The position numbers were made by a program, and so were the translations under genes. The notes under the pieces were generated by a model. It saw only the letters and a list, made by a program, of their open reading frames with translations. It made no database searches and was not told where the DNA came from. 64,000 bases of DNA from Pseudomonas sp. LFM046. Its GTDB lineage: Bacteria > Pseudomonadota > Gammaproteobacteria > Pseudomonadales > Pseudomonadaceae. Of this stretch, positions 1 through 64,000 are shown one piece after another. How positions within the stretch are numbered: the first letter of the stretch is position 1; every line of letters starts with the position of its first letter. The stretch spans positions 1,326,620 to 1,390,619 of the forward strand of contig NZ_JYKO02000001.1 in NCBI RefSeq assembly GCF_000949385.2, read 5' to 3'.

Positions 1-2753
1 AGCGCCAGGATGGCGTTGAAGCCGAACGGCTGGCCGAACAGCAGCAGGGCCGGTACGGCACCGATCAGGCCCAGGGGCGCGGTGGCGAAGACCATGAACA
101 TCTGCGCGAAGGAACGCACCTGGAACATGATCACCACCAGCGTCAGCAGGATCATCACCGGGAACAGCACGGCCAGTGCCTTGTTGGCCTTGGCGCTTTC
201 TTCCACCGGGCCGCCGATGGTCACCTTGTAGCCCGCCGGCAGCTTGGCGATCAGCGGTTGCAGGTCGGCGTAGACGGCCTTTTCCACATCCGGCGGTTGG
301 GTGCCCTTGATGATGTCGGCGCGCACTTCGAACGTCAGCTCGCGGTCGCGGCGCTTGAGGATCGGTTCCTCCATCACCGGCTGGAAGCGGCCCACCTGTT
401 CCAGCGGCACCGAAACGCCGGCGGCATTGGTGATGGTCAGGCCCTCGATGCCGCCAAGGTTCTCCCGCTGGGCATTCAGCGCACGCACCATCACCGCCAC
501 GGTGCGGGTGCCTTCGCGTACTTCGGTCACCGGGTTGCCGGTCAGCAGGGCGTTGAGCTGGCTCTTCACCTCGTTCGGGGTGAAACCCAGCAGGCGCAGG
601 CGGTCCTGGTCCAGCACCAGGCGATAGCTGCTGCTGCGTTCGCCCCAATCGACGAAGGTGTCGCGGGTCATGGCGTTGGCGGCCACCACCTGGCGCACTT
701 CTTCGCTGATCTGGCGCAGCTGGTCGAGATTCGGGCCGGAGACGCGGAACACCACCGGGAAGGGCACCGGCGGGCCGAACACCAGCTGGGTCACACGTAC
801 CCGCGCCGAGGGGAATTCACCGGCGGCGATGCGTTCCTGCATGCGTGCCCTGAGGGCATCACGGGCCTTGGAATCCGCGGTCTGCACGATGATCTTGGCG
901 AAGGCCGGATCGGGCAGCTCGGGGTTCAGGGACAGGAAGAAGCGCGGCGCGCCGCCCCCGACGTAGGCATCCACCAGTTTGGTCTGGGGTTCTTCCAGCA
1001 GGGCTTTCTCCACCTGGGCGACCACGGACTCGGTGGCCTTGAAGGCGCTGCCCGGTGGCAGGTAGATCTCCACCAGCAGTTCGGAGCGGTCGGAGTTGGG
1101 GAAGAACTGCTTCTTCACCACGCCCATGCCCAGCCCGCTGACGATGAAAGCCGTCACCACCAGCACGGTGACCAACTTGCGGTGGTTCACGCACCAGGTC
1201 ACCAGGGCCCGCAGGCGCTGGTAGAGGCGGGTGGCGTAGAGGGCTTCATGGCCGCCCGCCACCGGCTGGATCTTCGGCAGCAGCTTCACCCCGAGGTACG
1301 GCGTGAAGAACACCGCCACCCCCCAGGAGGCGATCAGGGCGAAGCCGACGATCCAGAAGATGTTGCCGGCGTATTCCCCGGCGCTGGACTTGGCAAAGCC
1401 CACCGGCAGGAAGCCGATCACCGTCACCAGGGTGCCGGTGAGCATGGGCGCGGCGGTGGAGGTCCAGGCAAAGGTGGCAGCCTGCAGGCGGTCGAGGCCT
1501 TCCTCCAGCTTCACCACCATCATCTCGATGGCGATGATCGCGTCGTCCACCAGCAGGCCCAGGGAGAGGATCAGCGCGCCGAGAGTGATGCGGTCGAATT
1601 CGCGGCCGGTCATCAGCATCACCACGAAAACGATGGAGAGGGTGAGCGGCACAGCGGCGGCCACCACCAGGCCGACGCGGAAGCCCAGGGCCAGCAGGCT
1701 GATCAGCATGACCACGCCGAGGGCCACGAAGAACTTGATCATGAACTCGCCCACGGCCAGGCGAATCTTCTCGGCCTGGTCGGACACCTTGTCGAAGCGC
1801 ACGCCCAGCGGCAGTTCCGCCTGGATGCGGTCTTCCTCGGCCTTGAGCGACTTGTCCAGTTCCAGGCCGTTGAAGTGCGAGTCCATGATCACGCCGAGCA
1901 TCAGCGCCGGTTCGCCCTGGTGGCGGATGCGGTAGGTGGGCGGGTCTTCGTAGCCGCGCTTCACCGTGGCCACATCGGCGATGCGCAGCAGCTTGCCGTT
2001 GGCGTTGATCGGCACGTTCTCGATCAGCTTCAGGCTGTCGAACGCGCCATCCATGCGGATGTAGGCGCGCGGGCCGGCGGTCTCGACGAAGCCGGCCGGG
2101 GCCACGCCGTTCTGCTTGGCCAGGGCTTCGAAGATCTGCTCGGGCTTGATGCCCAGGGTGGCCAGGCGTTCGTAGGAGAACTCGACGAAGATGCGCTGCG
2201 CCTGTTCACCGAGGATGTTGACCTTCTTCACCCCGGGCAGGCGCAGCAGGCTCTGGCGCTGGTCTTCGGCCATCTGCACCAGTTGGCGGTGCGGCAGTTG
2301 CTCGGCTTTCAGGGCGTAGAGGGCGAAGTAGACGTCGTTGTACTCGTCGTTGAAGAAGGGGCCGATCACACCCTGGGGCAGGCGATTGGCCTCGTCGGAG
2401 AGCTTCTTGCGGGTCTGGTAGAAGAGTTCCTGGATGTCCTTCGGGCGGGTGGAGTCGAGGTACTGGATCTTCATCGAGACGAAGCCGGGCTGGGCGATGG
2501 TCTCCACCCGGTCGTAGAGGTCCAGTTCCTGCAGGCGCTTCTCCAGGCGGTCGGCCACCTGTTCCTGCATTTCCCGCGCGGTGGCGCCCGGCCAGGCGGC
2601 GGTGATGGTCATGGTCTTCACCGTGAATGACGGATCTTCCGCGCGGCCCAGCTTGCTGAAGGCGATGGCGCCGGCGATCAGGGTGGCGATGATCAGGAAG
2701 AGGGTGACCGCCGGGTTGTGTACCGCGAAGGCCGAGAGGTTGAAGCGGCTCAT
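1..2753 (-). CDS. RND efflux transporter permease (3' end outside window)
   Basis: Inner-membrane proton-driven drug exporter of the AcrB/HAE superfamily. About 917 residues are visible and no stop codon lies in the window. The start at 2753 gives MSRFNLSAFAV, followed by a first transmembrane helix at about residues 12-30, a large periplasmic porter loop and a hydrophobic helix block. The motif LGLLVDDAIIAIE carries the paired Asp residues of the RND proton relay. The start lies one base after the stop of the membrane-fusion gene, so the two are co-transcribed and probably translationally coupled. No outer-membrane channel gene is visible; it may be beyond the left edge or shared with another pump. 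The substrate cannot be told from sequence. Confidence 0.93.
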   Translation of the reverse strand, partial: MSRFNLSAFAVHNPAVTLFLIIATLIAGAIAFSKLGRAEDPSFTVKTMTITAAWPGATAREMQEQVADRLEKRLQELDLYDRVETIAQPGFVSMKIQYLDSTRPKDIQELFYQTRKKLSDEANRLPQGVIGPFFNDEYNDVYFALYALKAEQLPHRQLVQMAEDQRQSLLRLPGVKKVNILGEQAQRIFVEFSYERLATLGIKPEQIFEALAKQNGVAPAGFVETAGPRAYIRMDGAFDSLKLIENVPINANGKLLRIADVATVKRGYEDPPTYRIRHQGEPALMLGVIMDSHFNGLELDKSLKAEEDRIQAELPLGVRFDKVSDQAEKIRLAVGEFMIKFFVALGVVMLISLLALGFRVGLVVAAAVPLTLSIVFVVMLMTGREFDRITLGALILSLGLLVDDAIIAIEMMVVKLEEGLDRLQAATFAWTSTAAPMLTGTLVTVIGFLPVGFAKSSAGEYAGNIFWIVGFALIASWGVAVFFTPYLGVKLLPKIQPVAGGHEALYATRLYQRLRALVTWCVNHRKLVTVLVVTAFIVSGLGMGVVKKQFFPNSDRSELLVEIYLPPGSAFKATESVVAQVEKALLEEPQTKLVDAYVGGGAPRFFLSLNPELPDPAFAKIIVQTADSKARDALRARMQERIAAGEFPSARVRVTQLVFGPPVPFPVVFRVSGPNLDQLRQISEEVRQVVAANAMTRDTFVDWGERSSSYRLVLDQDRLRLLGFTPNEVKSQLNALLTGNPVTEVREGTRTVAVMVRALNAQRENLGGIEGLTITNAAGVSVPLEQVGRFQPVMEEPILKRRDRELTFEVRADIIKGTQPPDVEKAVYADLQPLIAKLPAGYKVTIGGPVEESAKANKALAVLFPVMILLTLVVIMFQVRSFAQMFMVFATAPLGLIGAVPALLLFGQPFGFNAILA

Positions 2754-2754
2754 C

Positions 2755-3852
2755 TCAGCGCTCCATGGCCAGCGACGGGGCCGGCAGTTCGCGGACGCTG
2801 TCGCCCGCATTCAGCAGATGGGCGCCCAGGGCGACGACGCGCTCGCCGGGCTGGACGCCGCCTTCCAGAACCGCTTCTTCCTGCTCCAGTCGCACGACGC
2901 GCACCGGGCGCAGCTGCACCTTGCCGTCCGTCCCGATGACCCAGACGCCGGTGCCCTGGCCCTTGTCGTGCAGGGCGCCAAGGGGCACGCGCACCTGTTG
3001 CTGGTGGGCTGCGCCATCCAGGCGCAGGGTGATGGTGGAGCCGATGGCCAGGGCGTTCGAGTCGCCGCCCAGGGTGTAGCGGGCGCGGAAGGTGCGGGTG
3101 GTGGCATCCGCCGCGGCGGAGAGTTCGCGCAGGGTGGCGGGCACCGCTTCGCCGGTGGCGCCATAGGGATAGGCGCGGGCGGGGTGGTTGGCCAGGGTGC
3201 GCTGGGTTTCCGGGATGTCGATCACTGCTTCGCGGGCGCCGTTGTGGGCCAGGCTGGCGACGATCTGCCCTTCGGCCACCACCTGGCCGCGATCCACCCG
3301 GACGTCGGTGATCACGCCATCGGCGTCGGCCGTGAGGGTGGAGTAGGCGCGGCGGTTTTCCACCTGGGCCGCTTCCGAGGTGGCGGCGGCCTGCTCGGCC
3401 TGGGCCACCCGCAGGCGCGTATTGGCCTGATCGTAGATCTGCCGGGACACCGCGCCGGTGCCGGTCAGGCGGCGGTAGCGGGCTTCGTCGTCGCGCGCCT
3501 GGCGCAGCTCGGCTTCAGCGGCATTGACGCGATTGCGGGCGGTGCGCAGGGCCAGTTCGAAGTCGGTGTTGTCCAGCACCAGCAGCACGTCGCCGCGCTT
3601 GACGCGGGTGCCCGGGTCCACCTTGCGGGCGATCACCTTGCCGCCGACGCGAAAGCCGAGGTCGCTGGCGGTGCGGGCGGCGACCACGCCGGTGTAGATC
3701 GCGTCCTGCTGGGAGGCGGCCTGCACCTCGGCCACCAGCACGGCGCGTGGCTGGGGCGCGGTAACCGTGGTGTCGGCCTGGCTGTTGCAACCGCTCAGGG
3801 TCAGCAGGGCGGTGGGGATCAGGGCGAGCAGGGCAAGGTGCGGGCGGTTCAT
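2755..3852 (-). CDS. RND efflux periplasmic adaptor (membrane fusion protein), lipoprotein
   Basis: Adaptor linking the RND permease to an outer-membrane channel. I chose the start at 3852 because it gives a lipoprotein signal peptide with lipobox LSGC (Cys22). The open frame runs further upstream, but through AT-rich promoter sequence. Then follow a barrel-sandwich segment (DLGFRVGGKVIARKVDPGTRV), a long alpha-hairpin rich in Ala, Glu and Arg (about residues 85-160), a second lipoyl-like half (ADGVITDVRVDRGQVV) and a C-terminal beta-barrel. The length of 365 residues is normal. It is the first gene of the operon with the permease, and divergent from the MFS operon. Confidence 0.93.
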   Translation of the reverse strand: MNRPHLALLALIPTALLTLSGCNSQADTTVTAPQPRAVLVAEVQAASQQDAIYTGVVAARTASDLGFRVGGKVIARKVDPGTRVKRGDVLLVLDNTDFELALRTARNRVNAAEAELRQARDDEARYRRLTGTGAVSRQIYDQANTRLRVAQAEQAAATSEAAQVENRRAYSTLTADADGVITDVRVDRGQVVAEGQIVASLAHNGAREAVIDIPETQRTLANHPARAYPYGATGEAVPATLRELSAAADATTRTFRARYTLGGDSNALAIGSTITLRLDGAAHQQQVRVPLGALHDKGQGTGVWVIGTDGKVQLRPVRVVRLEQEEAVLEGGVQPGERVVALGAHLLNAGDSVRELPAPSLAMER

Positions 3853-3996
3853 GGAGCGATCCTCGGGTTCGGCGGCAACAGGGCGGGAGTACCGCAGGTC
3901 GAAAATATGATAGGCATAATTTAATTTCACGTATATATGTCACTCATAATTTAAAACGTCGGCCCAAGGGCGAAGCGACCAACGGAGGTACGTGTG
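3853..3996. promoter_or_regulatory. Divergent promoter region with direct repeats
   Basis: AT-rich intergenic stretch between the RND operon (minus) and the small ORF/MFS operon (plus). The 10-mer CATAATTTAA occurs at 3915-3924 and again at 3945-3954, exactly 30 bp apart, which places the copies on the same face of the helix. GTATATATGT lies between them. This layout suits a shared regulator of the two efflux operons, but no regulator gene is adjacent. A ribosome binding site GGAGG lies just before the ATG at 3997. Confidence 0.45.
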
Positions 3997-4137
3997 ATGA
4001 GCAATGAACAGCAGGTAGAGAAGCGCGAAACGGTCTGCGGGGCGCCGTCCGGCGTCAGCAGCGACGACTGGCAGGCCCTGGAATGGCAGCTGATGGCCCT
4101 GGCGCTGGACGCCAAGGAAGAAGGAGCGCAGTCATGA
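3997..4137 (+). CDS. Small ORF (46 aa) translationally coupled to MFS exporter
   Basis: ATG at 3997 follows a strong GGAGG site (AACGGAGGTACGTGTG). The 46-codon frame ends in TGA at 4135-4137, overlapping the ATG of the MFS gene at 4134 in an ATGA junction. The peptide begins MSNEQQVEKRETVCGAPSG and contains an acidic amphipathic stretch (SDDWQALEWQLMALALDAKEE). It has no signal peptide or membrane segment. I recognise no family. It may be a coupling leader for the exporter, a small partner protein, or the remains of a longer gene. Confidence 0.55.
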   Translation: MSNEQQVEKRETVCGAPSGVSSDDWQALEWQLMALALDAKEEGAQS

Positions 4138-5333
4138 ACCCGTCGCGCCTGCTGTTGGTGCTCCTCATGGCGCTGACCGCCCTGGGGGAAATCTCCACCC
4201 AATTGATCATTCCTGCCCTGGGCCGCATCGAGCAGGGCCTGGGCGCCGCCCATGGTGCGAGTCTGGCCGCCCTGTCGGTGTTCGTCGCCGCCTTCGGCGT
4301 GGGGCAGCTTCTATTGGGGCCGCTGTCGGACCGGGTCGGCCGTCGTCCGGTGCTGATCGGCGGACTCAGCCTCTACCTCGCCGCCACGGCCTGGATGCTG
4401 CTGGCCGACAGCATGAGCGACTTCATTATCGGGCGTGCGGTCCAGGGGTTCGGCGCTTGCACGGCGCTGGTGCTGGCGCGTGCGATCGTGCGTGATGTCT
4501 GGAAGGCCCAGGCCGCGCCGGCCCTGGCGCTGACCGTGATCGGCATGCTCAGCACCATCGCCCTGGCGCCGATGGTCGGCGGTGCCCTGACCCAGTGGGG
4601 CGGCTGGCATGCGCCCATCCTCGCCTCGCTGACGATCGGCAGCCTGGCTCTGCTGACGGTGCTGGCGTTCTACCGGGAATCCAATCCCAGCCTCGATCCC
4701 AAGGCCGGCCATCCGGCGACCCTGGCGCGGGATTACTTCGACCTGCTCAAGCAACGCTCCAGCCGCGCCCTGGCCCTGACCCTGGCAGGCACCTACGGGG
4801 CGATGTTCGCCGTGGTCGCGGGATCGTCTGCGGTCTACATCGGCCTGCTGGGACTGAGTTCCGCCGAGTACGGGCTGGCCTTCGGCGCCACCATTTCCGG
4901 CCTGATCGGCGGAGCGCTGTTCACCCGGCGGAAGATCACGCAGCTGGGGCCGCAGCGCATCGTCGGCATCGGCGTCAGCCTGGTGGCCACCGGTGCCACG
5001 GCCACCGTGCTGGTGCATGCCACGCTGGGGCTGTCGGTGCTCGGCATTTCCTTGCCGCAAGTGCTGGTGACCCTGGGGGGCGGCATGCTGATTCCCGCCT
5101 CGGTCGCCGGCGTGGTGATGCCCAACGCGCACCGTGCGGGCCTGGCCGCCGGCCTGATGGGCTTCTCCCAGATGCTGGGTGCCACGTTGAGCGGCCTGCT
5201 GCTGGGCGCGCTGCAGGACGGTACGGCCTGGCCGATGATCGGAGTCCAAGGCCTGTTCGCCCTGGCGGCCTTCAGCACATTCATGCTGATGACCCGCAAG
5301 CCGCGCAGTGCGGCGGTGTCGGTAGCGGGGTGA
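4134..5333 (+). CDS. Bcr/CflA-family MFS multidrug exporter
   Basis: Inner-membrane drug:proton antiporter, 399 residues, about 12 predicted helices. The start at 4134 overlaps the preceding small ORF (ATGA). Family signals are the acidic residue in helix 1 (ALGEISTQLIIPALGRIEQ), MFS motif A between helices 2 and 3 (GPLSDRVGRRPVLIGG) and the ARAIVRDVW segment of Bcr/CflA proteins after helix 4. A polar cytoplasmic loop at about residues 195-220 joins the two halves. The substrate is unknown. It is divergent from an RND pump, so both may answer to the same toxic signal. Confidence 0.9.
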   Translation: MNPSRLLLVLLMALTALGEISTQLIIPALGRIEQGLGAAHGASLAALSVFVAAFGVGQLLLGPLSDRVGRRPVLIGGLSLYLAATAWMLLADSMSDFIIGRAVQGFGACTALVLARAIVRDVWKAQAAPALALTVIGMLSTIALAPMVGGALTQWGGWHAPILASLTIGSLALLTVLAFYRESNPSLDPKAGHPATLARDYFDLLKQRSSRALALTLAGTYGAMFAVVAGSSAVYIGLLGLSSAEYGLAFGATISGLIGGALFTRRKITQLGPQRIVGIGVSLVATGATATVLVHATLGLSVLGISLPQVLVTLGGGMLIPASVAGVVMPNAHRAGLAAGLMGFSQMLGATLSGLLLGALQDGTAWPMIGVQGLFALAAFSTFMLMTRKPRSAAVSVAG

Positions 5334-5341
5334 TGGGCGTT

Positions 5342-5369
5342 CCTGCCCCGGACCGCTGGTCGGGGCAGG
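5342..5369 (+). terminator. Hairpin after MFS gene
   Basis: Nine-base-pair perfect stem CCTGCCCCG / CGGGGCAGG with a 10-nt loop, eight bases after the MFS stop codon. There is no T-tract after it, so termination would be weak or factor-assisted. Confidence 0.45.
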
Positions 5370-5515
5370 GCAGCAGATTCGTGCCTTGATGGGGCCGCAG
5401 GTCTCCGCTTCAGGGCCGGCGGTCCCGGTGAGGCGGTGTGTTGTCGGTTCTCACTGGACGCGTGCTGGCCCTGAGCTAGCTTTATGGCAATGCTAGCGGC
5501 AGCAGGGATGCCACT

Positions 5516-5992
5516 ATGGATAGATATTTCGTGCTGCCGTTCTGGCTGGCGGGGCAGCACTTGGCGGTGAGCCTGGACACTGTCGTCCGCGTGCTCCCGG
5601 CCCTGGCGTGGACGCCTCTCCCCGGTGCGCCTGACACGGTAACCGGGCTGGTCAACGTGCGCGGGCAGGTTTTGCCCGTGGTGGATCTTGCGCGACGTTT
5701 TTCCTGGCCTTCGGCCGCTCCCGCCCTGTGGCAACCCTTCCTCTGGCTGAAAACCCGGCAACGTGAACTGGTGGTGCCCGTGGAGGCCGTGGAGGCCGCC
5801 ACCAGCTGCGCTGCCGCGGATTTTTCCCCCGCGCCCCACCCGCAGGTACCGTCCGCCATCCTCAAGGGGGTGGTGCGCACGGCCGAGGGGCTGCTGCTGA
5901 TCCAGGATGTCGAGCAGGTCTTGTCCGATGCGGATGAAGAGCGCCTGACCGCAGCCCTTGCCCAGGCAAGGAGCGCCGATGGAAACGATTGA
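5516..5992 (+). CDS. CheW-domain coupling protein (WspB-like)
   Basis: First gene of the alternative chemosensory operon, 158 residues, essentially a single CheW domain. It begins MDRYFVLPFWLAGQHLAVSLDTV, and the typical GLVNVRGQVLPVVDLARRF segment lies at about residues 43-62. It is expected to bridge receptors and the CheA kinase in cytoplasmic or membrane arrays. Its 3' end overlaps the CheR start by 14 bases. A second CheW gene two positions on repeats the WspB/WspD arrangement, in which the two couplers are not equivalent. Confidence 0.88.
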   Translation: MDRYFVLPFWLAGQHLAVSLDTVVRVLPALAWTPLPGAPDTVTGLVNVRGQVLPVVDLARRFSWPSAAPALWQPFLWLKTRQRELVVPVEAVEAATSCAAADFSPAPHPQVPSAILKGVVRTAEGLLLIQDVEQVLSDADEERLTAALAQARSADGND

Positions 5993-7493
5993 GGCCCTCT
6001 GCTCGGCGCGCGTACTGAACGTGCTGCTCAATAAGGTTCATCAGCACCTTGGACAGGATTTCTCCGGGGGGCGCACCAGCGACCTGCTTCGCCGCCTGAA
6101 GTTGCTGGCGCTGGAACGGGGCGAGGGCGACCTGCAGCTCTGGCTGGAGACACTGGCTTTTGCGGAATGGGACGACGCCTTGGTCCAGAGTCTGACGCCG
6201 GTGTTCTCCGTTGGCGAAACCTATTTCCGGCGCGATTCCGAGGCCCTCGACTGGGTGGCCCGCCAGCACCTGGCGCCGTTGATTGCGCGTCGCCGTGAGG
6301 ATGGGCGGCGGCGTCTGCGTATCTGGAGCGCCGCCTGTTGCACCGGCGAGGAGGCCTACAGCTTGCTGTTCATCCTCGATGACCTGCTGGGCGCCGAGCG
6401 CGCCAGTTGGACCGTCGAGCTGCTGGCCAGCGACCTCAATGCCAGCTTCCTGCAGCGCGCCGAGCACGGCAGTTATGGACAGAACGCCTTCCGTCGCAAT
6501 GAAGACGACTTCCGCCGCTGCTATTTCCAGGCGGAAGGCCGGCAGTGGCGGGTGCGGCCACAGTGGCGGGGGCGTATCCGTTTCTTCCAGCACAACCTGG
6601 TGCAAGGGCAGCTGCCGGACGCCGCCAAGGGACTTGCGGAGGCCGACCTGATCCTCTGCCGCAATGTGCTGATGTATTTCTCGCCGGAGCAGGCTTCCGG
6701 CGCCTTGCGCCGCCTGCTCGCGAGCCTGGCGGCTGATGGTCTGCTGTTGCTCAGCGCAGTGGAGGCCGGCATCGCCACCCAGGCGGGGCTCAATGGTTTC
6801 TGGGCCGGCAGCAATTACGCACTGGTGCCCGGTAGCCGGCGTCCGGCACTCCGGACCGCCGTGGCGCCGCCCCCTGTAGCGCCTGTGGAACCGGCCACGC
6901 GCCGGACGCCGCCACCCGCTCCACGGCTGGTTGAGAAGAAAGCGGCGGCGCCCAGTCCCGCCCCGCCGCCCGTGGCCAGCGCCAGCGACTCGAATTGGCA
7001 GCAGGCCAGGGATGCCTTGGCCCACGGGCGTTACCCACAGGCCCAGCAGGCGCTGCTGGATTACCTCGCCTGCGCCGGCCTTGGTCAGGCGCAGAAACGC
7101 GATGCCTGTCTGCTGATGGCGCGCAGTTGGGCGAACCAGCAGCGCGCGGACGAAGCGGAAACCTGGTTGCAGCGTGCGCTGGCGCTGGACCCGGCGTCGG
7201 CCGCTGCCTACTGGCTGACTGCAATGTTGGCGCAGCAGACTGGCGCGGAACAGGCGGCGCTGGTGGCGCTGCAGAAGGCGCTCTACCTGGAACCGGACTT
7301 CATCCTGGCGCACTTCTACCAGGCCCGGTTGCTGCGCCTGCGGGGCCAACTGGCCGCCAGTGACAAAGCCCTGCGCAATTGCATGCAGCTGCTCGGCCGG
7401 CGGGCGCCGGACGACCTGGTGTCCGAAGGCGACGGGCTGAGCTGTGCGCAGCTCCTGCGCCTGTGCGAGCAACTGAAAGAGGGACGACGCTGA
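5979..7493 (+). CDS. CheR-type MCP methyltransferase with TPR domain (WspC-like)
   Basis: SAM-dependent receptor glutamate methyltransferase. The start at 5979 has RBS AAGGAG. The N-terminal CheR region includes FSVGETYFRRD and the SAM-binding WSAACCTGEEAYSL; DLILCRNVLMYFS is the conserved LCRNV block. A Pro/Ala-rich linker (about residues 285-330) joins it to a C-terminal TPR region (about 335-490, for example YPQAQQALLDYL and ADEAETWLQRALALDPASAAAYWLTA). The CheR-TPR form is typical of WspC and FrzF-like proteins, where the repeats tune receptor methylation. Its stop overlaps the next start (TGATG). Confidence 0.92.
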   Translation: METIEALCSARVLNVLLNKVHQHLGQDFSGGRTSDLLRRLKLLALERGEGDLQLWLETLAFAEWDDALVQSLTPVFSVGETYFRRDSEALDWVARQHLAPLIARRREDGRRRLRIWSAACCTGEEAYSLLFILDDLLGAERASWTVELLASDLNASFLQRAEHGSYGQNAFRRNEDDFRRCYFQAEGRQWRVRPQWRGRIRFFQHNLVQGQLPDAAKGLAEADLILCRNVLMYFSPEQASGALRRLLASLAADGLLLLSAVEAGIATQAGLNGFWAGSNYALVPGSRRPALRTAVAPPPVAPVEPATRRTPPPAPRLVEKKAAAPSPAPPPVASASDSNWQQARDALAHGRYPQAQQALLDYLACAGLGQAQKRDACLLMARSWANQQRADEAETWLQRALALDPASAAAYWLTAMLAQQTGAEQAALVALQKALYLEPDFILAHFYQARLLRLRGQLAASDKALRNCMQLLGRRAPDDLVSEGDGLSCAQLLRLCEQLKEGRR

Positions 7494-8095
7494 TGGCCGG
7501 AGGGAGCATGGGTAACTGGGCTGAGATCCATCAGCGCCTGGCGGATTTCGAACGGCGGATCGAGGGCGGCTTTGCCGTCAGCGCCGAGGAGCGCCAGGCC
7601 CGTCTGGAGACACGCAGCCGCGAGTGGGCGCGGACCAGTCCGCAGGACGAGGATGACGCCTGGCTGGAAGTGCTGAGCTTCAACCTCAGCTCGGAAATCT
7701 ATGCGGTGGAGGCCTGCCATGTGTCGGCTGTGCTGCCGCTGCCACAGTTCACCCCGCTGCCGGGCACGCCGCCGTTTGTGCTGGGCATCGTCAACGTACG
7801 CGGGCACATCGTTTCGGTGCTGGATTTGCGGGTGTTCTTCGAGCTGCCCATCGAGGGGCTTTCCGACAAGAACTTCCTGGCGGTGTTGCGGGGGCCGGAG
7901 ATGGAGTTCGGCCTGCTGATCGACCGGGTGCGGGGCATCGTGCGTATTCCGCGCGCAAGCCTGCAGAACGGACTGGCGAATCTGACCGGGATACGAGCGA
8001 GTTATCTGCTGGGGGTCACCCCTGATCAGTGGACGGTGTTGGACGGCGCACGGCTGCTGGGCGACCCCAGCCTTCGCATCACGGCCGACGAGTAG
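7493..8095 (+). CDS. CheW-domain coupling protein (WspD-like)
   Basis: Second coupling protein, 200 residues. The start at 7493 overlaps the CheR stop. An alternative ATG at 7508 has a GGAGGG site, but only 3 nt away. An N-terminal charged helical extension of about 60 residues (MGNWAEIHQRLADFERRIEGG) precedes the CheW domain, marked by FNLSSEIYAVEA and GIVNVRGHIVSVLDLRVFFELP. Such N-terminal extensions are typical of WspD-type couplers and of CheW in Dif/Frz-type systems. It lies 18 bases before the first receptor gene. Confidence 0.88.
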   Translation: MAGGSMGNWAEIHQRLADFERRIEGGFAVSAEERQARLETRSREWARTSPQDEDDAWLEVLSFNLSSEIYAVEACHVSAVLPLPQFTPLPGTPPFVLGIVNVRGHIVSVLDLRVFFELPIEGLSDKNFLAVLRGPEMEFGLLIDRVRGIVRIPRASLQNGLANLTGIRASYLLGVTPDQWTVLDGARLLGDPSLRITADE

Positions 8096-8113
8096 GTACA
8101 AGGAGGAACGACC

Positions 8114-9745
8114 ATGCTGGGCAATGTCATGAACCTGCGGATCGGCAACAAGCTGATGCTTGCCTTTGGCGTATTGATCCTGGGCTTTGGCGCGCTGTTG
8201 TTCGTCACCCTGGAGAGCTTCTCCGACCTGCAGACGGTCGAGGAGCAGCAATTCAAGCGCCGCTACGCGCGAATCTCCGACGTGAAGGAGCTGATGCTCA
8301 ACCTCACCCTGCAGCGCGTCGCGGTGCTGCAGGCGCTGCACGAAGGCTCGACAAAGAGCCAGGAAGACAAACTGCGGGACAACGTCGCGGCCAATGACAA
8401 GGTACTGGACCGCCTGCGTGATGCTGTGGTCGACGACCAGACGACCGTCGATCTGCTCGACCAGATCAAGGTCCTGCGTGCCGACTATCAGCGTACGCGC
8501 GACGGCGAGGTGCTGCCGCTGATCGACAGCGGCAAGGTCGAAGAGGCGCGCACGCTGATCGAAGGTCCGCAGAAGCAGCGGCTGGAGAATATCTACGCGC
8601 TGGGACAGCAACTGGTGGAGCAGACCGACAATCGCATCCATGCCGGCATCGAACAGTCGAGCCAGGCCCTGGACGCCATGCGCGAGCGGATTTTCCTGAT
8701 GGCGCTGGGCCTGGTGATGATCACTGGTTTGCTCGCCTGGTTGCTCAGCCGGCACATCGCTCAACCCTTGTCGCGCCTGACCGGCTGGGCCGAGCAGATC
8801 GGCCGGGGCGAGATCCCCCGGGATATTCCCAACAGCGATCGCCAGGACGAAGTGGGCCGCCTGGGCGTGGCCTTCGTCGCCATGAGTCGTTACCTGCGTG
8901 AGCTGGTGCAGGAGTTGAATGAAGGGATTTCGGTGCTGGCCACCGCCAGCGAGGAAATCCTCGCGGTGACCACGCAGGTGGCTTCGGGCACCCAGGAGAC
9001 CGCCACGGCGATCAGCGAGATTGCCACCACGGTGGAAGAGGTGAAGCAGACGGCGGTCCTCTCCGGCGGCAAGTCGCAGGCGGTGACCGACAGCACCGAG
9101 CGCACCCGCCAGGTGGCCCTGGCCGGGCGCCAGGCGGTGGAGGAAACCCTCAAGGGCATGGGGCAGATTCGTGTGCAGATGCAGGCGGTGGCGGAAAGCG
9201 TGATGCGTCTGGGGGAGCAGAGCCAGACCATCGGCGAGATCGTCGCCTCGGTCAACGACCTGGCCGAGCAGTCCAACTTGCTGGGGGTGAACGCCTCGAT
9301 CGAGGCAGTGAAGGCCGGCGAGGCGGGCAAGGGCTTCTCGGTGGTGGCGCAGGAGGTGAAGACCCTGGCCGAGCAGTCCAAGCAGGCCACCGCGCAGGTG
9401 CGCAGCATCCTCAGCGACATCCAGAAGGCGATGACCAAGGCGGTGCTGCAGGCGGAGGAGGGCAGCAAGTCGGTGGAGAGCGGCTACGAGCGGGCGCAGG
9501 CCAGTGGCGAGGCGATCCGCAGCCTGAGCGACAGCATCGAGGAGTCCAGCGAGATGGCCTTGCAGATCGCGGTGACCAGCCAGCAGCAGATGATCGGCAT
9601 GGACCAGATCGGCAGCGCCATGGTGAACATCCGCCAGGCCAGCCAGGACAACGTCGGCGGTACCCGCCAGGTCGACCAGGCCGCCCGCAACCTGCACCAG
9701 CTGGGTTTGCGGCTCAAGGGGCTGTCCGGCCAGTTCAAGCTGTAA
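8114..9745 (+). CDS. Methyl-accepting chemotaxis protein 1 of tandem pair
   Basis: Transmembrane receptor of the Wsp-like operon, 543 residues. TM1 is at about 14-34, a helical periplasmic four-helix-bundle-type sensor at about 35-192, TM2 at about 193-213, then HAMP ([22 protein letters not shown]) and a cytoplasmic signalling helix from about 265. The hairpin tip reads [21 protein letters not shown], which departs from the common ALNAAIEAARAGE form and suggests a distinct alternative-function class. There is no C-terminal CheR/CheB-tethering pentapeptide. From about residue 263 to the end it is nearly identical to the next receptor, while the sensor halves differ. Confidence 0.93.
8899..9742 (+). 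repeat. Direct repeat copy 1: MCP signalling domain
   Basis: About 840 bp that recurs, at a constant offset of 1792 bp and without gaps, at 10691-11534 in the next receptor gene. Comparing by eye I count only about a dozen to fifteen differences, most of them at third codon positions. This points to recent duplication or ongoing gene conversion. Confidence 0.9.
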
Positions 9746-9776
9746 CGCGGCGCCCTGGGCGCAAGGAAGGGCACGG

Positions 9777-11537
9777 ATGATGGACAAATTGGCGGACTTG
9801 CGAATCGGCAGCAAGCTGATGCTGGCATTCGCCGTTCTGATTCTCGGCTTCAGCGGCATCTACTACTTCAGCCTGGCGAGCAACGCCGAACTGCAGCAGC
9901 GGGAGGCCGAGGCCTTCAGGCGCAGCTATGAGCAGCTGTCCGATGTGAAGGAGTTGCGCATCAATATCCTGGCGCAACGCATCAACCTGTTGCAGGAGAT
10001 GGCCCAGGGTACGCAAATCGCCGAAATGGAGGCCATGGAACAAGACGTCGAGCGCCTGAAAAACCTCAATACCGTGCTGCTGGAGCGCCTCCGGGAAGGG
10101 CTGGGCGAGGACCGCGAAGGGCGCGAAATCCTTGCGCAATTGCTGACGGTACGCACGGCCTATGCCGCGACCCGTGATACGGAGGTCTCCCCCCTGATCC
10201 GTGCCGGAAAGTTGGAGCAGGCCCGCACCCTGGCCTTCGGGGTGCAGGCCGAGCGGCTGGTGCAGATCCATAAGCTCGGCGAGCAGTTCGCCGATTTCAC
10301 GGAGCGGCGCGTCGAGGAGAACCTCGTGCGGGCGCAGGATGTCCTGAAGGCTCAACACGATTGGATGCTGAAGCTGGGCGTGCTGCTGGTGCTGCTCAGC
10401 GCAGGGGTCGCCTGGCTGCTCAGCCGGCACATCGCCCAGCCGGTGGCGCGCCTGACGGGCTGGGCCGAGCGCATCAGCACCGGTGAGATTCCCAACGACA
10501 TGACCAGCATCGAGCGCCAGGACGAAGTGGGCCGTCTCGCCCAGGCTTTTACGCGCATGGGGCACTACCTGCAGGGGATGGCAGGCAGGGCTGAGTCCCT
10601 GGCCCAGGGCATCTTGCACGAGACGGGGCAGGACGTGCCGGAGACGGATGTGCTGGGTCGCGCCTTCGCCACCATGGCCGGCAATCTGCGCGCACTGGTG
10701 CAGGAGCTGAACGAAGGGATTTCGGTGCTGGCCACCGCCAGCGAGGAAATCCTCGCGGTGACCACGCAGGTGGCTTCGGGCACCCAGGAGACCGCCACGG
10801 CGATCAGCGAGATCGCCACCACGGTGGAAGAGGTGAAGCAGACGGCGGTCCTCTCCGGCGGCAAGTCGCAGGCGGTGACCGACAGCACCGAGCGCACCCG
10901 CCAGGTGGCCCAGGCCGGGCGCCAGGCGGTGGAGGAAACCCTCAAGGGCATGGGGCAGATTCGTGTGCAGATGCAGGCGGTGGCGGAAAGCGTGATGCGC
11001 CTGGGGGAGCAGAGCCAGACCATCGGCGAGATCGTCGCCTCGGTCAATGACCTGGCCGAACAGTCCAACTTGCTGGGGGTGAACGCCTCGATCGAGGCGG
11101 TGAAGGCCGGCGAGGCGGGCAAGGGCTTCTCGGTGGTGGCGCAGGAGGTGAAGACCCTGGCCGAGCAGTCCAAGCAGGCCACCGCGCAGGTGCGCAGCAT
11201 CCTCAGCGACATCCAGAAGGCCATGACCAAGGCGGTGCTGCAGGCGGAGGAGGGCAGCAAGTCGGTGGAGAGCGGCTACGAGCGGGCGCAGGCCAGTGGC
11301 GAGGCGATCCGCAGCCTGAGCGACAGCATCGAGGAGTCCAGCGAGATGGCCCTGCAGATCGCGGTGACCAGCCAGCAGCAGATGATCGGCATGGACCAGA
11401 TCGGCAGCGCCATGGTGAACATCCGCCAGGCCAGCCAGGACAACGTCGGCGGTACCCGCCAGGTCGACCAGGCCGCCCGCAACCTGCACCAGCTGGGCTT
11501 GCGGCTCAAGAGCCTGTCCGGCCAGTTCAAGCTGTGA
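9777..11537 (+). CDS. Methyl-accepting chemotaxis protein 2 of tandem pair
   Basis: Second receptor, 586 residues, starting 31 bases after the first. It shares the N-terminal frame ([23 protein letters not shown]1 about 14-32), a diverged periplasmic sensor, TM2 at about 197-215, HAMP and the same unusual signalling domain. Compared with receptor 1 it carries about 43 extra residues between HAMP and the signalling helix ([20 protein letters not shown]...[16 protein letters not shown]). These look like a partial second HAMP or linker and would change coiled-coil phase. Both receptors end LSGQFKL. They probably sense different inputs and feed the same kinase. Confidence 0.93.
10691..11534 (+). 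repeat. Direct repeat copy 2: MCP signalling domain
   Basis: Partner of the 8899-9742 block, about 98% identical by eye and co-linear. The identity starts just after the diverged HAMP/linker part and ends at the stop codon (TAA in copy 1, TGA in copy 2). Confidence 0.9.
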
Positions 11538-11544
11538 GGCGGCC

Positions 11545-13743
11545 ATGAGTATGGATCGGGAAGTCCTCAAGCAACGCCTGTTGGCCAGCTTCCGCGGCGA
11601 GGCGGAAGAGCGTCTGGCCGTGCTGGCCGACGGTCTGGCCAACTGGCGCGAAGCCACTGCCACGGCGGACTCCCTCGAGTCCCTGTTCCGCGAGGTGCAC
11701 AGCCTCAAGGGGGCGTCGCGGGCGGCCGGGGTCACGGAAATCGAACAACTCTGCCACGCCTGGGAAAGCCTGTTGGCGGCGGTGCGCCAAGGCCGGCTGA
11801 CCCTGACGCTGGAGCGCGTCGAGCTGAGCCGGCGTGCCCTCAAGGCGGTGCAGAAACTGCATGACGGCCAGGCGTTGGACGAGACGGAGCGGCGGCGCCT
11901 GATCGACAACCTGGAAGCGGCCGCCCAGGGCGAGGCCATCGAGTTGCCGCAGGAACAGGCCGAAGTGCCCCAGGCACCCCACGACCCGGCGACCGTGCGG
12001 GTGCCGGCGCAGCGTCTGGATGCCCTGCTGTTTCAGGGCGAATCCCTGTTGCAGCACAAGCTGGAGGCCCAGGCCCACGCGCGCAGCCTGCAGGCTCACA
12101 TGGCCGCCTTCGACCCGCAGCGTGCCAAGCGCCTGCTCACCGGTGGCGTACTCAAGCAATTGCGCGACGGGCTCGAACACCTGCCACCGAGCACCGAGGA
12201 TGCCCTGAGGAGTGTCCTCGATTACCTGGACTGGAGCCTGGCGCAGATGGACCGCCTGCACTTCGGCGCGACACGCCTGGCCAAGGCCGGCAACCACCTG
12301 GCGCAGGGACTCGCGCAGTTGTCGGACGGCCTCAACGATGAATTGCAGCGGGTGCTGCTGCTGTCCGGCGCGAGCCTGATGGAAGGGCTGCCGGCGATGG
12401 TTCAGGACCTCGCCAGCCAGGCCGGCAAGCGGGTCGCGTTCGAGGTCCGTGGCGAAAGCCTGCAGATCGACAAACGCATCCTCGACGAATTGCGCACCGT
12501 GCTGACCCACCTGCTGCGCAATGCGATCGACCATGGGGTGGAAGCACCGGATCTGCGCAGCCGCGTGGGCAAGGACCCGGTCGGCCGCCTGCACGTGGAG
12601 CTGGTGCAGGAGTCAGCGGACCGCTTCGAGCTGCGGGTGAGCGACGACGGCCGTGGGCTCGACCTCGATCGCCTGAAAGCCAAGGCGGTGTCCAGCGGTC
12701 TGCTCAGCCAGGATCAGGCCGAGGAGCTGTCGGACGCGGAGGCGTGCAAGCTGATCTTCGCCTCTGGCCTTTCCACCAGCGCCATCATCACTGACCTCTC
12801 CGGGCGCGGCCTGGGCATGGCTATCGTGCAGGAGACGGTGGAACGGCTGGGTGGGCGCATCGAACTGGAGTCCCACGCCGGCAAAGGCACCTGCTTCCAC
12901 CTGCACCTGCCGCTCAGCCTGTCGACGTTCCGCGCGGTGATCGTGCGCGACGCGGAGCGGGTGTTCGCCATTCCGGCGCTGGCGGTCGAGCGCTGCCTGC
13001 GCCTGCCGTTGAGCGCCATGAAGAACCTGGAGAACCGTCCCTCGGTCACGGTGGATGGCGAAGTCATGCCGCTCTGGACCCTGGCCGAAGTGCTCGGCCT
13101 GGGGCAAGTGGCGCAGAGTGGCGACATCCTGACCTTGCTGTTGCTCAAGGTGCGCGGCGAGCGCTTTGTGCTGCTGGTGGAGGAATTGCTGGGCGACCAG
13201 GAAATCATCGTCAAGGGCCTGGGCCAGCAGTTGGTGCGAGTGCGCAACCTGCTGGGCGCCACGGTGCTGGGCGACGGCCAGCTGGTGCCCATCCTGCATC
13301 CTGCCGACCTCTATCGCAGTGCCCTGGATACCCGTGATTCGAGCTTCAGCCAGCAGGAGCGGGCACGTACCGGCGTGGCCATGCAGCGCTTGTTGATCGC
13401 CGAGGACTCCTTCACCTCGCGGGGGCTGCTCAAGGCCATCCTCGAAGGCGCCGGCTACCAGGTCGCCACCGCCAACGACGGCCTGGAAGCCTGGAATGCG
13501 TTGAAGCAGGGGCAGTTCGACCTGCTGGTGTCGGACGTGGAAATGCCGCGGCTGGACGGTTTCACCCTGACCAGCCGGATTCGCGCCGACCGCGAGCTCG
13601 CCAGTCTGCCGGTGGTGCTGGTGACGGCCTTGCACTCGGCCGAGGACCGCGCGCGGGGCCTGGAGGCCGGCGCCAATGCCTATCTGGTGAAGAGCGGATT
13701 CGACCAGGAAAGCCTGCTGGATGCGATTCGCCGGTTGATTTGA
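11545..13743 (+). CDS. CheA-type hybrid histidine kinase with receiver (WspE-like)
   Basis: Kinase of the array, 732 residues. An N-terminal Hpt domain has phospho-acceptor His52 (FREVHSLKGASRAAG). Then come a P2/dimerisation stretch, the HATPase domain with N-box HLLRNAIDHGVEAP, G1 box VSDDGRGLDL and G2 box DLSGRGLGMAIV, and a CheW-like P5 domain (about residues 455-590). The C-terminal REC (about 613-732) has MQRLLIAEDS and phospho-acceptor Asp664 (VSDVEMPRLDG). The single Hpt plus fused REC is the WspE/FrzE architecture; the REC may act as phosphate sink. It lies 7 bases after the second receptor. Confidence 0.94.
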   Translation: MSMDREVLKQRLLASFRGEAEERLAVLADGLANWREATATADSLESLFREVHSLKGASRAAGVTEIEQLCHAWESLLAAVRQGRLTLTLERVELSRRALKAVQKLHDGQALDETERRRLIDNLEAAAQGEAIELPQEQAEVPQAPHDPATVRVPAQRLDALLFQGESLLQHKLEAQAHARSLQAHMAAFDPQRAKRLLTGGVLKQLRDGLEHLPPSTEDALRSVLDYLDWSLAQMDRLHFGATRLAKAGNHLAQGLAQLSDGLNDELQRVLLLSGASLMEGLPAMVQDLASQAGKRVAFEVRGESLQIDKRILDELRTVLTHLLRNAIDHGVEAPDLRSRVGKDPVGRLHVELVQESADRFELRVSDDGRGLDLDRLKAKAVSSGLLSQDQAEELSDAEACKLIFASGLSTSAIITDLSGRGLGMAIVQETVERLGGRIELESHAGKGTCFHLHLPLSLSTFRAVIVRDAERVFAIPALAVERCLRLPLSAMKNLENRPSVTVDGEVMPLWTLAEVLGLGQVAQSGDILTLLLLKVRGERFVLLVEELLGDQEIIVKGLGQQLVRVRNLLGATVLGDGQLVPILHPADLYRSALDTRDSSFSQQERARTGVAMQRLLIAEDSFTSRGLLKAILEGAGYQVATANDGLEAWNALKQGQFDLLVSDVEMPRLDGFTLTSRIRADRELASLPVVLVTALHSAEDRARGLEAGANAYLVKSGFDQESLLDAIRRLI

Positions 13744-13790
13744 GGGGCGCAGGTCCATGGGGGGCCTGCGGGGGAGAATGAGGTGGAACC

Positions 13791-14861
13791 ATGCGCGTAC
13801 TGATAGTCGACGACTCGGTGGTAGCACGCATGCTGCTGCGCGCGGTGTTCGAAGGGGAGGGTTATCTGGTGCGGGAGGCCTCCTCCGGTGACGAGGCGCT
13901 GAAGGTGTTGCTGGGCTTCACCCCCGATATCGTCACCATGGATGTGCACATGCCCGGCATGGACGGTTACGAGACCACCGAGCACATTCTTGAACGCTAT
14001 CCGCTACCGGTGGTGGTGCTGACCGCCAGCGCCAACGCCTATGCGGCAGCCACCGCCATGCGTGCCCTGGAGGCGGGCGCCCTGGCGGTGCTGGAGAAGC
14101 CGTCCGGCCTGGATTCGCCGGATTTCGACGAGCGCGTGGCCGAAGTGCTGCGGACGCTGCGCAGCATGGCCCAGGTGAAGATCGTGCGGCGTCCTCGCCG
14201 GGGCAACGGCGAAGGCCCTCAGCAGCAGTCGATATCCCAGCTGGTGGCGCATGCCGCACACCTGTCGCCGAAGATCGTGACCATCGCCGCCTCGGCGGGG
14301 GGGCCGGCAGCGCTCAAGAGCCTGCTGGAGCGGCTGCAACCGCCGCAGCCCTGGCCGCTGGTGCTGGTGCAGCACATCGCCGCCGGTTTCCTGCCGAGTT
14401 TCCGCGAGTGGCTGGAAACGCTCACGCACCTGCCGGTAGTGATCGCCGAGGACGGCCAGGTTTTGGTCCCGGGGCGGCTTTATCTTGCGCCGGATGGCCA
14501 TCACCTGGGCTTTTCCAGCGACCGCCGGGTGGCCCTTGATGGAGGCCCTCTGGAGGAACTGGTGCGGCCGTCGGCCAACTTCATGTTCCGCTCCGCTGCC
14601 CGTCATTTCGGCAACCAGGTCATCGGTATCCAACTGTCCGGGATGGGGCGCGACGGTGCCCAGGGGCTGGCCGAACTGCATCGCGCCGGCGCCCTGACGC
14701 TGGTGCAGGAACCGGCCAGCGCCATGATCGATTCGATGCCGCAGGCTGCCATCGGCTTGCAGGCGGCTCGCCAGGTACTGACGACGGACGCGATGGCGGC
14801 CGTGCTCAATCTGATTGCTGAACGTGTGGCGTCGAAGGGCGCAGGTGTGGGGAGGGAATGA
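13791..14861 (+). CDS. CheB methylesterase/deamidase response regulator (WspF-like)
   Basis: Removes receptor methyl groups to reset the array, 356 residues. The N-terminal REC domain has the acidic pair Asp7/Asp8 and phospho-acceptor Asp51 (IVTMDVHMPGMDGYE). The C-terminal esterase has catalytic Ser in TIAASAGGPAAL, His in VLVQHIAAGF and Asp in SGMGRDGAQGL. In the Wsp system, loss of WspF locks the array on and raises c-di-GMP; by analogy this gene should be the negative arm here. Its stop overlaps the next start (ATGA). Confidence 0.93.
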   Translation: MRVLIVDDSVVARMLLRAVFEGEGYLVREASSGDEALKVLLGFTPDIVTMDVHMPGMDGYETTEHILERYPLPVVVLTASANAYAAATAMRALEAGALAVLEKPSGLDSPDFDERVAEVLRTLRSMAQVKIVRRPRRGNGEGPQQQSISQLVAHAAHLSPKIVTIAASAGGPAALKSLLERLQPPQPWPLVLVQHIAAGFLPSFREWLETLTHLPVVIAEDGQVLVPGRLYLAPDGHHLGFSSDRRVALDGGPLEELVRPSANFMFRSAARHFGNQVIGIQLSGMGRDGAQGLAELHRAGALTLVQEPASAMIDSMPQAAIGLQAARQVLTTDAMAAVLNLIAERVASKGAGVGRE

Positions 14862-17800
14862 CCATGTACGCCGATGCGGACATCCTGGTGGTGGAGGACA
14901 GCCCGACGCAGGCCACCGAGTTGCAGTACATGCTGGAATCCGTCGGTTGCCAGGTGCGTATTGCCCGAAACGGGGTCGAGGCCCTGGCGCGCATTGCCGA
15001 GCAGCGTCCGACCATCGTCATCAGCGACATCGTGATGCCGGAAATGGACGGCTACGAGCTGTGCCGTCAGCTCAAGGGCTCGGCCCAGACCCAGGCCATC
15101 CCGGTCATTCTGGTCACCTCCCTGGCCGATGCCCGCGATGTGGTCCACGGGCTGGCTTCAGGGGCCGACAACTTCATCGTCAAGCCGTTCGACGAGAAGT
15201 ACCTGATGTCGCGCATTCGCTACTTCCTGGTCAACCTGGAGCTGCGCACCCACGAGCGGGTGCAGATGGGCGTGGAAGTGGTGCTGGAAGGGGAGCGCCA
15301 CTTCATCACCGCCGGACGCCAGCAAATCCTCGACCTGCTGATTTCCACCTATGAGCAGGGTGTGCGCCTGAATCACGAGTTGCAGGCCAAGCACGACGAG
15401 CTGGCCCGCAGCAACTCGCTGCTCAACTGCCTGTTCCATTTCACCAGTGGCCTGACCGACGCCCAGAGCGAGCAGCATGTGATCGACGCCTCGCTGCGGC
15501 GCATCCTGGAGTTCCCCGATGCGGAAGCTGCCTGGTTGTTGATGGCCGATTCCCTGGAGGCTGGTGATTCGGCCCGCGTGGCGGGGACGCGCGCGCGTGG
15601 GCGAGCCTTTGGCCTGGAGACGCTGTCGGCCTGCGCGCGCAGTTGCCCATGCCGGCACGCCTGGGTCAGCGACGCGATGAGTCAGCCGTGCAATTTCGAA
15701 GGCTGTCCCGCCCTGGCCGAGCTGCCCGGTAGGCCGGTGCATGCCAGCATTCCGTTGATACTGGGTGGCGAGATCATCGGCATGCTCAACGTGGTGCAGC
15801 GCGACGCCAAGGCCTGGAGCGACGAGTCGCTCAACGCGCTGGCCTCGATCGGCCGGCAGCTGGCGATGGCGCTGGGCCGGGTGCGCCTGTTCGAGAGCAT
15901 GGAGAAGCTGGTGGAACAGCGCACCGAGGCGCTGGCCAAGAGCGAAGCCTTGTTGCGCAACGTGCTGGACAGCCTGCCGGTGGGCGTGTTGGTGAGCGAC
16001 CCGCAGGGCCGGCTGATCATGAGCAACCCCGAAAGCAGTCTGATCTGGGGTGGCTCACATCCCATCGGCGTGGAAAGCGATCATCAGTACCGGGGTTGGT
16101 GGGCCGACAGCGGCGAGCCGATCAAGTCGGACGACTGGTCGGTGATGCGTGCGGTCAAGCAAGGACTGGTGTCACGCAACGAGATGATCGACATCCAGAC
16201 CTTCAACGGCCGGCACAAGACCATTCTCAATTCGGCGGTGCCCATCCTCGACAGGAACGACACGGTCCAGGGGGCGATCGTGGTTTTCCAGGACGTCACC
16301 GAGCAGCGCCGCCGCGACCTGGAAATCCGCATCCGCACCCGTGCGGTCGAGGCCAGCGTGAACGCCGTGGTGATCACCGACAACGAGCAGCCGGACCAGC
16401 CCATCGTCTACGTGAACCCGGCCTTCGAGCGCATCACCGGCTACTCGGCCGAGGAAGTGATCGGCCGCAACTGCCGTTTCCTCCAGGGCGAGGACCGCGA
16501 CCAGCCGAGCCTCGACAACATCCGCCGGCTGCTCCACGCCCAGGAGGAGGGCGGTGCGCTGTTGCGCAACTACCGCAAGGACGGCTCGGCATTCTGGAAC
16601 GACCTGAAAGTGGCGCCGGTGGTGAACGACCGGGGCAAGGTCAGCCACTTCGTCGGCATCCTTCACGACATCACCGAAGCCAAGCGCTACCAGGAAGAAC
16701 TGGAGCACCAGGCCAACCATGACAGCCTCACCGAGCTGCCCAATCGCAATCTGCTCAACGACCGTATCAGCCAGGCCATCGCCCAGGCCGCGCGCAAGCA
16801 TGGCAGCTTCACCCTGGCGTTCATGGATATCGACCGCTTCAAGGTGGTCAACGACAGCCTCGGCCACAACGCCGGTGATCAGTTGCTGATCCAGGTGGCG
16901 AACCGCCTGCGCAGCCGGGTGCGAGAGATCGATACGGTGGCGCGCCTGGGGGGCGACGAGTTCGTCATCCTGCTGACCGATACCGACCAGCTCGGCGAGC
17001 AGGTGTCCTGGCTGGAGCGGCTCAAGCAGAGCATCGCCGCACCGGTGATGCTGGGCGAGCAGGAGGTGGCGGTGAGTTGCAGCATCGGCTTCTGCTGCTA
17101 CCCCAGCGACGGTCGCGATGCCAGCACGCTGCTGCGTAATGCCGACACGGCGATGTATCAGGCCAAGCACCAGGGACGTAACCGCATCTGCGCTTTCATG
17201 CCGGAGATGAACCAGCAGGTGCAGATGCGCCTGTCGGTGGAGCGGGAGACCCGTCTGGGCCTGCAGAACCACGAGTTCATGGTGGTCTATCAGCCGCAGC
17301 TGGATCTGCAGAATGGCCGGTTGTGCGGTTTCGAAGCCCTGGTGCGCTGGAACCGTGGCGGCAAGATGATCAGCCCCAACGAGTTCATCCCGCTGGCGGA
17401 GGAGACCGGCTGGATCGTCTCGATCGATTTCTATGTGTTTGAAATGGTCTGCAAGCAACTCTCCATCTGGCGCCGCGTGTTCAACCACGGGCTGAGCGTG
17501 GCGGTGAACTTCTCTGCGATCAGCTTTGCCGAGACCGACTTCATCGAGCGGGTGCTCGGCATCCTCAAGATGCACGGGATCTCACCGCGCTGGATCAAGA
17601 TCGAGCTGACCGAAAACATCCTGATGACCAACGCCGATGACGCCCTGCAGAAGATGCGTGTGTTGTGTGACGAGGGCATTCGCTTCTCCATCGACGATTT
17701 CGGTACGGGTTACTCCTCGCTCGGCTACCTGAAGCGCTTCCCCTTCAGCCAACTGAAGATCGACCGCAGCTTCGTCACCGATGTGCTGACCGAGCCGGAC

Positions 17801-18445
17801 AGCGCCTCGCTGGCGCGCTCGATGATCTCGATCGGCCACAACCTGGGCATCAAGGTGATCGCCGAAGGCGTGGAGCAGGTGGAGCAGCTGGGCTTCCTGC
17901 GCGCCGCCGGCTGTGACGAGTTGCAGGGTTACTACTACTCCCCGCCGCTGCCACCCCAGGCGTGCATGCAGTTCCTGCAGGAGGGCGCGTCACTCTCGTT
18001 GCCGTCGAACATCCTCGACGGCAGTGAGCGCTACCTGCTGATCATCGACGACGAGCCGGGCATCCTCAACGCGCTGAAGCGGACCCTACGGCTGGAGAAC
18101 TATCGGATTCTCACCGCCAGTTCCAGCGCCGAAGCGATGAACCTGATGGCGACCTATGGCGTGGACGTGGTGCTGACCGACCTGCGCCTCGCCGACATGA
18201 ACGGGGTGGAATTCCTGCGCCGGCTCAAGGTGATCTTCCCTGACGTGATCCGCATGGTGCTCAGTGGCTCCACCGAGGTCAGCAGCATCCTCAAGTCGGT
18301 GAACGAAGGCGTGATCTATCGCTTCATCACCAAACCCTGGGACCCCGACGACCTGCGCATTCAGTTGCGCGAGGCCTTCCAGCAGCGGGAGCTGCACCGC
18401 GAGATCAAGCGCATGCGCCAGCAGATCGCATTGGCCCAGGGGTGA
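14858..18445 (+). CDS. REC-GAF-PAS-PAS-GGDEF-EAL-REC cyclic-di-GMP output protein
   Basis: Output of the chemosensory operon, 1195 residues. Domains in order: REC (Asp57 in VISDIVMPEMDG); a helical linker; a GAF-like domain (about 190-345) containing a cysteine cluster (C259, C263, C265, C278, C283); two PAS/PAC units (about 365-620; the second has the GRNCRFLQG motif seen in LOV-type domains); GGDEF with intact GGDEF at 698-702 and an upstream REID inhibitory site; EAL with EAL at 826-828 plus ELTENIL, DDFGTGYSSL and AEGVEQ; and a second REC at about 1055-1175 (Asp1108 in LTDLRLADMNG), similar to RpfG receivers. Both catalytic signatures are intact, so synthesis and hydrolysis of c-di-GMP are both possible. 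It occupies the place of WspR. Confidence 0.92.
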   Translation: MTMYADADILVVEDSPTQATELQYMLESVGCQVRIARNGVEALARIAEQRPTIVISDIVMPEMDGYELCRQLKGSAQTQAIPVILVTSLADARDVVHGLASGADNFIVKPFDEKYLMSRIRYFLVNLELRTHERVQMGVEVVLEGERHFITAGRQQILDLLISTYEQGVRLNHELQAKHDELARSNSLLNCLFHFTSGLTDAQSEQHVIDASLRRILEFPDAEAAWLLMADSLEAGDSARVAGTRARGRAFGLETLSACARSCPCRHAWVSDAMSQPCNFEGCPALAELPGRPVHASIPLILGGEIIGMLNVVQRDAKAWSDESLNALASIGRQLAMALGRVRLFESMEKLVEQRTEALAKSEALLRNVLDSLPVGVLVSDPQGRLIMSNPESSLIWGGSHPIGVESDHQYRGWWADSGEPIKSDDWSVMRAVKQGLVSRNEMIDIQTFNGRHKTILNSAVPILDRNDTVQGAIVVFQDVTEQRRRDLEIRIRTRAVEASVNAVVITDNEQPDQPIVYVNPAFERITGYSAEEVIGRNCRFLQGEDRDQPSLDNIRRLLHAQEEGGALLRNYRKDGSAFWNDLKVAPVVNDRGKVSHFVGILHDITEAKRYQEELEHQANHDSLTELPNRNLLNDRISQAIAQAARKHGSFTLAFMDIDRFKVVNDSLGHNAGDQLLIQVANRLRSRVREIDTVARLGGDEFVILLTDTDQLGEQVSWLERLKQSIAAPVMLGEQEVAVSCSIGFCCYPSDGRDASTLLRNADTAMYQAKHQGRNRICAFMPEMNQQVQMRLSVERETRLGLQNHEFMVVYQPQLDLQNGRLCGFEALVRWNRGGKMISPNEFIPLAEETGWIVSIDFYVFEMVCKQLSIWRRVFNHGLSVAVNFSAISFAETDFIERVLGILKMHGISPRWIKIELTENILMTNADDALQKMRVLCDEGIRFSIDDFGTGYSSLGYLKRFPFSQLKIDRSFVTDVLTEPDSASLARSMISIGHNLGIKVIAEGVEQVEQLGFLRAAGCDELQGYYYSPPLPPQACMQFLQEGASLSLPSNILDGSERYLLIIDDEPGILNALKRTLRLENYRILTASSSAEAMNLMATYGVDVVLTDLRLADMNGVEFLRRLKVIFPDVIRMVLSGSTEVSSILKSVNEGVIYRFITKPWDPDDLRIQLREAFQQRELHREIKRMRQQIALAQG

Positions 18446-18472
18446 CCGTGCATGGGGCCGTTGGGTCTGGAT

Positions 18473-18508
18473 CGTAGGGTGCGCTGTGCGCGCCGATTTC
18501 CGGATCGG
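18473..18508. repeat. GTAGGGTGCGC-type intergenic repeat
   Basis: Contains CGTAGGGTGCGCTGTGCGCG followed by a partly complementary GATTTCCGGATCGG. The same core recurs at 33937 and as an inverted pair at 55041-55120. It is typical of dispersed palindromic elements in Pseudomonas intergenic DNA, and here separates two operons. Confidence 0.6.
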
Positions 18509-18536
18509 CTTCATCCTGCCAGCTCGGGCATTCGCG

Positions 18537-19238
18537 TCAGCGGGACGCGCCGCCCATCCCTTCGGCCCGCATGATCTCGGCGATGATCGGCACCGGGGTC
18601 ATCAGGTGGGCGCGCATCATTTCGCTGGCGCGTTTGGCGTCGCGGGCGAGGATGGCTTCCACCAGCGCCGCGTGTTCCTGGCGCTTGAGTTCCAGGGCTT
18701 CTTCGGAGAACACGGTCTGGGTCAGCCAGAGGTGGCGGTAGCGTTCGGCCTGGTCGAATAGGTAGGTGCGCGCCTGCAGCAGGTGCTTGGAGCCGCAGCC
18801 TGAGGCGATGGCGGTGTGGAAGGCCTTGTGGCGCTGGTCCCAGACGTCCAGGCGCTGCTCGCGGGTCTTCACTTCCATCACCTTGGCCAGGGTGTGGGAC
18901 TGGGCCAGCACCGAGGCTTCCCAGGCGTCGTCGCCGCGCTCGATGGCCAGGCCGACGATCATCGCCTCCAGGTTGGCGCGGGCGTCGTAGATGTCCTTCA
19001 TCTCTTCCACGGACATGGGCGCCACGCGGTAGCCCTTCTGGCTGATGGCGACCACCAGCTTCTCCGCCACCAGTTGCGACAGGGCTTCCCGCAGCGGGCC
19101 CACGCCCAGGTCGTAGCGTTCCTTCAGGGTGCTCATCAGGAGCTTTTCACCGGGCTTGAACACGCCACGGATGATGTCCTGCTTGAGCCACTCATACCCG
19201 CTGAAAGCCGAGTTCTGACGAGGGGCGAGTGCTTCCAA
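18537..19238 (-). CDS. csiR: GntR/FCD repressor of glutarate operon, CsiR (GlaR)
   Basis: Transcriptional repressor of the csiD-lhgO-gabDT genes; in E. coli its inducer is glutarate. It has 233 residues with a winged-helix domain (SGYEWLKQDIIRG...LKERYDLGVGPLREALSQLVAEKLVV) followed by an FCD ligand domain with metal-type residues (DARANLEAMIVGLA, HKAFHTAIASGC). I chose a TTG start at 19238: it follows GAGGAA with 7-nt spacing and gives MEALAPRQNSAFSGYEW, in line with E. coli CsiR length. Upstream in-frame ATGs lie in the AT-rich promoter. It is divergent from csiD. Confidence 0.9.
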   Translation of the reverse strand: MEALAPRQNSAFSGYEWLKQDIIRGVFKPGEKLLMSTLKERYDLGVGPLREALSQLVAEKLVVAISQKGYRVAPMSVEEMKDIYDARANLEAMIVGLAIERGDDAWEASVLAQSHTLAKVMEVKTREQRLDVWDQRHKAFHTAIASGCGSKHLLQARTYLFDQAERYRHLWLTQTVFSEEALELKRQEHAALVEAILARDAKRASEMMRAHLMTPVPIIAEIMRAEGMGGASR

Positions 19239-19330
19239 GGTGCTGTTCCTCAAAACGTTTTGCGGATCATACCCAAACGTCTTTTCTGCGAAAAACAGTG
19301 GACAAACGTGTGTTTTATTTTCGTTTTTCA

Positions 19331-19346
19331 AAAATGTAGACATTTT
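19331..19346. promoter_or_regulatory. Putative CsiR operator (perfect palindrome)
   Basis: AAAATGT-AG-ACATTTT is a perfect 7+7 bp inverted repeat in the csiR/csiD divergent promoter. The core TGT-N2-ACA is the form recognised by FCD-class GntR repressors, and ATGTAGACATTTT fits the ATGT-N5-TTTT half-site I recall for E. coli CsiR. A second, weaker TTGT-N5-TATT lies at 19351-19363. Confidence 0.6.
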
Positions 19347-19420
19347 TAATTTGTGGCGATATTTTTTACTCGCCCGACTGATCCGGGCACTGCCCACCAC
19401 CCCTTTGCCAGGAAACCGCC

Positions 19421-20398
19421 ATGAACGCCTTTACGAAGATCGAGGACCCTGTGATGCCGATGCCGCTGGAGACCCGCGGGTTCACCGTCGCGCCTTCCCA
19501 GCAGTCGCCGCGCCTGCTCGAACTGACCTTCGCCCGCGAAACGGTGGAGGCCTTCATCAAGGCGGTGGGCGAGTGGCCGGTACAGGCCCTGGAGTACAAG
19601 TCCTTCCTGCGCTTCCGCGTCGGTCAGATCCTCGACGAGCTGTGCGAAGGCACCCTGCGCCCGGTGCTGCTGAACACCATCCTCAGCCGTGCGACCGGCG
19701 GCATGCTGATCACCCCCGTCGGGCTGGATGACGTGAGCCAGGCCGAGGACATGGTGAAGTTCACCACCGCCTGTGCCCACCTGATCGGCCGTTCCAACTA
19801 CGACGCCATGAGCGGCCAGTTCTACGCCCGCTTCGTGGTGGTCAACACCGACAACTCCGACAGCTACCTGCGTCAGCCGCACCGCGTCATGGAGCTGCAC
19901 AACGACGGCACCTTCGTGAACCAGATCACCGACTACGTGCTGATGCTGAAGATCGACGAGAAGAACATGGAAGGCGGCAACTCCCTGATCCTGCACCTGG
20001 ACGACTGGGAGCAGTGCGACGAGTTCTTCCGCCACCCGCTGGCCCGCCGCGAGATGCGCTGGACCGCGCCGCCGAGCAAGAAGGTCACCGAGGACGTGTT
20101 CCACCCGGTGTTCGACACCGACGCCGAAGGCCGCCCGACCATGCGCTACATCGACCAGTTCGTGCAGCCGGAAAACTTCGAGGAAGGCATCTGGCTGAAC
20201 GCCCTGTCCGAGTCCCTGGAAGGCAGCCCGCAGAAGCTTTCCGTACCGGTGCCGGTGGGCAGCTTCCTGCTGATCAACAACCTGTTCTGGCTCCACGGCC
20301 GCGACCGCTTCATCCCCCACGAGGGCCTGCGTCGCGAACTGATGCGCCAGCGCGGTTTCATCAGCTACCAGAAGCCGCGTTACCTGCGCGGTCAATAA
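19421..20398 (+). CDS. csiD: Glutarate 2-hydroxylase CsiD (GlaH)
   Basis: Fe(II)/2-oxoglutarate dioxygenase converting glutarate to L-2-hydroxyglutarate in lysine/5-aminovalerate breakdown. It has 325 residues. The metal ligands His160 and Asp162 (ELHNDGTF) and His292 (FWLHGRDRF) fall at the same numbers as in the E. coli enzyme, and the 2-oxoglutarate-binding Arg lies just after ([11 protein letters not shown]). Start at 19421 with AGGAAA upstream. First gene of the pathway operon. Confidence 0.96.
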
Positions 20399-20464
20399 TC
20401 AATGAAGCACGACGGAGGGCTGCCACGGGCGGCCCTTCGCCGTGCTCGACGAGCATGTTCGACC

Positions 20465-20497
20465 GTAGGTTGGCGCCGAGCGCAGCGAGGCCCAACG
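20465..20497. repeat. Intergenic palindrome between csiD and lhgO
   Basis: GTAGGTTGG...CCCAACG, an imperfect inverted repeat of the Pseudomonas intergenic type with inner GAGCGCAGCGAG. Just before it, GGGCTGCC/GGCGGCCC (about 20417-20440) can form another hairpin. Both sit inside the operon and could lower downstream expression or stabilise the upstream message. Confidence 0.5.
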
Positions 20498-20535
20498 CCA
20501 TGAAGGTTGCTGCGCGAACGCGCGAGGTAATGGCT

Positions 20536-21786
20536 GTGTACGATTTCATCATCATCGGCGGCGGTATCGTGGGCATGTCCACGGCCATGCAGCTGATGCA
20601 GGTTTACCCGGACGCCAAGGTTCTCCTCCTGGAGAAGGAATCCGGCCCGGCCCGGCACCAGACCGGCCACAACAGCGGTGTGATCCACGCCGGCGTCTAC
20701 TACACCCCCGGCAGCCTCAAGGCGCGCTTCTGCCTGGAAGGCAACAAGGCCACCAAGGCCTTCTGCAACAAGCACGGCATCCGTTACGACGAGTGCGGCA
20801 AGCTGCTGGTGGCCACCAACGACCTGGAAATGGAGCGCATGAAGGCGCTCTGGGAACGCACCGCCGCCAACGGCCTGGAGCGTTACTGGCTGTCCGCCGC
20901 CGAGCTGCGCGAGCGTGAACCGAACATCGTCGGCATGGGCGGCATCTTCGTGCCCTCCAGCGGCATCGTCAGCTACGCCGAAGTCACTACCGCCATGGGC
21001 CGCGAGTTCCAGGCCGCCGGTGGCGAGATCCGCTATAACGCCGAGGTCACCGGCCTCGACGAGCGCGCCGACGAAGTGGTGGTGCGCACCCGCACCGACG
21101 AGTTCCGCAGCCGCTACCTGATCACCTGCTCGGGCCTGATGGCCGACCGCGTGGTGCGCATGCTCGGCATCGAGCCGAGCTTCATCATCTGCCCGTTCCG
21201 GGGCGAGTACTACCTGCTCCCCAAGCAGCACAACCAGATCGTCAACCACCTGATCTACCCGATCCCGGACCCGTCCATGCCGTTCCTCGGCGTGCACCTG
21301 ACCCGGATGATCGACGGCACCGTCACCGTCGGCCCGAACGCTGTGCTCGCCATGAAGCGCGAGGGCTACCGCAAGGCCGATATCTCCGTCTCCGACATGT
21401 TCGAGACCCTGACGTCTCCCGGCATCCTCAAGGTGCTGGCGAAGAACCTGCGCCCCGGCCTGATCGAGATGAAGAACTCCCTGTTCAAGGGCGGCTACCT
21501 CAAGGAAGTGCAGAAATACTGCCCGAGCATCACCAAGGCCGACCTCACCCCCTATCCGGCCGGTGTGCGCGCCCAGGCGGTGTCCCGCGAGGGCAAGCTC
21601 ATCGACGATTTCCTCTTCGTGAACACCCCGCGCAGCGTGAACGTGTGCAACGCACCGTCCCCCGCTGCCACCTCCGCGATCCCGATCGGCGCTCACATCG
21701 TCGACAAGGTGCGTGAGCAGATCGCCGCGTCTGGCGCCCGTTTCACCGTCAAAGCCACCGATAACAAGCAGCGGGCCGCCGGCTGA
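20536..21786 (+). CDS. lhgO: L-2-hydroxyglutarate dehydrogenase/oxidase LhgO (LhgD)
   Basis: FAD enzyme oxidising L-2-hydroxyglutarate to 2-oxoglutarate and passing electrons to quinone. The Rossmann motif IIIGGGIVGMSTA is at the N-terminus, and HQTGHNSGVIHAGVYYTPGSLKA is the family signature. GTG at 20536 is preferred: GAGGT lies 7 nt upstream and the product begins MYDFIIIGGG like E. coli LhgO. The in-frame ATG at 20530 is only 1 nt from that site. The product is 416 residues, which is normal. Confidence 0.93.
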   Translation: MYDFIIIGGGIVGMSTAMQLMQVYPDAKVLLLEKESGPARHQTGHNSGVIHAGVYYTPGSLKARFCLEGNKATKAFCNKHGIRYDECGKLLVATNDLEMERMKALWERTAANGLERYWLSAAELREREPNIVGMGGIFVPSSGIVSYAEVTTAMGREFQAAGGEIRYNAEVTGLDERADEVVVRTRTDEFRSRYLITCSGLMADRVVRMLGIEPSFIICPFRGEYYLLPKQHNQIVNHLIYPIPDPSMPFLGVHLTRMIDGTVTVGPNAVLAMKREGYRKADISVSDMFETLTSPGILKVLAKNLRPGLIEMKNSLFKGGYLKEVQKYCPSITKADLTPYPAGVRAQAVSREGKLIDDFLFVNTPRSVNVCNAPSPAATSAIPIGAHIVDKVREQIAASGARFTVKATDNKQRAAG

Positions 21787-21824
21787 GCCGTCGTCACCAC
21801 CGCCCATTCCAGAGGATGACAAGC

Positions 21825-23273
21825 GTGCAACTGAAAGACTCCACCCTGTTCCGCCAGCAGGCGTACATCGATGGTGCCTGGGTCGATGCCGACAACGGCC
21901 AGACCCTCAAGGTGAACAACCCGGCCAGCGGCGAACTGATCGGCACCGTGCCGAAGATGGGCGCTGCCGAAACCCGCCGCGCCATCGAAGCCGCCGAGCG
22001 CGCCCTGCCGGCCTGGCGTGCGCTGACCGCCAAGGATCGCGCCAACCGCCTGCGCCGCTGGTTCGAGCTGATGATGCAGAACCAGGACGACCTGGCCCGC
22101 CTGATGACCCTGGAGCAGGGCAAGCCGCTGGTGGAGTCCCGTGGCGAGATCGCCTACGCCGCCTCTTTCCTTGAGTGGTTCGGCGAAGAAGCCAAGCGCG
22201 TCTATGGCGACATGATTCCCGGCCACCAGCCGGACAAGCGCCTGATGGTGATCAAGCAGCCCATCGGCGTCACCGCCGCCATCACCCCGTGGAACTTCCC
22301 CTCCGCGATGATCACCCGCAAGGCCGGCCCGGCCCTGGCCGCCGGCTGCACCATGGTGCTCAAGCCTGCCTCGCAGACCCCGTACTCCGCCCTGGCCCTG
22401 GCCGAACTGGCTGAACGTGCCGGCATCCCCAAGGGCGTGCTGAGCGTGGTCACCGGCTCCGCTGGCGAAGTGGGCGGCGAGCTGACCAGCAACCCCATCG
22501 TCCGCAAGCTGACCTTCACCGGTTCCACCGAGATCGGCCGCCAGCTGATGGCCGAGTGCGCCAAGGACATCAAGAAGGTGTCCCTGGAGCTGGGCGGCAA
22601 TGCCCCGTTCATCGTCTTCGACGACGCCGATCTGGATGCCGCCGTGGAAGGCGCGCTGATCTCCAAATACCGCAACAACGGCCAGACCTGCGTCTGCGCC
22701 AACCGCCTGTACGTGCAGGACGGCGTGTACGACGCCTTCGTCGACAAGCTGAAGGCCGCCGTGGCGCGCCTGAAGATCGGCAACGGCCTGGAAGACGGCA
22801 TCACCACCGGCCCGCTGATCGACGCCAAGGCGGTGGCCAAGGTGCAGGAGCACATCGAGGACGCGGTTTCCAAGGGCGCCAACGTCGTTTCCGGCGGCAA
22901 GCCCCACGCCCTGGGCGGCACCTTCTTCGAGCCGACCATCCTGGTCGACGTACCGAAGAACGCGGCTGTGGCCAAGGAAGAAACCTTCGGCCCGCTGGCG
23001 CCGCTGTTCCGCTTCAAGGACGAAGACGAGGTCATCGCCTTCTCCAATGACACCGAATACGGCCTGGCTGCCTACTTCTACGCCCGCGACCTGGGCCGCG
23101 TGTTCCGCGTGGCCGAGGCCCTGGAATACGGCATCGTCGGCATCAACACCGGGATCATCTCCAACGAAGTCGCGCCTTTCGGCGGCGTGAAGGCATCGGG
23201 CCTGGGCCGTGAAGGCTCCAAGTACGGCATCGATGACTACCTGGAAATCAAATACCTCTGCATCGGCGTGTAA
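21825..23273 (+). CDS. gabD: Succinate/glutarate semialdehyde dehydrogenase GabD (DavD)
   Basis: NADP-dependent oxidation of succinate or glutarate semialdehyde in GABA and 5-aminovalerate breakdown. It has 482 residues, the same as E. coli GabD. Catalytic Cys289 (NNGQTCVCANR) and general-base Glu in SLELGGNAPF are present. I prefer GTG at 21825 over the in-frame ATG at 21816: the AGAGGA site at 21811-21816 is 8 nt from the GTG but overlaps that ATG, and the product MQLKDSTLFRQQAY matches the family start. Confidence 0.95.
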   Translation: MQLKDSTLFRQQAYIDGAWVDADNGQTLKVNNPASGELIGTVPKMGAAETRRAIEAAERALPAWRALTAKDRANRLRRWFELMMQNQDDLARLMTLEQGKPLVESRGEIAYAASFLEWFGEEAKRVYGDMIPGHQPDKRLMVIKQPIGVTAAITPWNFPSAMITRKAGPALAAGCTMVLKPASQTPYSALALAELAERAGIPKGVLSVVTGSAGEVGGELTSNPIVRKLTFTGSTEIGRQLMAECAKDIKKVSLELGGNAPFIVFDDADLDAAVEGALISKYRNNGQTCVCANRLYVQDGVYDAFVDKLKAAVARLKIGNGLEDGITTGPLIDAKAVAKVQEHIEDAVSKGANVVSGGKPHALGGTFFEPTILVDVPKNAAVAKEETFGPLAPLFRFKDEDEVIAFSNDTEYGLAAYFYARDLGRVFRVAEALEYGIVGINTGIISNEVAPFGGVKASGLGREGSKYGIDDYLEIKYLCIGV

Positions 23274-23355
23274 GCACGGCGGATCAACAACCTTTCCTGT
23301 ACGGGCGGCCGCTGCGGCGGCTTCCCGTGCGGACGATTGCAACAGTGGAGTGATC

Positions 23356-24633
23356 ATGAATACCAACCAGAGCCTGCAACAACGCCGTATGGCCGCCATT
23401 CCCCGTGGCGTCGGCCAGATCCACCAGGTCTTCGCCGAGCGCGCCGAGAATGCCACCGTATGGGACGTCGAAGGCCGCGAGTACCTGGACTTCGCCGGCG
23501 GCATCGCCGTCCTGAACACCGGTCACCTGCACCCCAAAGTCATGGCTGCCGTGCAGGAGCAGTTGGCCAAGCTGACCCACACCTGCTTCCACGTCTTCGG
23601 CTACGAGCCCTACGTGGCCCTGGCCGAGAAGATCAACCAATTGGTGCCGGGCAGCTTCGAGAAGAAGACCCTGCTGGTCACCACCGGCGCCGAGGCTGTG
23701 GAAAACGCCATCAAGATCGCCCGCGCCGCCACCGGCCGTAACGGCGTGATCGCCTTCACCGGTGCCTACCACGGTCGTACCCAGTACACCCTGAGCCTGA
23801 CCGGCAAGGTGGTGCCGTACTCCGCCGGCATGGGCCTGATGCCGGGCGGCGTGTACCGCGCCCAGTACCCGAACGCCATCCACGGCGTTTCGGTGGACGC
23901 GTCCATGGCCAGCATCGAGCGCATCTTCAAGAACGACGCCGCCCCCAGCGACATCGCCGCGATCATCCTCGAACCCGTTCAGGGCGAGGGCGGCTTCAAT
24001 GTCGCGCCGAAGGACTTCATGGCCCGCCTGCGCGCCCTGTGCGACCAGCACGGCATCCTGCTGATCGCCGACGAAGTGCAGACCGGCGCTGGCCGTACCG
24101 GCACTTTCTTCGCCATGGAGCAGATGGGCGTCGCCGCCGACCTCACCACCTTCGCCAAGTCCATCGCCGGTGGCTTCCCGCTGGCGGGCGTGTCCGGCCG
24201 TGCTGACGTCATGGACGCCGTGGCCCCGGGCGGCCTGGGTGGCACCTACGCCGGCAGCCCGGTTTCCTGCGCCGCCGCCCTGGCGGTGATCGAAGCTTTC
24301 GAAAGCGAGAAGCTGCTGGACCGCGCCAAGTCCGTGGGTGAAATCCTCACCGCTGGCCTGCGCAAGATCGGTGAGCGCCACAACAGCCTGGTGGACGTAC
24401 GCAACCTCGGCGCCATGGTTGCCGTGGAGCTGTTCGAGGGCGGCAATGTGACCAGGCCGGCTGCCGAACTGACCGGCAAGATCGTCGCCAAGGCCCGCGA
24501 GAAAGGCCTGATCCTGCTGTCCTGCGGCACCTACTACAACGTCCTGCGCATCCTGGTACCGCTGACCGTCAGCGATGCCGACCTGGAGCGTGGTCTCTCC
24601 ATCATCGGCGAGTGCTTCGACGAACTCGCCTAA
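23356..24633 (+). CDS. gabT: 4-aminobutyrate/5-aminovalerate aminotransferase GabT (DavT)
   Basis: Class III PLP aminotransferase moving the amino group of GABA or 5-aminovalerate to 2-oxoglutarate, 425 residues. The Schiff-base lysine is Lys268 (TTFAKSIAGGFPL), the E. coli position. LIADEVQTGAGRTGTFFAMEQ is the family signature. With GabD it makes glutarate from 5-aminovalerate, which CsiD and LhgO then carry to 2-oxoglutarate. The 82 bp between gabD and gabT hold no obvious terminator. Confidence 0.96.
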   Translation: MNTNQSLQQRRMAAIPRGVGQIHQVFAERAENATVWDVEGREYLDFAGGIAVLNTGHLHPKVMAAVQEQLAKLTHTCFHVFGYEPYVALAEKINQLVPGSFEKKTLLVTTGAEAVENAIKIARAATGRNGVIAFTGAYHGRTQYTLSLTGKVVPYSAGMGLMPGGVYRAQYPNAIHGVSVDASMASIERIFKNDAAPSDIAAIILEPVQGEGGFNVAPKDFMARLRALCDQHGILLIADEVQTGAGRTGTFFAMEQMGVAADLTTFAKSIAGGFPLAGVSGRADVMDAVAPGGLGGTYAGSPVSCAAALAVIEAFESEKLLDRAKSVGEILTAGLRKIGERHNSLVDVRNLGAMVAVELFEGGNVTRPAAELTGKIVAKAREKGLILLSCGTYYNVLRILVPLTVSDADLERGLSIIGECFDELA

Positions 24634-24654
24634 GCACCACAAAGGTCCTGCGAG

Positions 24655-24780
24655 CCAGCGAATGACCAGGCGAGGGCGGCTGAGAAAGCGGAGTTCAGGT
24701 GTCCTGAATGAGCATTTCGAAGCCGCGCTCAACACCGTCATTCCGACGTGCAGCGGACCTGAGTTTTAGAGCGTCACCCT
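24655..24780 (+). other. Structured block after gabT, possible mobile-element end or RNA
   Basis: No convincing ORF. It contains the palindrome TTCAGG-TGT-CCTGAA at 24695-24709 inside GCGAGGGCGGCTGAGAAAG...GAGCATTTCGAAGCCGCGCTCAACACC. From memory, similar blocks with different but still self-complementary palindromes occur in other Pseudomonas genomes. That would suggest conserved structure (an insertion-element end or a structured RNA), but I cannot confirm it here. It lies next to the truncated gabP. Confidence 0.35.
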
Positions 24781-24800
24781 GGTCCCTGCTCACCCGACCT

Positions 24801-24836
24801 GCCCGGCCCACCGTCCCAGGCAGGGCGGGCTTTTTT
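24801..24836 (+). terminator. Rho-independent terminator downstream of gabT
   Basis: GCCCGGCCC pairs with GGGCGGGC (one bulge) and is followed by six T residues. It ends the csiD-lhgO-gabDT transcript. Confidence 0.75.
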
Positions 24837-24905
24837 CGTCCCGCGTCTGGTGATCGCGGAGGCCGACGCTGCCCCCAGGGGCACGACAAGAACAAAAGTA
24901 ATGCC

Positions 24906-24992
24906 ATGCAGACAGATAAGAACAACCTCAGTCACGGGTTGAAGTCCCGACAAAGGCGTGAGGGGCTGAAGCCCCGGGCAACTTCGAGTTGA
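24906..24992 (+). pseudogene. gabP: Remnant of GABA permease gene gabP (5' end only)
   Basis: ATG at 24906 begins MQTDKNNLSHGLKSR, closely matching the N-terminus of GabP/amino-acid APC permeases, where NLSxGLKxRH precedes the first helix. After about 15 codons the frame runs into unrelated sequence and stops at 24990-24992, so all membrane helices are missing. The position, directly after gabT, is where gabP sits in related loci. I infer a deletion or replacement of gabP; the 3' part is not in the window. Confidence 0.6.
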
Positions 24993-24999
24993 ACGAAAA

Positions 25000-25024
25000 G
25001 ACACGCCTTCGGGCGTGTCCTTTT
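25000..25024 (+). terminator. Terminator hairpin after gabP remnant
   Basis: GACACGCC-TTCG-GGCGTGTC, an 8-bp stem with a stable TTCG loop, then CTTTTGTTT. It is preceded by AAAA, so it could work in both directions. It may be the original 3' terminator of the operon, brought next to the gabP start by the deletion. Confidence 0.75.
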
Positions 25025-25171
25025 GTTTGGGGGGCGACAGCTCTCGACTGATTCTGTTGAAAAGTCGGTGCTGTCTCGGGGCCTGCTTATCGCGGCTACT
25101 GAGGGCCCGCTCTCACGCATTGGAACCTTAAGGGATGCGGGAAATATATCTACGCTAATGGGCTGATCACG

Positions 25172-25555
25172 ATGATGCGGCGGCCTGGAGCCGATTTCGG
25201 CGGCAATAAGCAATGCCAAGGCAGTACGTGGCGCTACCTGCACCAACAGAATTTCGAGGCCTGCTCACCTACGGCCATATGCGATTGTCATAGTTTGCGC
25301 AGTTGGGCGGCGAAAAGCGGGTTGAACTGGACCCGGCCATGGATCGCCTGGACTTCCACGCGGCAATCGTGGTTATTCAGCCGCTATTGGAGGCACAACC
25401 TGACTCCTGTCGCGCTTGAGATAGCCGATAGCGGACCATCGTTCATCTTGCTGGAGCGAACCATGGTCAACGCTAGCCATCGACTCGGAGCGGAGCGCGT
25501 CCACGTCTCAAGCGGAATCACTGCCGGCCTGATCCTGCCCACCATAGCGGCATAG
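25172..25555 (+). other. Uncertain ORF / possible degraded gene
   Basis: An open frame of 127 codons with no convincing RBS and no recognised domain. In another plus frame (about 25225-25419) the translation looks more protein-like, with GLLTYGHMRL and ELDPAMDRLDFHAAIVVIQPLLE, but is broken by a stop near 25290. This suggests a decayed gene rather than a real one. I cannot name the parent family. Confidence 0.2.
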
Positions 25556-25557
25556 AC

Positions 25558-26133
25558 TCACCGAGCTTTGCGATAGTGATCCCTGATGAATACCGGAAGA
25601 TCGTTTGACGGTGGCGTAAAGGGAACCTGGTACATCATGTCGCCGACGAATCCGCGGTGATAGGTGGCGTGATTGACCAGATGCAACACGATTTCTTCCT
25701 GTGTCATGACGCCCTTTCCCCCTCCGACGAACTCGAAATGGACGACTTTGGACAGGTCCTCGACCGACCAGGTGTCGACGAGTTCGATGTACCAGCGGTC
25801 CATTGACTGAACCGCGTTCCAGAGGTCGCTCAACGGAGACGGATGTTCGGTGTTGCGGGAAATGTAGTGATGCTTCTTGCCTTGTAGATGGTGTCTGAAA
25901 ATATCGTCCACCACGTAAACATGGTTCAGTGTATGAACCATGTTTCCAAAGCGCGTCGGCCTGGGGCGAAGCGCCTCGCCATCCGGCAGGTTCATCACGC
26001 TTTTGAACGTCAGCTCATTCGCCCAGGCTTTGTAGCGCACCAACATTTTCAACGTGTCCGTGGCGGATGCAGACGGAACAGCGGGGAGGGCGGCTCCGTG
26101 GGATGCAAGTTGGTTTTCCGGAGCCGAAGACAT
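25558..26133 (-). CDS. DinB-family putative metal-dependent hydrolase/thiol transferase
   Basis: Four-helix-bundle protein of the DinB/YfiT class, 191 residues from the start at 26133 (AAGGA 9 nt upstream). The expected three-His metal site is visible: His in TLNHVYVVD (helix 2) and two His in EEIVLHLVNHATYHRGFVGD. The segment MLVRYKAWANELTF is the family's N-terminal helix. The reaction is unknown; members include bacillithiol- and mycothiol-dependent enzymes and uncharacterised stress proteins. It is first in an accessory group with PhzF, LysE and VOC genes, all minus strand. Confidence 0.82.
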   Translation of the reverse strand: MSSAPENQLASHGAALPAVPSASATDTLKMLVRYKAWANELTFKSVMNLPDGEALRPRPTRFGNMVHTLNHVYVVDDIFRHHLQGKKHHYISRNTEHPSPLSDLWNAVQSMDRWYIELVDTWSVEDLSKVVHFEFVGGGKGVMTQEEIVLHLVNHATYHRGFVGDMMYQVPFTPPSNDLPVFIRDHYRKAR

Positions 26134-26241
26134 GCTTGTAAGTCCTTGTTTGAACACAATTGATGAGTAGATGACGTTCTTCAAAACACATCTCAGTGTT
26201 TGCGTGGACCGCTCCTGTCACCCATGCGGCATGCACCATGC

Positions 26242-27093
26242 CTAACACTCAAGGAGCCCCTGAAGTCGGCCTGCAACCTGTGTGTGCGTTTTGCCGCCGA
26301 TCCAGAATTGGCCGGCGTTATCGCGAGCCACATGAATACGTCCTTTACGACCGAGGCGAGTGCCTTGGGCGGCGATATAGGCTTCATTGGCCACGCCCGC
26401 GGCGAACAGCCACTGCGCCAGTGAGGCGTTAAGGCTTCCCGTGACGGGGTCTTCGACAGTGGTGCCCAGGTGATCGCTGAAAAAGGCACGAACTTCGAAT
26501 GCAGCCTCACCACGGGAATGAGGTCCCACCACGCCGATGTCGATTCTGCGGGGCCAGCTTCGTTGCGGATTCAGGGAAAGCACTCTCTCTGCCGAAGCCA
26601 ACCTGATTCCCAGCCATCCGGGACCGTTGTCGATCCAGGCGGCATCGACGACCTCGTGTGTCCCAATCCCCAGAAATTGAACCGCCTCGGTCAATTCTTC
26701 CTTCGAGGGAGGGCCGGAACGGATCAGCGGCGGCGCGCCAAAGGAAAGCAGTCCTTGATCACGGCGAATCGTAACGAGTCCAACGCCGCACTCCTGGATG
26801 ATTTCCGCCTCTTTCATCGGCGCACGCCCAGTCGAAAGCCAGGCATGACAACTGCCCAATGTCGGGTGCCCGGCAAAAGGCATTTCTCTCTCCAGTGTGA
26901 AAATCCTCACCCTGTAGTCCGCCTCCGGATGCGTGGGTGATAGCAGAAAGGCGGTCTCCGACAGGTTGAGCCAGCGAGTCAGGCGCTGCATTTCATCGGT
27001 TGCCAGCGCGTCTGCGCCCATGACTACCGCCAGCGGGTTTCCGGAAAGAGGTTCGGCGCCGAAAACATCGATCATCTGAATCACACAGTGCAC
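26242..27093 (-). CDS. PhzF-family isomerase/epimerase
   Basis: Diaminopimelate-epimerase-fold enzyme, 283 residues. I chose GTG at 27093: AAGGAG lies 7 nt upstream and the product MHCVIQMIDVFGAEPLSGNPLAVV matches the family start. The motifs LSETAFLLSP (with the catalytic Glu of PhzF) and REMPFAGHPTLGS are intact. The C-terminal half has EDPVTGSLNASLAQW, the second-domain signature. Substrates in the family are small cyclohexadiene or amino acids; none can be assigned here. It shares its strand and setting with a LysE exporter and a VOC protein. Confidence 0.87.
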   Translation of the reverse strand: MHCVIQMIDVFGAEPLSGNPLAVVMGADALATDEMQRLTRWLNLSETAFLLSPTHPEADYRVRIFTLEREMPFAGHPTLGSCHAWLSTGRAPMKEAEIIQECGVGLVTIRRDQGLLSFGAPPLIRSGPPSKEELTEAVQFLGIGTHEVVDAAWIDNGPGWLGIRLASAERVLSLNPQRSWPRRIDIGVVGPHSRGEAAFEVRAFFSDHLGTTVEDPVTGSLNASLAQWLFAAGVANEAYIAAQGTRLGRKGRIHVARDNAGQFWIGGKTHTQVAGRLQGLLEC

Positions 27094-27194
27094 AACACCA
27101 CTCCTTATGTTCGTGCCAACACGGGCAAGTCCGATCAGCCTTGATGAGGGGCGGATCAATCGCCTCGGCTATCGGTTTCGGTACCCCGGGGACA

Positions 27195-27824
27195 TCAATC
27201 TGGCGATACCAGAAGCTTCAATCCCGCGACGGCAAACAGCGCAGAGAAAAGCCCTTGAATCCAGCGTCGAAGCCTGGTGTAGCAAGCAATCATCCGGGAC
27301 GTCGAAAAGATGATGGCGTAGCCACCGAATATGATGACCCCGAGCAAAGCGCAGCCGCCTATGATCGCGGGCAAGGTGCCGTTGGGGGCGTCCTCCCGGA
27401 GCCCCAGCGACATGATCGCCATCCAGGACATGATCGCCTTGGGGTTCCCGATGTGCATGAAGACGCCTTGGCGGTATAGCGGCAGATAGCGTGGGGTTGC
27501 CCGTCCGGCATCCACGCCGGTGAAAGCCGAGGTCGGCTGCATGGCGGACCTGCCAGCACGCATCGCCAGATAGAGCAGATAGATACCGCCGATCACTTTG
27601 AGGACGAAAAGCGCCTTGGCGTAGGTGGCCAGCAAGGTGGAGACACCGGTCGCCGCCAGCACCGCCCAAAAGAGCGAGCCGGTCATGACACCGGATGCCA
27701 GGATGAGGGCGGATGTGCGCCCATCACGCATCGCCGCTCCCATGATCGCCATGTTGCTCGGCCCCGGACTGGCAGCGGCGAGGAAATAAGTGCCAAAGGC
27801 GAGTGCGAGCGGACTGCCGATCAT
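27195..27824 (-). CDS. LysE/RhtB-family amino-acid exporter
   Basis: Inner-membrane exporter of amino acids or derivatives, 209 residues, about six helices. The start at 27824 has GGAGG 8 nt upstream; longer frames upstream overlap the VOC gene region and lack an RBS. The family signature ASPGPSNMAIMGAAMRDGR lies at about residues 17-35, and GNPKAIMSWMAIMSLG follows the central loop. It lies between PhzF and VOC genes and may export the product of that group. Confidence 0.87.
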   Translation of the reverse strand: MIGSPLALAFGTYFLAAASPGPSNMAIMGAAMRDGRTSALILASGVMTGSLFWAVLAATGVSTLLATYAKALFVLKVIGGIYLLYLAMRAGRSAMQPTSAFTGVDAGRATPRYLPLYRQGVFMHIGNPKAIMSWMAIMSLGLREDAPNGTLPAIIGGCALLGVIIFGGYAIIFSTSRMIACYTRLRRWIQGLFSALFAVAGLKLLVSPD

Positions 27825-27906
27825 TGAGACATCCTCCAGCGCGTATCCCGAAACATCTGCAATGGTTTCGGCGATCCAATCCGCTCCATGGCGTGGGATT
27901 TCTTCA

Positions 27907-28311
27907 TCATTCCTGGAGGTCTCCGCGATAGACAATGTGAACCTTGTTCCCATCGGGGTCGCGCAGATACGCGCCGAAATAGCCATCGCCATAGTGAGGA
28001 CGCGGTCCAGGTATTCCTTCGTCCGTCCCGCCACTCGCAAGGCCCGCAGCGTAGGCAGCTTCCACGGCCTGCTCCGAGGCGGCCAGGAACGCGACCATGC
28101 TGCCGTTGCCAATCGTCGATGGCTCGCCATTGCGGGGGATGTAGACATAGAAGCGTGGCAGCGGCGCAGTAGCTGTCACCCAACACAGCGCCGCAGGCCC
28201 GCCATCCGGCACGACTGCGCGGCGTTTCAGGCCGAGCGGAGCGAGGGTGGCATCATAGAAATGGCCAGCGCGCTCCAGATCCTGCGCGCCAACAGTCACA
28301 TGGCTGAACAT
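27907..28311 (-). CDS. VOC (glyoxalase/bleomycin-resistance) family protein
   Basis: 134-residue two-module VOC protein starting MFSHVTVGAQDLERAGHFYDATLAPLG. GGAGGG precedes the start at 28311 by 4 nt, and an ATG at 28323 is possible. His of SHVTVG and Glu/His near YLRDPDGNKVHIVY are the usual metal-site positions. The family covers small-molecule isomerases, lyases, dioxygenases and antibiotic binders. It is divergent from the MocR regulator across a perfect operator-like palindrome, so probably under its control. Confidence 0.85.
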   Translation of the reverse strand: MFSHVTVGAQDLERAGHFYDATLAPLGLKRRAVVPDGGPAALCWVTATAPLPRFYVYIPRNGEPSTIGNGSMVAFLAASEQAVEAAYAAGLASGGTDEGIPGPRPHYGDGYFGAYLRDPDGNKVHIVYRGDLQE

Positions 28312-28408
28312 CCGACCCTCCATTGCCCCGCCATCGCTGTGAGGCTGTTCGACAAACAGTTGAATTTCGCAAACAACCCTAATGCACGTTACACTTTTGA
28401 TCTATTTA

Positions 28409-28430
28409 AATAGTGTCACGCGACACTATT
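28409..28430. promoter_or_regulatory. Operator-like palindrome between VOC gene and mocR
   Basis: AATAGTGTC-ACGC-GACACTATT, perfect 9-bp arms with a 4-bp spacer, 20 bp before the MocR start codon in the divergent promoter. It is the likely binding site for autoregulation and for control of the VOC/LysE/PhzF genes. Confidence 0.6.
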
Positions 28431-28450
28431 AATCAATCTGGACGGAAACC

Positions 28451-29809
28451 ATGCTTCTTCAATCGCCCTGGATGCCGCGTCTTGCGGAGATCGAAGCGAG
28501 CGTCGCCGAGCGGCTGGTACTCGCTCTGGCCGACGACATCATCGAGGGGCGACTGAAGGGGGGCGACCGCCTGCCTGCCCATCGAGACCTTGCTTGGCAA
28601 CTGGGAATCGGCCTGGGATCGGTGACAAAAGCCTATGCAGCCCTTGAGCGGCGGGGGCTGGTGCGCAGCGTCAAGGGCCGGGGAATGTTCGTGGCGATCT
28701 GTCAGGCGCATGAGGATCGGGAGATCGATCTCTCGTCCAATGTGCCGCCGGCGATGCTTACCGCCCGACTGCTGGCGCGGACCCTGGCTGGGGTCGCGCG
28801 GAAGATCGACGCAGATCATCTCAATCTCTACTCGCCGCCCGCCGGGCACCTGGAGCATCGGCGTCTGTTAGCCCGTTGGCTTGAAACGCTCGGTGTAACG
28901 GTCGATCCATCGAATCTGGTGCTGACGAGCAACGCCCGCCAGGCCATATCACTGGCGTTCGATCTTGCCTGTGGCCCTCACGGGGTGATCCTGACAGAAA
29001 GAGTCACCTATCCCGGTGCGATTGCCCTGGCCCGGCGCAAAGGGTATCGGATGCAAGGCGTCGAGATCGACGCAGAGGGGATGGTGCCGGAGGCGCTCGC
29101 TGATGCCCTCGATGGGGTCGCATCTACCGCCAGCAGAGCGGTTTATCTCACACCGACGCTTCATAACCCGACCACGGCGACGATGGGCATGGCACGAAGG
29201 CAGGCTATCGTCGATGTCTGTCGGCGGTCGGGTGCCTGGGTCATCGAGGATGGCGTCTACGCACTGGGACCGCCACTTGCGCCTGCGCTCGCGACCTTGG
29301 CTCCCGAGAGAGTCTTCCACGTCAATGGGCTATCCAAGTCCCTTGGTCCCGGATTGAGGATTGGCATGCTCACGCTGCCGGCGGGAATGACTGCCGCGGC
29401 GCAAGAAGTCTTGCAAGACGTCCCCATGGCTCCGGCGCCATTGTCCTGTGCCGTGGTGGAGGACTGGCTGTCCAGTGGCGTCATCGCATCCATCCCGCAG
29501 GACCTGCGCCATGAAGCGCGCCGCAGATCGAGCCTGGCCACTTCGCTTCTTGGCGCGGTCGAGCTTGTTTCCCATCCGGATGCCTATCACGTCTGGCTAC
29601 CGATGCCGCGCGACGCTGCCGATCGCTTCGCGACAGCGGCCGCCTCGGTTGGCATCAGAGTGACGGCCCCCGAATCGGTCCTGGTCGACCGCAGTGACCA
29701 GGCGGCCGGAATTCGCCTTTGCCTCGGCGGCCCGCCATTCGATGACTTGACGGAAGGACTGACGCTCCTGGCAAGGCTTATGAGGGACAAGACTGGCTCG
29801 GTTGCATGA
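28451..29809 (+). CDS. MocR-type regulator (GntR HTH fused to class I aminotransferase)
   Basis: 452 residues. The N-terminal GntR winged helix is at about 15-80 (LADDIIEGRLKGGDRLPAHRDLAWQLGIGLGSVTKAYAALERRGLV), then a linker, then an aminotransferase-fold domain. The PLP-lysine site is HVNGLSKSLGPGLRIGML, and TPTLHNPTTATM and VIEDGVYAL are PLP-contact segments. Such proteins sense PLP or PLP-amino-acid adducts rather than catalyse. Divergent from the VOC-LysE-PhzF group, which it presumably controls. Confidence 0.9.
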   Translation: MLLQSPWMPRLAEIEASVAERLVLALADDIIEGRLKGGDRLPAHRDLAWQLGIGLGSVTKAYAALERRGLVRSVKGRGMFVAICQAHEDREIDLSSNVPPAMLTARLLARTLAGVARKIDADHLNLYSPPAGHLEHRRLLARWLETLGVTVDPSNLVLTSNARQAISLAFDLACGPHGVILTERVTYPGAIALARRKGYRMQGVEIDAEGMVPEALADALDGVASTASRAVYLTPTLHNPTTATMGMARRQAIVDVCRRSGAWVIEDGVYALGPPLAPALATLAPERVFHVNGLSKSLGPGLRIGMLTLPAGMTAAAQEVLQDVPMAPAPLSCAVVEDWLSSGVIASIPQDLRHEARRRSSLATSLLGAVELVSHPDAYHVWLPMPRDAADRFATAAASVGIRVTAPESVLVDRSDQAAGIRLCLGGPPFDDLTEGLTLLARLMRDKTGSVA

Positions 29810-30299
29810 CGTCTGGCGAGACTGCGAACAGGCACCAAACATCTGCCGTTTTTCGCATGCACCGAGCGGCTCAATCGCGCCTACTGATTCGGGCTGTCAA
29901 AACCGGCCACGGGATTGATCGCGACGGACAGCTGGATAGGTAAGCGGGGAGGACGGGGCAAGGGGCGGTGCTGATGAGAGGACAGGTTATCCATCAGCCC
30001 GCGGTGAGGTATCGCTTCGCTCGGCCTATCCTTCTGAATAGCGGCTGTAGGCCAAGCCCGGAAAAGCAGCGAACGCATCTTCCGAAGAGGCAAGGGAAAG
30101 GTCTCGCAGCCGCCTTTCGTCAGCGTTCCTGGCGCTGATGCCGGCCGTGGTGCGAACAAGCCGAACTTTCCCCGGCCGCTGCGCATCAGACCTTTAATAC
30201 CCCCGCCTGGTGACGATCCGTGTCGTTCGCATCGAATGCCCGGACGCCTGTATTCCGCGCATCCAACAGCCCTGGGAACAGCGCTGCAGAGAGACGCCG
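29810..30299. other. Intergenic, no gene seen
   Basis: 490 bp without a credible ORF. GAGGTATCGCTTCGCTCGGC (about 30006-30025) resembles the palindromic intergenic elements of this genome, and short inverted segments lie around 30040-30160. The egtBD promoter must lie at the right end; I see no clear -35/-10 pair. Confidence 0.4.
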
Positions 30300-32408
30300 A
30301 TGAACAGCACCGCACTGCTCGACCAGTACCTGCAAGTACGCCGCCACAGCGAATCGCTGGTGGCTTCCCTCAGCGAAGAGGACATGGTCGTGCAGTCCAT
30401 GCCCGATGCCAGCCCCGCCAAGTGGCACCTGGCCCATACCACCTGGTTCTTCGAGACCTTCCTGCTGCGGGAACAGTTGCCCGGCTACCCCGTCTTCGAT
30501 CCCGTCTTCGCCTATCTCTTCAACTCCTACTACGAGGCCCTCGGGCCACGCCAGCCACGCCCGGAGCGGGGGCTGCTGACCCGGCCGCCCCTGGATCGGG
30601 TGCTGGCCTATCGGCGCCATGTGGACAAGCACATGCAAGCGTTTCTGCCGGAAGCCCCTGAAGAGGCGCTGCCCCTGGTAGAACTGGGCTTGGCCCATGA
30701 GCAGCAGCACCAGGAGCTGCTGTTGATGGACCTGCTCCATCTGTTCAGCCGCTCACCCCTGCGCCCGGCCTACAACGAACGCTGGCGCGAGCCCGGCGGT
30801 GATCGCCCGGGCCGCTTCGTCGGCCTGCCCGGCGGACTGGTGGACATCGGCCACGACGGCGAGGGCTTCGCCTTCGACAACGAGGGGCCGCGCCACAAGG
30901 TGTACCTGCAGCCGTTCCAGATCTGTGACCGCCTGGTGACCAATGCCCAGTGGCTGGAATTCATCGAGGCGGGCGGTTATGGGCGCGCCGATCTCTGGCT
31001 TTCCGAAGGTTGGGCGCGGGTACAGGAAGACGGCTGGCAAGCGCCCATGTATTGGCAGCAGCAAGAGGGTGCCTGGATGGAGATGGGCCTGGGCGGCCTG
31101 CACCCGCTGGTGTCGGCCGCGCCGGTCAGTCATATCAGCTACTACGAGGCCTGCGCCTTCGCGGCCTGGGTCGATGCCCGCCTGCCCACCGAAGCGGAGT
31201 GGGAAGTGGCCGCCCGCGCCGGGGTGCTCGGCCAGGTGGAGGACTGCGCCTGGCAGTGGACCGCCAGTGCCTATGCACCTTATCCCGGCTTCCGGCCGTC
31301 CCGCGATGCGGTGGGCGAGTACAACGGCAAGTTCATGGTGAGCCAGATGGTGCTGCGCGGCGGCGCCAGCATCACCCCTGCCGGCCACGCCCGGCCCAGC
31401 TACCGCAACTTCTTCTATCCGGCCCAGCGCTGGATGTTCTCTGGCCTGCGCCTGGCGCGGGATGCCGTGGTCGGCCAGGCGGTGGGCGAGCATGAAACCT
31501 TCGCCGAGGACGTGCGCGCCGGCCTGTCAGCGCCGGAGAAAAGCCTGCCGCCCAAGTACTTCTACGATGCGGTGGGTTCGGAGCTGTTCGAGGCCATCTG
31601 CAACACCCGGGAGTATTACCCCACCCGCACCGAGACAGCGCTGCTGCGCAGTATCGCCGCCGAGCTGTCCACGGTGATTCCCCAGGGGGCGGCGCTGGTG
31701 GAGTTCGGCAGCGGCGCCAGCCTGAAGACGCGGCTGCTGCTGGATGCCGCGCCGCAGATCGGCCTCTACCTGCCCATCGACATCAGCGAGTCGGCCCTGC
31801 GCAAGGCCACCGCCATGCTCCAGGGCGCCTATCCCGACCTGCGGGTGCTGCCCCAGGTGGGCGACTTCACCCACTTGCCCCATCTGCCGGCGGAAGCCGC
31901 ACGGCGCCCACGGGTCGCGTTCTTCCCCGGCTCCACCCTGGGCAACTTCACCCCGGAGGAGTCCCGGCGCTTCCTGCGTTCGGTGCGTCGCTACCTGGGA
32001 CGCGAGTCGCGCTTCATCCTCGGCCTGGACATGCAGAAGGATGTCGCCACGCTGGAAGCGGCCTACGACGACGCGGACGGCATCACCGAACAGTTCAACA
32101 AGAATCTCCTGGCGCGTATCAACCGCGAACTGGGCGGCGACTTCGACCTGGACGCCTTCGATCACCTGGCCCGCTGGAATCCGGAGCGAAGCTGCATGGA
32201 GATATTCCTGGTCAGCCGCCGCAATCAGAAGGTTCAGGCGGCCGGCCGGACATTCGAGTTCCGCGCCGGAGAGCGCCTGCACACCGAGAACTCGCACAAG
32301 TACAGCCTGACGCAGGTCGTGGATCTGGCTGCAGAGTCGGGCTGGCACCTGGGGCGTTACTGGCTGAGCCCGGACCCTCAGGTGGGCATATTCGTGCTGG
32401 AGGCCTGA
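30300..32408 (+). CDS. EgtB-EgtD fusion: ergothioneine sulfoxide synthase + histidine methyltransferase
   Basis: One 702-residue frame holding two ergothioneine enzymes. Residues 1-390 are EgtB: a DinB-type helix bundle with the iron triad His46 (WHLAHTTWFFE), His133 and His137 (LAHEQQHQE), then a formylglycine-generating-enzyme-like domain (VTNAQWLEF, LPTEAEWEVAARAG, ending RNFFYPAQRWMFSGLRLARD). From about 398 it is EgtD, the SAM-dependent histidine N-alpha-trimethylase: PPKYFYDAVGSELFEAI, SAM site EFGSGASLKTRLLL, FFPGSTLGNF and EQFNKNLLARINRELGGDFD. The two are usually separate adjacent genes; fungal Egt1 is fused in the opposite order. There is no stop or frameshift at the junction near 31466. 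No egtA/C/E is nearby. Confidence 0.93.
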   Translation: MNSTALLDQYLQVRRHSESLVASLSEEDMVVQSMPDASPAKWHLAHTTWFFETFLLREQLPGYPVFDPVFAYLFNSYYEALGPRQPRPERGLLTRPPLDRVLAYRRHVDKHMQAFLPEAPEEALPLVELGLAHEQQHQELLLMDLLHLFSRSPLRPAYNERWREPGGDRPGRFVGLPGGLVDIGHDGEGFAFDNEGPRHKVYLQPFQICDRLVTNAQWLEFIEAGGYGRADLWLSEGWARVQEDGWQAPMYWQQQEGAWMEMGLGGLHPLVSAAPVSHISYYEACAFAAWVDARLPTEAEWEVAARAGVLGQVEDCAWQWTASAYAPYPGFRPSRDAVGEYNGKFMVSQMVLRGGASITPAGHARPSYRNFFYPAQRWMFSGLRLARDAVVGQAVGEHETFAEDVRAGLSAPEKSLPPKYFYDAVGSELFEAICNTREYYPTRTETALLRSIAAELSTVIPQGAALVEFGSGASLKTRLLLDAAPQIGLYLPIDISESALRKATAMLQGAYPDLRVLPQVGDFTHLPHLPAEAARRPRVAFFPGSTLGNFTPEESRRFLRSVRRYLGRESRFILGLDMQKDVATLEAAYDDADGITEQFNKNLLARINRELGGDFDLDAFDHLARWNPERSCMEIFLVSRRNQKVQAAGRTFEFRAGERLHTENSHKYSLTQVVDLAAESGWHLGRYWLSPDPQVGIFVLEA

Positions 32409-32474
32409 GCCCCTCTGCACAGATTCAGGCAATGAGTCGGCATCAGGGTTGCCGCGCCCTGTCAGGCGCGAGTC

Positions 32475-32511
32475 CCCCCTCGCCCTTTGGGAGAGGGGCC
32501 GGGGGAGGGGG
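32475..32511. repeat. G/C-rich palindromic intergenic repeat
   Basis: CCCCTCGCCCTTTGGGAGAGGGG followed by GGGGGAGGGGG. Read on the other strand this is the CCCTCTCCCAAAGGGCGAGGGG element common between Pseudomonas genes. It lies in the 327-bp gap after egtBD and may act as its transcription end. I see nothing else in 32409-32735. Confidence 0.5.
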
Positions 32512-32735
32512 ATGCATCAGATCGGTGCGGAGGTCTGGAAGGCCTGTACTAGACGTTTCTGATCGGTAACTCAGAGCTGGCCTTTGCAATGCTCTTCAGG
32601 CATCCAGCAATGCCTGGCTACCGTCCCAGGAAGGCGAGCGTGTGCGGCTGGCGATCCGTTCGCCTGCACTGTCGAACTCGGCCCCTGCCGAACTCACACG
32701 TCTGTCGACGCAGCTGGCAGGGGCCGTGCCTTGCG

Positions 32736-33194
32736 TTAATCCGCGATCACGTTCAGGGCGACGTCGATATTGCCGTGCGTGGCTTTGGAGTACGGGCAGA
32801 TCTCGTGCGCTTCCTTGGCAATGGCCTCGGCAACCTCGTAGGGAACGCCCGGGAAGCTGACGTTGAACCGCGCCTGGATGAAGTAGGCGTTACCCGTCAT
32901 GCCCAGGTCGACCTCGATTTCGACGGCCAGATCCTGCGGCAGCACAACCTTCCTTTCCTGGGCCACCAGCCCGATGGCGCTGATATAGCAGGCCGACCAG
33001 GCGCCGGCGAACAGTTGCTCCGCCGTGGGGTGGGGCAAGGTGGCATCGAAGCTGAGTTCCGAATTCGCTCCGGCGCCGCGGGGTGCCGAGAGCTTGATAT
33101 CGACGCGGCCGTGATCCTTGCGCGAAGCGCCTTCACGGTGGGCTACGGTGGTGTGGGTTTTGCCGGTGAACAGGACTTTTTCGATCTTGGTCAT
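32736..33194 (-). CDS. ohr: Organic hydroperoxide resistance protein Ohr
   Basis: Thiol peroxidase reducing fatty-acid and other organic peroxides, using lipoylated proteins as donor. 152 residues from the start at 33194 (GAGGAA 8 nt upstream). Peroxidatic Cys69 (AGAWSACYISAIG) and resolving Cys (AHEICPYSKATHGN) are present; GYxxLFAGA-type context and the buried Arg/Glu region are recognisable (EGASRKDHGRVDIKL). Slightly longer than the usual 140. Divergent from ohrR. Confidence 0.95.
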   Translation of the reverse strand: MTKIEKVLFTGKTHTTVAHREGASRKDHGRVDIKLSAPRGAGANSELSFDATLPHPTAEQLFAGAWSACYISAIGLVAQERKVVLPQDLAVEIEVDLGMTGNAYFIQARFNVSFPGVPYEVAEAIAKEAHEICPYSKATHGNIDVALNVIAD

Positions 33195-33252
33195 GGGGGA
33201 GTTCCTCATCGTTTCGTGCGTTTGAATAGTGGCCAGGGCCGTTTTAAGTTTA

Positions 33253-33279
33253 ATCGCATACGAATAAATCGTATGCGAT
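33253..33279. promoter_or_regulatory. OhrR operator (perfect palindrome)
   Basis: ATCGCATACGA-ATAAA-TCGTATGCGAT, perfect 11-bp arms with a 5-bp spacer, between ohr and ohrR and 60-85 bp upstream of the ohr start. MarR-family dimers bind such sites. I infer OhrR binds here and represses ohr and possibly itself. Confidence 0.72.
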
Positions 33280-33455
33280 GAATTAATCTTTGCGCACAAA
33301 CAAATTGCCGTCAATAGGGGCTCGTCGCGCTTCTGGACGAACGGTTGCCCGCATGATTTCGATCCTGCAGAGCAAATCGGTGCCGAACTACTCGCATCCG
33401 ATGTATCCTGCGTCGGGCTACGGAGCGGGTTACGACACTAGTGAGAGAGGCGTTT

Positions 33456-33932
33456 ATGAAGGGAATGCAGACCGGATCGAATGGGCCGATCGAGGTTACG
33501 GACGTGAAGCTGGCCGACTTCCTGTGTTTTGCCGTGTATTCGACGAACCTGGCGTTCGGCAAGGTTTACAGGCCGATCCTCGAAGAGCTGGGCCTTACCT
33601 ACACGCAGTACGTCACGATCATCGCGCTATGGGAGGAGGACGATCAGACCGTCAGTGGCCTGGGCGAGAAGCTTTTCCTTGAATCGAACACCCTCACGCC
33701 GATCCTCAAGAAGCTCGAGTCGATGGGCTACCTGACGCGTGAGCGCGACAAGGCCAACGAACGCCAGGTGCGCATCAGCCTGACGGAGAGCGGAAGGCAG
33801 CTCCGCGAACGAGCCTTCAGCATCAACCTGACGGACGCCTGCGGGCTCACGTCCGAGGAGTTCTCGGCGCTGCAGAAAGAGGTCGTGCGGTTGCGCAGCA
33901 ATCTCCTCAAGGCGGCGCACGGCGAGGAGTGA
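33456..33932 (+). CDS. ohrR: MarR-family organic peroxide sensor OhrR
   Basis: Peroxide-responsive repressor, 158 residues from ATG at 33456 (GAGAGG 5 nt upstream; an earlier in-frame GTG at 33441 lacks a site). Sensing Cys24 (LADFLCFAVYSTN) is followed by the winged helix (YTQYVTIIALWEEDDQTVSGLGEKLFLESNTLTPILKKLE). A second Cys129 (TDACGLTSEE) is near the position of the resolving Cys of 2-Cys OhrR such as that of Xanthomonas, so disulfide-type sensing is expected. Pairs with ohr across a perfect operator. Confidence 0.93.
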   Translation: MKGMQTGSNGPIEVTDVKLADFLCFAVYSTNLAFGKVYRPILEELGLTYTQYVTIIALWEEDDQTVSGLGEKLFLESNTLTPILKKLESMGYLTRERDKANERQVRISLTESGRQLRERAFSINLTDACGLTSEEFSALQKEVVRLRSNLLKAAHGEE

Positions 33933-33936
33933 TGCA

Positions 33937-33960
33937 GGGTAGGGTGCGCCGCGCGCACCA
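33937..33960. repeat. GTAGGGTGCGC-type intergenic repeat
   Basis: GGGTAGGGTGCGCCGCGCGC, same core as at 18473 and 55041. It starts a 604-bp gap (33933-34536). The middle of that gap (about 33961-34300) shows no credible gene, only a possible minus-strand hairpin GCCCG...CGGGC followed by six T residues near 34207-34230. Confidence 0.5.
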
Positions 33961-34301
33961 ACGTCTGGATGCAGCACCGGAACCGACCCCGAAAGCGATG
34001 CGCACACCGCCTCCAACCTGGCCCGCCACTTAGGGATTAATCCGCCAAAGGAGGCCGCCGAAGCTTCGCGAGTGCTCGCGGATGGGGAAGGCGCTACGAC
34101 GGCCAGAGACCCTTCTCCTTGGGGCCTTACTGTAATTTTAGTTTGGGCGGGGCGATGCCCGTGGCGCCAATCGATGGGAGGTGCAGATTCAGCAGTTTTC
34201 CTCCCGGACCGGAATAAAAAAGGCGCCCGTGTGAAGGCGGGCATCTTGCCGGTGAATTGGCGGGGATGGAGGGGACATGGAGCGCCGTGTGGAGGAACGG
34301 T

Positions 34302-34378
34302 GATGGGTATCGCGGAGCTCCACCCATCCTACGGGGAGTGTGATTCGTAGGATGTGGTGGAGCGGAGCGATACCCATC
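34302..34378. repeat. Long imperfect palindromic element
   Basis: Left arm GATGGGTATCGC...CTCCACC-CATCCTACG and right arm, read on the other strand, GATGGGTATCGC...CTCCACCACATCCTACG. About 31 of 33 positions can pair around a short loop. Typical of dispersed palindromes of Pseudomonas genomes. Confidence 0.65.
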
Positions 34379-34383
34379 AAATG

Positions 34384-34412
34384 AAAAAGCCCGGCATATG
34401 CCGGGCTTTTTT
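34384..34412. terminator. Bidirectional-type terminator without adjacent upstream gene
   Basis: AAAAAGCCCGGC-ATAT-GCCGGGCTTTTTT, a perfect 12-bp stem ending in a T-run on either strand. No credible gene ends here on the plus strand, so a small RNA, a lost gene, or insulation from read-through is possible. Confidence 0.75.
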
Positions 34413-34536
34413 GTTCAACGCATCACTCCGCCGTTGCTCGGGAAGGCGAACTGCGCCGCAACGGCAGTGGCCCCGCCCACGACAGCTGTCATGTGCCCGT
34501 ACTAAGCTGCACGCCATGTTGTCTTGAGGGTGTTTC

Positions 34537-35271
34537 ATGAGGCGCGTAGTCGGATCGCTGTTGTTTCTGTTTTCCTGCGCCGTCAGCTCGACGGAGCTGC
34601 ACATGCTCACGGATCACCACCCGCCGCTGCATTTCCAGCAGAACGGCGAGATGCAGGGTTTCGGCGTGGATCTGGTGCGCGAGTTGGCGAAAGCGTCCGG
34701 CGATTCAGCGCGCATAGAGCGGGAGCCGCTGCTGCGGGCCCTGGCCGACAGCGTCTCGGCGCCGGATACCGGGCTGTTCATCATCATGCGCACGGCGGAA
34801 CGTGAGGCGAGCTACCAGTGGGTCGGTCCCGTGATGGTGTCGGAGTCGGCGTTCTATGGCCTGGGCGATCCGGCTTCGCCATTGCCCAAGCTGAGCGACG
34901 TCCGAGTGGCCCGTCGCATCGCCCTGCCGCGCAAGTGGCTGGCCTATGGCGTGCTCCAGGAGCAGGGCTTCACCAACCTGTACGGCGTGGATACGCCGGA
35001 ACAGATGATGCGCCTGCTGCGCGTCGGCCGGGCGGACCTGATCGTGGCCGATACCCTGACAGTCGCCACCCTGGCCAGGGAAGCCGGGATAGAGCCGTCA
35101 CAGCTGCAGTTCCAGAGGTCCCTGATGACCCAGGGTGCCTACATCGCCTTCTCCCGGAATACGGACCCGCAGGTAGTGGCTCGCTGGCAGGCGGCGCTGG
35201 ACACCCTGCGCCAGGATGGCCGGTTGCAGCAGATGCTGCAGCGCTGGCAGCTGGACAAACCGCTGCGCTGA
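34537..35271 (+). CDS. Periplasmic solute-binding protein, family 3 (orphan)
   Basis: 244 residues with an N-terminal signal peptide (RRVVGSLLFLFSCAVSS) followed by an SBP_bac_3 fold: ELHMLTDHHPPLHFQQNGEMQGFGVDLVRELAKASG, hinge VGRADLIVADTLTVA, and C-terminal AALDTLRQDGRLQQMLQRW. The start at 34537 has GAGGG upstream. No permease or ATPase is next to it, so it may serve a distant transporter or a sensor. Amino-acid ligands are likely for the family, but unproven. Confidence 0.85.
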   Translation: MRRVVGSLLFLFSCAVSSTELHMLTDHHPPLHFQQNGEMQGFGVDLVRELAKASGDSARIEREPLLRALADSVSAPDTGLFIIMRTAEREASYQWVGPVMVSESAFYGLGDPASPLPKLSDVRVARRIALPRKWLAYGVLQEQGFTNLYGVDTPEQMMRLLRVGRADLIVADTLTVATLAREAGIEPSQLQFQRSLMTQGAYIAFSRNTDPQVVARWQAALDTLRQDGRLQQMLQRWQLDKPLR

Positions 35272-35397
35272 GGCGGGAACGGGGAGGCTGTTCCCCGGCG
35301 CCCGTTGAACGGTGCCGGGCTGATCCTGCCACCCCGCAACAAGCGATCGCTCAACCGTGGCCGCATCATCAAGCCCCTGAGCCTTCGCGAGCGCGGA

Positions 35398-36381
35398 CTA
35401 CCGCTCTGCCTTTCTTCCGGACCCACCATCGCCTTTGGCCTGGCGAGCGCTCCGGCGCAGTTCCTGTGGTGTCCGCCCAACGACTCGCATGAAGCTGCGC
35501 AGCATGTGGTCGGCATCGCCGAATCCGAAGCTCCGGGCGATCTCCTCGAAACTTTGATGCCCATCCTCGATCAGCGGCCTCGCGGCCTCGATACGAATGC
35601 GCTCGACCGCTTTCGCCGGCGTCACCCCGACGGCTGCCGTGAACACGCGGCCGAACTGACGCACGCTCATGTGCGCCACGTCTGCCAGGCGCTGAACGGA
35701 CAGGTCATCACGTAGATGATCGCGTGCATAGCTCAGCACCGTACGGATGCGATCCGAGCCGGGGTCGAAATCCAGCAGCGAAGAAAACTGATACTGACCC
35801 CCTGGCCGCCGATAGTAGACAACCAGCATGCGTGCGACGAAGCGCGCCACCTCCTTGCCCAGGTCCTGCTCGATCATGGCCAGGGCCATGTCGATGCCGG
35901 CCGACATGCCTGCGGACGTCCAGACATTCCCGTCTTCGGTCCAGATTCGATCGCCATCCACGCGCAGCGACGGATAGCGCGCTTGCAATTGCGGCGCGTA
36001 GTTCCAATGCGTGGTCGCGACGCGACCGTCGAGCAGGCCGCTCTCGGCCAGCACGAAGGCACCGGTACAGACGCTGGCCGTGCGGCGAGAGCGCAAGGAC
36101 AAGTGCCGGATCGCGGCCGCCATCGGCGTCACCCAGTCGCCGACTGGAGCAGCTGGCGAGCCGACGATGATGAGCGTGTCGAGGCGGTCGACATCCTGCA
36201 GGGCTTCGGTCGCGACCTGCAGTCCGTCCGAAGTGCTGATCAAGCCGCCGTCAAGCGAAGCGACCGTGAATCGATAGCCCGAAGGGCGGGCACGATTGGC
36301 GTTGGAGAAGGCTTCCAGTGGGCCACTCAGGTCCAGCAATACGAAGCCCGAGTAGATCAGGAAGCAAACGTGACGTGGCAT
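35398..36381 (-). CDS. GlxA-type regulator: DJ-1/PfpI domain + AraC HTH
   Basis: 327 residues. The N-terminal DJ-1/PfpI-like domain (about 3-185) has the nucleophile-elbow Cys in RRTASVCTGAFVLAESGLL and the TTHWNYAPQLQ segment seen in GlxA/FtrA/ArgR/CdhR regulators. The C-terminal AraC helix-turn-helix pair (about 215-315) includes LSVQRLADVAHMSVRQFGRVFTAAVG and EEIARSFGFGDADHMLRSF. Divergent from an exported isochorismatase-family gene, its likely target. The inducer is unknown. Confidence 0.92.
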   Translation of the reverse strand: MPRHVCFLIYSGFVLLDLSGPLEAFSNANRARPSGYRFTVASLDGGLISTSDGLQVATEALQDVDRLDTLIIVGSPAAPVGDWVTPMAAAIRHLSLRSRRTASVCTGAFVLAESGLLDGRVATTHWNYAPQLQARYPSLRVDGDRIWTEDGNVWTSAGMSAGIDMALAMIEQDLGKEVARFVARMLVVYYRRPGGQYQFSSLLDFDPGSDRIRTVLSYARDHLRDDLSVQRLADVAHMSVRQFGRVFTAAVGVTPAKAVERIRIEAARPLIEDGHQSFEEIARSFGFGDADHMLRSFMRVVGRTPQELRRSARQAKGDGGSGRKAER

Positions 36382-36588
36382 GAGCTGTAGGCCAAGAGCC
36401 TGGCTGAGGCGTCATTAGACGCCCCGCCTGATTGCAGGGTCAACGGGTGTGTCGACGAGGCTCGGCGTTGGTGCCCGCCTCACCCGAAGTGGCTGCGCGA
36501 GTCGGCCGAAATCCAAGGATAAACGTCCTTTTCGTTCCGTCCTCTCGCCGTACCGTACACACACCAACCCACTTCGAGGACACGCAAA

Positions 36589-37377
36589 ATGACCTTCAAC
36601 AGACTCCACCCCAGAAGAATGCTCTACGCCACCTTGCTGGGTGCCATCCTGGCGGCGCCCGGCGTCGGCTTCGCCGCCGACAATCCCTACGCCGATCCGG
36701 TCAAGCCGGCGCTTCCGGCGTCGACCTTTCAATGGGACATGAGCCGGACCGCCCTGGTCGTGATCGACCCGCAGATCGACTTCATGAGCCCTAAGGGCGC
36801 AGGGTGGCCGGTCTTTGGTGAGAGCGTGACCGAGCAGCATCTGGTCCCGAACCTGGGCCGGCTTTTCGCGGCCTTCAAGAAGGCCGGTGCGACCGTGGCC
36901 ATCTCGCCGCACTACTACTACCCCCACGATCACAAGTGGGAGTTCGAGGGGCCGGCCGAGACCGTTCAGCACAAGCTTGGCCTCTTCGATCGCAAGGGCG
37001 CCCTGACGCTGGATGGCTTCCGCAACTCGGGCGCCGATTTCATGCCGGAGTTCAAGCCCTTCATCGAAGACGGCAAGACCATCGTCGCCTCACCGCACAA
37101 GTTGTATGGCCCGCAAAGCAACGACCTGATGCTGCAGCTGCACAAGCAGCGGATCGACAAGATCGTCCTAGCCGGCATGGCCTCCAACCTGTGTGTCGAG
37201 TCGCACCTTCGCGAGTTTCTGGAGCGGGGTTTCGAGGTGGTCGTCGTGCGCGACGCCGTCGCCGGCCCGAAGCTTCCTGACGGCGACGGATACGGCAGCG
37301 CGCTGGTCAACTTCCGCTACATCGCCAACGATCTGGTGACCACCGAGGAGGTCGTGGACAAGCTGGAAGGCCGCTGA
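36589..37377 (+). CDS. Exported isochorismatase-family cysteine hydrolase
   Basis: 262 residues with a clear Sec signal peptide (YATLLGAILAAPGVGFAADN, cleavage near residue 30), unusual since most family members are cytoplasmic. The catalytic triad is visible: Asp in VVIDPQIDFM, Lys in SPHKLYGPQ and nucleophile Cys202 in MASNLCVESHLREF. The family hydrolyses amides or isochorismate-like ethers; which one applies here is not known. Divergent from a GlxA-type regulator with 207 bp between them. The following 37378-37649 holds no credible gene. Confidence 0.88.
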   Translation: MTFNRLHPRRMLYATLLGAILAAPGVGFAADNPYADPVKPALPASTFQWDMSRTALVVIDPQIDFMSPKGAGWPVFGESVTEQHLVPNLGRLFAAFKKAGATVAISPHYYYPHDHKWEFEGPAETVQHKLGLFDRKGALTLDGFRNSGADFMPEFKPFIEDGKTIVASPHKLYGPQSNDLMLQLHKQRIDKIVLAGMASNLCVESHLREFLERGFEVVVVRDAVAGPKLPDGDGYGSALVNFRYIANDLVTTEEVVDKLEGR

Positions 37378-37649
37378 CCGTGGCCGGCCAATCGACCGAC
37401 CAGACACGGGAGTCCTTGTGGCTCCCGTGCTGGCTGCACTGCGCACCAGGTAGTGCTCGTCTGCCCGCTGCATTCAGGCGTTTCAGCAGAAGGTCAGGCG
37501 GGCTTGAAGCAGTAGACCGCTGCAAACTGAAGGAGGGCAGCGACCGTAGGGCGACACGCTCCGCGAGCGAAACGCTCCCCATCGGGGACGCTGGCCTGGG
37601 GTTTCAAGGCGCCGTCGACGCAGGGTGCGCCATCATGGGCGCGGGTCTT

Positions 37650-38213
37650 TCAAGCCTCCGGAAACGGCAGAGGGGTATCCGTACCGCGCCGCACCTGGAA
37701 CACGTTCAGGGTCATGGCCACCAGCGCGTAGTAGCCGAACACCCCCACCAGCTCCACCACCGCCGGTTCGCCGAACGCTGCGACGGCTCCGGCGTAGAGC
37801 GTTTCGTCGACGCGCCGTGTGGCGTACAACGTGCGGCCCAGGCGATAGATGAGGCGTTCGTCGTCACGCTCGAAGGGCGGCTCCACGCCCTGGCGCAAGG
37901 CCTCGATCACCTCATTAGCCAGTCCTGCCTGGCGAGCGATGGGTTCGTGGATCTGCCATTCCGCCTGGGATTGCCACCAGGACGCGGTGAACAGGATCGC
38001 CAGCTCGGTCAGGCGCAGTTCCAGACCTGTGCCATAGCGGCAGAAGGCGCCCAGGCGCTGGGCGTGGTCGGCCAGTTCGGGGCTGTGGATCCAGGCCAGG
38101 AAGGGGCCATCCAGGTTGCCGCGCGGGCCGCTGAGGATGGCCTTCAGCACGGCGCGCTGAGCGTCGCTCATCTGCGCTTCGGTCAGGGCGGTCAGCCGCG
38201 ATTCGATCTTCAT
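37650..38213 (-). CDS. Carboxymuconolactone decarboxylase (CMD)-family protein
   Basis: 187 residues from the start at 38213 (GAGGAG 6 nt upstream). It is an all-helical CMD/AhpD-like protein with the signature LRLTELAILFTASWWQSQAEWQIHEPIARQAG, keeping the Glu/His pair of the CMD branch and lacking the CxxC of AhpD peroxidases, so a lactone/acid-handling or binding role is likelier than redox. It follows the aminotransferase gene after 10 bp and is last in that operon. Confidence 0.85.
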   Translation of the reverse strand: MKIESRLTALTEAQMSDAQRAVLKAILSGPRGNLDGPFLAWIHSPELADHAQRLGAFCRYGTGLELRLTELAILFTASWWQSQAEWQIHEPIARQAGLANEVIEALRQGVEPPFERDDERLIYRLGRTLYATRRVDETLYAGAVAAFGEPAVVELVGVFGYYALVAMTLNVFQVRRGTDTPLPFPEA

Positions 38214-38223
38214 CACCGGCTCC

Positions 38224-39552
38224 TCAGGCATCGGCCAGGGCGTCGCGCAGGGCGGTGTCGAGCTTGTGAACCAGTTCGTCGAGGTGCGGCTCTTCAAGGA
38301 TAAAGGGCGGCGCCAGGAGGATATGGTCGCCCCTGCGGCCGTCGAGGGTGCCGCCCATGGGGTAGCACATCAGGCCGTGGGCCATGGCGGCTTTCTTCAC
38401 GCGGGCGTGGAGTTTGCGCGCCGGGTCGAAGGGCGCCTTGCTGGCGCGGTCCTGAACCAGCTCCAGACCCTGGAACAGGCCACGGCCACGGATATCGCCG
38501 ACATGGGGATGGTCCGCGAAACGCTCGCGCAGGCGGGTTTGCAAGGCTGCGCCCAGCTCCCGCACGCGGGGCAGCAACTGGCGTTCCTCGATGCTCTTCT
38601 GCACCGCCAGGGACGCCGCACAGGCGGTGGCGTGGCCGATGTAGGTATGGCCGTGCTGGAAGAAGCCCGAACCCTGGCGGATGGCGTCGACGATGCGGCC
38701 GCTCACCAGCGTTGCGCCGATTGGCTGGTAGCCGGCGCCCAGGCCCTTGGCGACGGTAATGAGGTCGGCGCTGATGCCTTCCTGCTCGGCGGCGAAGAGG
38801 GTGCCGGTACGGCCCATGCCGCACATCACCTCATCCAGGATCAGCAGCACGCCGTGGCGGTCGCACACTTCGCGTATCCGCTTGAAGTAGCCGGGCACCG
38901 CCGGCACCGCGCCGAGGGTGGCGCCCACCACGGGCTCAGCGATAAAGGCCATGACGTTCTCGGCGCCGAGATTGAGGATTTCCGCTTCCAGTTCCGCGGC
39001 CAGGCGAGTACCGAGGGCTTCGAGCGACTCGTCCGCTCGTTGTTCGCGGTAGGCGTAGCAAGGGCTCACGTGGCTGACGTCGATCAGCAAGGGCTGGAAC
39101 TGCTGGCGCCGCCAGGCATTGCCGCCGGCCGCAAGCGCGCCGAGGGTGTTGCCGTGGTAGCTCTGGCGCCGAGCGATCACGTGGCGGCGCTGGGGCTGGC
39201 CGATCTCCACGAAGTACTGGCGCGCCAGCTTGAGGGCGGCTTCCACGGCCTCGGAGCCGCCGGAGACGAAGTACACCGACGCCAGTCCCGCCGGTGCGCG
39301 CTCGATGAGGAAGTCCGCCAGCGCTTCCATGGGTTCGCTGGTGAAGAAGGAGGTGTGGGCATAGGCGAGCTTGCCCACCTGCTCGCGGATGGCCTCGATC
39401 ACCGTCGCGTCGCTGTGGCCGAGGCAGGACACCGCCGCGCCGCCGCTGGCGTCCAGGTAACGCTTGCCCTGGCTGTCGATCAGGTAGGGGCCGTCGCCCT
39501 GGACGGCGGTCGGGTAGCTCTGGGTGAGGCTGCGGTGGAATACGTGGCTCAT
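38224..39552 (-). CDS. Class III (omega) aminotransferase
   Basis: PLP aminotransferase, 442 residues, start with GGAGGG. PLP contacts: VSGGSEAVEAALKLARQYF, YHGNTLGALAAGG, LLILDEVMCGMGRTG; Schiff-base Lys in LITVAKGLGAGYQPIG. It belongs to the 'aspartate aminotransferase family' group that acts on omega-amino acids, diamines or beta-alanine-like substrates. Upstream region and orientation suggest shared control with the divergent importer/C45 operon: a free amine released by the C45 hydrolase would be its natural substrate. Confidence 0.92.
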   Translation of the reverse strand: MSHVFHRSLTQSYPTAVQGDGPYLIDSQGKRYLDASGGAAVSCLGHSDATVIEAIREQVGKLAYAHTSFFTSEPMEALADFLIERAPAGLASVYFVSGGSEAVEAALKLARQYFVEIGQPQRRHVIARRQSYHGNTLGALAAGGNAWRRQQFQPLLIDVSHVSPCYAYREQRADESLEALGTRLAAELEAEILNLGAENVMAFIAEPVVGATLGAVPAVPGYFKRIREVCDRHGVLLILDEVMCGMGRTGTLFAAEQEGISADLITVAKGLGAGYQPIGATLVSGRIVDAIRQGSGFFQHGHTYIGHATACAASLAVQKSIEERQLLPRVRELGAALQTRLRERFADHPHVGDIRGRGLFQGLELVQDRASKAPFDPARKLHARVKKAAMAHGLMCYPMGGTLDGRRGDHILLAPPFILEEPHLDELVHKLDTALRDALADA

Positions 39553-39573
39553 GGTGCCCTCCGGTGCATTTTG

Positions 39574-39743
39574 GCAAATAATATATGCAAAAGCAGGATG
39601 TGCAATAATTTTTTGCCGAGCCTTTGGAAGGCGTTCGTTCCTGGCTGGAGCTTTTTAAAAGCCTGTATACCTTGTTTTTAGTGGTCTGTAGCTGGGTAGG
39701 AGAGAGGAGTGAGGTGTCGAGGTGTTGCGCAAATCGCTATTGC
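39574..39743. promoter_or_regulatory. Divergent promoter with three matching 15-bp sites (putative RpiR box)
   Basis: Three 15-mers of the form GCAA-N7-(T/A)TGC lie in the 385-bp gap between the aminotransferase and the importer: GCAAATAATATATGC at 39574, GCAATAATTTTTTGC at 39602 (28 bp on) and GCAAATCGCTATTGC at 39729. Read in the same sense they approach GCAAATNNTTATTGC. A further GCATTT-N5-AAATGC lies at 39742-39758. The RpiR regulator at 43221 is the obvious candidate binder. Confidence 0.55.
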
Positions 39744-39937
39744 ATTTGTGAAAAATGCATGTTTATCTTGCTCGAAAGCATGGTGGCCGTGCAGCGCATC
39801 GCTGACTGGCCTAGCAGCTGATAACAACAAACCGGCAGGGCGCCTTCCTCGGGTCCCTGCTGAACCTTGACTGCCAGAAACGCCTGAAGCCGTACCGGCC
39901 AGGGCCAGTTCGTCCACGACCGAGAGGAAGCATGCAT

Positions 39938-40681
39938 ATGAAGCACCTGCTGAAAGCAGCCCTGGCTGCGCTCGCCATCGCCGCAACCACCCACGCCAAC
40001 GCCACCGACAAGGAACTGCTGGTCGCCACCGACACCGCCTTCGTGCCCTTCGAGTTCAAGCAGGGCGACCAGTACGTCGGCTTCGATATCGATCTCTGGG
40101 CGGCCATCGCCAAGGAACTGGGCTGGAAGTACACGCTCAAGCCCATGGACTTCAACGGCATCATCCCGGCGCTGCAAACCCGCAACGTGGATGTGGCGCT
40201 CGCCGGCATCACCATCAAGGAAGAGCGCAAGCAGGCCATCGACTTCTCCGACGGCTACTACGACAGCGGCTTCCTGCTGATGGTCCGCAGCGACAACGAC
40301 AGCATCAAGGGCGAGGCGGACGTCGCCGGCAAGACCCTGGCGGTGAAGAGCGGGACGTCCTCGGCCGACTACGCCAAGGCCAACCTCAAGGCCAGCGACC
40401 TGCGCCAGTTCCCCAACATCGACAACGCCTACCTGGAGCTGCGTACCGGCCGCGTCGACGCCGCCATGCACGACACCCCCAACGTCCTCTACTACATCAA
40501 GACCGCGGGTGAAGGTCAGGTGAAAGCCGTGGGCCAGCAGATGATGGCGCAGCAGTACGGCATCGGCTTCCCCAAGGGCAGCGAGTTGCGTGAGCCGGTG
40601 AACGGCGCGCTGAAGACGCTGCGCGAGAACGGCACCTACGCCGAGATCTACCGCAAGTGGTTCGGCACTGATCCGCAGTAA
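39938..40681 (+). CDS. ABC importer substrate-binding protein (GlnH-like)
   Basis: Periplasmic family-3 binding protein, about 247 residues, signal peptide [25 protein letters not shown] at 39938 is 9 nt from AGGA; an in-frame ATG at 39932 is only 3 nt away. Ligand-site segments: [48 protein letters not shown] and [19 protein letters not shown]. Closest in style to glutamine/polar amino-acid binders. First gene of the importer operon. Confidence 0.92.
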
Positions 40682-40713
40682 GTCCTTCCTGTAACTGAAG
40701 TAGGAGCAGTGCA

Positions 40714-41366
40714 ATGATTTTCCAATGGAATGCCATCTGGAGCGCGCTGCCCGTGTTGCTGGAGGGGGCCAGGCTCACCTTGTGGATATCCGTGCTCGGA
40801 CTCCTGGGTGGGGTGGTCATCGGCCTGGTCGCGGGCTTTGCCCGCGCCTATGGCGGCTTCCTCAGCAACCGGCTGGCGCTGGTATTCATCGAGCTGATTC
40901 GCGGCACACCGATCATGGTGCAGGTGATGTTCATCTACTTCGCCCTGCCGCTGATGGTGCCGGTGCGCATCGACCCGTTCAGCGCGGCGGTGGTCACCAT
41001 CATGATCAACTCCGGCGCCTACATCGCCGAGATCACCCGGGGCGCGGTGCTGTCGATCAACCGCGGCTTCCGTGAAGCGGGCCTGGCGCTCGGCCTCTCG
41101 GGGCGCGACACCCTGCGGTACGTGATCGCGCCGCTGGCCTTCCGGCGGATGATCCCGGCGCTGGGCAACCAGTGGATCGTCAGCATCAAGGACACCTCGC
41201 TGTTCATCGTCATTGGTGTCGCCGAGCTGACCCGCCAGGGCCAGGAAGTGATCGCCGGCAACTTCCGCGCGATGGAAATCTGGACGGCGGTGGCAGTCAT
41301 CTACCTCATCATCACCCTGGCCCTGAGCTACACCCTGCGCCGCATCGAAGGGAGACTGAAAATTCT

Positions 41367-41370
<4 letters not shown>
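40714..41370 (+). CDS. ABC importer permease (GlnP-like)
   Basis: Inner-membrane permease, 218 residues, about five helices. HisM/GlnP signature with the EAA loop [35 protein letters not shown], which contacts the ATPase, and [17 protein letters not shown]. Start has GGAG upstream. The stop overlaps the ATPase start (ATGA). A single permease implies a homodimer. Confidence 0.93.
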
Positions 41371-42089
<719 letters not shown>

Positions 42090-42103
42090 ACAGGTAGAGA
42101 GAC

Positions 42104-43138
42104 ATGGCATTCACTCACCTCCAGCTCGGCGGCAGCGCCTACGACGTCGGCCACGGCCTGGGTGTCTTTGGCCGCGAGGCAGTACACCGGCACCTGCGTC
42201 CGCTGGCGTTGTGGCGGCACCTGGCGGGGCTTGCCGGCACCGACGCGGCGCGCGGCATGCGCAGCGCCGTGGAGCAGTGCTTCCCGCGCCACTGGCAGGA
42301 AATCGAAGGCCTCGCGGCCGGACTGGAATTGCCGGTAGACGAAGTCTTTCTCTGGAACTGCCGCGGCGACTTCGTGCAGCAGCAGAGCGTCGACGGCTGC
42401 ACCACGGTGCTCGGCCCCACCGCCAGCGGCACCCTGATCGCCCACAACGAAGACGGCCTGCCGCAACTGCGTGGGCACTGCGCGTTGGTCAGCGTCACGC
42501 CGGAGCAGGGCCTTGGCTTCACCTCCTTCGTCTATCCCGGTTCGATTCCCGGCCACACCTTCGCGGTAAACCAGAAGGGGCTGGTGGTGACGGTGAACAA
42601 TATCCGCCCCCGTGCCATTCCGGCGGGCCTGCCTCGTCAGGTGCTGGGACGTGCCAGCCTGGATGCGGCGAGCCTCGATGAGGCTGTGAATATCCTGGCC
42701 AGCGAAGGCCGTGCCGGCGCCTTCCACCACGCCCTGGGGCAGGTGGGCAGTCGTCGCCTGGTCAGCTTCGAGGGTACGTCCGAAGGGTCGTCCGTGGTCG
42801 ATGTGGAGCGGCCGTTCGGTCATTCCAATCATCTGGTCCACCCAGCACTGGAAGACGTTGCGCAGCGCATCACCGGCAGTTCGGGCAATCGCCAGACCTG
42901 CGTGGACGGGCGCGTCGCCTCTCTGGGCAACACGCTCGATCGCGACGATGCGCTGGCGATCCTGCGCGACACCTCGGGCGGCGAACTGCCGGTCTACCGG
43001 TGTGCCGCCGACGATCCGGACGACGAGAACACCCTGGCCACGGCGCTGTTCCTGATCGGCGCGGACGCAGTGGACTGGTCGGTGTACACGGACGCCGACA
43101 CCCGCACCCCGACCCTCAGCGGAAGAGTGGTCGCCTGA
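42104..43138 (+). CDS. C45-family self-processing acyltransferase/amidohydrolase
   Basis: Ntn-hydrolase of the acyl-CoA:6-aminopenicillanate acyltransferase (AAT) type, 344 residues. Such proteins cleave themselves before a Cys that becomes the N-terminal nucleophile; here Cys99 in SVDGCTTVLGP, followed by the conserved LIAHNEDGLP and NQKGLVVTVNN. Bacterial members hydrolyse amide bonds of acylated amino acids or peptides. No signal peptide, so it acts on substrate brought in by the GlnHPQ-type importer. The product amine may go to the aminotransferase at 38224. The true substrate is unknown. Confidence 0.85.
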   Translation: MAFTHLQLGGSAYDVGHGLGVFGREAVHRHLRPLALWRHLAGLAGTDAARGMRSAVEQCFPRHWQEIEGLAAGLELPVDEVFLWNCRGDFVQQQSVDGCTTVLGPTASGTLIAHNEDGLPQLRGHCALVSVTPEQGLGFTSFVYPGSIPGHTFAVNQKGLVVTVNNIRPRAIPAGLPRQVLGRASLDAASLDEAVNILASEGRAGAFHHALGQVGSRRLVSFEGTSEGSSVVDVERPFGHSNHLVHPALEDVAQRITGSSGNRQTCVDGRVASLGNTLDRDDALAILRDTSGGELPVYRCAADDPDDENTLATALFLIGADAVDWSVYTDADTRTPTLSGRVVA

Positions 43139-43220
43139 CCCGAATCCGGCCATCGCGGCCGGGTTCAAGGCTCGGTAGTATGGGCGCCTGCCACCGGGGC
43201 GGGCCCCGGGAAACCTTCAG

Positions 43221-44123
43221 ATGGATGCTGTCATGGCAAATCCCCCAGATACCCTAGCGGGCCTGAAACTGCTGCTCGAAACCATCGAACGGCGCGAGGC
43301 CGACATCTCCCTCGGCAGCAGCTCGCGCCGCGTGCTCACCGCCCTGATCGAGGCGCCCCAGCGTGCGGCGGTGTCCTCCATCAGCGAACTGGCCGAGCAG
43401 TTGGGGGTGAATCCGTCCACCTTCTCGCGCCTGGCACAGAAGCTGGGCTACGGCGGCTTCAGCAAGTTCCAGGATGTATTCCGTCGCGAAGTCACCGAGG
43501 GCCGCACCTTCTACAGCGACCAGGCCCGGCTGTTGGTGCCCACCGGCGGCAACGACAGCATCGGCCAGCTCACCCGTCTGGGACGCCAGGAAAGCGCCAA
43601 CATGGCGAGCATGATCGAGCAGGTGGATTGCGCCGACTTCGACGCCACGGTCGAGCTGCTCACCAGCGCCCGGCGGGTGCGCATCCACGGCATGCGTCAG
43701 TTCACTTCCCTGGCACTGTTCATGTCGTATGCCCTGGGCATGTTGCGCCCGGACGTGGCTGCGCTGGACGCGGCCCGCCAGGGCGTCGCCGATGCCCTGG
43801 CGCAACTGGATGAAGGTGACGTGCTGGTGGTGGCGAGCTGCTTCCCCTACACCCCGAGCGTGCTGGCCACGGCGGAAGTGGCGGCCAAGCATGGCATCAA
43901 GGTCGTCGCCCTGACCGACTCCAGCAGCTCGCCGCTGGCGAAGATCGCCCGCTATAGCTTCAACGTGCCCAACCAGAGCCTGTTCTTCAGCAACAGCATG
44001 TGCGCCTTCATGTTGCTGGCCGAAGGCATTCTCAGCGCCGTGGCCAGTCGCCTGGGCGAAGCCTCCGTGGCGGCCCTCAAGCACCGCGAGGCGCTGATCG
44101 CCGAGCTCAACGCGTCGCTCTGA
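43221..44123 (+). CDS. MurR/RpiR-family transcriptional regulator
   Basis: 300 residues. N-terminal HTH_6 domain (about 10-85; SISELAEQLGVNPSTFSRLAQKLGYGGFSKFQDVFRREV) and a C-terminal SIS domain (about 130-280; RRVRIHGMRQFTSLALFMSYALG, GDVLVVASCFPYTPSVLATAEVA, KVVALTDSSSSPLAKIARYS), which usually binds sugar phosphates but in amino-acid operons may bind other ligands. ATG at 43221 is used; 43233 is an alternative. Its last 17 bases overlap the convergent TetR gene. Probable regulator of the aminotransferase/importer/C45 genes. Confidence 0.9.
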   Translation: MDAVMANPPDTLAGLKLLLETIERREADISLGSSSRRVLTALIEAPQRAAVSSISELAEQLGVNPSTFSRLAQKLGYGGFSKFQDVFRREVTEGRTFYSDQARLLVPTGGNDSIGQLTRLGRQESANMASMIEQVDCADFDATVELLTSARRVRIHGMRQFTSLALFMSYALGMLRPDVAALDAARQGVADALAQLDEGDVLVVASCFPYTPSVLATAEVAAKHGIKVVALTDSSSSPLAKIARYSFNVPNQSLFFSNSMCAFMLLAEGILSAVASRLGEASVAALKHREALIAELNASL

Positions 44124-44745
44124 TTCCCGGCCCCGCGCTGAAGGACGGCTCCAGGCTGGCGGCGGCGCCGAGGATCATCTCGGTGAGCTGTTCGGCGATC
44201 AACTGGGGTGGCAGGGGCGACTCGGTGTCCTCGGCGTCCGGGAGGCTTTCCAGCATGCCGATGACCCCGCTGGTGAAGAACTTCATCCGCGAGCCTTCAA
44301 GGCCCCGGCGGGCCGGGGTGGAACCGATGATGCCGGTCAGGCACTGCGTGTAGTCATTGCGCAGTGCGGCGAGCAGGCGATTCTGTTCGGCCGTCAGGTT
44401 GCGCCGCTCCCGCAGCATGAGCTGCAACCTTTTCCGCTCGCCCTGCTGGAACTCGATGAAGGCGCCGACGAAGGCGCGCAGGCGGGCCCGCGTGCCCTGG
44501 GCGGGCTTCAGCCTGGTGCGGGTGAGGCTGAGCAGATCGCTCATGCACTCCTCGACCAGGTCGAAGAGCAGCGCCTGCTTGCTTTCGATGTGGTTGTACA
44601 GCGAACCCGCGCCTATCCCCAGGCGGGCGGCCAGGTCGCGCAGGCTGGTGTTCGGGTAGCCCTGTTCGGTGAACAGGTCCAGGGCCGCCTCGCGCAGGCG
44701 TTCCTGCGTGCCGGTCGGCTGGACGGAATTCGAGTTGCCGTTCAT
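44107..44745 (-). CDS. TetR-family regulator
   Basis: 212 residues from the start at 44745. The N-terminal HTH (about 15-60) reads RLREAALDLFTEQGYPNTSLRDLAARLGIGAGSLYNHIESKQALLFDLV; the C-terminal ligand domain is unclassified. It is last in the minus-strand row hutU-CoA-transferase-dehydrogenase-permease, 77 bp after the permease, so is a candidate second regulator (with HutC) of that row, perhaps sensing an acyl-CoA as many TetR proteins beside acyl-CoA dehydrogenases do. The gene end overlaps the RpiR gene. Confidence 0.88.
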   Translation of the reverse strand: MNGNSNSVQPTGTQERLREAALDLFTEQGYPNTSLRDLAARLGIGAGSLYNHIESKQALLFDLVEECMSDLLSLTRTRLKPAQGTRARLRAFVGAFIEFQQGERKRLQLMLRERRNLTAEQNRLLAALRNDYTQCLTGIIGSTPARRGLEGSRMKFFTSGVIGMLESLPDAEDTESPLPPQLIAEQLTEMILGAAASLEPSFSAGPGIRATR

Positions 44746-44822
44746 GGGGACTCGGAGCCTGTTGGCGGAATGGACGGGGAACCGGCTTGCCACCCGGTGG
44801 GGCGGAAAGCCGCGTTCAAGGT

Positions 44823-46229
44823 CTAGCGCTGTCCCTGGGCAAGGCCCTGGACGTGCGCCTGCGACTGGCGCCGGGCCCACTGCCGGGCGAGCGGGCAATA
44901 AACCAGCGCCGGCACGATCAGGCCCACCAGCCAGGAGATGTCGGTATCACCCAAGTGCTGCACCAGCGGCCCGGTGTAGAAGCCGGTGGCGATGAAGGGC
45001 ATCTGCACCAGCACGCCGAACCCATAGGTGCCGATACCCACCCAGTTCCAGCGGCCGTAGCGGCCATCCGGGTCGTCCAGGGCGGCAACGTCGTAACGCT
45101 CTTTGGTGATGAAGTAGTAGTCCACCAGGTTGATGGCGCTCCAGGGCGTGAAGAACGCCAGCAGGAACAGCAGGAACGACTTGAACGCGCTGAGGAAGGA
45201 ATGCTGGCCGATCAGCGCCAGGCTGGTGGAGACGCCGACAATGCCGAGGACGAACAGCAGGCGCTGGCCGTGGGTGACGGTGAAGCGGCTGCGGAACGCG
45301 CTGACGATGGTGGCGATGCACATGAAGCTGCCGTAGGCGTTCAGGGTGGCGATGGTCACTTTGCCGAAGCCCACGCTGAAGAACAGCAGGCTGGCCATCA
45401 GGCCGCTGGCGCCCAGGCCGACGATGTAGCTCACCTCATGTCCGGAGAAGGCGCCGCCCGCCAGCGCGGCGGCGAACACGCCGAGCACCATGGACGTCTG
45501 CGAGCCCAGCACCGAACCCAGGCCGACGGCGAGGAAGGTGCGCATGGGGGACGTGGAGCTGGGCAGGTAACGCGAGTAGTCGGCAACGTAGGGGCCGAAG
45601 GCGATCTGCCAGGAAGCCGACAGCGAAACGGCCAGGAGGAAGGTGTTCCAGCTGAAGTGCCGGTTGTCGAGCAGGGTGGCGATGTCGTTCACCGACAGCA
45701 GGCGCACGAAGAGGTAGGCGAAGGCCACCACGCCGAGCACGCTGGCGACCCGTCCCAGCAGGTGGATCACGCGGTAGCCGCAGACCGTCAGCACCACGAT
45801 CACGGCGGCGAAGATGAGGATACCCGCCGTGTCGCTGACGTTCGCCATGCGGCCGATGGCCTGGCCGGCGAGGACGGTGCCGGTGGCGTTGAAGCCGATG
45901 TACATGATGCAGACCAGCACCAGCGGGATCACGGCGCCGAACACGCCGAACTGCACGCGGCTGGAAATCATCTGCGGCAGGCCGAGGCGCGGCCCTTGGG
46001 CGCCGTGCAGGGCCATGACGATGCCGCCGAACACCTGGCCGATCAGCAGGCCGATCAATGACCAGAACACATCACCGCCCAGCACCACGGCCAGGGCGCC
46101 GGTGACGATGGCGGTGATCTGCAGGTTGGCCCCGAACCACAAGGTGAATTGGCTGAAGAGGCGGCCGTGCCGTTCGCTCTCGGGGATGTAATCGATGGAG
46201 CGCGTTTCGATAAGGGACTTGCCAGACAT
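44823..46229 (-). CDS. NCS1-family permease (cytosine/purine type), putative imidazole-acid transporter
   Basis: 468 residues, about 12 helices, start at 46229 with GGAGGAAAC. NCS1 features: FTLWFGANLQITAIVTGAL in helix 1, GPRLGLPQMISSRVQFG loop, and SASWQIAFGPYVADYSRYLP. In P. aeruginosa, as I recall, an NCS1 permease lies directly beside hutU, and pseudomonads have urocanate carriers in their hut loci. Its place in one row with hutU suggests uptake of urocanate or a related imidazole acid. The substrate is inferred from context only. Confidence 0.88.
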   Translation of the reverse strand: MSGKSLIETRSIDYIPESERHGRLFSQFTLWFGANLQITAIVTGALAVVLGGDVFWSLIGLLIGQVFGGIVMALHGAQGPRLGLPQMISSRVQFGVFGAVIPLVLVCIMYIGFNATGTVLAGQAIGRMANVSDTAGILIFAAVIVVLTVCGYRVIHLLGRVASVLGVVAFAYLFVRLLSVNDIATLLDNRHFSWNTFLLAVSLSASWQIAFGPYVADYSRYLPSSTSPMRTFLAVGLGSVLGSQTSMVLGVFAAALAGGAFSGHEVSYIVGLGASGLMASLLFFSVGFGKVTIATLNAYGSFMCIATIVSAFRSRFTVTHGQRLLFVLGIVGVSTSLALIGQHSFLSAFKSFLLFLLAFFTPWSAINLVDYYFITKERYDVAALDDPDGRYGRWNWVGIGTYGFGVLVQMPFIATGFYTGPLVQHLGDTDISWLVGLIVPALVYCPLARQWARRQSQAHVQGLAQGQR

Positions 46230-46333
46230 GCGGGTTTCCTCCTGCGGCGCCATTGCCCATGGCGCCTCTATTGTTGTTATTGCAACGGATGCCCTGCGGA
46301 CCTGGACGGCTGGCGCCGCCCGGGTTGGCCGCC

Positions 46334-47479
46334 TCAGCTGCGGGCGGCGTCCAGTACGGCGCGGGAGATGATGATTTTCTGGACCTCGGAGGTGCCTTCG
46401 AAGATGCGCAGGATGCGTGCATCGCGCACGAAGCGTTCCAGTGGCAGGTCGCGGATGTAGCCATAGCCGCCGTGCAGCTGGAGGGCGGCATCGGTGATGA
46501 AGCCGGCGGCCTCGGCGGCGAACAGCTTGGCGGTGGCCGATTCCAGGCTGAAGCGCTCGCCCGAGTCGCGGCGAGCCGCCGCCTGCATGGTCAGCAGGCG
46601 CGCCGCTTCCAGTTGTGCGTGCATGTCCGCCAGGCGCCACTGGGTGCCCTGGTAGGCGGCCAGGGGCTTGGGCCCGATCTGCCGTTCCTGGACCCAGCCG
46701 AGGCTGTATTCCATGGCCGCACGGGCGATGCCCAGGGACATGGCCGCCACCTCGACCCGGCCACGGTCCAGCACTTCCATCGCAGTCTTGAAGCCCTGGC
46801 CTTCCTCGCCCAGCAGGGCCGAGGCGGGCAGCCAGCAATCCAGGGCCAGCTCGTAGATGGTGCTGCCGCGCAGGCCCATGGTCTTCTCCGGGCTGGAGAA
46901 GGTGATGCCCTCGGTGCCCTTGGGGATGAGGAAGGCGCTGATGCCACGGTGGCCGGCCTCGGCATCGGTCTTGGCATAGAGCACGATGAAGTCGGCTTCG
47001 CGGGCGTTGGTGATGTAGTGCTTGCTGCCACGGATGCGCCAGCCGTCGTTCTCCCGGCTGGCGCGGGTGCGCATGTCGGCCGGGTTGGAGCCGGCGGCGG
47101 GTTCGGTCAGGCCGAAGGCGCCGAGCAGCTCGCCGCTGGCGGCGCGGGGCAGCCATTCCTGGCGCTGCGCCTCGGTCGCGCCGATGAGGATGGAGTCGGT
47201 GGCCAGGAAGTGCGCGGTCAGCGCCGAGGCGGTGGAGGCGCAGGCGGCCGCCACGGCTTCCACCACGCGGCTCATCGCCAGGCTGCCGATGCCGAAGCCG
47301 CCGTAGGCCTCGGGCAGGTTGATGCCCATGAAGCCCAGCTCGCCCAGGGCCTTGAGGCTGTCGCCACAGAACGACTCGGCTTCGTCGTAGCGTTGGGCGT
47401 TCGCCTGCAGCACATCACGTGCGACGCGCTCGGCGGATTCGATGACCGCGAGTTCCGCGGCGTCCAGTTCGAAGTTCAT
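46334..47479 (-). CDS. Acyl-CoA dehydrogenase
   Basis: FAD flavoprotein making an alpha,beta-double bond in an acyl-CoA, 381 residues. Start at 47479 (MNFELD): GGAG lies 7 nt upstream, while the in-frame ATG at 47485 is too close. Motifs: FGLTEPAAGSNPADMRT (FAD/substrate), GSKHYITNA, LQLHGGYGYIRDLPLERFVRDARILRIFEGTSEVQ, with catalytic Glu in RIFEGTSE at the medium-chain position. Overlaps the CoA-transferase stop region and is in one row with hutU. In context a 3-imidazolylpropionyl-CoA substrate, giving urocanoyl-CoA, is plausible but unproven. Confidence 0.92.
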   Translation of the reverse strand: MNFELDAAELAVIESAERVARDVLQANAQRYDEAESFCGDSLKALGELGFMGINLPEAYGGFGIGSLAMSRVVEAVAAACASTASALTAHFLATDSILIGATEAQRQEWLPRAASGELLGAFGLTEPAAGSNPADMRTRASRENDGWRIRGSKHYITNAREADFIVLYAKTDAEAGHRGISAFLIPKGTEGITFSSPEKTMGLRGSTIYELALDCWLPASALLGEEGQGFKTAMEVLDRGRVEVAAMSLGIARAAMEYSLGWVQERQIGPKPLAAYQGTQWRLADMHAQLEAARLLTMQAAARRDSGERFSLESATAKLFAAEAAGFITDAALQLHGGYGYIRDLPLERFVRDARILRIFEGTSEVQKIIISRAVLDAARS

Positions 47480-47481
47480 CT

Positions 47482-48639
47482 TCATTCTCCAGAGGGGGTC
47501 AGGCCGAACAGGGCATTGGCTTCGCCCAGGTGCGGGGCGGGCGAGGCGGCGTGGGGTTTGCTGCCGTTGAAGAACACCGGCTGCGGGACCAGCGGCGAGC
47601 GCGCGCCGGCCTCCACCAGCAGTTGGCGGGTCTCGGCCTGCTCGCTGCCGGTGGCCTGGGCGAGGTTCCACACGGGAGAGGAGGGCACGCCGGCGTCCAG
47701 CAGCAGGTCGCAGATCTGCTCGACGCGGCGGGTGCCCGTCCAGGCTTCGATCTCCGCCTTCAGTGCGGTTTCGTTGGCGGTACGCGAGCCGTCGTCGACG
47801 AAGCGCGGGTCATCGGCCAGGGCCTCACGTTCCATGCTCTGGCACAGGCGGCGGAACAACTTGTCGCTGGCCACCGCGATCACCACCAGGCCATCGGCGG
47901 CGCGGTAGGTGTCGAAGGGCGTCGAGACCGGGTGGCGGTTGCCCACCAGGCCAGGGGCGTTGCCGTGCGCGAAGAGGTTGGACAGGCCGGTCATCTGCAG
48001 GCTGACCAGCACGTCGAACATCGCCACGTCGAGGTACTGTGCGCCGGCACCGTGGAACTCGCGGGCGAACAGCGCGGAGCTGATCGCCCAGGCGGCGTAG
48101 ACCCCGGCGCAGAGGTCGCCGAGGGCTTCGCCGCTGCGGGTCGGGCCGGTCTCGGGGAAGCCGGTCACGCTCATCAGCCCGGACATGGCCTGGGCGACGA
48201 TGTCGTAGGCCGGGCGGGCGGACAGCGGCCCGCTCTGGCCGAAGCCGGAAATGCTGGCGTAGATCAGCCGGGGGTTGTGCGCCGTGAGGCTGTCGAAATC
48301 GATGCCCAGCCGCTGCGTCACGCCGGGGCGGAAGTTCTCCACCACCACGTCGGCGTCGGCCACCAGTTCGAGGAAGCGCTGCCGCTCGGCGGGGGCCTTG
48401 AAGTCGAGTTCGACGCTGCGTTTGCCACGGTTGATCAGGCCGAAGTAGATGCTCTCGCCATCCTCGCCGAAGGGGCCCAGGTGGCGGCTGTCGTCGCCGT
48501 GGCCGGGGACCTCGAACTTGATGACCTCGGCGCCCAGGTCGGCCAGCATCGCAGTGCAATGCGGGCCGGCCAGCACGCGGCTGAGATCGAGCACGCGGAT
48601 GCCTTGCAGCGGCTTAGGGGTGTGGTTCTGCTTGTTCAT
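47482..48639 (-). CDS. CaiB/BaiF-family CoA-transferase
   Basis: Class III CoA-transferase, 385 residues. N-terminal LQGIRVLDLSRVLAGPHCTAMLADLGAEVIKFE and the RGKRSVELDF segment are signatures; the catalytic Asp is in QYLDVAMFDVLVS. Enzymes of this class pass CoA between carboxylic acids without ATP. It lies 11 bp after hutU and directly before the acyl-CoA dehydrogenase, mirroring the CaiB-CaiA pair of carnitine metabolism. A cycle in which urocanoyl-CoA donates CoA to imidazolepropionate would release urocanate to HutU. Confidence 0.92.
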   Translation of the reverse strand: MNKQNHTPKPLQGIRVLDLSRVLAGPHCTAMLADLGAEVIKFEVPGHGDDSRHLGPFGEDGESIYFGLINRGKRSVELDFKAPAERQRFLELVADADVVVENFRPGVTQRLGIDFDSLTAHNPRLIYASISGFGQSGPLSARPAYDIVAQAMSGLMSVTGFPETGPTRSGEALGDLCAGVYAAWAISSALFAREFHGAGAQYLDVAMFDVLVSLQMTGLSNLFAHGNAPGLVGNRHPVSTPFDTYRAADGLVVIAVASDKLFRRLCQSMEREALADDPRFVDDGSRTANETALKAEIEAWTGTRRVEQICDLLLDAGVPSSPVWNLAQATGSEQAETRQLLVEAGARSPLVPQPVFFNGSKPHAASPAPHLGEANALFGLTPSGE

Positions 48640-48650
48640 GACGTCAGCCC

Positions 48651-50327
48651 TCAGCGCTTGCCGGTGATCATCGGCAGGTTCAGACCCTGTTCCTTGGCGC
48701 AGTCGATGGCGATCTGGTAACCGGCATCGGCGTGGCGCATGACGCCCGTGCCCGGGTCGTTGGTCAGGACGCGGGCGATACGCGCCGCCGCTTCGTCGGT
48801 GCCGTCACAGACGATCACCATGCCCGAGTGCTGGGAGAAGCCCATGCCCACGCCGCCGCCGTGGTGCAGCGAAACCCAGGTGGCGCCGCTGGCGGTGTTC
48901 AGCAGGGCGTTGAGCAGCGGCCAGTCGGAGACGGCGTCGGAGCCGTCCTGCATCGCTTCGGTTTCGCGGTTCGGGCTGGACACCGAGCCGGAGTCCAGGT
49001 GGTCGCGGCCGATCACGATCGGCGCGGACAGCTCGCCGGAGCGGACCATCTCGTTGAAGGCCAGGCCGAGCTTGGCGCGCAGGCCCAGGCCGACCCAGCA
49101 GATCCGCGCCGGCAGACCCTGGAAGCTGATGCGCTCGCGGGCCATGTCCAGCCAGCGGTGCAGGTGGGCGTCGTCCGGGATCAGTTCCTTGACCTTGGCG
49201 TCGGTCTTGTAGATGTCCTGCGGATCACCCGACAGCACCGCCCAGCGGAACGGGCCGATGCCGCGGCAGAACAGCGGACGGATGTAGGCCGGGACGAAGC
49301 CGGGGAAGTCGAAGGCGTTGGCCACGCCCTCTTCCTTGGCCATCTGGCGGATGTTGTTGCCGTAGTCGAAGGTCGGCACGCCCATCTTCTGGAAGTCCAG
49401 CATGGCCTGCACGTGCACCGCCATGGACTGCTTGGCGGCCTTGACCACGGCAGCCGGCTCGGTCTGCGCGCGGTCGCGGTACTGCTCCCAGGTCCAGCCG
49501 ATCGGCAGGTAGCCGTTCAGCGGGTCGTGGGCGCTGGTCTGGTCGGTGACCATGTCCGGGCGCACGCCACGGCGGACCAGCTCCGGCAGGATTTCGGCGG
49601 CGTTGCCCAGCAGGGCGACGGAGATGGCCTTGCCCTCGGCGGTGTACTTGGCGATGCGCGCCAGGGCGTCGTCCAGGTCGGTGGCCTGCTCGTCGACGTA
49701 GCGGCTGCGCAGGCGGAAGTCGATGCTGGTCTGCTGGCACTCGATGTTCAGCGAGCAGGCGCCGGCCAGGGTGGCGGCCAGGGGCTGGGCGCCGCCCATG
49801 CCGCCGAGGCCGGCGGTGAGCACCCAGCGGCCGGTGAGGTTGCCGTTGTAGTGCTGGCGGCCGGCCTCGACGAAGGTTTCGTAGGTGCCCTGGACGATGC
49901 CCTGGCTACCGATGTAGATCCAGCTGCCGGCGGTCATCTGGCCGTACATGGCCAGGCCCTTGGCGTCCAGTTCGTTGAAGTGTTCCCAGTTGGCCCAGTG
50001 CGGCACCAGGTTGGAGTTGGCGATCAGCACGCGCGGGGCGTTGGCGTGGGTCTTGAACACGCCGACCGGCTTGCCGGATTGCACCAGCAGGGTCTCGTCG
50101 TCGTTCAGCTCCTTCAGGGTCTCGACGATCTTGTCGTAGCACTCCCAGTTGCGCGCGGCACGGCCGATGCCGCCGTACACCACCAGCTCTTTCGGGTTCT
50201 CCGCCACCTCGGGGTCGAGGTTGTTCATCAGCATGCGCAGCGGCGCTTCGGTCAGCCAGCTCTTGGCGTTCAGCTTGGTGCCACGCGGGGCGCGGATTTC
50301 GGTGTCACGGAAGCGGGAGGCTTTCAT
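48651..50327 (-). CDS. hutU: Urocanate hydratase HutU
   Basis: NAD-dependent urocanase converting urocanate to imidazolone propionate, second step of histidine breakdown. 558 residues, start at 50327 after AAGGAAAC. Active-site Cys410 ([14 protein letters not shown]) falls at the number known from P. putida; [35 protein letters not shown] and the [15 protein letters not shown] segment are family hallmarks. No hutH, hutI or hutG lies in the window, so this may be a second copy dedicated to the CoA-linked row behind it. Confidence 0.97.
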
Positions 50328-50415
50328 GGTGGTTTCCTTCTTGTTAGGGCGGGTGTTGCTCCGGGCGGCGATTTCCCGATCGCACCTGGGGCGTGGGTGT
50401 GGGTTTCTCATCTCT

Positions 50416-50449
50416 TATACATACAACCATATATCAACCTGTATATACA
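50416..50449 (-). promoter_or_regulatory. HutC operator(s) in hutU promoter
   Basis: Perfect TGTATATACA at 50440-50449 fits the TGTA-N2-TACA site described for Pseudomonas HutC. A second imperfect copy TATACATACA lies at 50416-50425. On the minus strand TTGCCT with 17-19 bp spacing to TTGATA/GATATA could form the promoter, placing the operator in the spacer. The rest of the 388-bp gap 50328-50715 shows no gene. Confidence 0.68.
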
Positions 50450-50652
50450 AGCTAAGGCAAAAACAGGACCAACCTGCCGAGGGCGCCTTGCATCGGGGCC
50501 TCAGGGAATGGAGATGCGCTTATTTTTCAATGGGTTGAGTGGGCGAGACAGGTACTGTCGGCGCGCGCTGGGGCGGACGGAGAAGCCGGCCAGGGCGACG
50601 GACGGAGCGAAAAAAGGTAACGGCGCCTGTTTCGGGTAACGCCCGAACGGCG

Positions 50653-50694
50653 AAAAAACGCAACAAGGCACCCTCGGCTGGAGGCAGCCGAGGG
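50653..50694 (-). terminator. Terminator of hutC
   Basis: Perfect 10-bp stem CCCTCGGCTG-GAGG-CAGCCGAGGG at 50671-50694. Read on the minus strand it is followed by a T-rich stretch with six T residues (50653-50658). It ends hutC transcription and so separates hutC from the hutU operon. Confidence 0.65.
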
Positions 50695-50715
50695 CGATGC
50701 GGGGCGTGGCGGGCG

Positions 50716-51468
50716 TTACTGGCCGAAGCGGCCTTCGAGGCGGTAGCGTGAGCCGGGGTAGACGAGGCGGGCGCAGCCCACTTGCCCCTTGCCGGACCAG
50801 CTGCGGCGGCGGATGAGCAGGCAGGGATCGGTGCGCTTGATGCGCAGCAGCTTGCATTCGGTGGGCGTCGCCTGGATGGCTTCCACCATGTGCTCGGCTT
50901 CGGTCAGCGGCGCCAGTTGCACGAGATAGGCGAAGGGGGTGACGCGGGTGAAGTCCTGCTTCAGGTAGTCGGGGGCGACGTCCGCGTTGACGAAGCGTTC
51001 CTCGATCTGCACCGGGATTTCGTTTTCGTAGTGCACCAGCACCGAGTGGAACAGCGTGCGTACCCCGTCCAGGGGGAAGGGCAGCGAGGCCGCGTCCTGG
51101 TTTGCCAGCGCTTCGAGCAGGATCACTTCGCTGCGATGGGTGTGGCCGCGCGAGGTGATTTCCTCGGCGATGTCATGGATCTGGAACAGCGCGGCATGGC
51201 CCTTGGCTTCGGCAACGAACGTGCCCACCCCCTGCACCCGCACCAGCACGCCTTCGATAGTGAGTTCGCGCAGCGCGCGATTGATGGTCATGCGGCTGAC
51301 GCCCAACTGGTTGAACAGCTCGCTCTCGGAGGGAAGCTTGAAGTTCGGTCCCCAGACGCCGGTACGAATCTGCTGCAGGATGATGTCCTTGACCCTGGCG
51401 TAAAGCGGGGCGGGGCTTTCGAGGGCAAAGGCGGCCAAGGATGCGCGGTCGTCGGAGGAGTGGGGCAC
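50716..51468 (-). CDS. hutC: Histidine utilization repressor HutC
   Basis: GntR-family HutC-subclass repressor released by urocanate, 250 residues, GTG start at 51468. N-terminal winged helix (YARVKDIILQQIRTG...LPSESELFNQLGVSRMTINRALRELT) and C-terminal UTRA ligand domain (about 100-245; FQIHDIAEEITSRGHTHRSEV, QIEERFVNADVAPDYLKQDF, IQATPTECKLLRIKRTDPCLLIRRR). Own terminator downstream; target site is the TGTATATACA before hutU. HutD, often next to hutC, is absent. Confidence 0.93.
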   Translation of the reverse strand: MPHSSDDRASLAAFALESPAPLYARVKDIILQQIRTGVWGPNFKLPSESELFNQLGVSRMTINRALRELTIEGVLVRVQGVGTFVAEAKGHAALFQIHDIAEEITSRGHTHRSEVILLEALANQDAASLPFPLDGVRTLFHSVLVHYENEIPVQIEERFVNADVAPDYLKQDFTRVTPFAYLVQLAPLTEAEHMVEAIQATPTECKLLRIKRTDPCLLIRRRSWSGKGQVGCARLVYPGSRYRLEGRFGQ

Positions 51469-51563
51469 GGATTTTCCTGGAAGTGGTTGGGCGGATCGAA
51501 TCGCCCGCCAGTGTAACCCTGCCCATCAGGCGGCGCCTACCTGCGCCCCGGCGGCGGGCCGCG

Positions 51564-52172
51564 CTATTGGGCGCTGCTCGCCATGGTCGGCTTCAGCGCC
51601 CGTCTCACCTCGGCCTGAATCTTGTACGCCGGCGCCTCCACGGTGTTGTAGTCGCGGGTGTAACGCTGGGCGAAGCCTGCCACGCCCCATTCCTGGTACT
51701 GCTTCACGTGATGCAGTTCGTGGGCCCAGAGGGCGACGTTGTTCTCGGCGTCTTCCGCGTTGCGGAAAACGATCACGTCCACCAGGGTCACGGCTTCCAC
51801 GTCGGGGTTCTGCATCAGGGTGTTGGCGGCGTTCACCTCGTCGTCGACGCCCACCTTGTAGCGCACGGTATCCAGTACCCCCAGGTCGTACCAGGGTTCC
51901 AGCTGCGCGCGAATGTGCAGCGGAATGGGCTGCAACCGGCTGGCGTCCATGTTGTTGCGTGATTCCACGATCCACTGCTGCAGGCTGGTGGAGGCCATCT
52001 GGTTGACGCCTTCCAGCAGCGGCGCCATGTCCCCCTGGCTGCCCGGCGCGCAGAAGCAGGTCACCACGCAGACCTTCGATTGCCCGGCGGGGCAGGCGAG
52101 GGCGGTGGTGGAAATCAAGGAAAGTGCAATGGCGAATGTGCGAAGAAACGTGCATGTGGATACAGCGAGCAA
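51564..52172 (-). CDS. Secreted DUF4157-like putative zinc metalloprotein
   Basis: 202 residues. A TTG start at 52172 is supported by GGGAGG 6-7 nt upstream; the frame then gives a signal peptide (FLRTFAIALSLISTTALACPAG). A thermolysin-like zinc motif is visible in LWAHELHHVKQYQEWGV (HExxH), with RYTRDYNTVEAPAY further on. This fits DUF4157, a domain found alone or linked to extracellular contractile injection systems. Several Cys (CPAGQSKVCVVTCFC) may form disulfides outside the cytoplasm. Not obviously related to its hut neighbours; function unknown. Confidence 0.75.
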   Translation of the reverse strand: MLAVSTCTFLRTFAIALSLISTTALACPAGQSKVCVVTCFCAPGSQGDMAPLLEGVNQMASTSLQQWIVESRNNMDASRLQPIPLHIRAQLEPWYDLGVLDTVRYKVGVDDEVNAANTLMQNPDVEAVTLVDVIVFRNAEDAENNVALWAHELHHVKQYQEWGVAGFAQRYTRDYNTVEAPAYKIQAEVRRALKPTMASSAQ

Positions 52173-52377
52173 CTAGGGCCTCCCGGGAACGCTGACGGCG
52201 CGCGCCATTATGGACAGCGGCGCCCGGATTTGGTTGCGCGCCGCCCGGTCGGCCGACGGCCGGGAGGGGACACCGATTCAGTTGAAAACAGGGTGCTGCT
52301 GAAGGGCAGAAAAAGAGAAGACTGCCGGGATCGGGCCAGCCTACACTGAGGCCCTCCCGCAAGGTTGTCGTTCTTCT

Positions 52378-53148
52378 ATGCCGATCCCGCTGGTCATCCA
52401 CCGCTGCCGAGCGCACTGGTTGGTCACACTGCTGCTCGCCGCTTTCTGGCTCCAGCCTGTGCAGGCCGCCGAGCCGACCGAGTATCGCGTCGGCGTGGAG
52501 CAGGTGGATTACTACCCGATCTATTCCGCCGTACCGCCAGACAACCAGTACCGAGGCTTTGCCCGCGACCTGCTGGACCTGTTCGCCGCCCGCGAGAACC
52601 TGCGCTTCACCTACGTGGTGCTGCCCGTGAGGCGTCTTGCCCATGCGTACCGTGCGGGCCAGCTTGACCTGGTGTTCCCTGACAACCCGCGCTGGGAGGC
52701 GGAGCAGAAACCGGCGGACATCGCCTATTCGCAGCCGGTGCTGCAATTCCAGGACGCCATGCTGGTGCTGCCGCAGCGTCGGGGCCAGCCGCGCGAACGT
52801 TTCCACAGGCTCGGCTTCGTTCGCGGCTTCACGCCGTGGAAGTTCCAGGACGATATCGCCGCCGGGCGGGTGGTCATCCAGGAGGCGCCCAATCCCGAGG
52901 GGCTTATCCACATGGCGCTGGCTGGCCACATCGACGCGGCCAACATGGCGTTGCAGGTGGCGCACTTCCACCTCAAGCGCCAGGGCCAGGAGCACGGCCT
53001 GGTAGTAGCGCCGACGTTGCTGCCGCTCGCCAACAGCTATTACTGCCTGTCCAGCATCCGTCATCCGGAGTTGATCCGCCGCTTCGATGCCTTCCTCCAG
53101 CGAGAGCAGCAAGCGGTGCAGGCGTTGAAGGCCAAGTACGAGCTTTGA
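52378..53148 (+). CDS. Periplasmic solute-binding-like protein (family 3, orphan)
   Basis: 256 residues with a signal peptide (WLVTLLLAAFWLQPVQAAEP). The fold is that of extracellular family-3 binding proteins: YRVGVEQVDYYPIYSAVPPDNQYRGFARDLLDLFAARENLRFTYV, GQLDLVFPDNPRW and C-terminal FLQREQQAVQALKAKYEL. There is no permease nearby. The next plus-strand gene is a chemoreceptor, so a sensory role is possible. Ligand not predictable. Confidence 0.8.
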   Translation: MPIPLVIHRCRAHWLVTLLLAAFWLQPVQAAEPTEYRVGVEQVDYYPIYSAVPPDNQYRGFARDLLDLFAARENLRFTYVVLPVRRLAHAYRAGQLDLVFPDNPRWEAEQKPADIAYSQPVLQFQDAMLVLPQRRGQPRERFHRLGFVRGFTPWKFQDDIAAGRVVIQEAPNPEGLIHMALAGHIDAANMALQVAHFHLKRQGQEHGLVVAPTLLPLANSYYCLSSIRHPELIRRFDAFLQREQQAVQALKAKYEL

Positions 53149-53365
53149 GCCGCGCCACCGACCATCCGGGGCAGTGGCTTTGCCGCCCGAATCCAGTCGC
53201 TCGAATTCACTCATAATCCGAGCGGATATTTCGTTCTCATGGCATTCTCCGCACGGGGCGCGGAGGTAGTGGCCCATCGCCACGCCATTGCGAAGCTTTC
53301 GCATCGCGGCTAGCGCGACGTCGGTTCCCCGTGAATGAACAGGTTGGCCTAAGAAGGAGCTGGAC

Positions 53366-54991
53366 GTGGATCTGCGGAACTTGAACATCGGCCTGCGGGC
53401 AGGACTGGGATTCGCCGTGCTGACGCTGATCACCCTCGCATTGGGTGGCTTCGGTCTTATGCAGATGAATCAGATGGACAAGATGTCCGAAGTGGTCGAC
53501 ACGAAATGGCTGCCGTCGATCGTCGCCGTGAACGACATCGGCGTCGCCTCGTCCCGTGTCCGGTCGCTGACGTTGCGGATGCTGGTGCAGCGCGGCGAAA
53601 GCGCTCTGCGCGAAACCGGCCAGCAGCTCGATGCGGCGAAGCAGGCGCTGGAAACGGCCGAGCGCACGTACCAGGCGATGATCTCCAACGCCGAGGAACG
53701 GACCGCCTATGACGACTTCGCTGCGGCGAAATCGCGTTACATGGAACAGCAGGCACAAGTGCAGACGTACGTGCAGCAGGGCAAGCGTGCCGATGCCATC
53801 CAGGTCGTGAACTCCAGCCTGCACGGCCTGGCCGACCAGATGAGCAAGGAGCTGCAGGATCTGGCCGCCCTCAACAAGGACGGTGCAGCGCGCGCGGCGG
53901 AAGAAAGCGACGAGGTCTTCCACAGTGCCGAGAGTCTGATCCTGTTCCTGCTGGTCGGCGCCGCTGCGGTCAGCGTGTTCATTGCCCTGGTGCTCACCCG
54001 CAGCATCGTGCGGCCCCTGTCCCAGGCGGTTGAGGTGGCCCGCACGGTCGCCTCGGGGGATCTCACCAGGACCATCAGCATCCAGGGCCGCGACGAGCCC
54101 GCTCAGTTGCTCCAGTCCCTGGGCGAAATGCAGCAGCATCTGCGCGATACCATCCAGCGCATCGCGGATTCCTCCAGCCAGCTGGCGTCTGCTTCCGAGG
54201 AACTGCATGCGGTCACCGAGGACTCCAACCGTGGGCTGCACCGGCAGAACACCGAGATCGAGCAGGCAGCCACGGCCGTCAATGAGATGACTGCCGCAGT
54301 GGAAGAGGTGGCGCGCAACGCGGTCACGACCTCCGAAGCTTCCCGGCGCACCGACCAGACGGCCCAGAGCGGCCATGCCCAGGTGCGTCAGACGGTCGAC
54401 TCCATCAATCAGCTGGCGACCGATGTCACGGTCACCTCCGAGGAAGTGGGACAACTGGCCGACGATGTGAGGAATATCAGCCAGGTGCTCAACGTCATTC
54501 GCGCTATCGCCGAACAGACCAACCTGCTGGCGCTGAACGCCGCCATCGAGGCGGCCCGTGCCGGCGAGCAGGGGCGCGGTTTCGCGGTGGTCGCGGACGA
54601 AGTGCGCGCACTGGCCCACCGGACCCAGCAGTCCACCACGGAAATCGAGCAGATGATCGGCGGCATCCAGCAAGGCGCGGAGAAAGCCGTCGGGGCGATG
54701 CAGAACAGCATGGTCCGGGCGCAGTCCACCCTGCAGGTGGCCCAGGCGGCCGGAGAAGCGCTGGAGGACATCACCCGCGCCATCACGGAAATAAACGAGC
54801 GCAACCTGGTCATCGCCAGCGCGTCGGAGCAGCAGGCCCAGGTCGCCAGGGAAGTCGATCGCAACCTGGTGAACATCCGCGACCTGGCGGTACAGACCTC
54901 GGCCGGTGCCGACCAGACCAGCGCGTCCAGCCAGGAACTGTCGCGGCTGGCCGTGGACCTCAATGGCCTGGTGACCCGCTTCAGGGTCTGA
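53366..54991 (+). CDS. Methyl-accepting chemotaxis protein
   Basis: 541 residues, GTG start at 53366 with AAGGAG 7 nt upstream. TM1 at about 10-30, a 4HB-type periplasmic sensor (MSEVVDTKWLPSIVAVNDIGVASSRVRSL), TM2 at about 190-210, HAMP, and a standard signalling domain whose tip has EQTNLLALNAAIEAARAGEQGRGFAVVADEVRALA. This is the ordinary flagellar-type tip and clearly different from the two receptors of the Wsp-like operon. No CheR-binding pentapeptide at the end. Monocistronic, with its own terminator. Confidence 0.94.
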   Translation: MDLRNLNIGLRAGLGFAVLTLITLALGGFGLMQMNQMDKMSEVVDTKWLPSIVAVNDIGVASSRVRSLTLRMLVQRGESALRETGQQLDAAKQALETAERTYQAMISNAEERTAYDDFAAAKSRYMEQQAQVQTYVQQGKRADAIQVVNSSLHGLADQMSKELQDLAALNKDGAARAAEESDEVFHSAESLILFLLVGAAAVSVFIALVLTRSIVRPLSQAVEVARTVASGDLTRTISIQGRDEPAQLLQSLGEMQQHLRDTIQRIADSSSQLASASEELHAVTEDSNRGLHRQNTEIEQAATAVNEMTAAVEEVARNAVTTSEASRRTDQTAQSGHAQVRQTVDSINQLATDVTVTSEEVGQLADDVRNISQVLNVIRAIAEQTNLLALNAAIEAARAGEQGRGFAVVADEVRALAHRTQQSTTEIEQMIGGIQQGAEKAVGAMQNSMVRAQSTLQVAQAAGEALEDITRAITEINERNLVIASASEQQAQVAREVDRNLVNIRDLAVQTSAGADQTSASSQELSRLAVDLNGLVTRFRV

Positions 54992-55008
54992 ATCCCGTAG
55001 CCAACGAC

Positions 55009-55035
55009 AAAGGCCGGCCCAGCGCCGGCCTTTTT
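55009..55035 (+). terminator. Terminator of MCP gene
   Basis: AAAGGCCGGC-CCAGC-GCCGGCCTTTTT: the full arms pair and a T-run follows, 18 bp after the stop codon. Confidence 0.85.
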
Positions 55036-55040
55036 CATGG

Positions 55041-55120
55041 GTAGGGTGCGCCGTGCGCACCGGCGGTTCGGCGGGGTGCCGAAGCCGATCCCGGAATCGG
55101 TGCGCGCAGCGCACCCTACG
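55041..55120. repeat. Inverted pair of GTAGGGTGCGC repeats
   Basis: GTAGGGTGCGCCGTGCGCAC at 55041-55060 and its near complement ending GCGCACCCTAC at 55109-55119 enclose GGTTCGGC...GCCGAAGCC and GATCCCGGAATC. The whole element can fold into a long hairpin. Same core as at 18473 and 33937. Confidence 0.7.
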
Positions 55121-55212
55121 GTCCAGCCCCGGCCAAAATTGTCTGCAGCACGGCCGGAACTCGTTTCACGGGGCGCAATCTGAGGGGGAACGCACACACC
55201 CGAGGAGTCCCC

Positions 55213-55533
55213 ATGCGTTTCCGCAGTACCGCTACAGCCCTTGCCCTGATCGCCCTTCCGTTTGCCTCGGCCATGGCCGAAGACGACGACCTGCTGCGCA
55301 ACCTCCTTTCCACCGGCGCCACCACCGCCTCCAGCTACATCACCAGCGGTGGTGACGACAAACTCGTCGGCCCCGTTCAGGACGACGCCAGCAGCTTCAT
55401 CGCCAGTGACGGCGCCATACGCGGGCCGTACCTCGAGGCCGAGCTGCAACGCCTCCGCAACGCGAATCCTGCTCTGCGCGCGAGCAGTGACCTGGAACTG
55501 GCCGGCGCGATTCTGGCCGCTGAACCGCACTGA
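55213..55533 (+). CDS. DUF2388 small secreted protein
   Basis: 106 residues with a signal peptide (RSTATALALIALPFASAMA). The body DDKLVGPVQDDASSFIASDGAIRGPYLEAELQRLR...ASSDLELAGAILA matches the DUF2388 family, which as far as I recall is mostly found in Pseudomonas and is of unknown role. Such genes often occur in several copies per genome. Confidence 0.8.
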   Translation: MRFRSTATALALIALPFASAMAEDDDLLRNLLSTGATTASSYITSGGDDKLVGPVQDDASSFIASDGAIRGPYLEAELQRLRNANPALRASSDLELAGAILAAEPH

Positions 55534-55731
55534 TTGCACGACGATGCCCGCGGCTTGGCGCCGTGGGCATCGCTGCGTTTCCCCGGCGCCACGCTGAACC
55601 TGGGCGACCGGGACCTCCCCGCCTGAAGAGCTGGCTGCCCACAGCAGGCTTTAAACAGCCATCGGTATCCTGACGTCCTGTCACCCCTGATCCCCGCCGC
55701 CCCTGCGTGCAACGTGCGTTCGCGCCCTACA

Positions 55732-55787
55732 TTGTCACAAAAAGTATTTATGTGACATTATCTGTCTCCAATCTATATTTTGTGACA
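55732..55787. promoter_or_regulatory. TGTGACA repeats upstream of VOC-SDR operon
   Basis: TTGTCACA at 55732-55739 faces TGTGACAT at 55751-55758 (inverted), and a further TGTGACAT is at 55781-55788, 30 bp from the second. All lie in an AT-rich 352-bp gap (55534-55885) with no gene. Likely operators; the TetR protein at 58098 is a candidate binder. Confidence 0.5.
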
Positions 55788-55885
55788 TAGGGCGTCCGTC
55801 GCCATACCCCAGCGTTTGTTCCTCCCACGGCAGGCAACGCGGCCCACCAGACCGCAGGCCATGACACTCAACAGAGCGAGAAGAA

Positions 55886-56401
55886 ATGAGCAAAGCACTG
55901 ATGGGCCCGATTGATCAGCTCGGCTACCTGGTCGACAACTTGGACCAGGGCATGGATCGCTGGGTGCAGCGTCTCGGCGTCGGTCCCTGGACGGCTTTCC
56001 GCGACGTTGTCCTGGACGGGCGCTACCGGGGTGAGGCGGTACAGGTGGAGATGAACGTGGGGCTGGCCTATCAGGGCGATGTCCAGATCGAGTTGATCGA
56101 GGTTGTCCAGGACAGCGCGTCGCCGTACCGCGATGCTCAAGGGCGTCCGTTGCTCGGGCTGCACCACATTGCCTGGGTGGTCGACGACCTCGACCGTGAA
56201 CTGGCTCGCCTGACGAGCAATGGCCTGCAGGTGGTGTTCGAGGCCCACAACCCCGCGACACGGGTTGCCTATCTGGAGGATTCGGCGGAGCCCGGCGTCC
56301 TCTTTGAAATCATCCAGGGCGCGGGCATGCGTGACCTGATCCGAAACGGAATCGCCGTTACCAAGAGCTGGGACGGCAGCCAACCCATCCGTACCGTCTG
56401 A
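55886..56401 (+). CDS. VOC-family protein (methylmalonyl-CoA epimerase-like)
   Basis: 171 residues. Two VOC modules: PIDQLGYLVDNLDQGMDRWVQRLGVGPW and LGLHHIAWVVDDLDRELARLTSNG, with Glu in VLFEIIQGAGM completing a metal-site pattern (the His of GLHHIAW also fits). Glyoxalase_4-type proteins of this kind are common in steroid and aromatic catabolic operons. First of three plus-strand genes with two SDRs; 9 bp before the next. Confidence 0.85.
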   Translation: MSKALMGPIDQLGYLVDNLDQGMDRWVQRLGVGPWTAFRDVVLDGRYRGEAVQVEMNVGLAYQGDVQIELIEVVQDSASPYRDAQGRPLLGLHHIAWVVDDLDRELARLTSNGLQVVFEAHNPATRVAYLEDSAEPGVLFEIIQGAGMRDLIRNGIAVTKSWDGSQPIRTV

Positions 56402-56410
56402 GAAAACGAC

Positions 56411-57196
56411 ATGACGAATCGACTTGAAGGCAAGGCCGCCCTGGTGCTTGGCGTGGCGCCCGGCAATGTCGGCGAAGCCATCGCCCGCCGTTACCTCGAC
56501 CAGGGCGCGCGCGTGCTGGTCGCCGGCCGCCGCGCCGATGCGCTGAATGCCGTCGCCGCCGACCTGGGCTGCGATGCCCGGGTCTGCGATATCACCGTGG
56601 AAGACCAGGTGAACGCCTTGGTCGCGGACGCCGTACAGCGCCTGGGCGGTCTCGACATCGGCGTCAATGCCAGCGGCTGGGGGCTGCTCAAGCCGTTCCT
56701 GGATCACAGCCGGAACGACCTGGAGCAGATGAACGCCATCCAGTTCAGTGGGCCTTTCCAGTATTTCCAGGCACTGCTGCGGCACATGCCGGCAGGCGGT
56801 TCGATCATCCAGATCTCGTCGGTCACGGCGACCATCATGTTCGACCAGCACGCCGCGTACATGGGTACCAAGGCCGGAATCGACCACGTGATCCGCTGTA
56901 TCGCCCATGAGTTCGGGCATCGCGGCATCCGCGCCAACTCGATCGCGCCGGGCGGCGTGGCCGATGCGCCGATGTCCGGCGGCGGTCTGCACCATCCGGC
57001 CATTGCCGCGCTTTACCAGCGTGAAATCCCATTGGGTCGTAGTGGACTGGCCGCCGACGTCGCGGATGCCGCGCTGTGGCTGGCGAGCGACGAATCCAGT
57101 TTCGTGACCGGTCAAGTCATCCATGTGAGTGGCGGCCAGACCCTGCGGCGCAACCCGTCGATGGTCGACGTCATTGCCGCAGCAACATCCAGCTGA
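56411..57196 (+). CDS. Short-chain dehydrogenase/reductase 1
   Basis: 261 residues, Rossmann SDR. The coenzyme motif is a variant (VLGVAPGNVGEAIARRY) in place of the usual TGGxxGIG, a form seen in enoyl-reductase-like or divergent SDRs. Active-site Ser in IQISSVTAT and YMGTK (Tyr-x3-Lys) are present, with the INVNASGWG segment replacing NNAG. Substrate unknown; it is flanked by a VOC gene and a second SDR. Confidence 0.88.
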   Translation: MTNRLEGKAALVLGVAPGNVGEAIARRYLDQGARVLVAGRRADALNAVAADLGCDARVCDITVEDQVNALVADAVQRLGGLDIGVNASGWGLLKPFLDHSRNDLEQMNAIQFSGPFQYFQALLRHMPAGGSIIQISSVTATIMFDQHAAYMGTKAGIDHVIRCIAHEFGHRGIRANSIAPGGVADAPMSGGGLHHPAIAALYQREIPLGRSGLAADVADAALWLASDESSFVTGQVIHVSGGQTLRRNPSMVDVIAAATSS

Positions 57197-57207
57197 GGAG
57201 CACTGCA

Positions 57208-57963
57208 ATGAAGCGATTGGAAGGCAAGGTGGCATTGATCACGGGCGGCGCCCGAGGCCAGGGCGAGGCGGAAGCCCGGCGCTTTGTCGCCGAGGGGGCG
57301 CGGGTGGTGATTGCCGACGTGCTGGATGCGGAAGGCCAGCGGGTTGCATCCGAGTTGGGCGAAGCCGCGCTGTTCCAGCATCTGGACGTCACCCGCGAGG
57401 ACGACTGGAGTGCTGCGGTGCGTGTGGCGCAGCAGCACTTCGGCAAGCTCGACGTGCTGGTCAACAATGCCGCGATCCTCAAGATGGCGTCTCTTGAGAC
57501 TTGCTCGCTGGAGGACTATCGCCGGGTGATCGAGGTAAACCAGGTGGGCTGCTGGCTGGGCATGAAGGCCGTACTGCCGGCGATGAAGGCCGCAGGCGGT
57601 GGGGCCATCGTCAATGTCTCGTCCACGGCGGGCATGGAGGGGGTGGCCTGGGGCACGGCCTACGTGTCCAGCAAGTTCGCCGTGCGTGGCATGACCAAGG
57701 CCGCCGCCCTGGAGCTCGGCGCGTACGGCATCCGGGTCAACTCCGTCCACCCCGGTGGGATCGACACGAACATGGCGCGGCCGCCGGAGATGGCCGACAT
57801 CGATCCGTCGACGATCTACCGTGGCTTGCCGATCCCGCGTATCGGGCGCCCGGACGAAGTGGCGAATCTGGTGCTGTTCCTCGCCAGCGATGAATCGAGT
57901 TACTGCACCGGCTCGGAGTTCATCGTCGATGGCGGTCTGTTGGCGGGCAAGGCCTTCAACTGA
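57208..57963 (+). CDS. Short-chain dehydrogenase/reductase 2 (hydroxysteroid-dehydrogenase-like)
   Basis: 251 residues, classical SDR: ALITGGARGQGEAEAR coenzyme loop, acidic IADVLD after beta-2 (NAD preference), NNAAIL, catalytic Ser in VNVSSTAGM and YVSSK. The style is that of 3-alpha/20-beta-hydroxysteroid or cyclic-alcohol dehydrogenases. With SDR1, a VOC protein, a KstD-like flavoprotein and a SnoaL-like protein nearby, an alicyclic or steroid substrate is likely. Confidence 0.9.
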   Translation: MKRLEGKVALITGGARGQGEAEARRFVAEGARVVIADVLDAEGQRVASELGEAALFQHLDVTREDDWSAAVRVAQQHFGKLDVLVNNAAILKMASLETCSLEDYRRVIEVNQVGCWLGMKAVLPAMKAAGGGAIVNVSSTAGMEGVAWGTAYVSSKFAVRGMTKAAALELGAYGIRVNSVHPGGIDTNMARPPEMADIDPSTIYRGLPIPRIGRPDEVANLVLFLASDESSYCTGSEFIVDGGLLAGKAFN

Positions 57964-58097
57964 TTGGTCGCTCGGACTGACAAGCCTGGCCGAAGTTGCC
58001 GGCCAGGCGTGTCAGCGCCCTTCACCGCACCAGGGCACGCTTCTGTGCGCCAAACCATGGGAGAATCGCGTCTCCATGTAGAGGCGGGGAGGGTTGC

Positions 58098-58700
58098 ATG
58101 AGTCGGAAACTGCGCTGGGGAGATGCCAGCCGGATGGAGAGTGTCGGCGAGGGTCGCGCGGTCATCCTGAAGGCGGCGCTGGACGCCATGATCGAAGATG
58201 GTTTCGACAGTTTCTCCATCGACGATGTCGCCATGCGCGCCAACATCTCCCGCCGAACCCTTTACCGTTACTACGGCAGCAAGAAAGAGCTGATCCAGGC
58301 GGTCATCAGCGTCGAGAACAGTGCCTTCTTCGAAGAGATGCAGCGCAGCCTTGCCGAATTCGAGGACGACTTCGAGGCTTACCTGATCGAGTGCGTGTGT
58401 TTTTCAGTCCGCTACCGTGACCATCACAACGGCGGGTTCCACCACAGTTACCTGGCCAAGAACGTCTCCCCGGAAGTCTCCGCCTATATCCTCGAGAACA
58501 TCGCGCCGATGTGGCACAGCCTGCTGGAAGGACCCTACCGGCAATACATCAAGCGCCTGTCATTCGCTCCCGCTGCCCTGGAAGACATCATCGAACTGAT
58601 AAGCCGCCTCGGGTTGAGCTACTGCCTCGCCCCCGTCGAAGAAGCTGACATCAGGCGCCATATCCGACTGATCCGACTGGTGTTGGACGCCCCGCGATAA
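58098..58700 (+). CDS. TetR-family regulator of the VOC-SDR cluster
   Basis: 200 residues from ATG at 58098 (GGGAGGG upstream). HTH at about residues 20-65: AALDAMIEDGFDSFSIDDVAMRANISRRTLYRYYGSKKELIQAVI. The C-terminal ligand domain has ECVCFSVRYRDHHNGGFHH. It follows the two SDR genes in the same direction, and the TGTGACA repeats at 55732 are a plausible target. Converges on the KstD-like gene. Confidence 0.9.
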   Translation: MSRKLRWGDASRMESVGEGRAVILKAALDAMIEDGFDSFSIDDVAMRANISRRTLYRYYGSKKELIQAVISVENSAFFEEMQRSLAEFEDDFEAYLIECVCFSVRYRDHHNGGFHHSYLAKNVSPEVSAYILENIAPMWHSLLEGPYRQYIKRLSFAPAALEDIIELISRLGLSYCLAPVEEADIRRHIRLIRLVLDAPR

Positions 58701-58707
58701 CCCTGGC

Positions 58708-58730
58708 GAAGGGGCCCGGCCAGCCCCTTC
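58708..58730. terminator. Hairpin between convergent genes
   Basis: GAAGGGGC-CCGGCCA-GCCCCTTC, a perfect 8-bp stem in the gap between the TetR gene and the minus-strand flavoprotein gene. No T-tract, but the position fits a bidirectional end. Confidence 0.5.
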
Positions 58731-58768
58731 GATCCTGGTACGCGACTCATCCACGAATGCGCCGCCGA

Positions 58769-60475
58769 TCACTCGGCGAGCGTGGCTCCCGAGATGTGTT
58801 TGGCCGCCTGGTACGCGAAGGTCATGGCCGGCCCCAGCGTCGATCCCGGCCCCGGATACGCCGGCAGGATCGAAGCCGCGCAGTTGCCCGTGGCATACAG
58901 GCCACGGATGACCTCGCCCTGTTCATTCCTGACCTGGGCGTTGGTGTCGATGTCCAATCCGCCGTTGGTACCGAACTCGCCGAGGTGGATGCGCACCGCA
59001 TAGAAAGGCCCACGGCCGATCGGCGCGAGACAGGGGTTGGGCTTCACCGACGGGTCGGCGTAATAGCGGTCGTATTCGCTGTCGCCCCGGCCGAATTCTT
59101 CGTCCCTGCCGGCTACGGCGAACCGGTTGAAGCGCTCGACTGTCGCCGCGAGTCCGGCAGCGTCGATACCGACCTTCAGTGCCAGCTCTTCGAGCGTGTC
59201 GGCCTTGCTCAGGAAGGCTTCGTCGAAATAGGACTTGGGAATGCGCCAGTCCGGCATCAGCTTCGACGTCAGGATCGGGCTCACGATGTACTTCCGCCGG
59301 AAATCGGCGTCGAAGATGATCCACAGCTGGCTCGTATCCGTGCCCGCCTGATGCAGGCGATGACATTCCCGCACATACATCTGGTAGTTCATCGATTCGT
59401 TGGCCACTCGCTTGCCGCCTTTCTCCACGACGATGCTGCCGGGATAGGACTTCTCCATGATCGAGGGGTACGGATACGGGATACCCGGCACGCGGAAGGT
59501 CGGTACCCACCATGCCCCCTGCATGCGCGCCAGGCGCGCACCGTGGCGATTGGCGATCTCGATCGGTGCGCCGCAATTGCCCTTGTGCGTGGTCGTCCAG
59601 CTGGTGTGGGTGGGGGCGGGGAGGTAGGTCTCACGCATCTGCTGGTTGTGCTCGAAGCCGCCCGAGGCCAGCACCACGCCACGACGGCATTGAATCACTC
59701 GCTGGCGCCCCTCCGTCTTCACGATGATGCCGGTGACTGCACCGCGTTCCATCACCAGATCGACCATTTCGCTCTTCAGGTCGAGCGCAAGCTTGCGGTC
59801 TTCCATCGACCACAGCAGGCGTGCCACGCCGGCACTGCCACAGGTGGCCCGGCGTGACCGGTGCGTGCGCAGTCGTTGCGGCAAATCCAGGAAATATTGC
59901 GCCAGGAGCTTGGCGGCCAACAGGCGCCAGCCCGGCGCCTGCACATTGAAGCTGTGCGCTTCGGTCTGCGTCATCGGTACGCGGCCGAGCATTTTCAGGA
60001 TCGGGTGATGATCGCGGAGGTACTGGCCCCGCTGGTCTAGCTTCGTGATGTTCACCGGCTCGGGCTCGATGGAACGATGTCCCGGCCGCGACCCCGGCAG
60101 CGTCGAAAAGTAATCCGGGTAATGCGCGAGCGACCGGTACCGCATGCGCGTGCGTGCATGCAGGAAGCGCAGCATCTTCGGCGCATTTTTCAGGTAGGTC
60201 TCGATCATCTCCCGGGGGACGGTGCCTTCAGGATCGGTAGCCAGCACGTAGGCCAGGGCGTCTTCGTAACTGTCCTGGATGCCTTCGGCCTCGGCGTAAG
60301 GGTTGCCGGGAATCCACACACCTCCACCGCTCAACGCGCTCGTCCCGCCCGCCTGGTCCGAGGACTCGATGACCAGCACGTCGTTGACGCCCATTTCGTA
60401 CAGGCAGAGTGCGGCGGCCAGCCCACCATTGCCTGATCCCACTACCACCACATCACGGCTTTCTGTCCAGTTCAT
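58769..60475 (-). CDS. FAD-binding dehydrogenase, 3-ketosteroid delta-1-dehydrogenase-like
   Basis: 568 residues of the flavocytochrome c/KstD/fumarate-reductase superfamily. The N-terminal dinucleotide motif is VVVVGSGNGGLAAAL, then SSDQAGGTSALSGGGVWIPGN, RRGVVLASGGFEHNQ in the middle, and GLYATGNCAASILPAYPGPGSTLGPAMTFAYQAAKHI at the end, closely following 3-ketosteroid dehydrogenases. Start at 60475 (MNWTESRDVVVVG); the open frame upstream is antisense to LysR and not coding. Likely introduces a ring double bond next to a keto group. Divergent from the LysR gene. Confidence 0.9.
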   Translation of the reverse strand: MNWTESRDVVVVGSGNGGLAAALCLYEMGVNDVLVIESSDQAGGTSALSGGGVWIPGNPYAEAEGIQDSYEDALAYVLATDPEGTVPREMIETYLKNAPKMLRFLHARTRMRYRSLAHYPDYFSTLPGSRPGHRSIEPEPVNITKLDQRGQYLRDHHPILKMLGRVPMTQTEAHSFNVQAPGWRLLAAKLLAQYFLDLPQRLRTHRSRRATCGSAGVARLLWSMEDRKLALDLKSEMVDLVMERGAVTGIIVKTEGRQRVIQCRRGVVLASGGFEHNQQMRETYLPAPTHTSWTTTHKGNCGAPIEIANRHGARLARMQGAWWVPTFRVPGIPYPYPSIMEKSYPGSIVVEKGGKRVANESMNYQMYVRECHRLHQAGTDTSQLWIIFDADFRRKYIVSPILTSKLMPDWRIPKSYFDEAFLSKADTLEELALKVGIDAAGLAATVERFNRFAVAGRDEEFGRGDSEYDRYYADPSVKPNPCLAPIGRGPFYAVRIHLGEFGTNGGLDIDTNAQVRNEQGEVIRGLYATGNCAASILPAYPGPGSTLGPAMTFAYQAAKHISGATLAE

Positions 60476-60545
60476 AGGTCTACTCGATTCAGCTCGAGGC
60501 CTAATATAGGAACCTGCTCTGGACACCCGGAATGAGTGATTTCGC

Positions 60546-61433
60546 ATGACCCAATGCAAAAATGCCCGTGGCCCGCTCCGATGGGATGATCTGCGGTTCT
60601 TCCTCACCGTCGCGCAAACGGGCTCCCTCCTTGCCGCAAGCAAAAGCCTGCACGTCGACCGAACCACGGTTGCTCGCCGCCTGGATGCGCTGGAGCGCTC
60701 CATCGGCAAGCGGCTTTTTACCGCTGAGGACGGTGTAACCCGGACGACCGAGGCGGGACGTGCCGTGTTGAAGGCATCGGAGCGCATCAGCGACGAAATC
60801 CGGGAGCTCGAACGGCTCTTGTACGGGAGCGGTGAGGCCATTGAAGGGACCGTCAAGATTGCCATCGCCAAAGGATTGGGCGATGCGTTCATCCCGGACG
60901 TCCTGGCCATCCATGCCATACACCCCGGGATCACCATCGAGATCGCCAGCGTCGCGGACCCGATGCGCGTGGTGATGGAGCGCAAGGCCGATCTCGGTAT
61001 TGGCGACGCGTACGAACGCCCCGAGCGACTCGACACTGTGCTGCTGGGCAATATGGAAGTCGCCATGTATGGCGCCGTAGAACGAAATGGCAGGCCCCCG
61101 ACCACCTGGATCGGTTGGAGCGAATACGCGCCCAAACCCTTCCTCGACTGGGTCAACGAACAGGTCGGCGAGGGCGCCTCGATCAGTACGCGGGTCAACA
61201 GCTGGGAGACGATGCGCAGCGCCGTCCTGACCAGCGATGCGGCCGCGCCGCTCTGGTGCATGCTGGCCGATGGCGATTCGCGCCTCGCACGGCTCAGCGA
61301 CGCCAGCGCCCATTACATCGCGCTCTGGCTGGCGTCCCCGGACGGCCTCAAGCGCCAGGCGGCCCACGAAGCGACCTGGCACTTTCTCCACCAGCGATTA
61401 TCGCGGCGCGTCGCAGAGGCCGATCAGTCCTAG
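60546..61433 (+). CDS. LysR-family regulator
   Basis: 295 residues. N-terminal HTH: WDDLRFFLTVAQTGSLLAASKSLHVDRTTVARRLDALERSIGKRLF; the C-terminal effector domain lacks the second-half length of full LysR proteins but has IEGTVKIAIAKGLGDAFIPDVL. Divergent from the KstD-like gene with 70 bp between starts, the usual layout for activation of the divergent gene. No clear T-N11-A box was identified by eye. Confidence 0.9.
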   Translation: MTQCKNARGPLRWDDLRFFLTVAQTGSLLAASKSLHVDRTTVARRLDALERSIGKRLFTAEDGVTRTTEAGRAVLKASERISDEIRELERLLYGSGEAIEGTVKIAIAKGLGDAFIPDVLAIHAIHPGITIEIASVADPMRVVMERKADLGIGDAYERPERLDTVLLGNMEVAMYGAVERNGRPPTTWIGWSEYAPKPFLDWVNEQVGEGASISTRVNSWETMRSAVLTSDAAAPLWCMLADGDSRLARLSDASAHYIALWLASPDGLKRQAAHEATWHFLHQRLSRRVAEADQS

Positions 61434-61507
61434 TCCACCGGGACGAAGCCAGGGGAGTTTCCACGGCCCTACATTGGCACCCACAACCGATGCAGGAGGA
61501 GGCGTGC

Positions 61508-61954
61508 ATGAGCAACAGCGAAACGGAGATCGCCAATCTGCTGTACCGATACGCCGAGCTGCTGGATGGTGGAAATCTGCAAGGTGTCGCCGAGCTGTTC
61601 CGGCATGCGCAAATCAAACTGCAGCCGGGCGATGAGCGGGTCGGCGCAGACGAACTCCTGTGCATCTTTCGTGAGCAGGTAAAGCTCTATCCCTGTGGCA
61701 CGCCTCGTACAAAGCACCTGGTCACTAACCCGATCATCGAAGTCGATGAGGCGTCACACCGCGCCACCGCAAGGTCGTATTACACCGTTCTGCAGGGAAC
61801 AGACAACCTGCCACTCCAGCCCATCGCCACAGGTCGGTATCACGATGCATTCGAACGCATCGACGGCGTATGGCGCTTCTCGTTCCGGGATTACTCCATG
61901 CTGGATATGGTCGGCAACTTGAGCGGCCACCTGAACGGAGCAGCCGCTTCCTGA
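61508..61954 (+). CDS. SnoaL-like / NTF2-fold protein
   Basis: 148 residues, start at 61508 after a strong GGAGGAGG. The cone-shaped NTF2-like fold is indicated by SNSETEIANLLYRYAELLDGGNLQGVAELF at the N-terminus and GRYHDAFERIDGVWRFSFRDYSM at the C-terminus. The family includes ketosteroid isomerases and dioxygenase small subunits. It probably binds or isomerises an intermediate of the neighbouring flavoprotein and SDRs. 74 bp after lysR. Confidence 0.85.
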   Translation: MSNSETEIANLLYRYAELLDGGNLQGVAELFRHAQIKLQPGDERVGADELLCIFREQVKLYPCGTPRTKHLVTNPIIEVDEASHRATARSYYTVLQGTDNLPLQPIATGRYHDAFERIDGVWRFSFRDYSMLDMVGNLSGHLNGAAAS

Positions 61955-62128
61955 CGGGCCCGGCTCCCCAAACTGGAGTCCTTGGCCCGTAAGCGGAGCC
62001 GACTCTTTCCGCGCGGCGCCTGTAATTATTCTGGCGTTTTTTAGCTGAAAAACATGAAATATTGCCTCTAGTGGCGATCAGGGTGACGTTCAATTGCCGC
62101 GTGGCGTTGGTCGCCCTACCGCTAAAGT

Positions 62129-62173
62129 GCTAATATTTTGGCTGTTCTTATTGAAAAGCGATGGAATATTAGC
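62129..62173. promoter_or_regulatory. Putative HipB operator pair
   Basis: GCTAATATT at 62129-62137 and its exact inverse AATATTAGC at 62165-62173 (27 bp between) flank the expected promoter; the second arm ends four bases before the hipB start codon. HipB dimers usually bind paired palindromes in their own promoter. The sequence differs from the E. coli TATCC-N8-GGATA box. Confidence 0.55.
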
Positions 62174-62176
62174 GCC

Positions 62177-62719
62177 ATGGCCAAGAAGACAGCCCCTCTC
62201 TTGCCGTCGACCAACAAGCTCCTCATCGAATTCGGTGAGCGGCTCAAGCTAGCGCGTCTGCGCCGCAAGCTGACGGCCAAACAGGTTGCCGAGCGCGCGG
62301 GGATGTCCCCCATGACCCTGCGTTCGCTGGAAGCGGGCGGATCAGGCGTCACGATGGGTGCTTACCTGTCTGTCATGCAGGTTCTTGGCCTGGCCGGCGA
62401 CCTGGCGAAGCTCGCCGATGCGGATGAACTTGGCCGCCAGCTCCAGGACGCGCGTTTGATCGGGAACGACGCTGTACACAGCCGCCGCGCCGCGCCCACG
62501 AAAGCAGCTCGCAATGCGCCCCCAGTAGCGCGAGCACCCCACAAACCCTCTTCGATCACGAAAAAGAATGCGGAGACGAAGGCCAACAAGCCGGCGCCTG
62601 AAGGCGCCGGGAAAGAGGTCGCTGCCAGCGCTGAGGCGCCCATAGACGTCGCGACGAGCACGGATGCTCTGACGTCATTGCTTCGCAAGCCGAAACGCAA
62701 AGGGAACGTAGAGTCATGA
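62177..62719 (+). CDS. HipB-type antitoxin/HTH regulator with long Lys/Ala tail
   Basis: 180 residues from ATG at 62177. N-terminal XRE helix-turn-helix (about 18-75; [54 protein letters not shown]). E. coli HipB is about 88 residues; here a further 85-90 residues rich in Ala, Lys and Pro ([22 protein letters not shown]...) form a probably disordered tail ending in [11 protein letters not shown]. Start overlaps an operator arm region; stop overlaps hipA (ATGA). Neutralises HipA and represses the operon. Confidence 0.85.
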
Positions 62720-63984
62720 GCCTGATTGCCGTGTATGCGGACTGGGACGGACTGCCTGGGCCCAGACGACTTGGCTTCCTGCACAGCCGCAGGACCAGAG
62801 CAACCGAGCGGTTCGAGTTCGAATACGACACTGCAGCGCTTGCCGACCCTCACCTTGCCGGATTGCAGTTGGACCCGAGCCTTCAGCCCTTCGGCGGACC
62901 GCAATATCCCGCCCCGCCCAGAGACAAGTTCGGGGTCTTCGATGACTCGAGCCCAGATCGTTGGGGGCGCCTGCTGATGGATCGCAGGTTCGAGCGTGAC
63001 CAGCGGGCAGGGCTGTTGCCTGCGGAGGCGCGTCTCTACGAATCGGACTACCTGCTGGGTGTGCATGACCTGTATCGCGTGGGCGCGCTGCGGTTCCGGA
63101 TCGAAGACGAGGGCGATTTCCTTGATGACCGGATCAACGTCGCGGCCCCGCCTTTCACTGAGATTCGTGCCCTGGAGCAGGCCAGCCGCGCGCTTGAGCA
63201 GGATCCCGACAACATCGCTGCAGAGGGGCAGGACTGGTTGCGCATGCTCATCGCGCCGGGTGGATCGCTCGGCGGCGCCAGGCCCAAGGCGAGCGTCGCG
63301 GACGATGCGGGGCACCTGTACATCGCCAAGTTCCCAAGCACACGGGATACCTATGATGTCGGTGGCTGGGAGATGGTGGTCAATGCCTTGGCCAGCGGTT
63401 GCGGCCTGGATGTCGCGCCAGCGCAGGCTCGGAAGTTCGCCAGCGATCATCACTGCTTCATGGTGCGCCGCTTCGACCGCACCGATGCAGGCCGCCGGCT
63501 GCACTTTGCTTCGGCGATGACCCTGACCGGGCACAGCGATGGCGACGATGCCTCGACCGGGGTGAGCTACCTGGAGCTCGCAGAAGTACTCATGAACCAG
63601 GGCTCGCAGCCTAATAAGGACCTGCGAGAACTATGGTCGCGAATCGTCTTCAACATCCTCGTCTCCAACACGGACGATCACCTGCGCAATCACGGCTTCA
63701 TCCTGATGCCCGGCAATGGCTGGAAGCTCTCGCCGGCCTACGACATGAACCCTGTTTCCCATGCCGACGGGCTGAAGCTCAATATCACTGATGCGGACAA
63801 CGCCCTCGACCTTGAACTGGCCCGCGAAGTTGCTGGGTATTTCCGCGTGAACCTACGCGAGGCGGACGAGATCATCGAGGAGTTTCGAGAAATCGTCGGT
63901 CAATGGCGGACGCTGGCCGGAGGTGTGGGCCTGTCCGCGCGGGAGCAGGATCGAATGGCGGATGCCTTCCGGCTTGCCGAGTGA
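62716..63984 (+). CDS. hipA: HipA-type serine/threonine kinase toxin
   Basis: 422 residues, start overlapping the hipB stop. HipA-fold kinase: nucleotide loop [15 protein letters not shown] (the Ser region subject to autophosphorylation in HipA), hinge-side HLYIAKFPS with the ATP Lys, catalytic loop [20 protein letters not shown] (Asp...Asn) and metal-binding Asp in LSPAYDMNP. In E. coli, HipA phosphorylates glutamyl-tRNA synthetase and causes growth arrest. All catalytic signatures look intact. Confidence 0.93.
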
Positions 63985-64000
63985 GATCCGTTGGTGGTGG

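What the first reader, a model, noticed from the sequence alone, without database searches (positions are those of the whole stretch)
5516..18445. Wsp-like array whose output is a two-receiver GGDEF-EAL protein instead of WspR
Gene content matches Wsp (two CheW, CheR-TPR, CheA-REC, CheB), but the output enzyme has REC domains at both ends, GAF, two PAS, and intact GGDEF and EAL sites with an I-site. One kinase could thus set the direction (make or break) of c-di-GMP depending on which receiver is phosphorylated, while the GAF/PAS part adds cytoplasmic signals. The receptor tip [15 protein letters not shown] also differs from WspA.
Basis: partly seen in the sequence, partly recalled or inferred. 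Interest (0 to 1): 0.62.

Follow-up and report, generated by a model that had tools for sequence, protein, structure and literature searches.

The report
Chemosensory array driving light-sensing c-di-GMP enzyme
A Pseudomonas carries a second chemotaxis-like sensor system, not the known surface-sensing Wsp system, whose output is an enzyme that also has a blue-light sensor domain and that probably breaks down (and may also make) the messenger c-di-GMP, so chemical and light signals could meet on one protein.

Summary
It is not Wsp. A genuine wspABCDEFR operon coexists in the same genome, and CheA phylogeny puts the window kinase in a separate clade with a different gene order (an AU test rejects grouping it with Wsp). 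The same operon occurs in about 27 other Pseudomonas/Stutzerimonas genomes; distant relatives across Gammaproteobacteria have exchanged effector domains.

Two points change the interpretation. (1) The C-terminal receiver has lost its phosphorylation site in 17 of 27 complete orthologues, while the N-terminal one is intact in all, so 'which receiver is phosphorylated sets the direction' is unlikely as a conserved mechanism. (2) The second PAS is a LOV blue-light domain (GRNCRFLQG) with photo-adduct Cys539 and other flavin contacts conserved, but the active-site Gln replaced by Leu. EAL catalysis is kept in every member examined; GGDEF is broken in three distant ones.

Best reading: CheA phosphorylates the N-terminal receiver; that signal, GAF/PAS inputs and blue light set a c-di-GMP enzyme whose most conserved activity is hydrolysis. 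New variant of a known kind (ACF chemosensory system). No step has been assayed.

The parts
5516..5992 (+). CheW coupling protein 1
   Evidence: PF01584, E 1e-22
5979..7493 (+). CheR methyltransferase fused to TPR repeats
   Evidence: PF01739 E 7e-35; TPR matches below Pfam cut-off; TPR region aligns across 23 sequences; start codon choice inferred (ATG at 5979)
7493..8095 (+). CheW coupling protein 2 (ATG at 7493 overlaps the end of cheR)
   Evidence: PF01584 E 2e-25; start inferred from orthologue lengths of about 200 aa
8114..9745 (+). Chemoreceptor 1: 4HB sensor, HAMP, MCP signalling domain
   Evidence: PF12729, PF00672, PF00015
9777..11537 (+). Chemoreceptor 2: diverged 4HB sensor, HAMP plus an extra 39-residue HAMP-like insert, near-identical signalling domain
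   Evidence: receptor with this insert also in L055 and L077
10689..11534 (+). Signalling half of receptor 2, 96-99% identical in DNA (per 40-codon block) to receptor 1 (8897-9742): recent gene conversion
   Evidence: sensor halves only about 50-70% identical; separate trees of the two halves
11545..13743 (+). CheA hybrid kinase Hpt-HATPase-CheW-REC (phospho-His 52; REC Asp 664)
   Evidence: Pfam; catalytic residues invariant in 28/28; CheA tree
13791..14861 (+). CheB methylesterase with receiver domain
   Evidence: PF01339 E 4e-54; Asp51 and S/H/D triad invariant in 29/29
14858..18445 (+). Output enzyme, 1195 aa, REC-GAF-PAS-LOV-GGDEF-EAL-REC
   Evidence: Pfam, solved-structure search, model
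14870..15232 (+). N-terminal receiver, phospho-acceptor Asp57 (15026-15028)
   Evidence: E13 D14 D57 T87 K109 invariant in all 28 rows listed
15233..15454 (+). Conserved adaptor between REC and GAF (predicted beta-hairpin plus long helix)
   Evidence: REC-linker module found only in 5 of 369 class genomes, all carrying this CheA type; secondary structure (low confidence at the hairpin)
15455..15892 (+). GAF domain with conserved cysteines C259, C263, C265, C283
15950..16312 (+). First PAS domain
   Evidence: poorly modelled
16325..16693 (+). LOV domain: GRNCRFLQG, photo-adduct Cys539 (16472-16474); active-site Gln replaced by Leu602 (16661-16663)
   Evidence: best solved-structure matches are LOV photoreceptors, E to 1e-35; flavin-contact residues conserved
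16700..17212 (+). GGDEF diguanylate cyclase domain with RxxD I-site (R689, D692)
17240..17977 (+). EAL phosphodiesterase domain, all catalytic residues present
   Evidence: E826 N884 E916 D946 D947 K967 E1003 Q1023 in 29/29
18026..18397 (+). C-terminal receiver: Asp1108 (18179-18181) intact here, degenerate in most orthologues

Best explanation
This is a dedicated chemosensory system of the ACF (alternative cellular functions) kind, distinct from Wsp. Two membrane receptors with different periplasmic sensors but one shared signalling tip control CheA through two CheW proteins; CheR-TPR and CheB adjust the receptors. CheA passes phosphate to CheB and to the N-terminal receiver (Asp57) of the output enzyme. 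Through the REC-linker-GAF-PAS-LOV chain this sets the activity of the GGDEF-EAL part. The LOV domain most likely binds flavin and adds blue-light control by the Cys539 adduct. The most conserved catalytic activity is EAL hydrolysis, so the likely net effect is controlled lowering of c-di-GMP, opposite in sign to Wsp, with GGDEF either a second activity or a GTP-binding regulatory domain. The C-terminal receiver is probably structural or regulatory and not a conserved phosphate target. Shown by sequence: gene content, phylogeny, conservation and degeneration of sites, LOV identity. Inferred: phosphotransfer, photochemistry, net direction.
For: Domains. Conserved operon in about 27 other genomes. 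CheA clade separate from WspE. N-REC, CheA and CheB active sites invariant. REC-linker module found only in 5 of 369 class genomes, all carrying this CheA type. Receptor tip class and kinase co-occur in 5 of 18 genus genomes and are both absent from the other 13; the three operons without a receptor each have one unlinked receptor with this tip type. LOV: structure matches, flavin contacts and Cys conserved in 30/30 apart from one Q543 change; LOV domains lacking the Gln are shown to signal, including a LOV-GGDEF fragment from a LOV-GGDEF-EAL protein (PMC9098866); SL2 LOV-GGDEF-EAL is a blue-light-activated phosphodiesterase (PMC8846402). EAL intact in all members, GGDEF degenerate in L075, L124 and L125.
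Against: No biochemical test of any step. GGDEF is intact in nearly all Pseudomonas orthologues and has an I-site in most, so net cyclase activity is possible. The LOV Gln is replaced by Leu in 29 of 30 sequences, which often weakens signalling. The C-terminal receiver is intact in this very genome (DD/D/S/K) and could be phosphorylated here. Some kinase relatives (L133, L136) have WspR-like REC-GGDEF outputs.
Confidence: 0.62

Rival explanations
1. One reading: one kinase phosphorylates two receivers of the output enzyme, and which receiver is phosphorylated decides between synthesis and breakdown of c-di-GMP.
For: Both receivers, GGDEF and EAL are intact in the window protein. Free-standing relatives of the GGDEF-EAL-REC part mostly have an intact C-terminal receiver.
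Against: C-terminal receiver active site degenerate in 17 of 27 orthologues (Asp to Glu, Gly or Gln; Lys lost; acid pair lost), including close sisters of the window, with at least 4 changes on the tree; absent from L075, L124 and L125. Its sequence drifts fastest of the output domains (62% mean pairwise identity against 84% for the N-terminal receiver).
Confidence: 0.1
2. The enzyme is mainly a diguanylate cyclase: CheA phosphorylation of the N-terminal receiver activates GGDEF, as in WspR, and the EAL domain trims the signal.
For: GGDEF acidic pair intact in 28 of 29 and I-site Arg in 25 of 29 sequences; WspR and L133/L136 outputs are REC-GGDEF.
Against: GGDEF broken in three distant members with EAL fully intact; the closest functional analogue, SL2, acts as a phosphodiesterase.
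Confidence: 0.25
3. The operon is a diverged Wsp system that swapped its output gene.
For: Same set of components, CheR-TPR and CheA-REC architecture; CheA is 33-34% identical to WspE; equal receptor length from tip to C terminus.
Against: Separate CheA clade, AU tests p 1e-35 and 3e-5; different gene order; Wsp coexists in the same genome.
Confidence: 0.05
4. The LOV domain is a relic: flavin pocket kept but signalling lost, so the enzyme answers only to CheA and to GAF/PAS ligands.
For: Active-site Gln replaced by Leu in 29 of 30 and Val in one.
Against: Photo-adduct Cys and seven flavin-contact residues conserved across about 27 species, which a relic would hardly keep; LOV domains lacking Gln do signal.
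Confidence: 0.2

Closest known systems
Wsp system (WspABCDEFR, Pseudomonas)
   Same: ACF-type chemosensory pathway with two CheW, CheR-TPR, CheA-REC, CheB and a c-di-GMP output; receptor equally long from tip to C terminus
   Different: Separate CheA clade, receptor gene between the second cheW and cheA, different tip, output REC-GAF-PAS-LOV-GGDEF-EAL-REC instead of REC-GGDEF; coexists with Wsp in this genome
ACF gene clusters with CheR-TPR (PMC3447774)
   Same: CheR-TPR with a multidomain response regulator; that survey already found REC fused to both GGDEF and EAL in two clusters, and noted PAS/GAF in some outputs
   Different: No LOV domain, no pseudo-receiver and no family of this kind described in the text read
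SL2 of Synechococcus elongatus (LOV-GGDEF-EAL)
   Same: LOV domain followed by GGDEF-EAL; blue light activates c-di-GMP hydrolysis
   Different: SL2 has the canonical LOV and no chemosensory kinase; here the enzyme is a CheA-operon response regulator and the LOV lacks the Gln
Mesorhizobium loti Gln-less LOV-GGDEF-EAL (WP_140774521.1, PMC9098866)
   Same: LOV without the active-site Gln joined to GGDEF-EAL
   Different: Met instead of Leu; no receiver or chemosensory operon reported in the passages read
Halomonas chemosensory cluster 2 (PMC5907407)
   Same: Wsp-like ACF cluster with a non-WspR c-di-GMP output
   Different: Output is Hpt-REC-REC-GGDEF; gene order differs; L139 looks like this type and its CheA falls elsewhere in the tree

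Membership tests
Wsp | CheA inside the WspE clade | tested here: not met
   (p-AU 1e-35 with Pseudomonas WspE; 3e-5 with all Wsp-type kinases)
Wsp | Gene order receptor-CheW-CheR-CheW-CheA-CheB-output | tested here: not met
   Window order is CheW-CheR-CheW-receptor(s)-CheA-CheB-output
Wsp | Output WspR (REC-GGDEF) or WspH | tested here: not met
   PMC8552884 states that all Wsp systems use either WspR or WspH
Wsp | Surface-contact response | not testable with these tools
   needs experiment
ACF chemosensory class | Multidomain response regulator as output | tested here: met
   criterion from PMC3447774
ACF chemosensory class | CheR fused to TPR | tested here: met
   (individual TPR matches are below the Pfam cut-off)
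ACF chemosensory class | Assignment by the published class models (MiST) | not tested
   models not available here
LOV photoreceptor domain | Photo-adduct Cys in GxNCRFLQ | tested here: met
   C539 in 30/30
LOV photoreceptor domain | Flavin-contact residues T, N, R, Q, R, N, N | tested here: met
LOV photoreceptor domain | Active-site Gln | tested here: not met
   Leu602; such domains exist in nature and can signal
LOV photoreceptor domain | Flavin binding and blue-light photocycle | not testable with these tools
   needs purified protein
Active GGDEF and EAL enzymes | Catalytic motifs intact | tested here: met
   for the window and its orthologues; GGDEF not met in L075, L124, L125
Functional receiver (C-terminal REC) | Acid pair, Asp, Ser/Thr, Lys | tested here: inconclusive
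   Intact in the window; degenerate in 17 of 27 orthologues

The most novel reading that the evidence does not exclude
A chemoreceptor array and a blue-light LOV sensor converge on one c-di-GMP enzyme: CheA phosphorylation and light act together as a gate on c-di-GMP breakdown, giving Pseudomonas a light-conditioned counterpart, opposite in sign, to Wsp.
Probability: 0.45. Interest if true: 0.75.

Novelty: new variant of a known kind. Interest (0 to 1): 0.6.

Why it matters
Chemosensory control of c-di-GMP is known mainly from Wsp, which raises c-di-GMP. Here a separate, conserved system in many environmental pseudomonads appears built around a light-sensing enzyme whose most conserved activity is hydrolysis. 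It gives a testable example of a receptor array and a photoreceptor sharing one effector, and of a chemosensory family that keeps its array and REC-linker adaptor while exchanging effectors (GGDEF-EAL, histidine kinase). The paired receptors with gene-converted tips and the unlinked receptors of the receptor-less operons also offer a natural test of how arrays stay insulated in cells with some 40 receptor domains.

Tried and rejected
Wsp membership: rejected by tree and gene order. Two-receiver direction switch: not supported by C-terminal receiver conservation. Conserved genomic neighbourhood: flanking genes are not shared among orthologous operons, so neighbours gave no functional clue. The full-length structure model (mean pLDDT 73.5, pTM 0.38) supports domain borders and a folded C-terminal receiver but not domain arrangement; no fold search was run on it. 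A class-wide search with the whole output protein found only partial matches (the PAS/LOV-GGDEF-EAL(-REC) part) at the threshold used. Literature searches found no chemosensory response regulator with a LOV domain; the library holds open-licence papers only, and supplements could not be read.
Full report
Observation. The operon runs from 5516 to 18445 with overlaps or short gaps: CheW, CheR-TPR, CheW, receptor 1, receptor 2, CheA (Hpt-HATPase-CheW-REC), CheB and a 1195-residue output protein. The genome is about 5.97 Mb, its relatives are Pseudomonas, and it has 16 CheW-domain and about 40 MCP-signalling matches.

Wsp coexists. Locus L009 of the same genome carries WspA, B, C, D, E, F and R in the usual order. 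The window CheA is only 33-34% identical to this WspE. All five genomes of the genus sample that have the window-type CheA also have a WspE-like CheA; outside that sample WspE was found in 4 of 21 genomes carrying the operon. The two systems are therefore distributed independently.

A conserved family. The operon was found with the same order in five relatives and in further Pseudomonas and Stutzerimonas records, about 27 in all counting records truncated at contig ends. Flanking genes are not shared, consistent with transfer as a cassette. A distant, complete relative is L075, a gammaproteobacterial MAG. Class-wide search found CheA relatives at 41-46% identity, closer than Wsp, and their operons share the order CheW-CheR-CheW-receptor-CheA-CheB-output. 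Outputs vary behind a common N-terminal REC-linker(-GAF): GGDEF-EAL (L124, L125, L075), histidine kinase (L127 and a second output in L124); deeper branches L133 and L136 have REC-GGDEF. The REC-linker module (output residues 1-200) was found in only 5 of 369 class genomes at E below 1e-32, all of which carry this CheA type.

Phylogeny. The CheA tree separates this clade (29 rows, support 94/95) from the Wsp clade (100/100). Forcing the Pseudomonas family together with Pseudomonas WspE costs 237 log-likelihood units (p-AU 1e-35); with all Wsp-type kinases 82 units (p-AU 3e-5). Some deep branches are long, so the exact sister relation of the two clades is uncertain.

The two receivers. In the output protein the N-terminal receiver's E13, D14, D57, T87 and K109 are invariant in all rows listed, as are the active sites of CheA, its receiver and CheB. 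The C-terminal receiver is present in every complete Pseudomonas-type orthologue, but its five-residue site is intact in only 10 of 27; the Asp becomes Glu, Gly or Gln, and the Lys and the acid pair are lost in various lineages, with at least four changes on the tree. It is absent from L075, L124 and L125. Free-standing relatives of the GGDEF-EAL-REC part, including a paralogue in this genome (L093), mostly have an intact one. So phosphorylation of the C-terminal receiver cannot be the conserved switch, though it remains possible in this species, where the site is intact.

Catalysis. All eight EAL catalytic residues checked are present in 29 of 29 sequences. Among the Pseudomonas-type proteins GGDEF is intact (one reads SGDEF); L075 is degenerate; and the I-site Arg is lost in the three P. 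indica-type sequences and L075. In the three distant members with GGDEF-EAL outputs the GGDEF motif is broken (LADDRF, SADYF, AGDDF) while EAL is intact. Hydrolysis is therefore the most conserved activity; bifunctionality in Pseudomonas remains possible.

The LOV domain. Searching solved structures with the second PAS (residues 488-616) returns LOV photoreceptors at E down to 1e-35, among them bacterial short LOV proteins and YtvA. The adduct Cys539 and the residues corresponding to YtvA T30, R63, R79, N94 and N104 are present in 30 of 30 sequences, and the Q66 equivalent in 29 (the YtvA correspondence is by alignment and my own knowledge). The active-site Gln is Leu in 29 and Val in one. PMC9098866 shows that LOV domains without this Gln still signal, often more weakly, that Leu is among the commonest natural replacements, and that a LOV-GGDEF fragment of a natural Gln-less LOV-GGDEF-EAL protein is light-repressed. 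SL2, a LOV-GGDEF-EAL protein, is a blue-light-activated phosphodiesterase (PMC8846402). Blue-light input is thus likely but not shown.

Receptors. Receptors 1 and 2 share about 96-99% DNA identity per 40-codon block over the signalling half but only about 50-70% over the sensor half. In trees, the signalling halves pair within each genome (window, L055, L077) while the sensor halves and a 39-residue HAMP-like insert do not; gene conversion is the simplest reading. The tip is 72-76% identical to tips of family members elsewhere but 40% to WspA. In the genus sample, receptors with this tip occur only in the genomes that have the kinase (5 of 18 for both). Three operons lack a receptor gene, and each of those genomes has one unlinked receptor of this tip type with several HAMP repeats. 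This supports a dedicated, insulated array.

Mechanism and limits. The best-supported chain is receptors to CheA to Asp57 of the N-terminal receiver, then through linker, GAF, PAS and LOV to GGDEF-EAL, with blue light acting at Cys539. The first links follow from established chemosensory biochemistry (Wsp, Che); the net sign (lower c-di-GMP) is inferred from EAL conservation and from SL2. Nothing here measures activity. The structure model supports the domain borders but not the arrangement.

Relation to what is known. The ACF survey of CheR-TPR clusters (PMC3447774) already reported REC-GGDEF-EAL outputs and PAS/GAF additions, so the general kind is known. The Wsp survey (PMC8552884) reports only WspR or WspH outputs. 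In the papers searched I found no chemosensory response regulator with a LOV domain. I therefore rate it a new variant of a known kind.

Noticed in passing
window 8897-9742 and 10689-11534: Signalling halves of the two tandem receptors are almost identical in DNA while the sensor halves have diverged: recent gene conversion, also seen in the receptor pairs of L055 and L077.
   Followed up: yes
window about 15632-15706 (output residues 259-283): Four cysteines in the GAF domain (C259, C263, C265, C283) are invariant in 29 sequences, and three are kept in distant L124 and L125: a possible metal, iron-sulfur or redox site.
   Followed up: partly
L057, L061, L066: Operons without any receptor gene; each genome has a single unlinked receptor with the same tip type and several HAMP repeats.
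   Followed up: yes
G000:C1:3914333-3916954 (L093): A paralogue in the same genome with GAF/PAS domains, a canonical Gln-containing LOV, GGDEF, EAL and an intact C-terminal receiver; not next to any CheW or MCP match found.
   Followed up: partly
L124 15095-18370, L127 5119-7740: Sister operons use the same REC-linker-GAF front end joined to a histidine kinase instead of GGDEF-EAL.
   Followed up: partly
L050, L068, L069 output proteins: The P. indica-type clade has lost the I-site Arg of GGDEF (R to G), suggesting cyclase activity there without product inhibition, or no cyclase role.
   Followed up: no

Follow-up and report, generated by a model that had tools for sequence, protein, structure and literature searches.

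A CoA-transferase/acyl-CoA dehydrogenase block proposed to feed imidazolepropionate into the histidine-utilization pathway of Pseudomonas sp. LFM046

In the genome of Pseudomonas sp. LFM046, a block of four genes encoding a second urocanate hydratase (HutU2), a CaiB-type class III CoA-transferase, an acyl-CoA dehydrogenase (ACAD), and an NCS1 permease probably constitutes a peripheral branch of the histidine-utilization (hut) pathway, through which imidazolepropionate (dihydrourocanate) would be fed into that pathway. Judging from sequence comparisons, we put the probability of this reading at roughly three in four. An earlier sequence-only reading of the same DNA had proposed a conversion of imidazolepropionate to urocanate, and this proposal gains support from the following observations: the module lies inside complete hut operons in other genomes, a HutC/sigma-54-like promoter precedes the CaiB gene even in loci lacking hutU, both hutU and hutI are widespread in module-carrying genomes, and the enterobacterial blocks include genes for ETF and ETF:quinone oxidoreductase. 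With somewhat less confidence, we consider it likely that the block represents the first gene-level route for bacterial imidazolepropionate degradation, i.e., a portable, HutC-controlled CoA-transferase/ACAD module that would make a reported non-metabolisable hut inducer a growth substrate across Pseudomonadota and Actinomycetota, and that in some bacteria brings along an ETF and ETF:quinone oxidoreductase of its own.

Formed from histidine by microbes, including those of the gut, imidazolepropionate has been connected with diabetes. Reviews associate it with insulin resistance and cardiometabolic disease (PMC11872695). In the open-licence papers searched, we found no paper assigning genes to its breakdown, and nothing relevant on a hut operon with an acyl-CoA dehydrogenase, on imidazolepropionyl-CoA, or on urocanoyl-CoA. 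If the proposal is true, the module would be a marker for imidazolepropionate consumers in microbiomes, including relatives of Providencia and Citrobacter, its enzymes could be used for measuring or removing imidazolepropionate, and a second entry would be added to a textbook catabolic pathway.

The features of the block are summarized in Table 1. The window, i.e., the whole 64-kb stretch of DNA that was analyzed, contains the four tightly packed minus-strand genes described in the sequence-only reading, with spacings of 11 bp between hutU2 and the CaiB gene and 107 bp between the ACAD and permease genes. The CaiB and ACAD genes overlap by 4 nt (ATGA) if the ACAD starts at 47485, and are otherwise separated by a 2-bp gap. 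The TetR gene behind the block and the hutC gene with its operator in front of it were also found as described.

Table 1. Features of the block and its surroundings (positions in the window).
Feature	Position	Strand	Basis
hutU2, second genomic copy of urocanate hydratase, 558 aa	48651..50327	-	TIGR01228 match
CaiB-type class III CoA-transferase, 385 aa	47482..48639	-	PF02515, E 4e-117
Acyl-CoA dehydrogenase (ACAD), 381 aa	46337..47479, alternative start 47485	-	PF00441/PF02770/PF02771
NCS1 permease, HutTu-like	44823..46229	-	PF02133
TetR-family regulator, downstream of block	44107..44745	-	PF00440/PF17932
hutC2, GntR/UTRA histidine-utilization repressor	50716..51468	-	TIGR02018
Predicted HutC operator TGTATATACA, before hutU2	50440..50449	-	TGTA-N2-TACA match to consensus
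Sigma-54-like -24/-12 element GGTCCTGTTTTTGC, a short distance upstream of operator	50457..50470	-	shared composite promoter

The block is not a complete hut operon, since hutH, hutI, hutG, and hutF are missing from it. The absence of the first three from the surroundings had been noted before, and a tblastn search of the 64-kb window with the genome's own copies as queries detected none of the four genes. A complete hut locus, the possibility of which the sequence-only reading had raised, is present at a separate site in the same genome. HutU2 matched TIGR01228 with 1028 bits (cut-off, 375) over model positions 2–545 of 545, and its gene is 99.3% identical to the canonical hutU at the DNA level, with the identity confined to the ORF. 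The two hutU copies were each other's closest relatives in five of the eight genomes compared, which is the pattern expected from gene conversion.

The CaiB-type protein belongs to the class III CoA-transferases (391.7 bits against PF02515), and its catalytic aspartate, D175, which aligns with the Asp of YfdE, was invariant in all 59 members of the CaiB clade examined. It scored far under the cut-off of the carnitine CaiB model (105.8 bits against NF002914; cut-off, 413), and its PDB matches include the benzylsuccinate transferase 9fn0. The protein is proposed, from its family and context, to be an imidazolepropionate:urocanoyl-CoA CoA-transferase. The ACAD contains all three domains of its family and the catalytic glutamate E361 in an EGTSE motif, and scored far under the cut-off of the carnitine CaiA model (169.8 bits against NF002885; cut-off, 540). 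D95 and an acidic residue (E/D) at position 243 were each present in 53 of 53 hut-linked ACADs and are specific to the hut-linked clade; they would fit imidazole binding, and we propose that the enzyme is an imidazolepropionyl-CoA dehydrogenase.

The NCS1 permease is 72% identical to the HutTu-type permease beside the canonical hutU and hutH of the same genome; it is likely a paralogue of the hut permease, and is proposed as an importer of imidazolepropionate and urocanate. HutC2 scored 287 bits against TIGR02018 (cut-off, 220) and 328 bits against the stricter NF011575, below the 424 required there; the TIGR02018 match together with an operator at the target promoter identifies it as a HutC repressor. 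It is a paralogue specific to the block, 65% identical to the canonical HutC and 74–82% identical to the block HutC proteins of other genomes. The operator TGTATATACA, which matches the published HutC consensus (PMC12977541), is the sole TGTA-N2-TACA sequence within the 64 kb, where about 0.2 would be expected, and is conserved in relatives. The composite promoter, in which a sigma-54-like element (GGTCCTGTTTTTGC in the window) lies shortly before the operator, also occurs at the canonical hutU and at the block promoters of other pseudomonads.

The block recurs as a unit in Pseudomonadaceae and beyond, a point that the sequence-only reading had singled out for checking. Among 399 Pseudomonadaceae genomes, 18 contained the CaiB gene, and in 17 of these the CaiB–ACAD pair lay beside hutU; with its recurrence across two phyla, this indicates that the arrangement did not arise by chance. 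The order hutU-CaiB-ACAD-NCS1 is retained in other species, whose CaiB and ACAD proteins are 72–86% and 81–93% identical, respectively, to those of the window. In loci L032 to L034, the genes form part of a single operon, hutU-CaiB-ACAD-NCS1-hutI-hutG, with a divergent hutH and one hutU per genome. By these comparisons, the four-gene block is a conserved module. The near-identity of the two hutU copies, taken alone, could suggest a recent event in which a plain hut duplication (hutU, HutC, and permease) landed by chance beside a fatty-acid-type CoA-transferase/ACAD pair. This explanation is extremely improbable: the same-order block in other species, the restriction of the identity to the hutU ORF, the 5/8 pattern described above, and the embedded single-copy versions all argue against it, and we rejected a simple recent duplication on the basis of the block conservation and the ORF-restricted identity.

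Hut-linked relatives of the CaiB gene were also found in other proteobacteria and in Actinomycetota. A hut enzyme gene, HutC, or HutTu lay within 10 kb of the CaiB gene in 33 of 40 loci with CaiB identity of at least 47%, vs. 1 of 40 below that value. The CaiB tree separated a hut-linked clade, with 44 of its 51 entries linked, from 39 entries of which none was linked; the other seven members of the clade had no hut gene within the stretch examined around CaiB. Among genomes with the module, hutU and hutI were each above the cut-off in 39 of 40, vs. 25 of 39 for hutU in genomes with non-linked homologues. Gene order varies, and in Rhodobacterales it is hutI-hutH-hutG-CaiB-ACAD-hutU. Linkage of hutU to the CoA genes, on which the sequence-only reading had made its proposal depend, is absent in a few loci (L035 and L040), but these retain HutC and the operator, and the same sigma-54-like/operator promoter directly precedes their CaiB gene; in Acinetobacter (L045), a HutC operator is likewise directly before CaiB. 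These data bear on whether the block instead degrades an unrelated short-chain acid (e.g., a glutarate-like acid or an arylpropionate), with hut linkage being regulatory co-option only. The sub-cut-off matches of the CaiB-type protein to oxalate and succinate-glutarate CoA-transferases, and of the ACAD to several acyl-CoA dehydrogenase models, would allow such a substrate. However, linkage to hutU, hutI, or hutH across two phyla in varied gene orders, and HutC control where hutU has been lost, would be difficult to account for if the block did not yield a hut metabolite, and we regard this explanation as highly improbable.

The route that we infer, including its substrate, CoA donor, direction, transporter specificity, and inducer, would run as follows. 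The permease would import imidazolepropionate, and the CoA-transferase would shift CoA onto it from urocanoyl-CoA, with another acyl-CoA, e.g., succinyl-CoA, as the priming donor. The ACAD would oxidise imidazolepropionyl-CoA to urocanoyl-CoA, with ETF, ETF:quinone oxidoreductase, and the respiratory chain receiving the electrons, and CoA transfer to the next imidazolepropionate would release urocanate. HutU2 would hydrate the urocanate, and HutI, HutF, and HutG of the main locus would complete its breakdown. HutC2 would repress the sigma-54-type promoter until released by urocanate and plausibly also by imidazolepropionate. The choice of substrate follows from two points: ACADs introduce an alpha,beta-double bond into CoA esters, and dehydrogenation of imidazolepropionate gives urocanate, the substrate of HutU. 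Schlesinger and Magasanik (1965) reportedly described imidazolepropionate as an inducer of hut that Aerobacter aerogenes does not metabolise. A point against the pathway is that the block contains no CoA ligase, which leaves the priming of the CoA cycle without explanation.

The reaction might instead run in the reductive direction, so that urocanate serves as an electron sink and yields imidazolepropionate, in the way that CaiAB act on crotonobetaine, given the resemblance to the CaiB and CaiA families, the ability of acyl-CoA dehydrogenases to run backwards, and the nearest NCBIfam match of the ACAD, acryloyl-CoA reductase, which was under the cut-off. We consider this very unlikely. The block is linked to degradative hut genes and HutC, and its carriers belong in part to genera recognized as aerobic (Pseudomonas, Brevibacterium, Paracoccus, and Comamonas). 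In Citrobacter and Providencia, moreover, EtfB-EtfA-ETF:quinone oxidoreductase genes follow the permease gene (EtfB-EtfA in Halomonas), and the presence of these genes in the enterobacterial blocks points to oxidation, ETF:quinone oxidoreductase being the respiratory partner of dehydrogenases.

The chemistry would be unchanged if the substrate were a substituted imidazolepropionate, e.g., an N-methyl or 2-thio derivative from methylhistidines or ergothioneine, with oxidation giving the correspondingly substituted urocanate. Thiourocanate hydratase genes lie near three members of the CaiB clade (L057, L063, and L075), suggesting that the CaiB-type enzyme may accept other imidazole acids, but these loci have different ACADs. 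HutU2 is a standard urocanase, nearly identical to the canonical copy and under the cut-offs of the thiourocanate hydratase model NF058530 (685 bits vs. 930) and the S-methyl-thiourocanate model; furthermore, the embedded loci have a single ordinary hut operon. Because HutU2 falls under the thiourocanate cut-off, we rejected a thiourocanate/ergothioneine route for the window block, and we regard a substituted substrate as unlikely.

Compared with the pseudomonad hut pathway (HutC, HutU, HutTu, HutI, HutF, and HutG), HutU2, HutC2, the permease, and the promoter of the block are paralogues of canonical parts, and the proposed urocanate would enter there; entry is by a CoA-transferase and an ACAD, not by HutH from histidine. 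To our knowledge, no described hut pathway includes a CoA-transferase or an acyl-CoA dehydrogenase. The urocanate reductase UrdA, the known source of imidazolepropionate, interconverts the same two metabolites, but it is a flavoprotein whose substrates are free acids, whereas the block would act on CoA esters in the opposite direction and has no UrdA-like gene. The carnitine enzymes CaiA and CaiB of Escherichia coli share both protein families with the block and cycle CoA between an acid and an unsaturated acyl-CoA; they serve anaerobic reduction, whereas the block lacks CaiC, CaiD, and FixABCX, and its proteins score far under the cut-offs of the CaiA and CaiB models. In Clostridium sporogenes, FldA is an aryl-lactate CoA-transferase and AcdA an arylacrylyl-CoA reductase. 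This pair likewise combines a class III CoA-transferase using an arylacrylyl-CoA donor with an ACAD-family enzyme that has an aryl-acrylate side chain as its target, a likeness in described function, but it reduces where the block is proposed to oxidise. In the benzylsuccinate route, the class III CoA-transferase BbsEF activates the acid and the acyl-CoA dehydrogenase BbsG oxidises it at the alpha,beta-position, as proposed for the block. BbsEF has two subunits, vs. a single CoA-transferase gene here, the sequence relation is weak, and that route is a full beta-oxidation, whereas the product acid of the block would be released to urocanase.

Membership of the TetR regulator in the block is uncertain. 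It was rejected as a core member because it is mostly not conserved, and homologues with 38–54% identity were found in only 5 of 17 related loci (L023, L024, L025, L036, and L038).

The sequence-only reading had described a compact minus-strand block, hutU2-CaiB-ACAD-NCS1 permease (CaiB, class III CoA-transferase; ACAD, acyl-CoA dehydrogenase), with TetR behind and HutC in front, and these genes were all recovered (see table). The CoA-transferase and dehydrogenase reached no named equivalog among the NCBI models and fit only Pfam families; therefore, their specific function lies outside current annotation models. Catalytic residues are present in both (D175 and E361, respectively), and starting ACAD at 47485 gives a 4-nt ATGA overlap with CaiB. 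As had also been claimed, no hutH, hutI, or hutG was found within the 64-kb window, nor was hutF, and the block contains no CoA ligase. The neighbour of hutC2 is a small eCIS_core-domain protein (PF13699; 51564-52172). Positions 42104-44123 hold what looks like a separate small cluster: a C45-type autoproteolytic acyltransferase/hydrolase, an ABC ATPase, and a regulator of the RpiR/SIS type.

Coordinates of the block and of related features
Feature	Location	Strand	Remark
hutU2	50327-48651	minus	first gene; passes NCBI equivalog cut-off
CaiB-type class III CoA-transferase	48639-47482	minus	Pfam family match
Acyl-CoA dehydrogenase	47479-46337	minus	Pfam family match; alternative start 47485
NCS1 permease	46229-44823	minus	last gene
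TetR gene		minus	after NCS1 permease
hutC2, HutC-family repressor		minus	ahead of hutU2; passes NCBI equivalog cut-off
Sigma-54-like element GGTCCTGTTTTTGC	50470-50457		adjoins predicted HutC operator
hutU copies compared	window 48651-50327; L004 11487-13157
Thiourocanate hydratase genes	L057 5381-7003; L063 4819-6318; L075 3253-4827		3-5 kb from CaiB-clade member
EtfB-EtfA-ETF:quinone oxidoreductase	L041-L044 13905-17799		Citrobacter and Providencia versions

In the pathway proposed, imidazolepropionate would be imported, CoA would be moved onto it from urocanoyl-CoA, and dehydrogenation would regenerate urocanoyl-CoA; the urocanate released would be hydrated by HutU2, and HutI/HutF/HutG would complete its breakdown. 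A second, complete hut locus, which the reading had suggested looking for, is present on the same chromosome (C1:5414000-5433500; L004), with hutF, hutC, a ProX/ProV-type ABC transporter, hutU, a HutTu-type NCS1 permease, hutH, an amino-acid permease, hutI, and hutG, and can supply the remaining urocanate catabolism. The two hutU copies are 99.3% identical across 1657 bp, with similarity ending at the ORF ends, vs. 72% for the permeases and 65% for the HutC copies. Copy pairs in other genomes are 94-98% identical, both copies are mutual closest relatives in 5 of the 8 genomes with two full copies, and several draft assemblies break within hutU, as happens at near-identical repeats. This looks like homogenisation by recurrent gene conversion. 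In our reading, such conversion preserves HutU2 as a normal urocanase, so a urocanase would be needed by the block.

A close CoA-transferase homologue occurred in 4 of 18 genus and 18 of 399 family genomes. The block is conserved as a unit in 17 of these 18, hutU adjoining CaiB, followed by ACAD and the NCS1 permease; in three genomes (L032-L034), each with a single hutU, the module lies within one hut operon (hutU-CaiB-ACAD-NCS1-hutI-hutG, hutH divergent). The published HutC operator, TGTA-N2-TACA (PMC12977541), occurs once in the window (50440-50449, 112 bp ahead of hutU2); the sequence-only reading had likewise noted a HutC operator in front of the block. The composite promoter (operator plus sigma-54-like element) also precedes canonical hutU and other pseudomonads' blocks. 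Homologous blocks without linked hutU, held to count against the proposal, do exist in L035 (HutC-CaiB-ACAD) and the similar Pseudomonas record L040, but there the composite promoter directly precedes CaiB; in Acinetobacter (L045), CaiB and hutU each have their own HutC operator. These arrangements indicate that the predicted HutC control is a property of the CoA genes themselves.

Relatives of the CoA-transferase (the best 80 when 84,980 species genomes were scanned once) were examined for about 10 kb on each side of CaiB. At ≥ 47% CaiB identity, 33 of 40 loci had HutC, HutTu, or a gene for a hut enzyme nearby and 34 of 40 an ACAD ≥ 45% identical, vs. 1 of 40 with either below 47% (Fisher p about 3e-14, kinship among genomes ignored). 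In a quick tree of 90 CoA-transferases, a supported branch sets the hut-linked ones apart (44 of 51 rows linked vs. 0 of 39). The hut-linked members include proteobacteria (Citrobacter, Providencia, Acinetobacter, Halomonas, Comamonas, Variovorax, Acidovorax, Paracoccus and other Rhodobacterales, and Acetobacter) and Brevibacterium, and gene order varies among them, hutI-hutH-hutG-CaiB-ACAD-hutU being typical of Rhodobacterales. Of 40 linked-clade genomes, 39 carried hutU and 39 carried hutI, vs. hutU in 25 of 39 for non-linked CoA-transferases, a contrast weaker than the linkage because the two sets differ in taxonomy. Linked-clade dehydrogenases have D95 and an acidic residue at 243 (53/53 each), both missing from eight outgroup sequences; if these acidic groups lie close to the acyl pocket, they would be well matched to an imidazole ring.

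Acyl-CoA dehydrogenases deliver their electrons to respiration through ETF and ETF:quinone oxidoreductase. The operons of Citrobacter and three Providencia extend into genes for EtfB, EtfA, and an ETF:quinone oxidoreductase bearing ubiquinone-binding and 4Fe-4S domains; EtfB and EtfA also accompany the Halomonas module. These partners favour a reaction in which the saturated acid is oxidised, and the Citrobacter/Providencia module is, judging by its genes, self-contained for electron transfer.

No report of genes for imidazolepropionate breakdown was found in the open-licence literature, which limits any claim of novelty. Coote and Hassall, about 1973, reportedly described how Pseudomonas (now Comamonas) testosteroni oxidises imidazolylpropionate by way of urocanate, with which the carriage of the CaiB clade in 15 of 41 sampled Comamonas genomes fits. 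In Comamonas terrae (L062, 5910-10101), a LysR gene is divergent from CaiB-ACAD, and an ABC transporter of the NMT1/THI5 type, located beside hutC and hutH and preceded by a HutC-type operator (8814), is possibly another uptake route. Three clade members (L057, L063, and L075) lie near thiourocanate hydratase, so related acids may serve as substrates elsewhere; the ACAD-family genes beside these CaiB are only distantly related, and the loci possibly represent a parallel module that handles ergothioneine-derived thio-imidazole acids.
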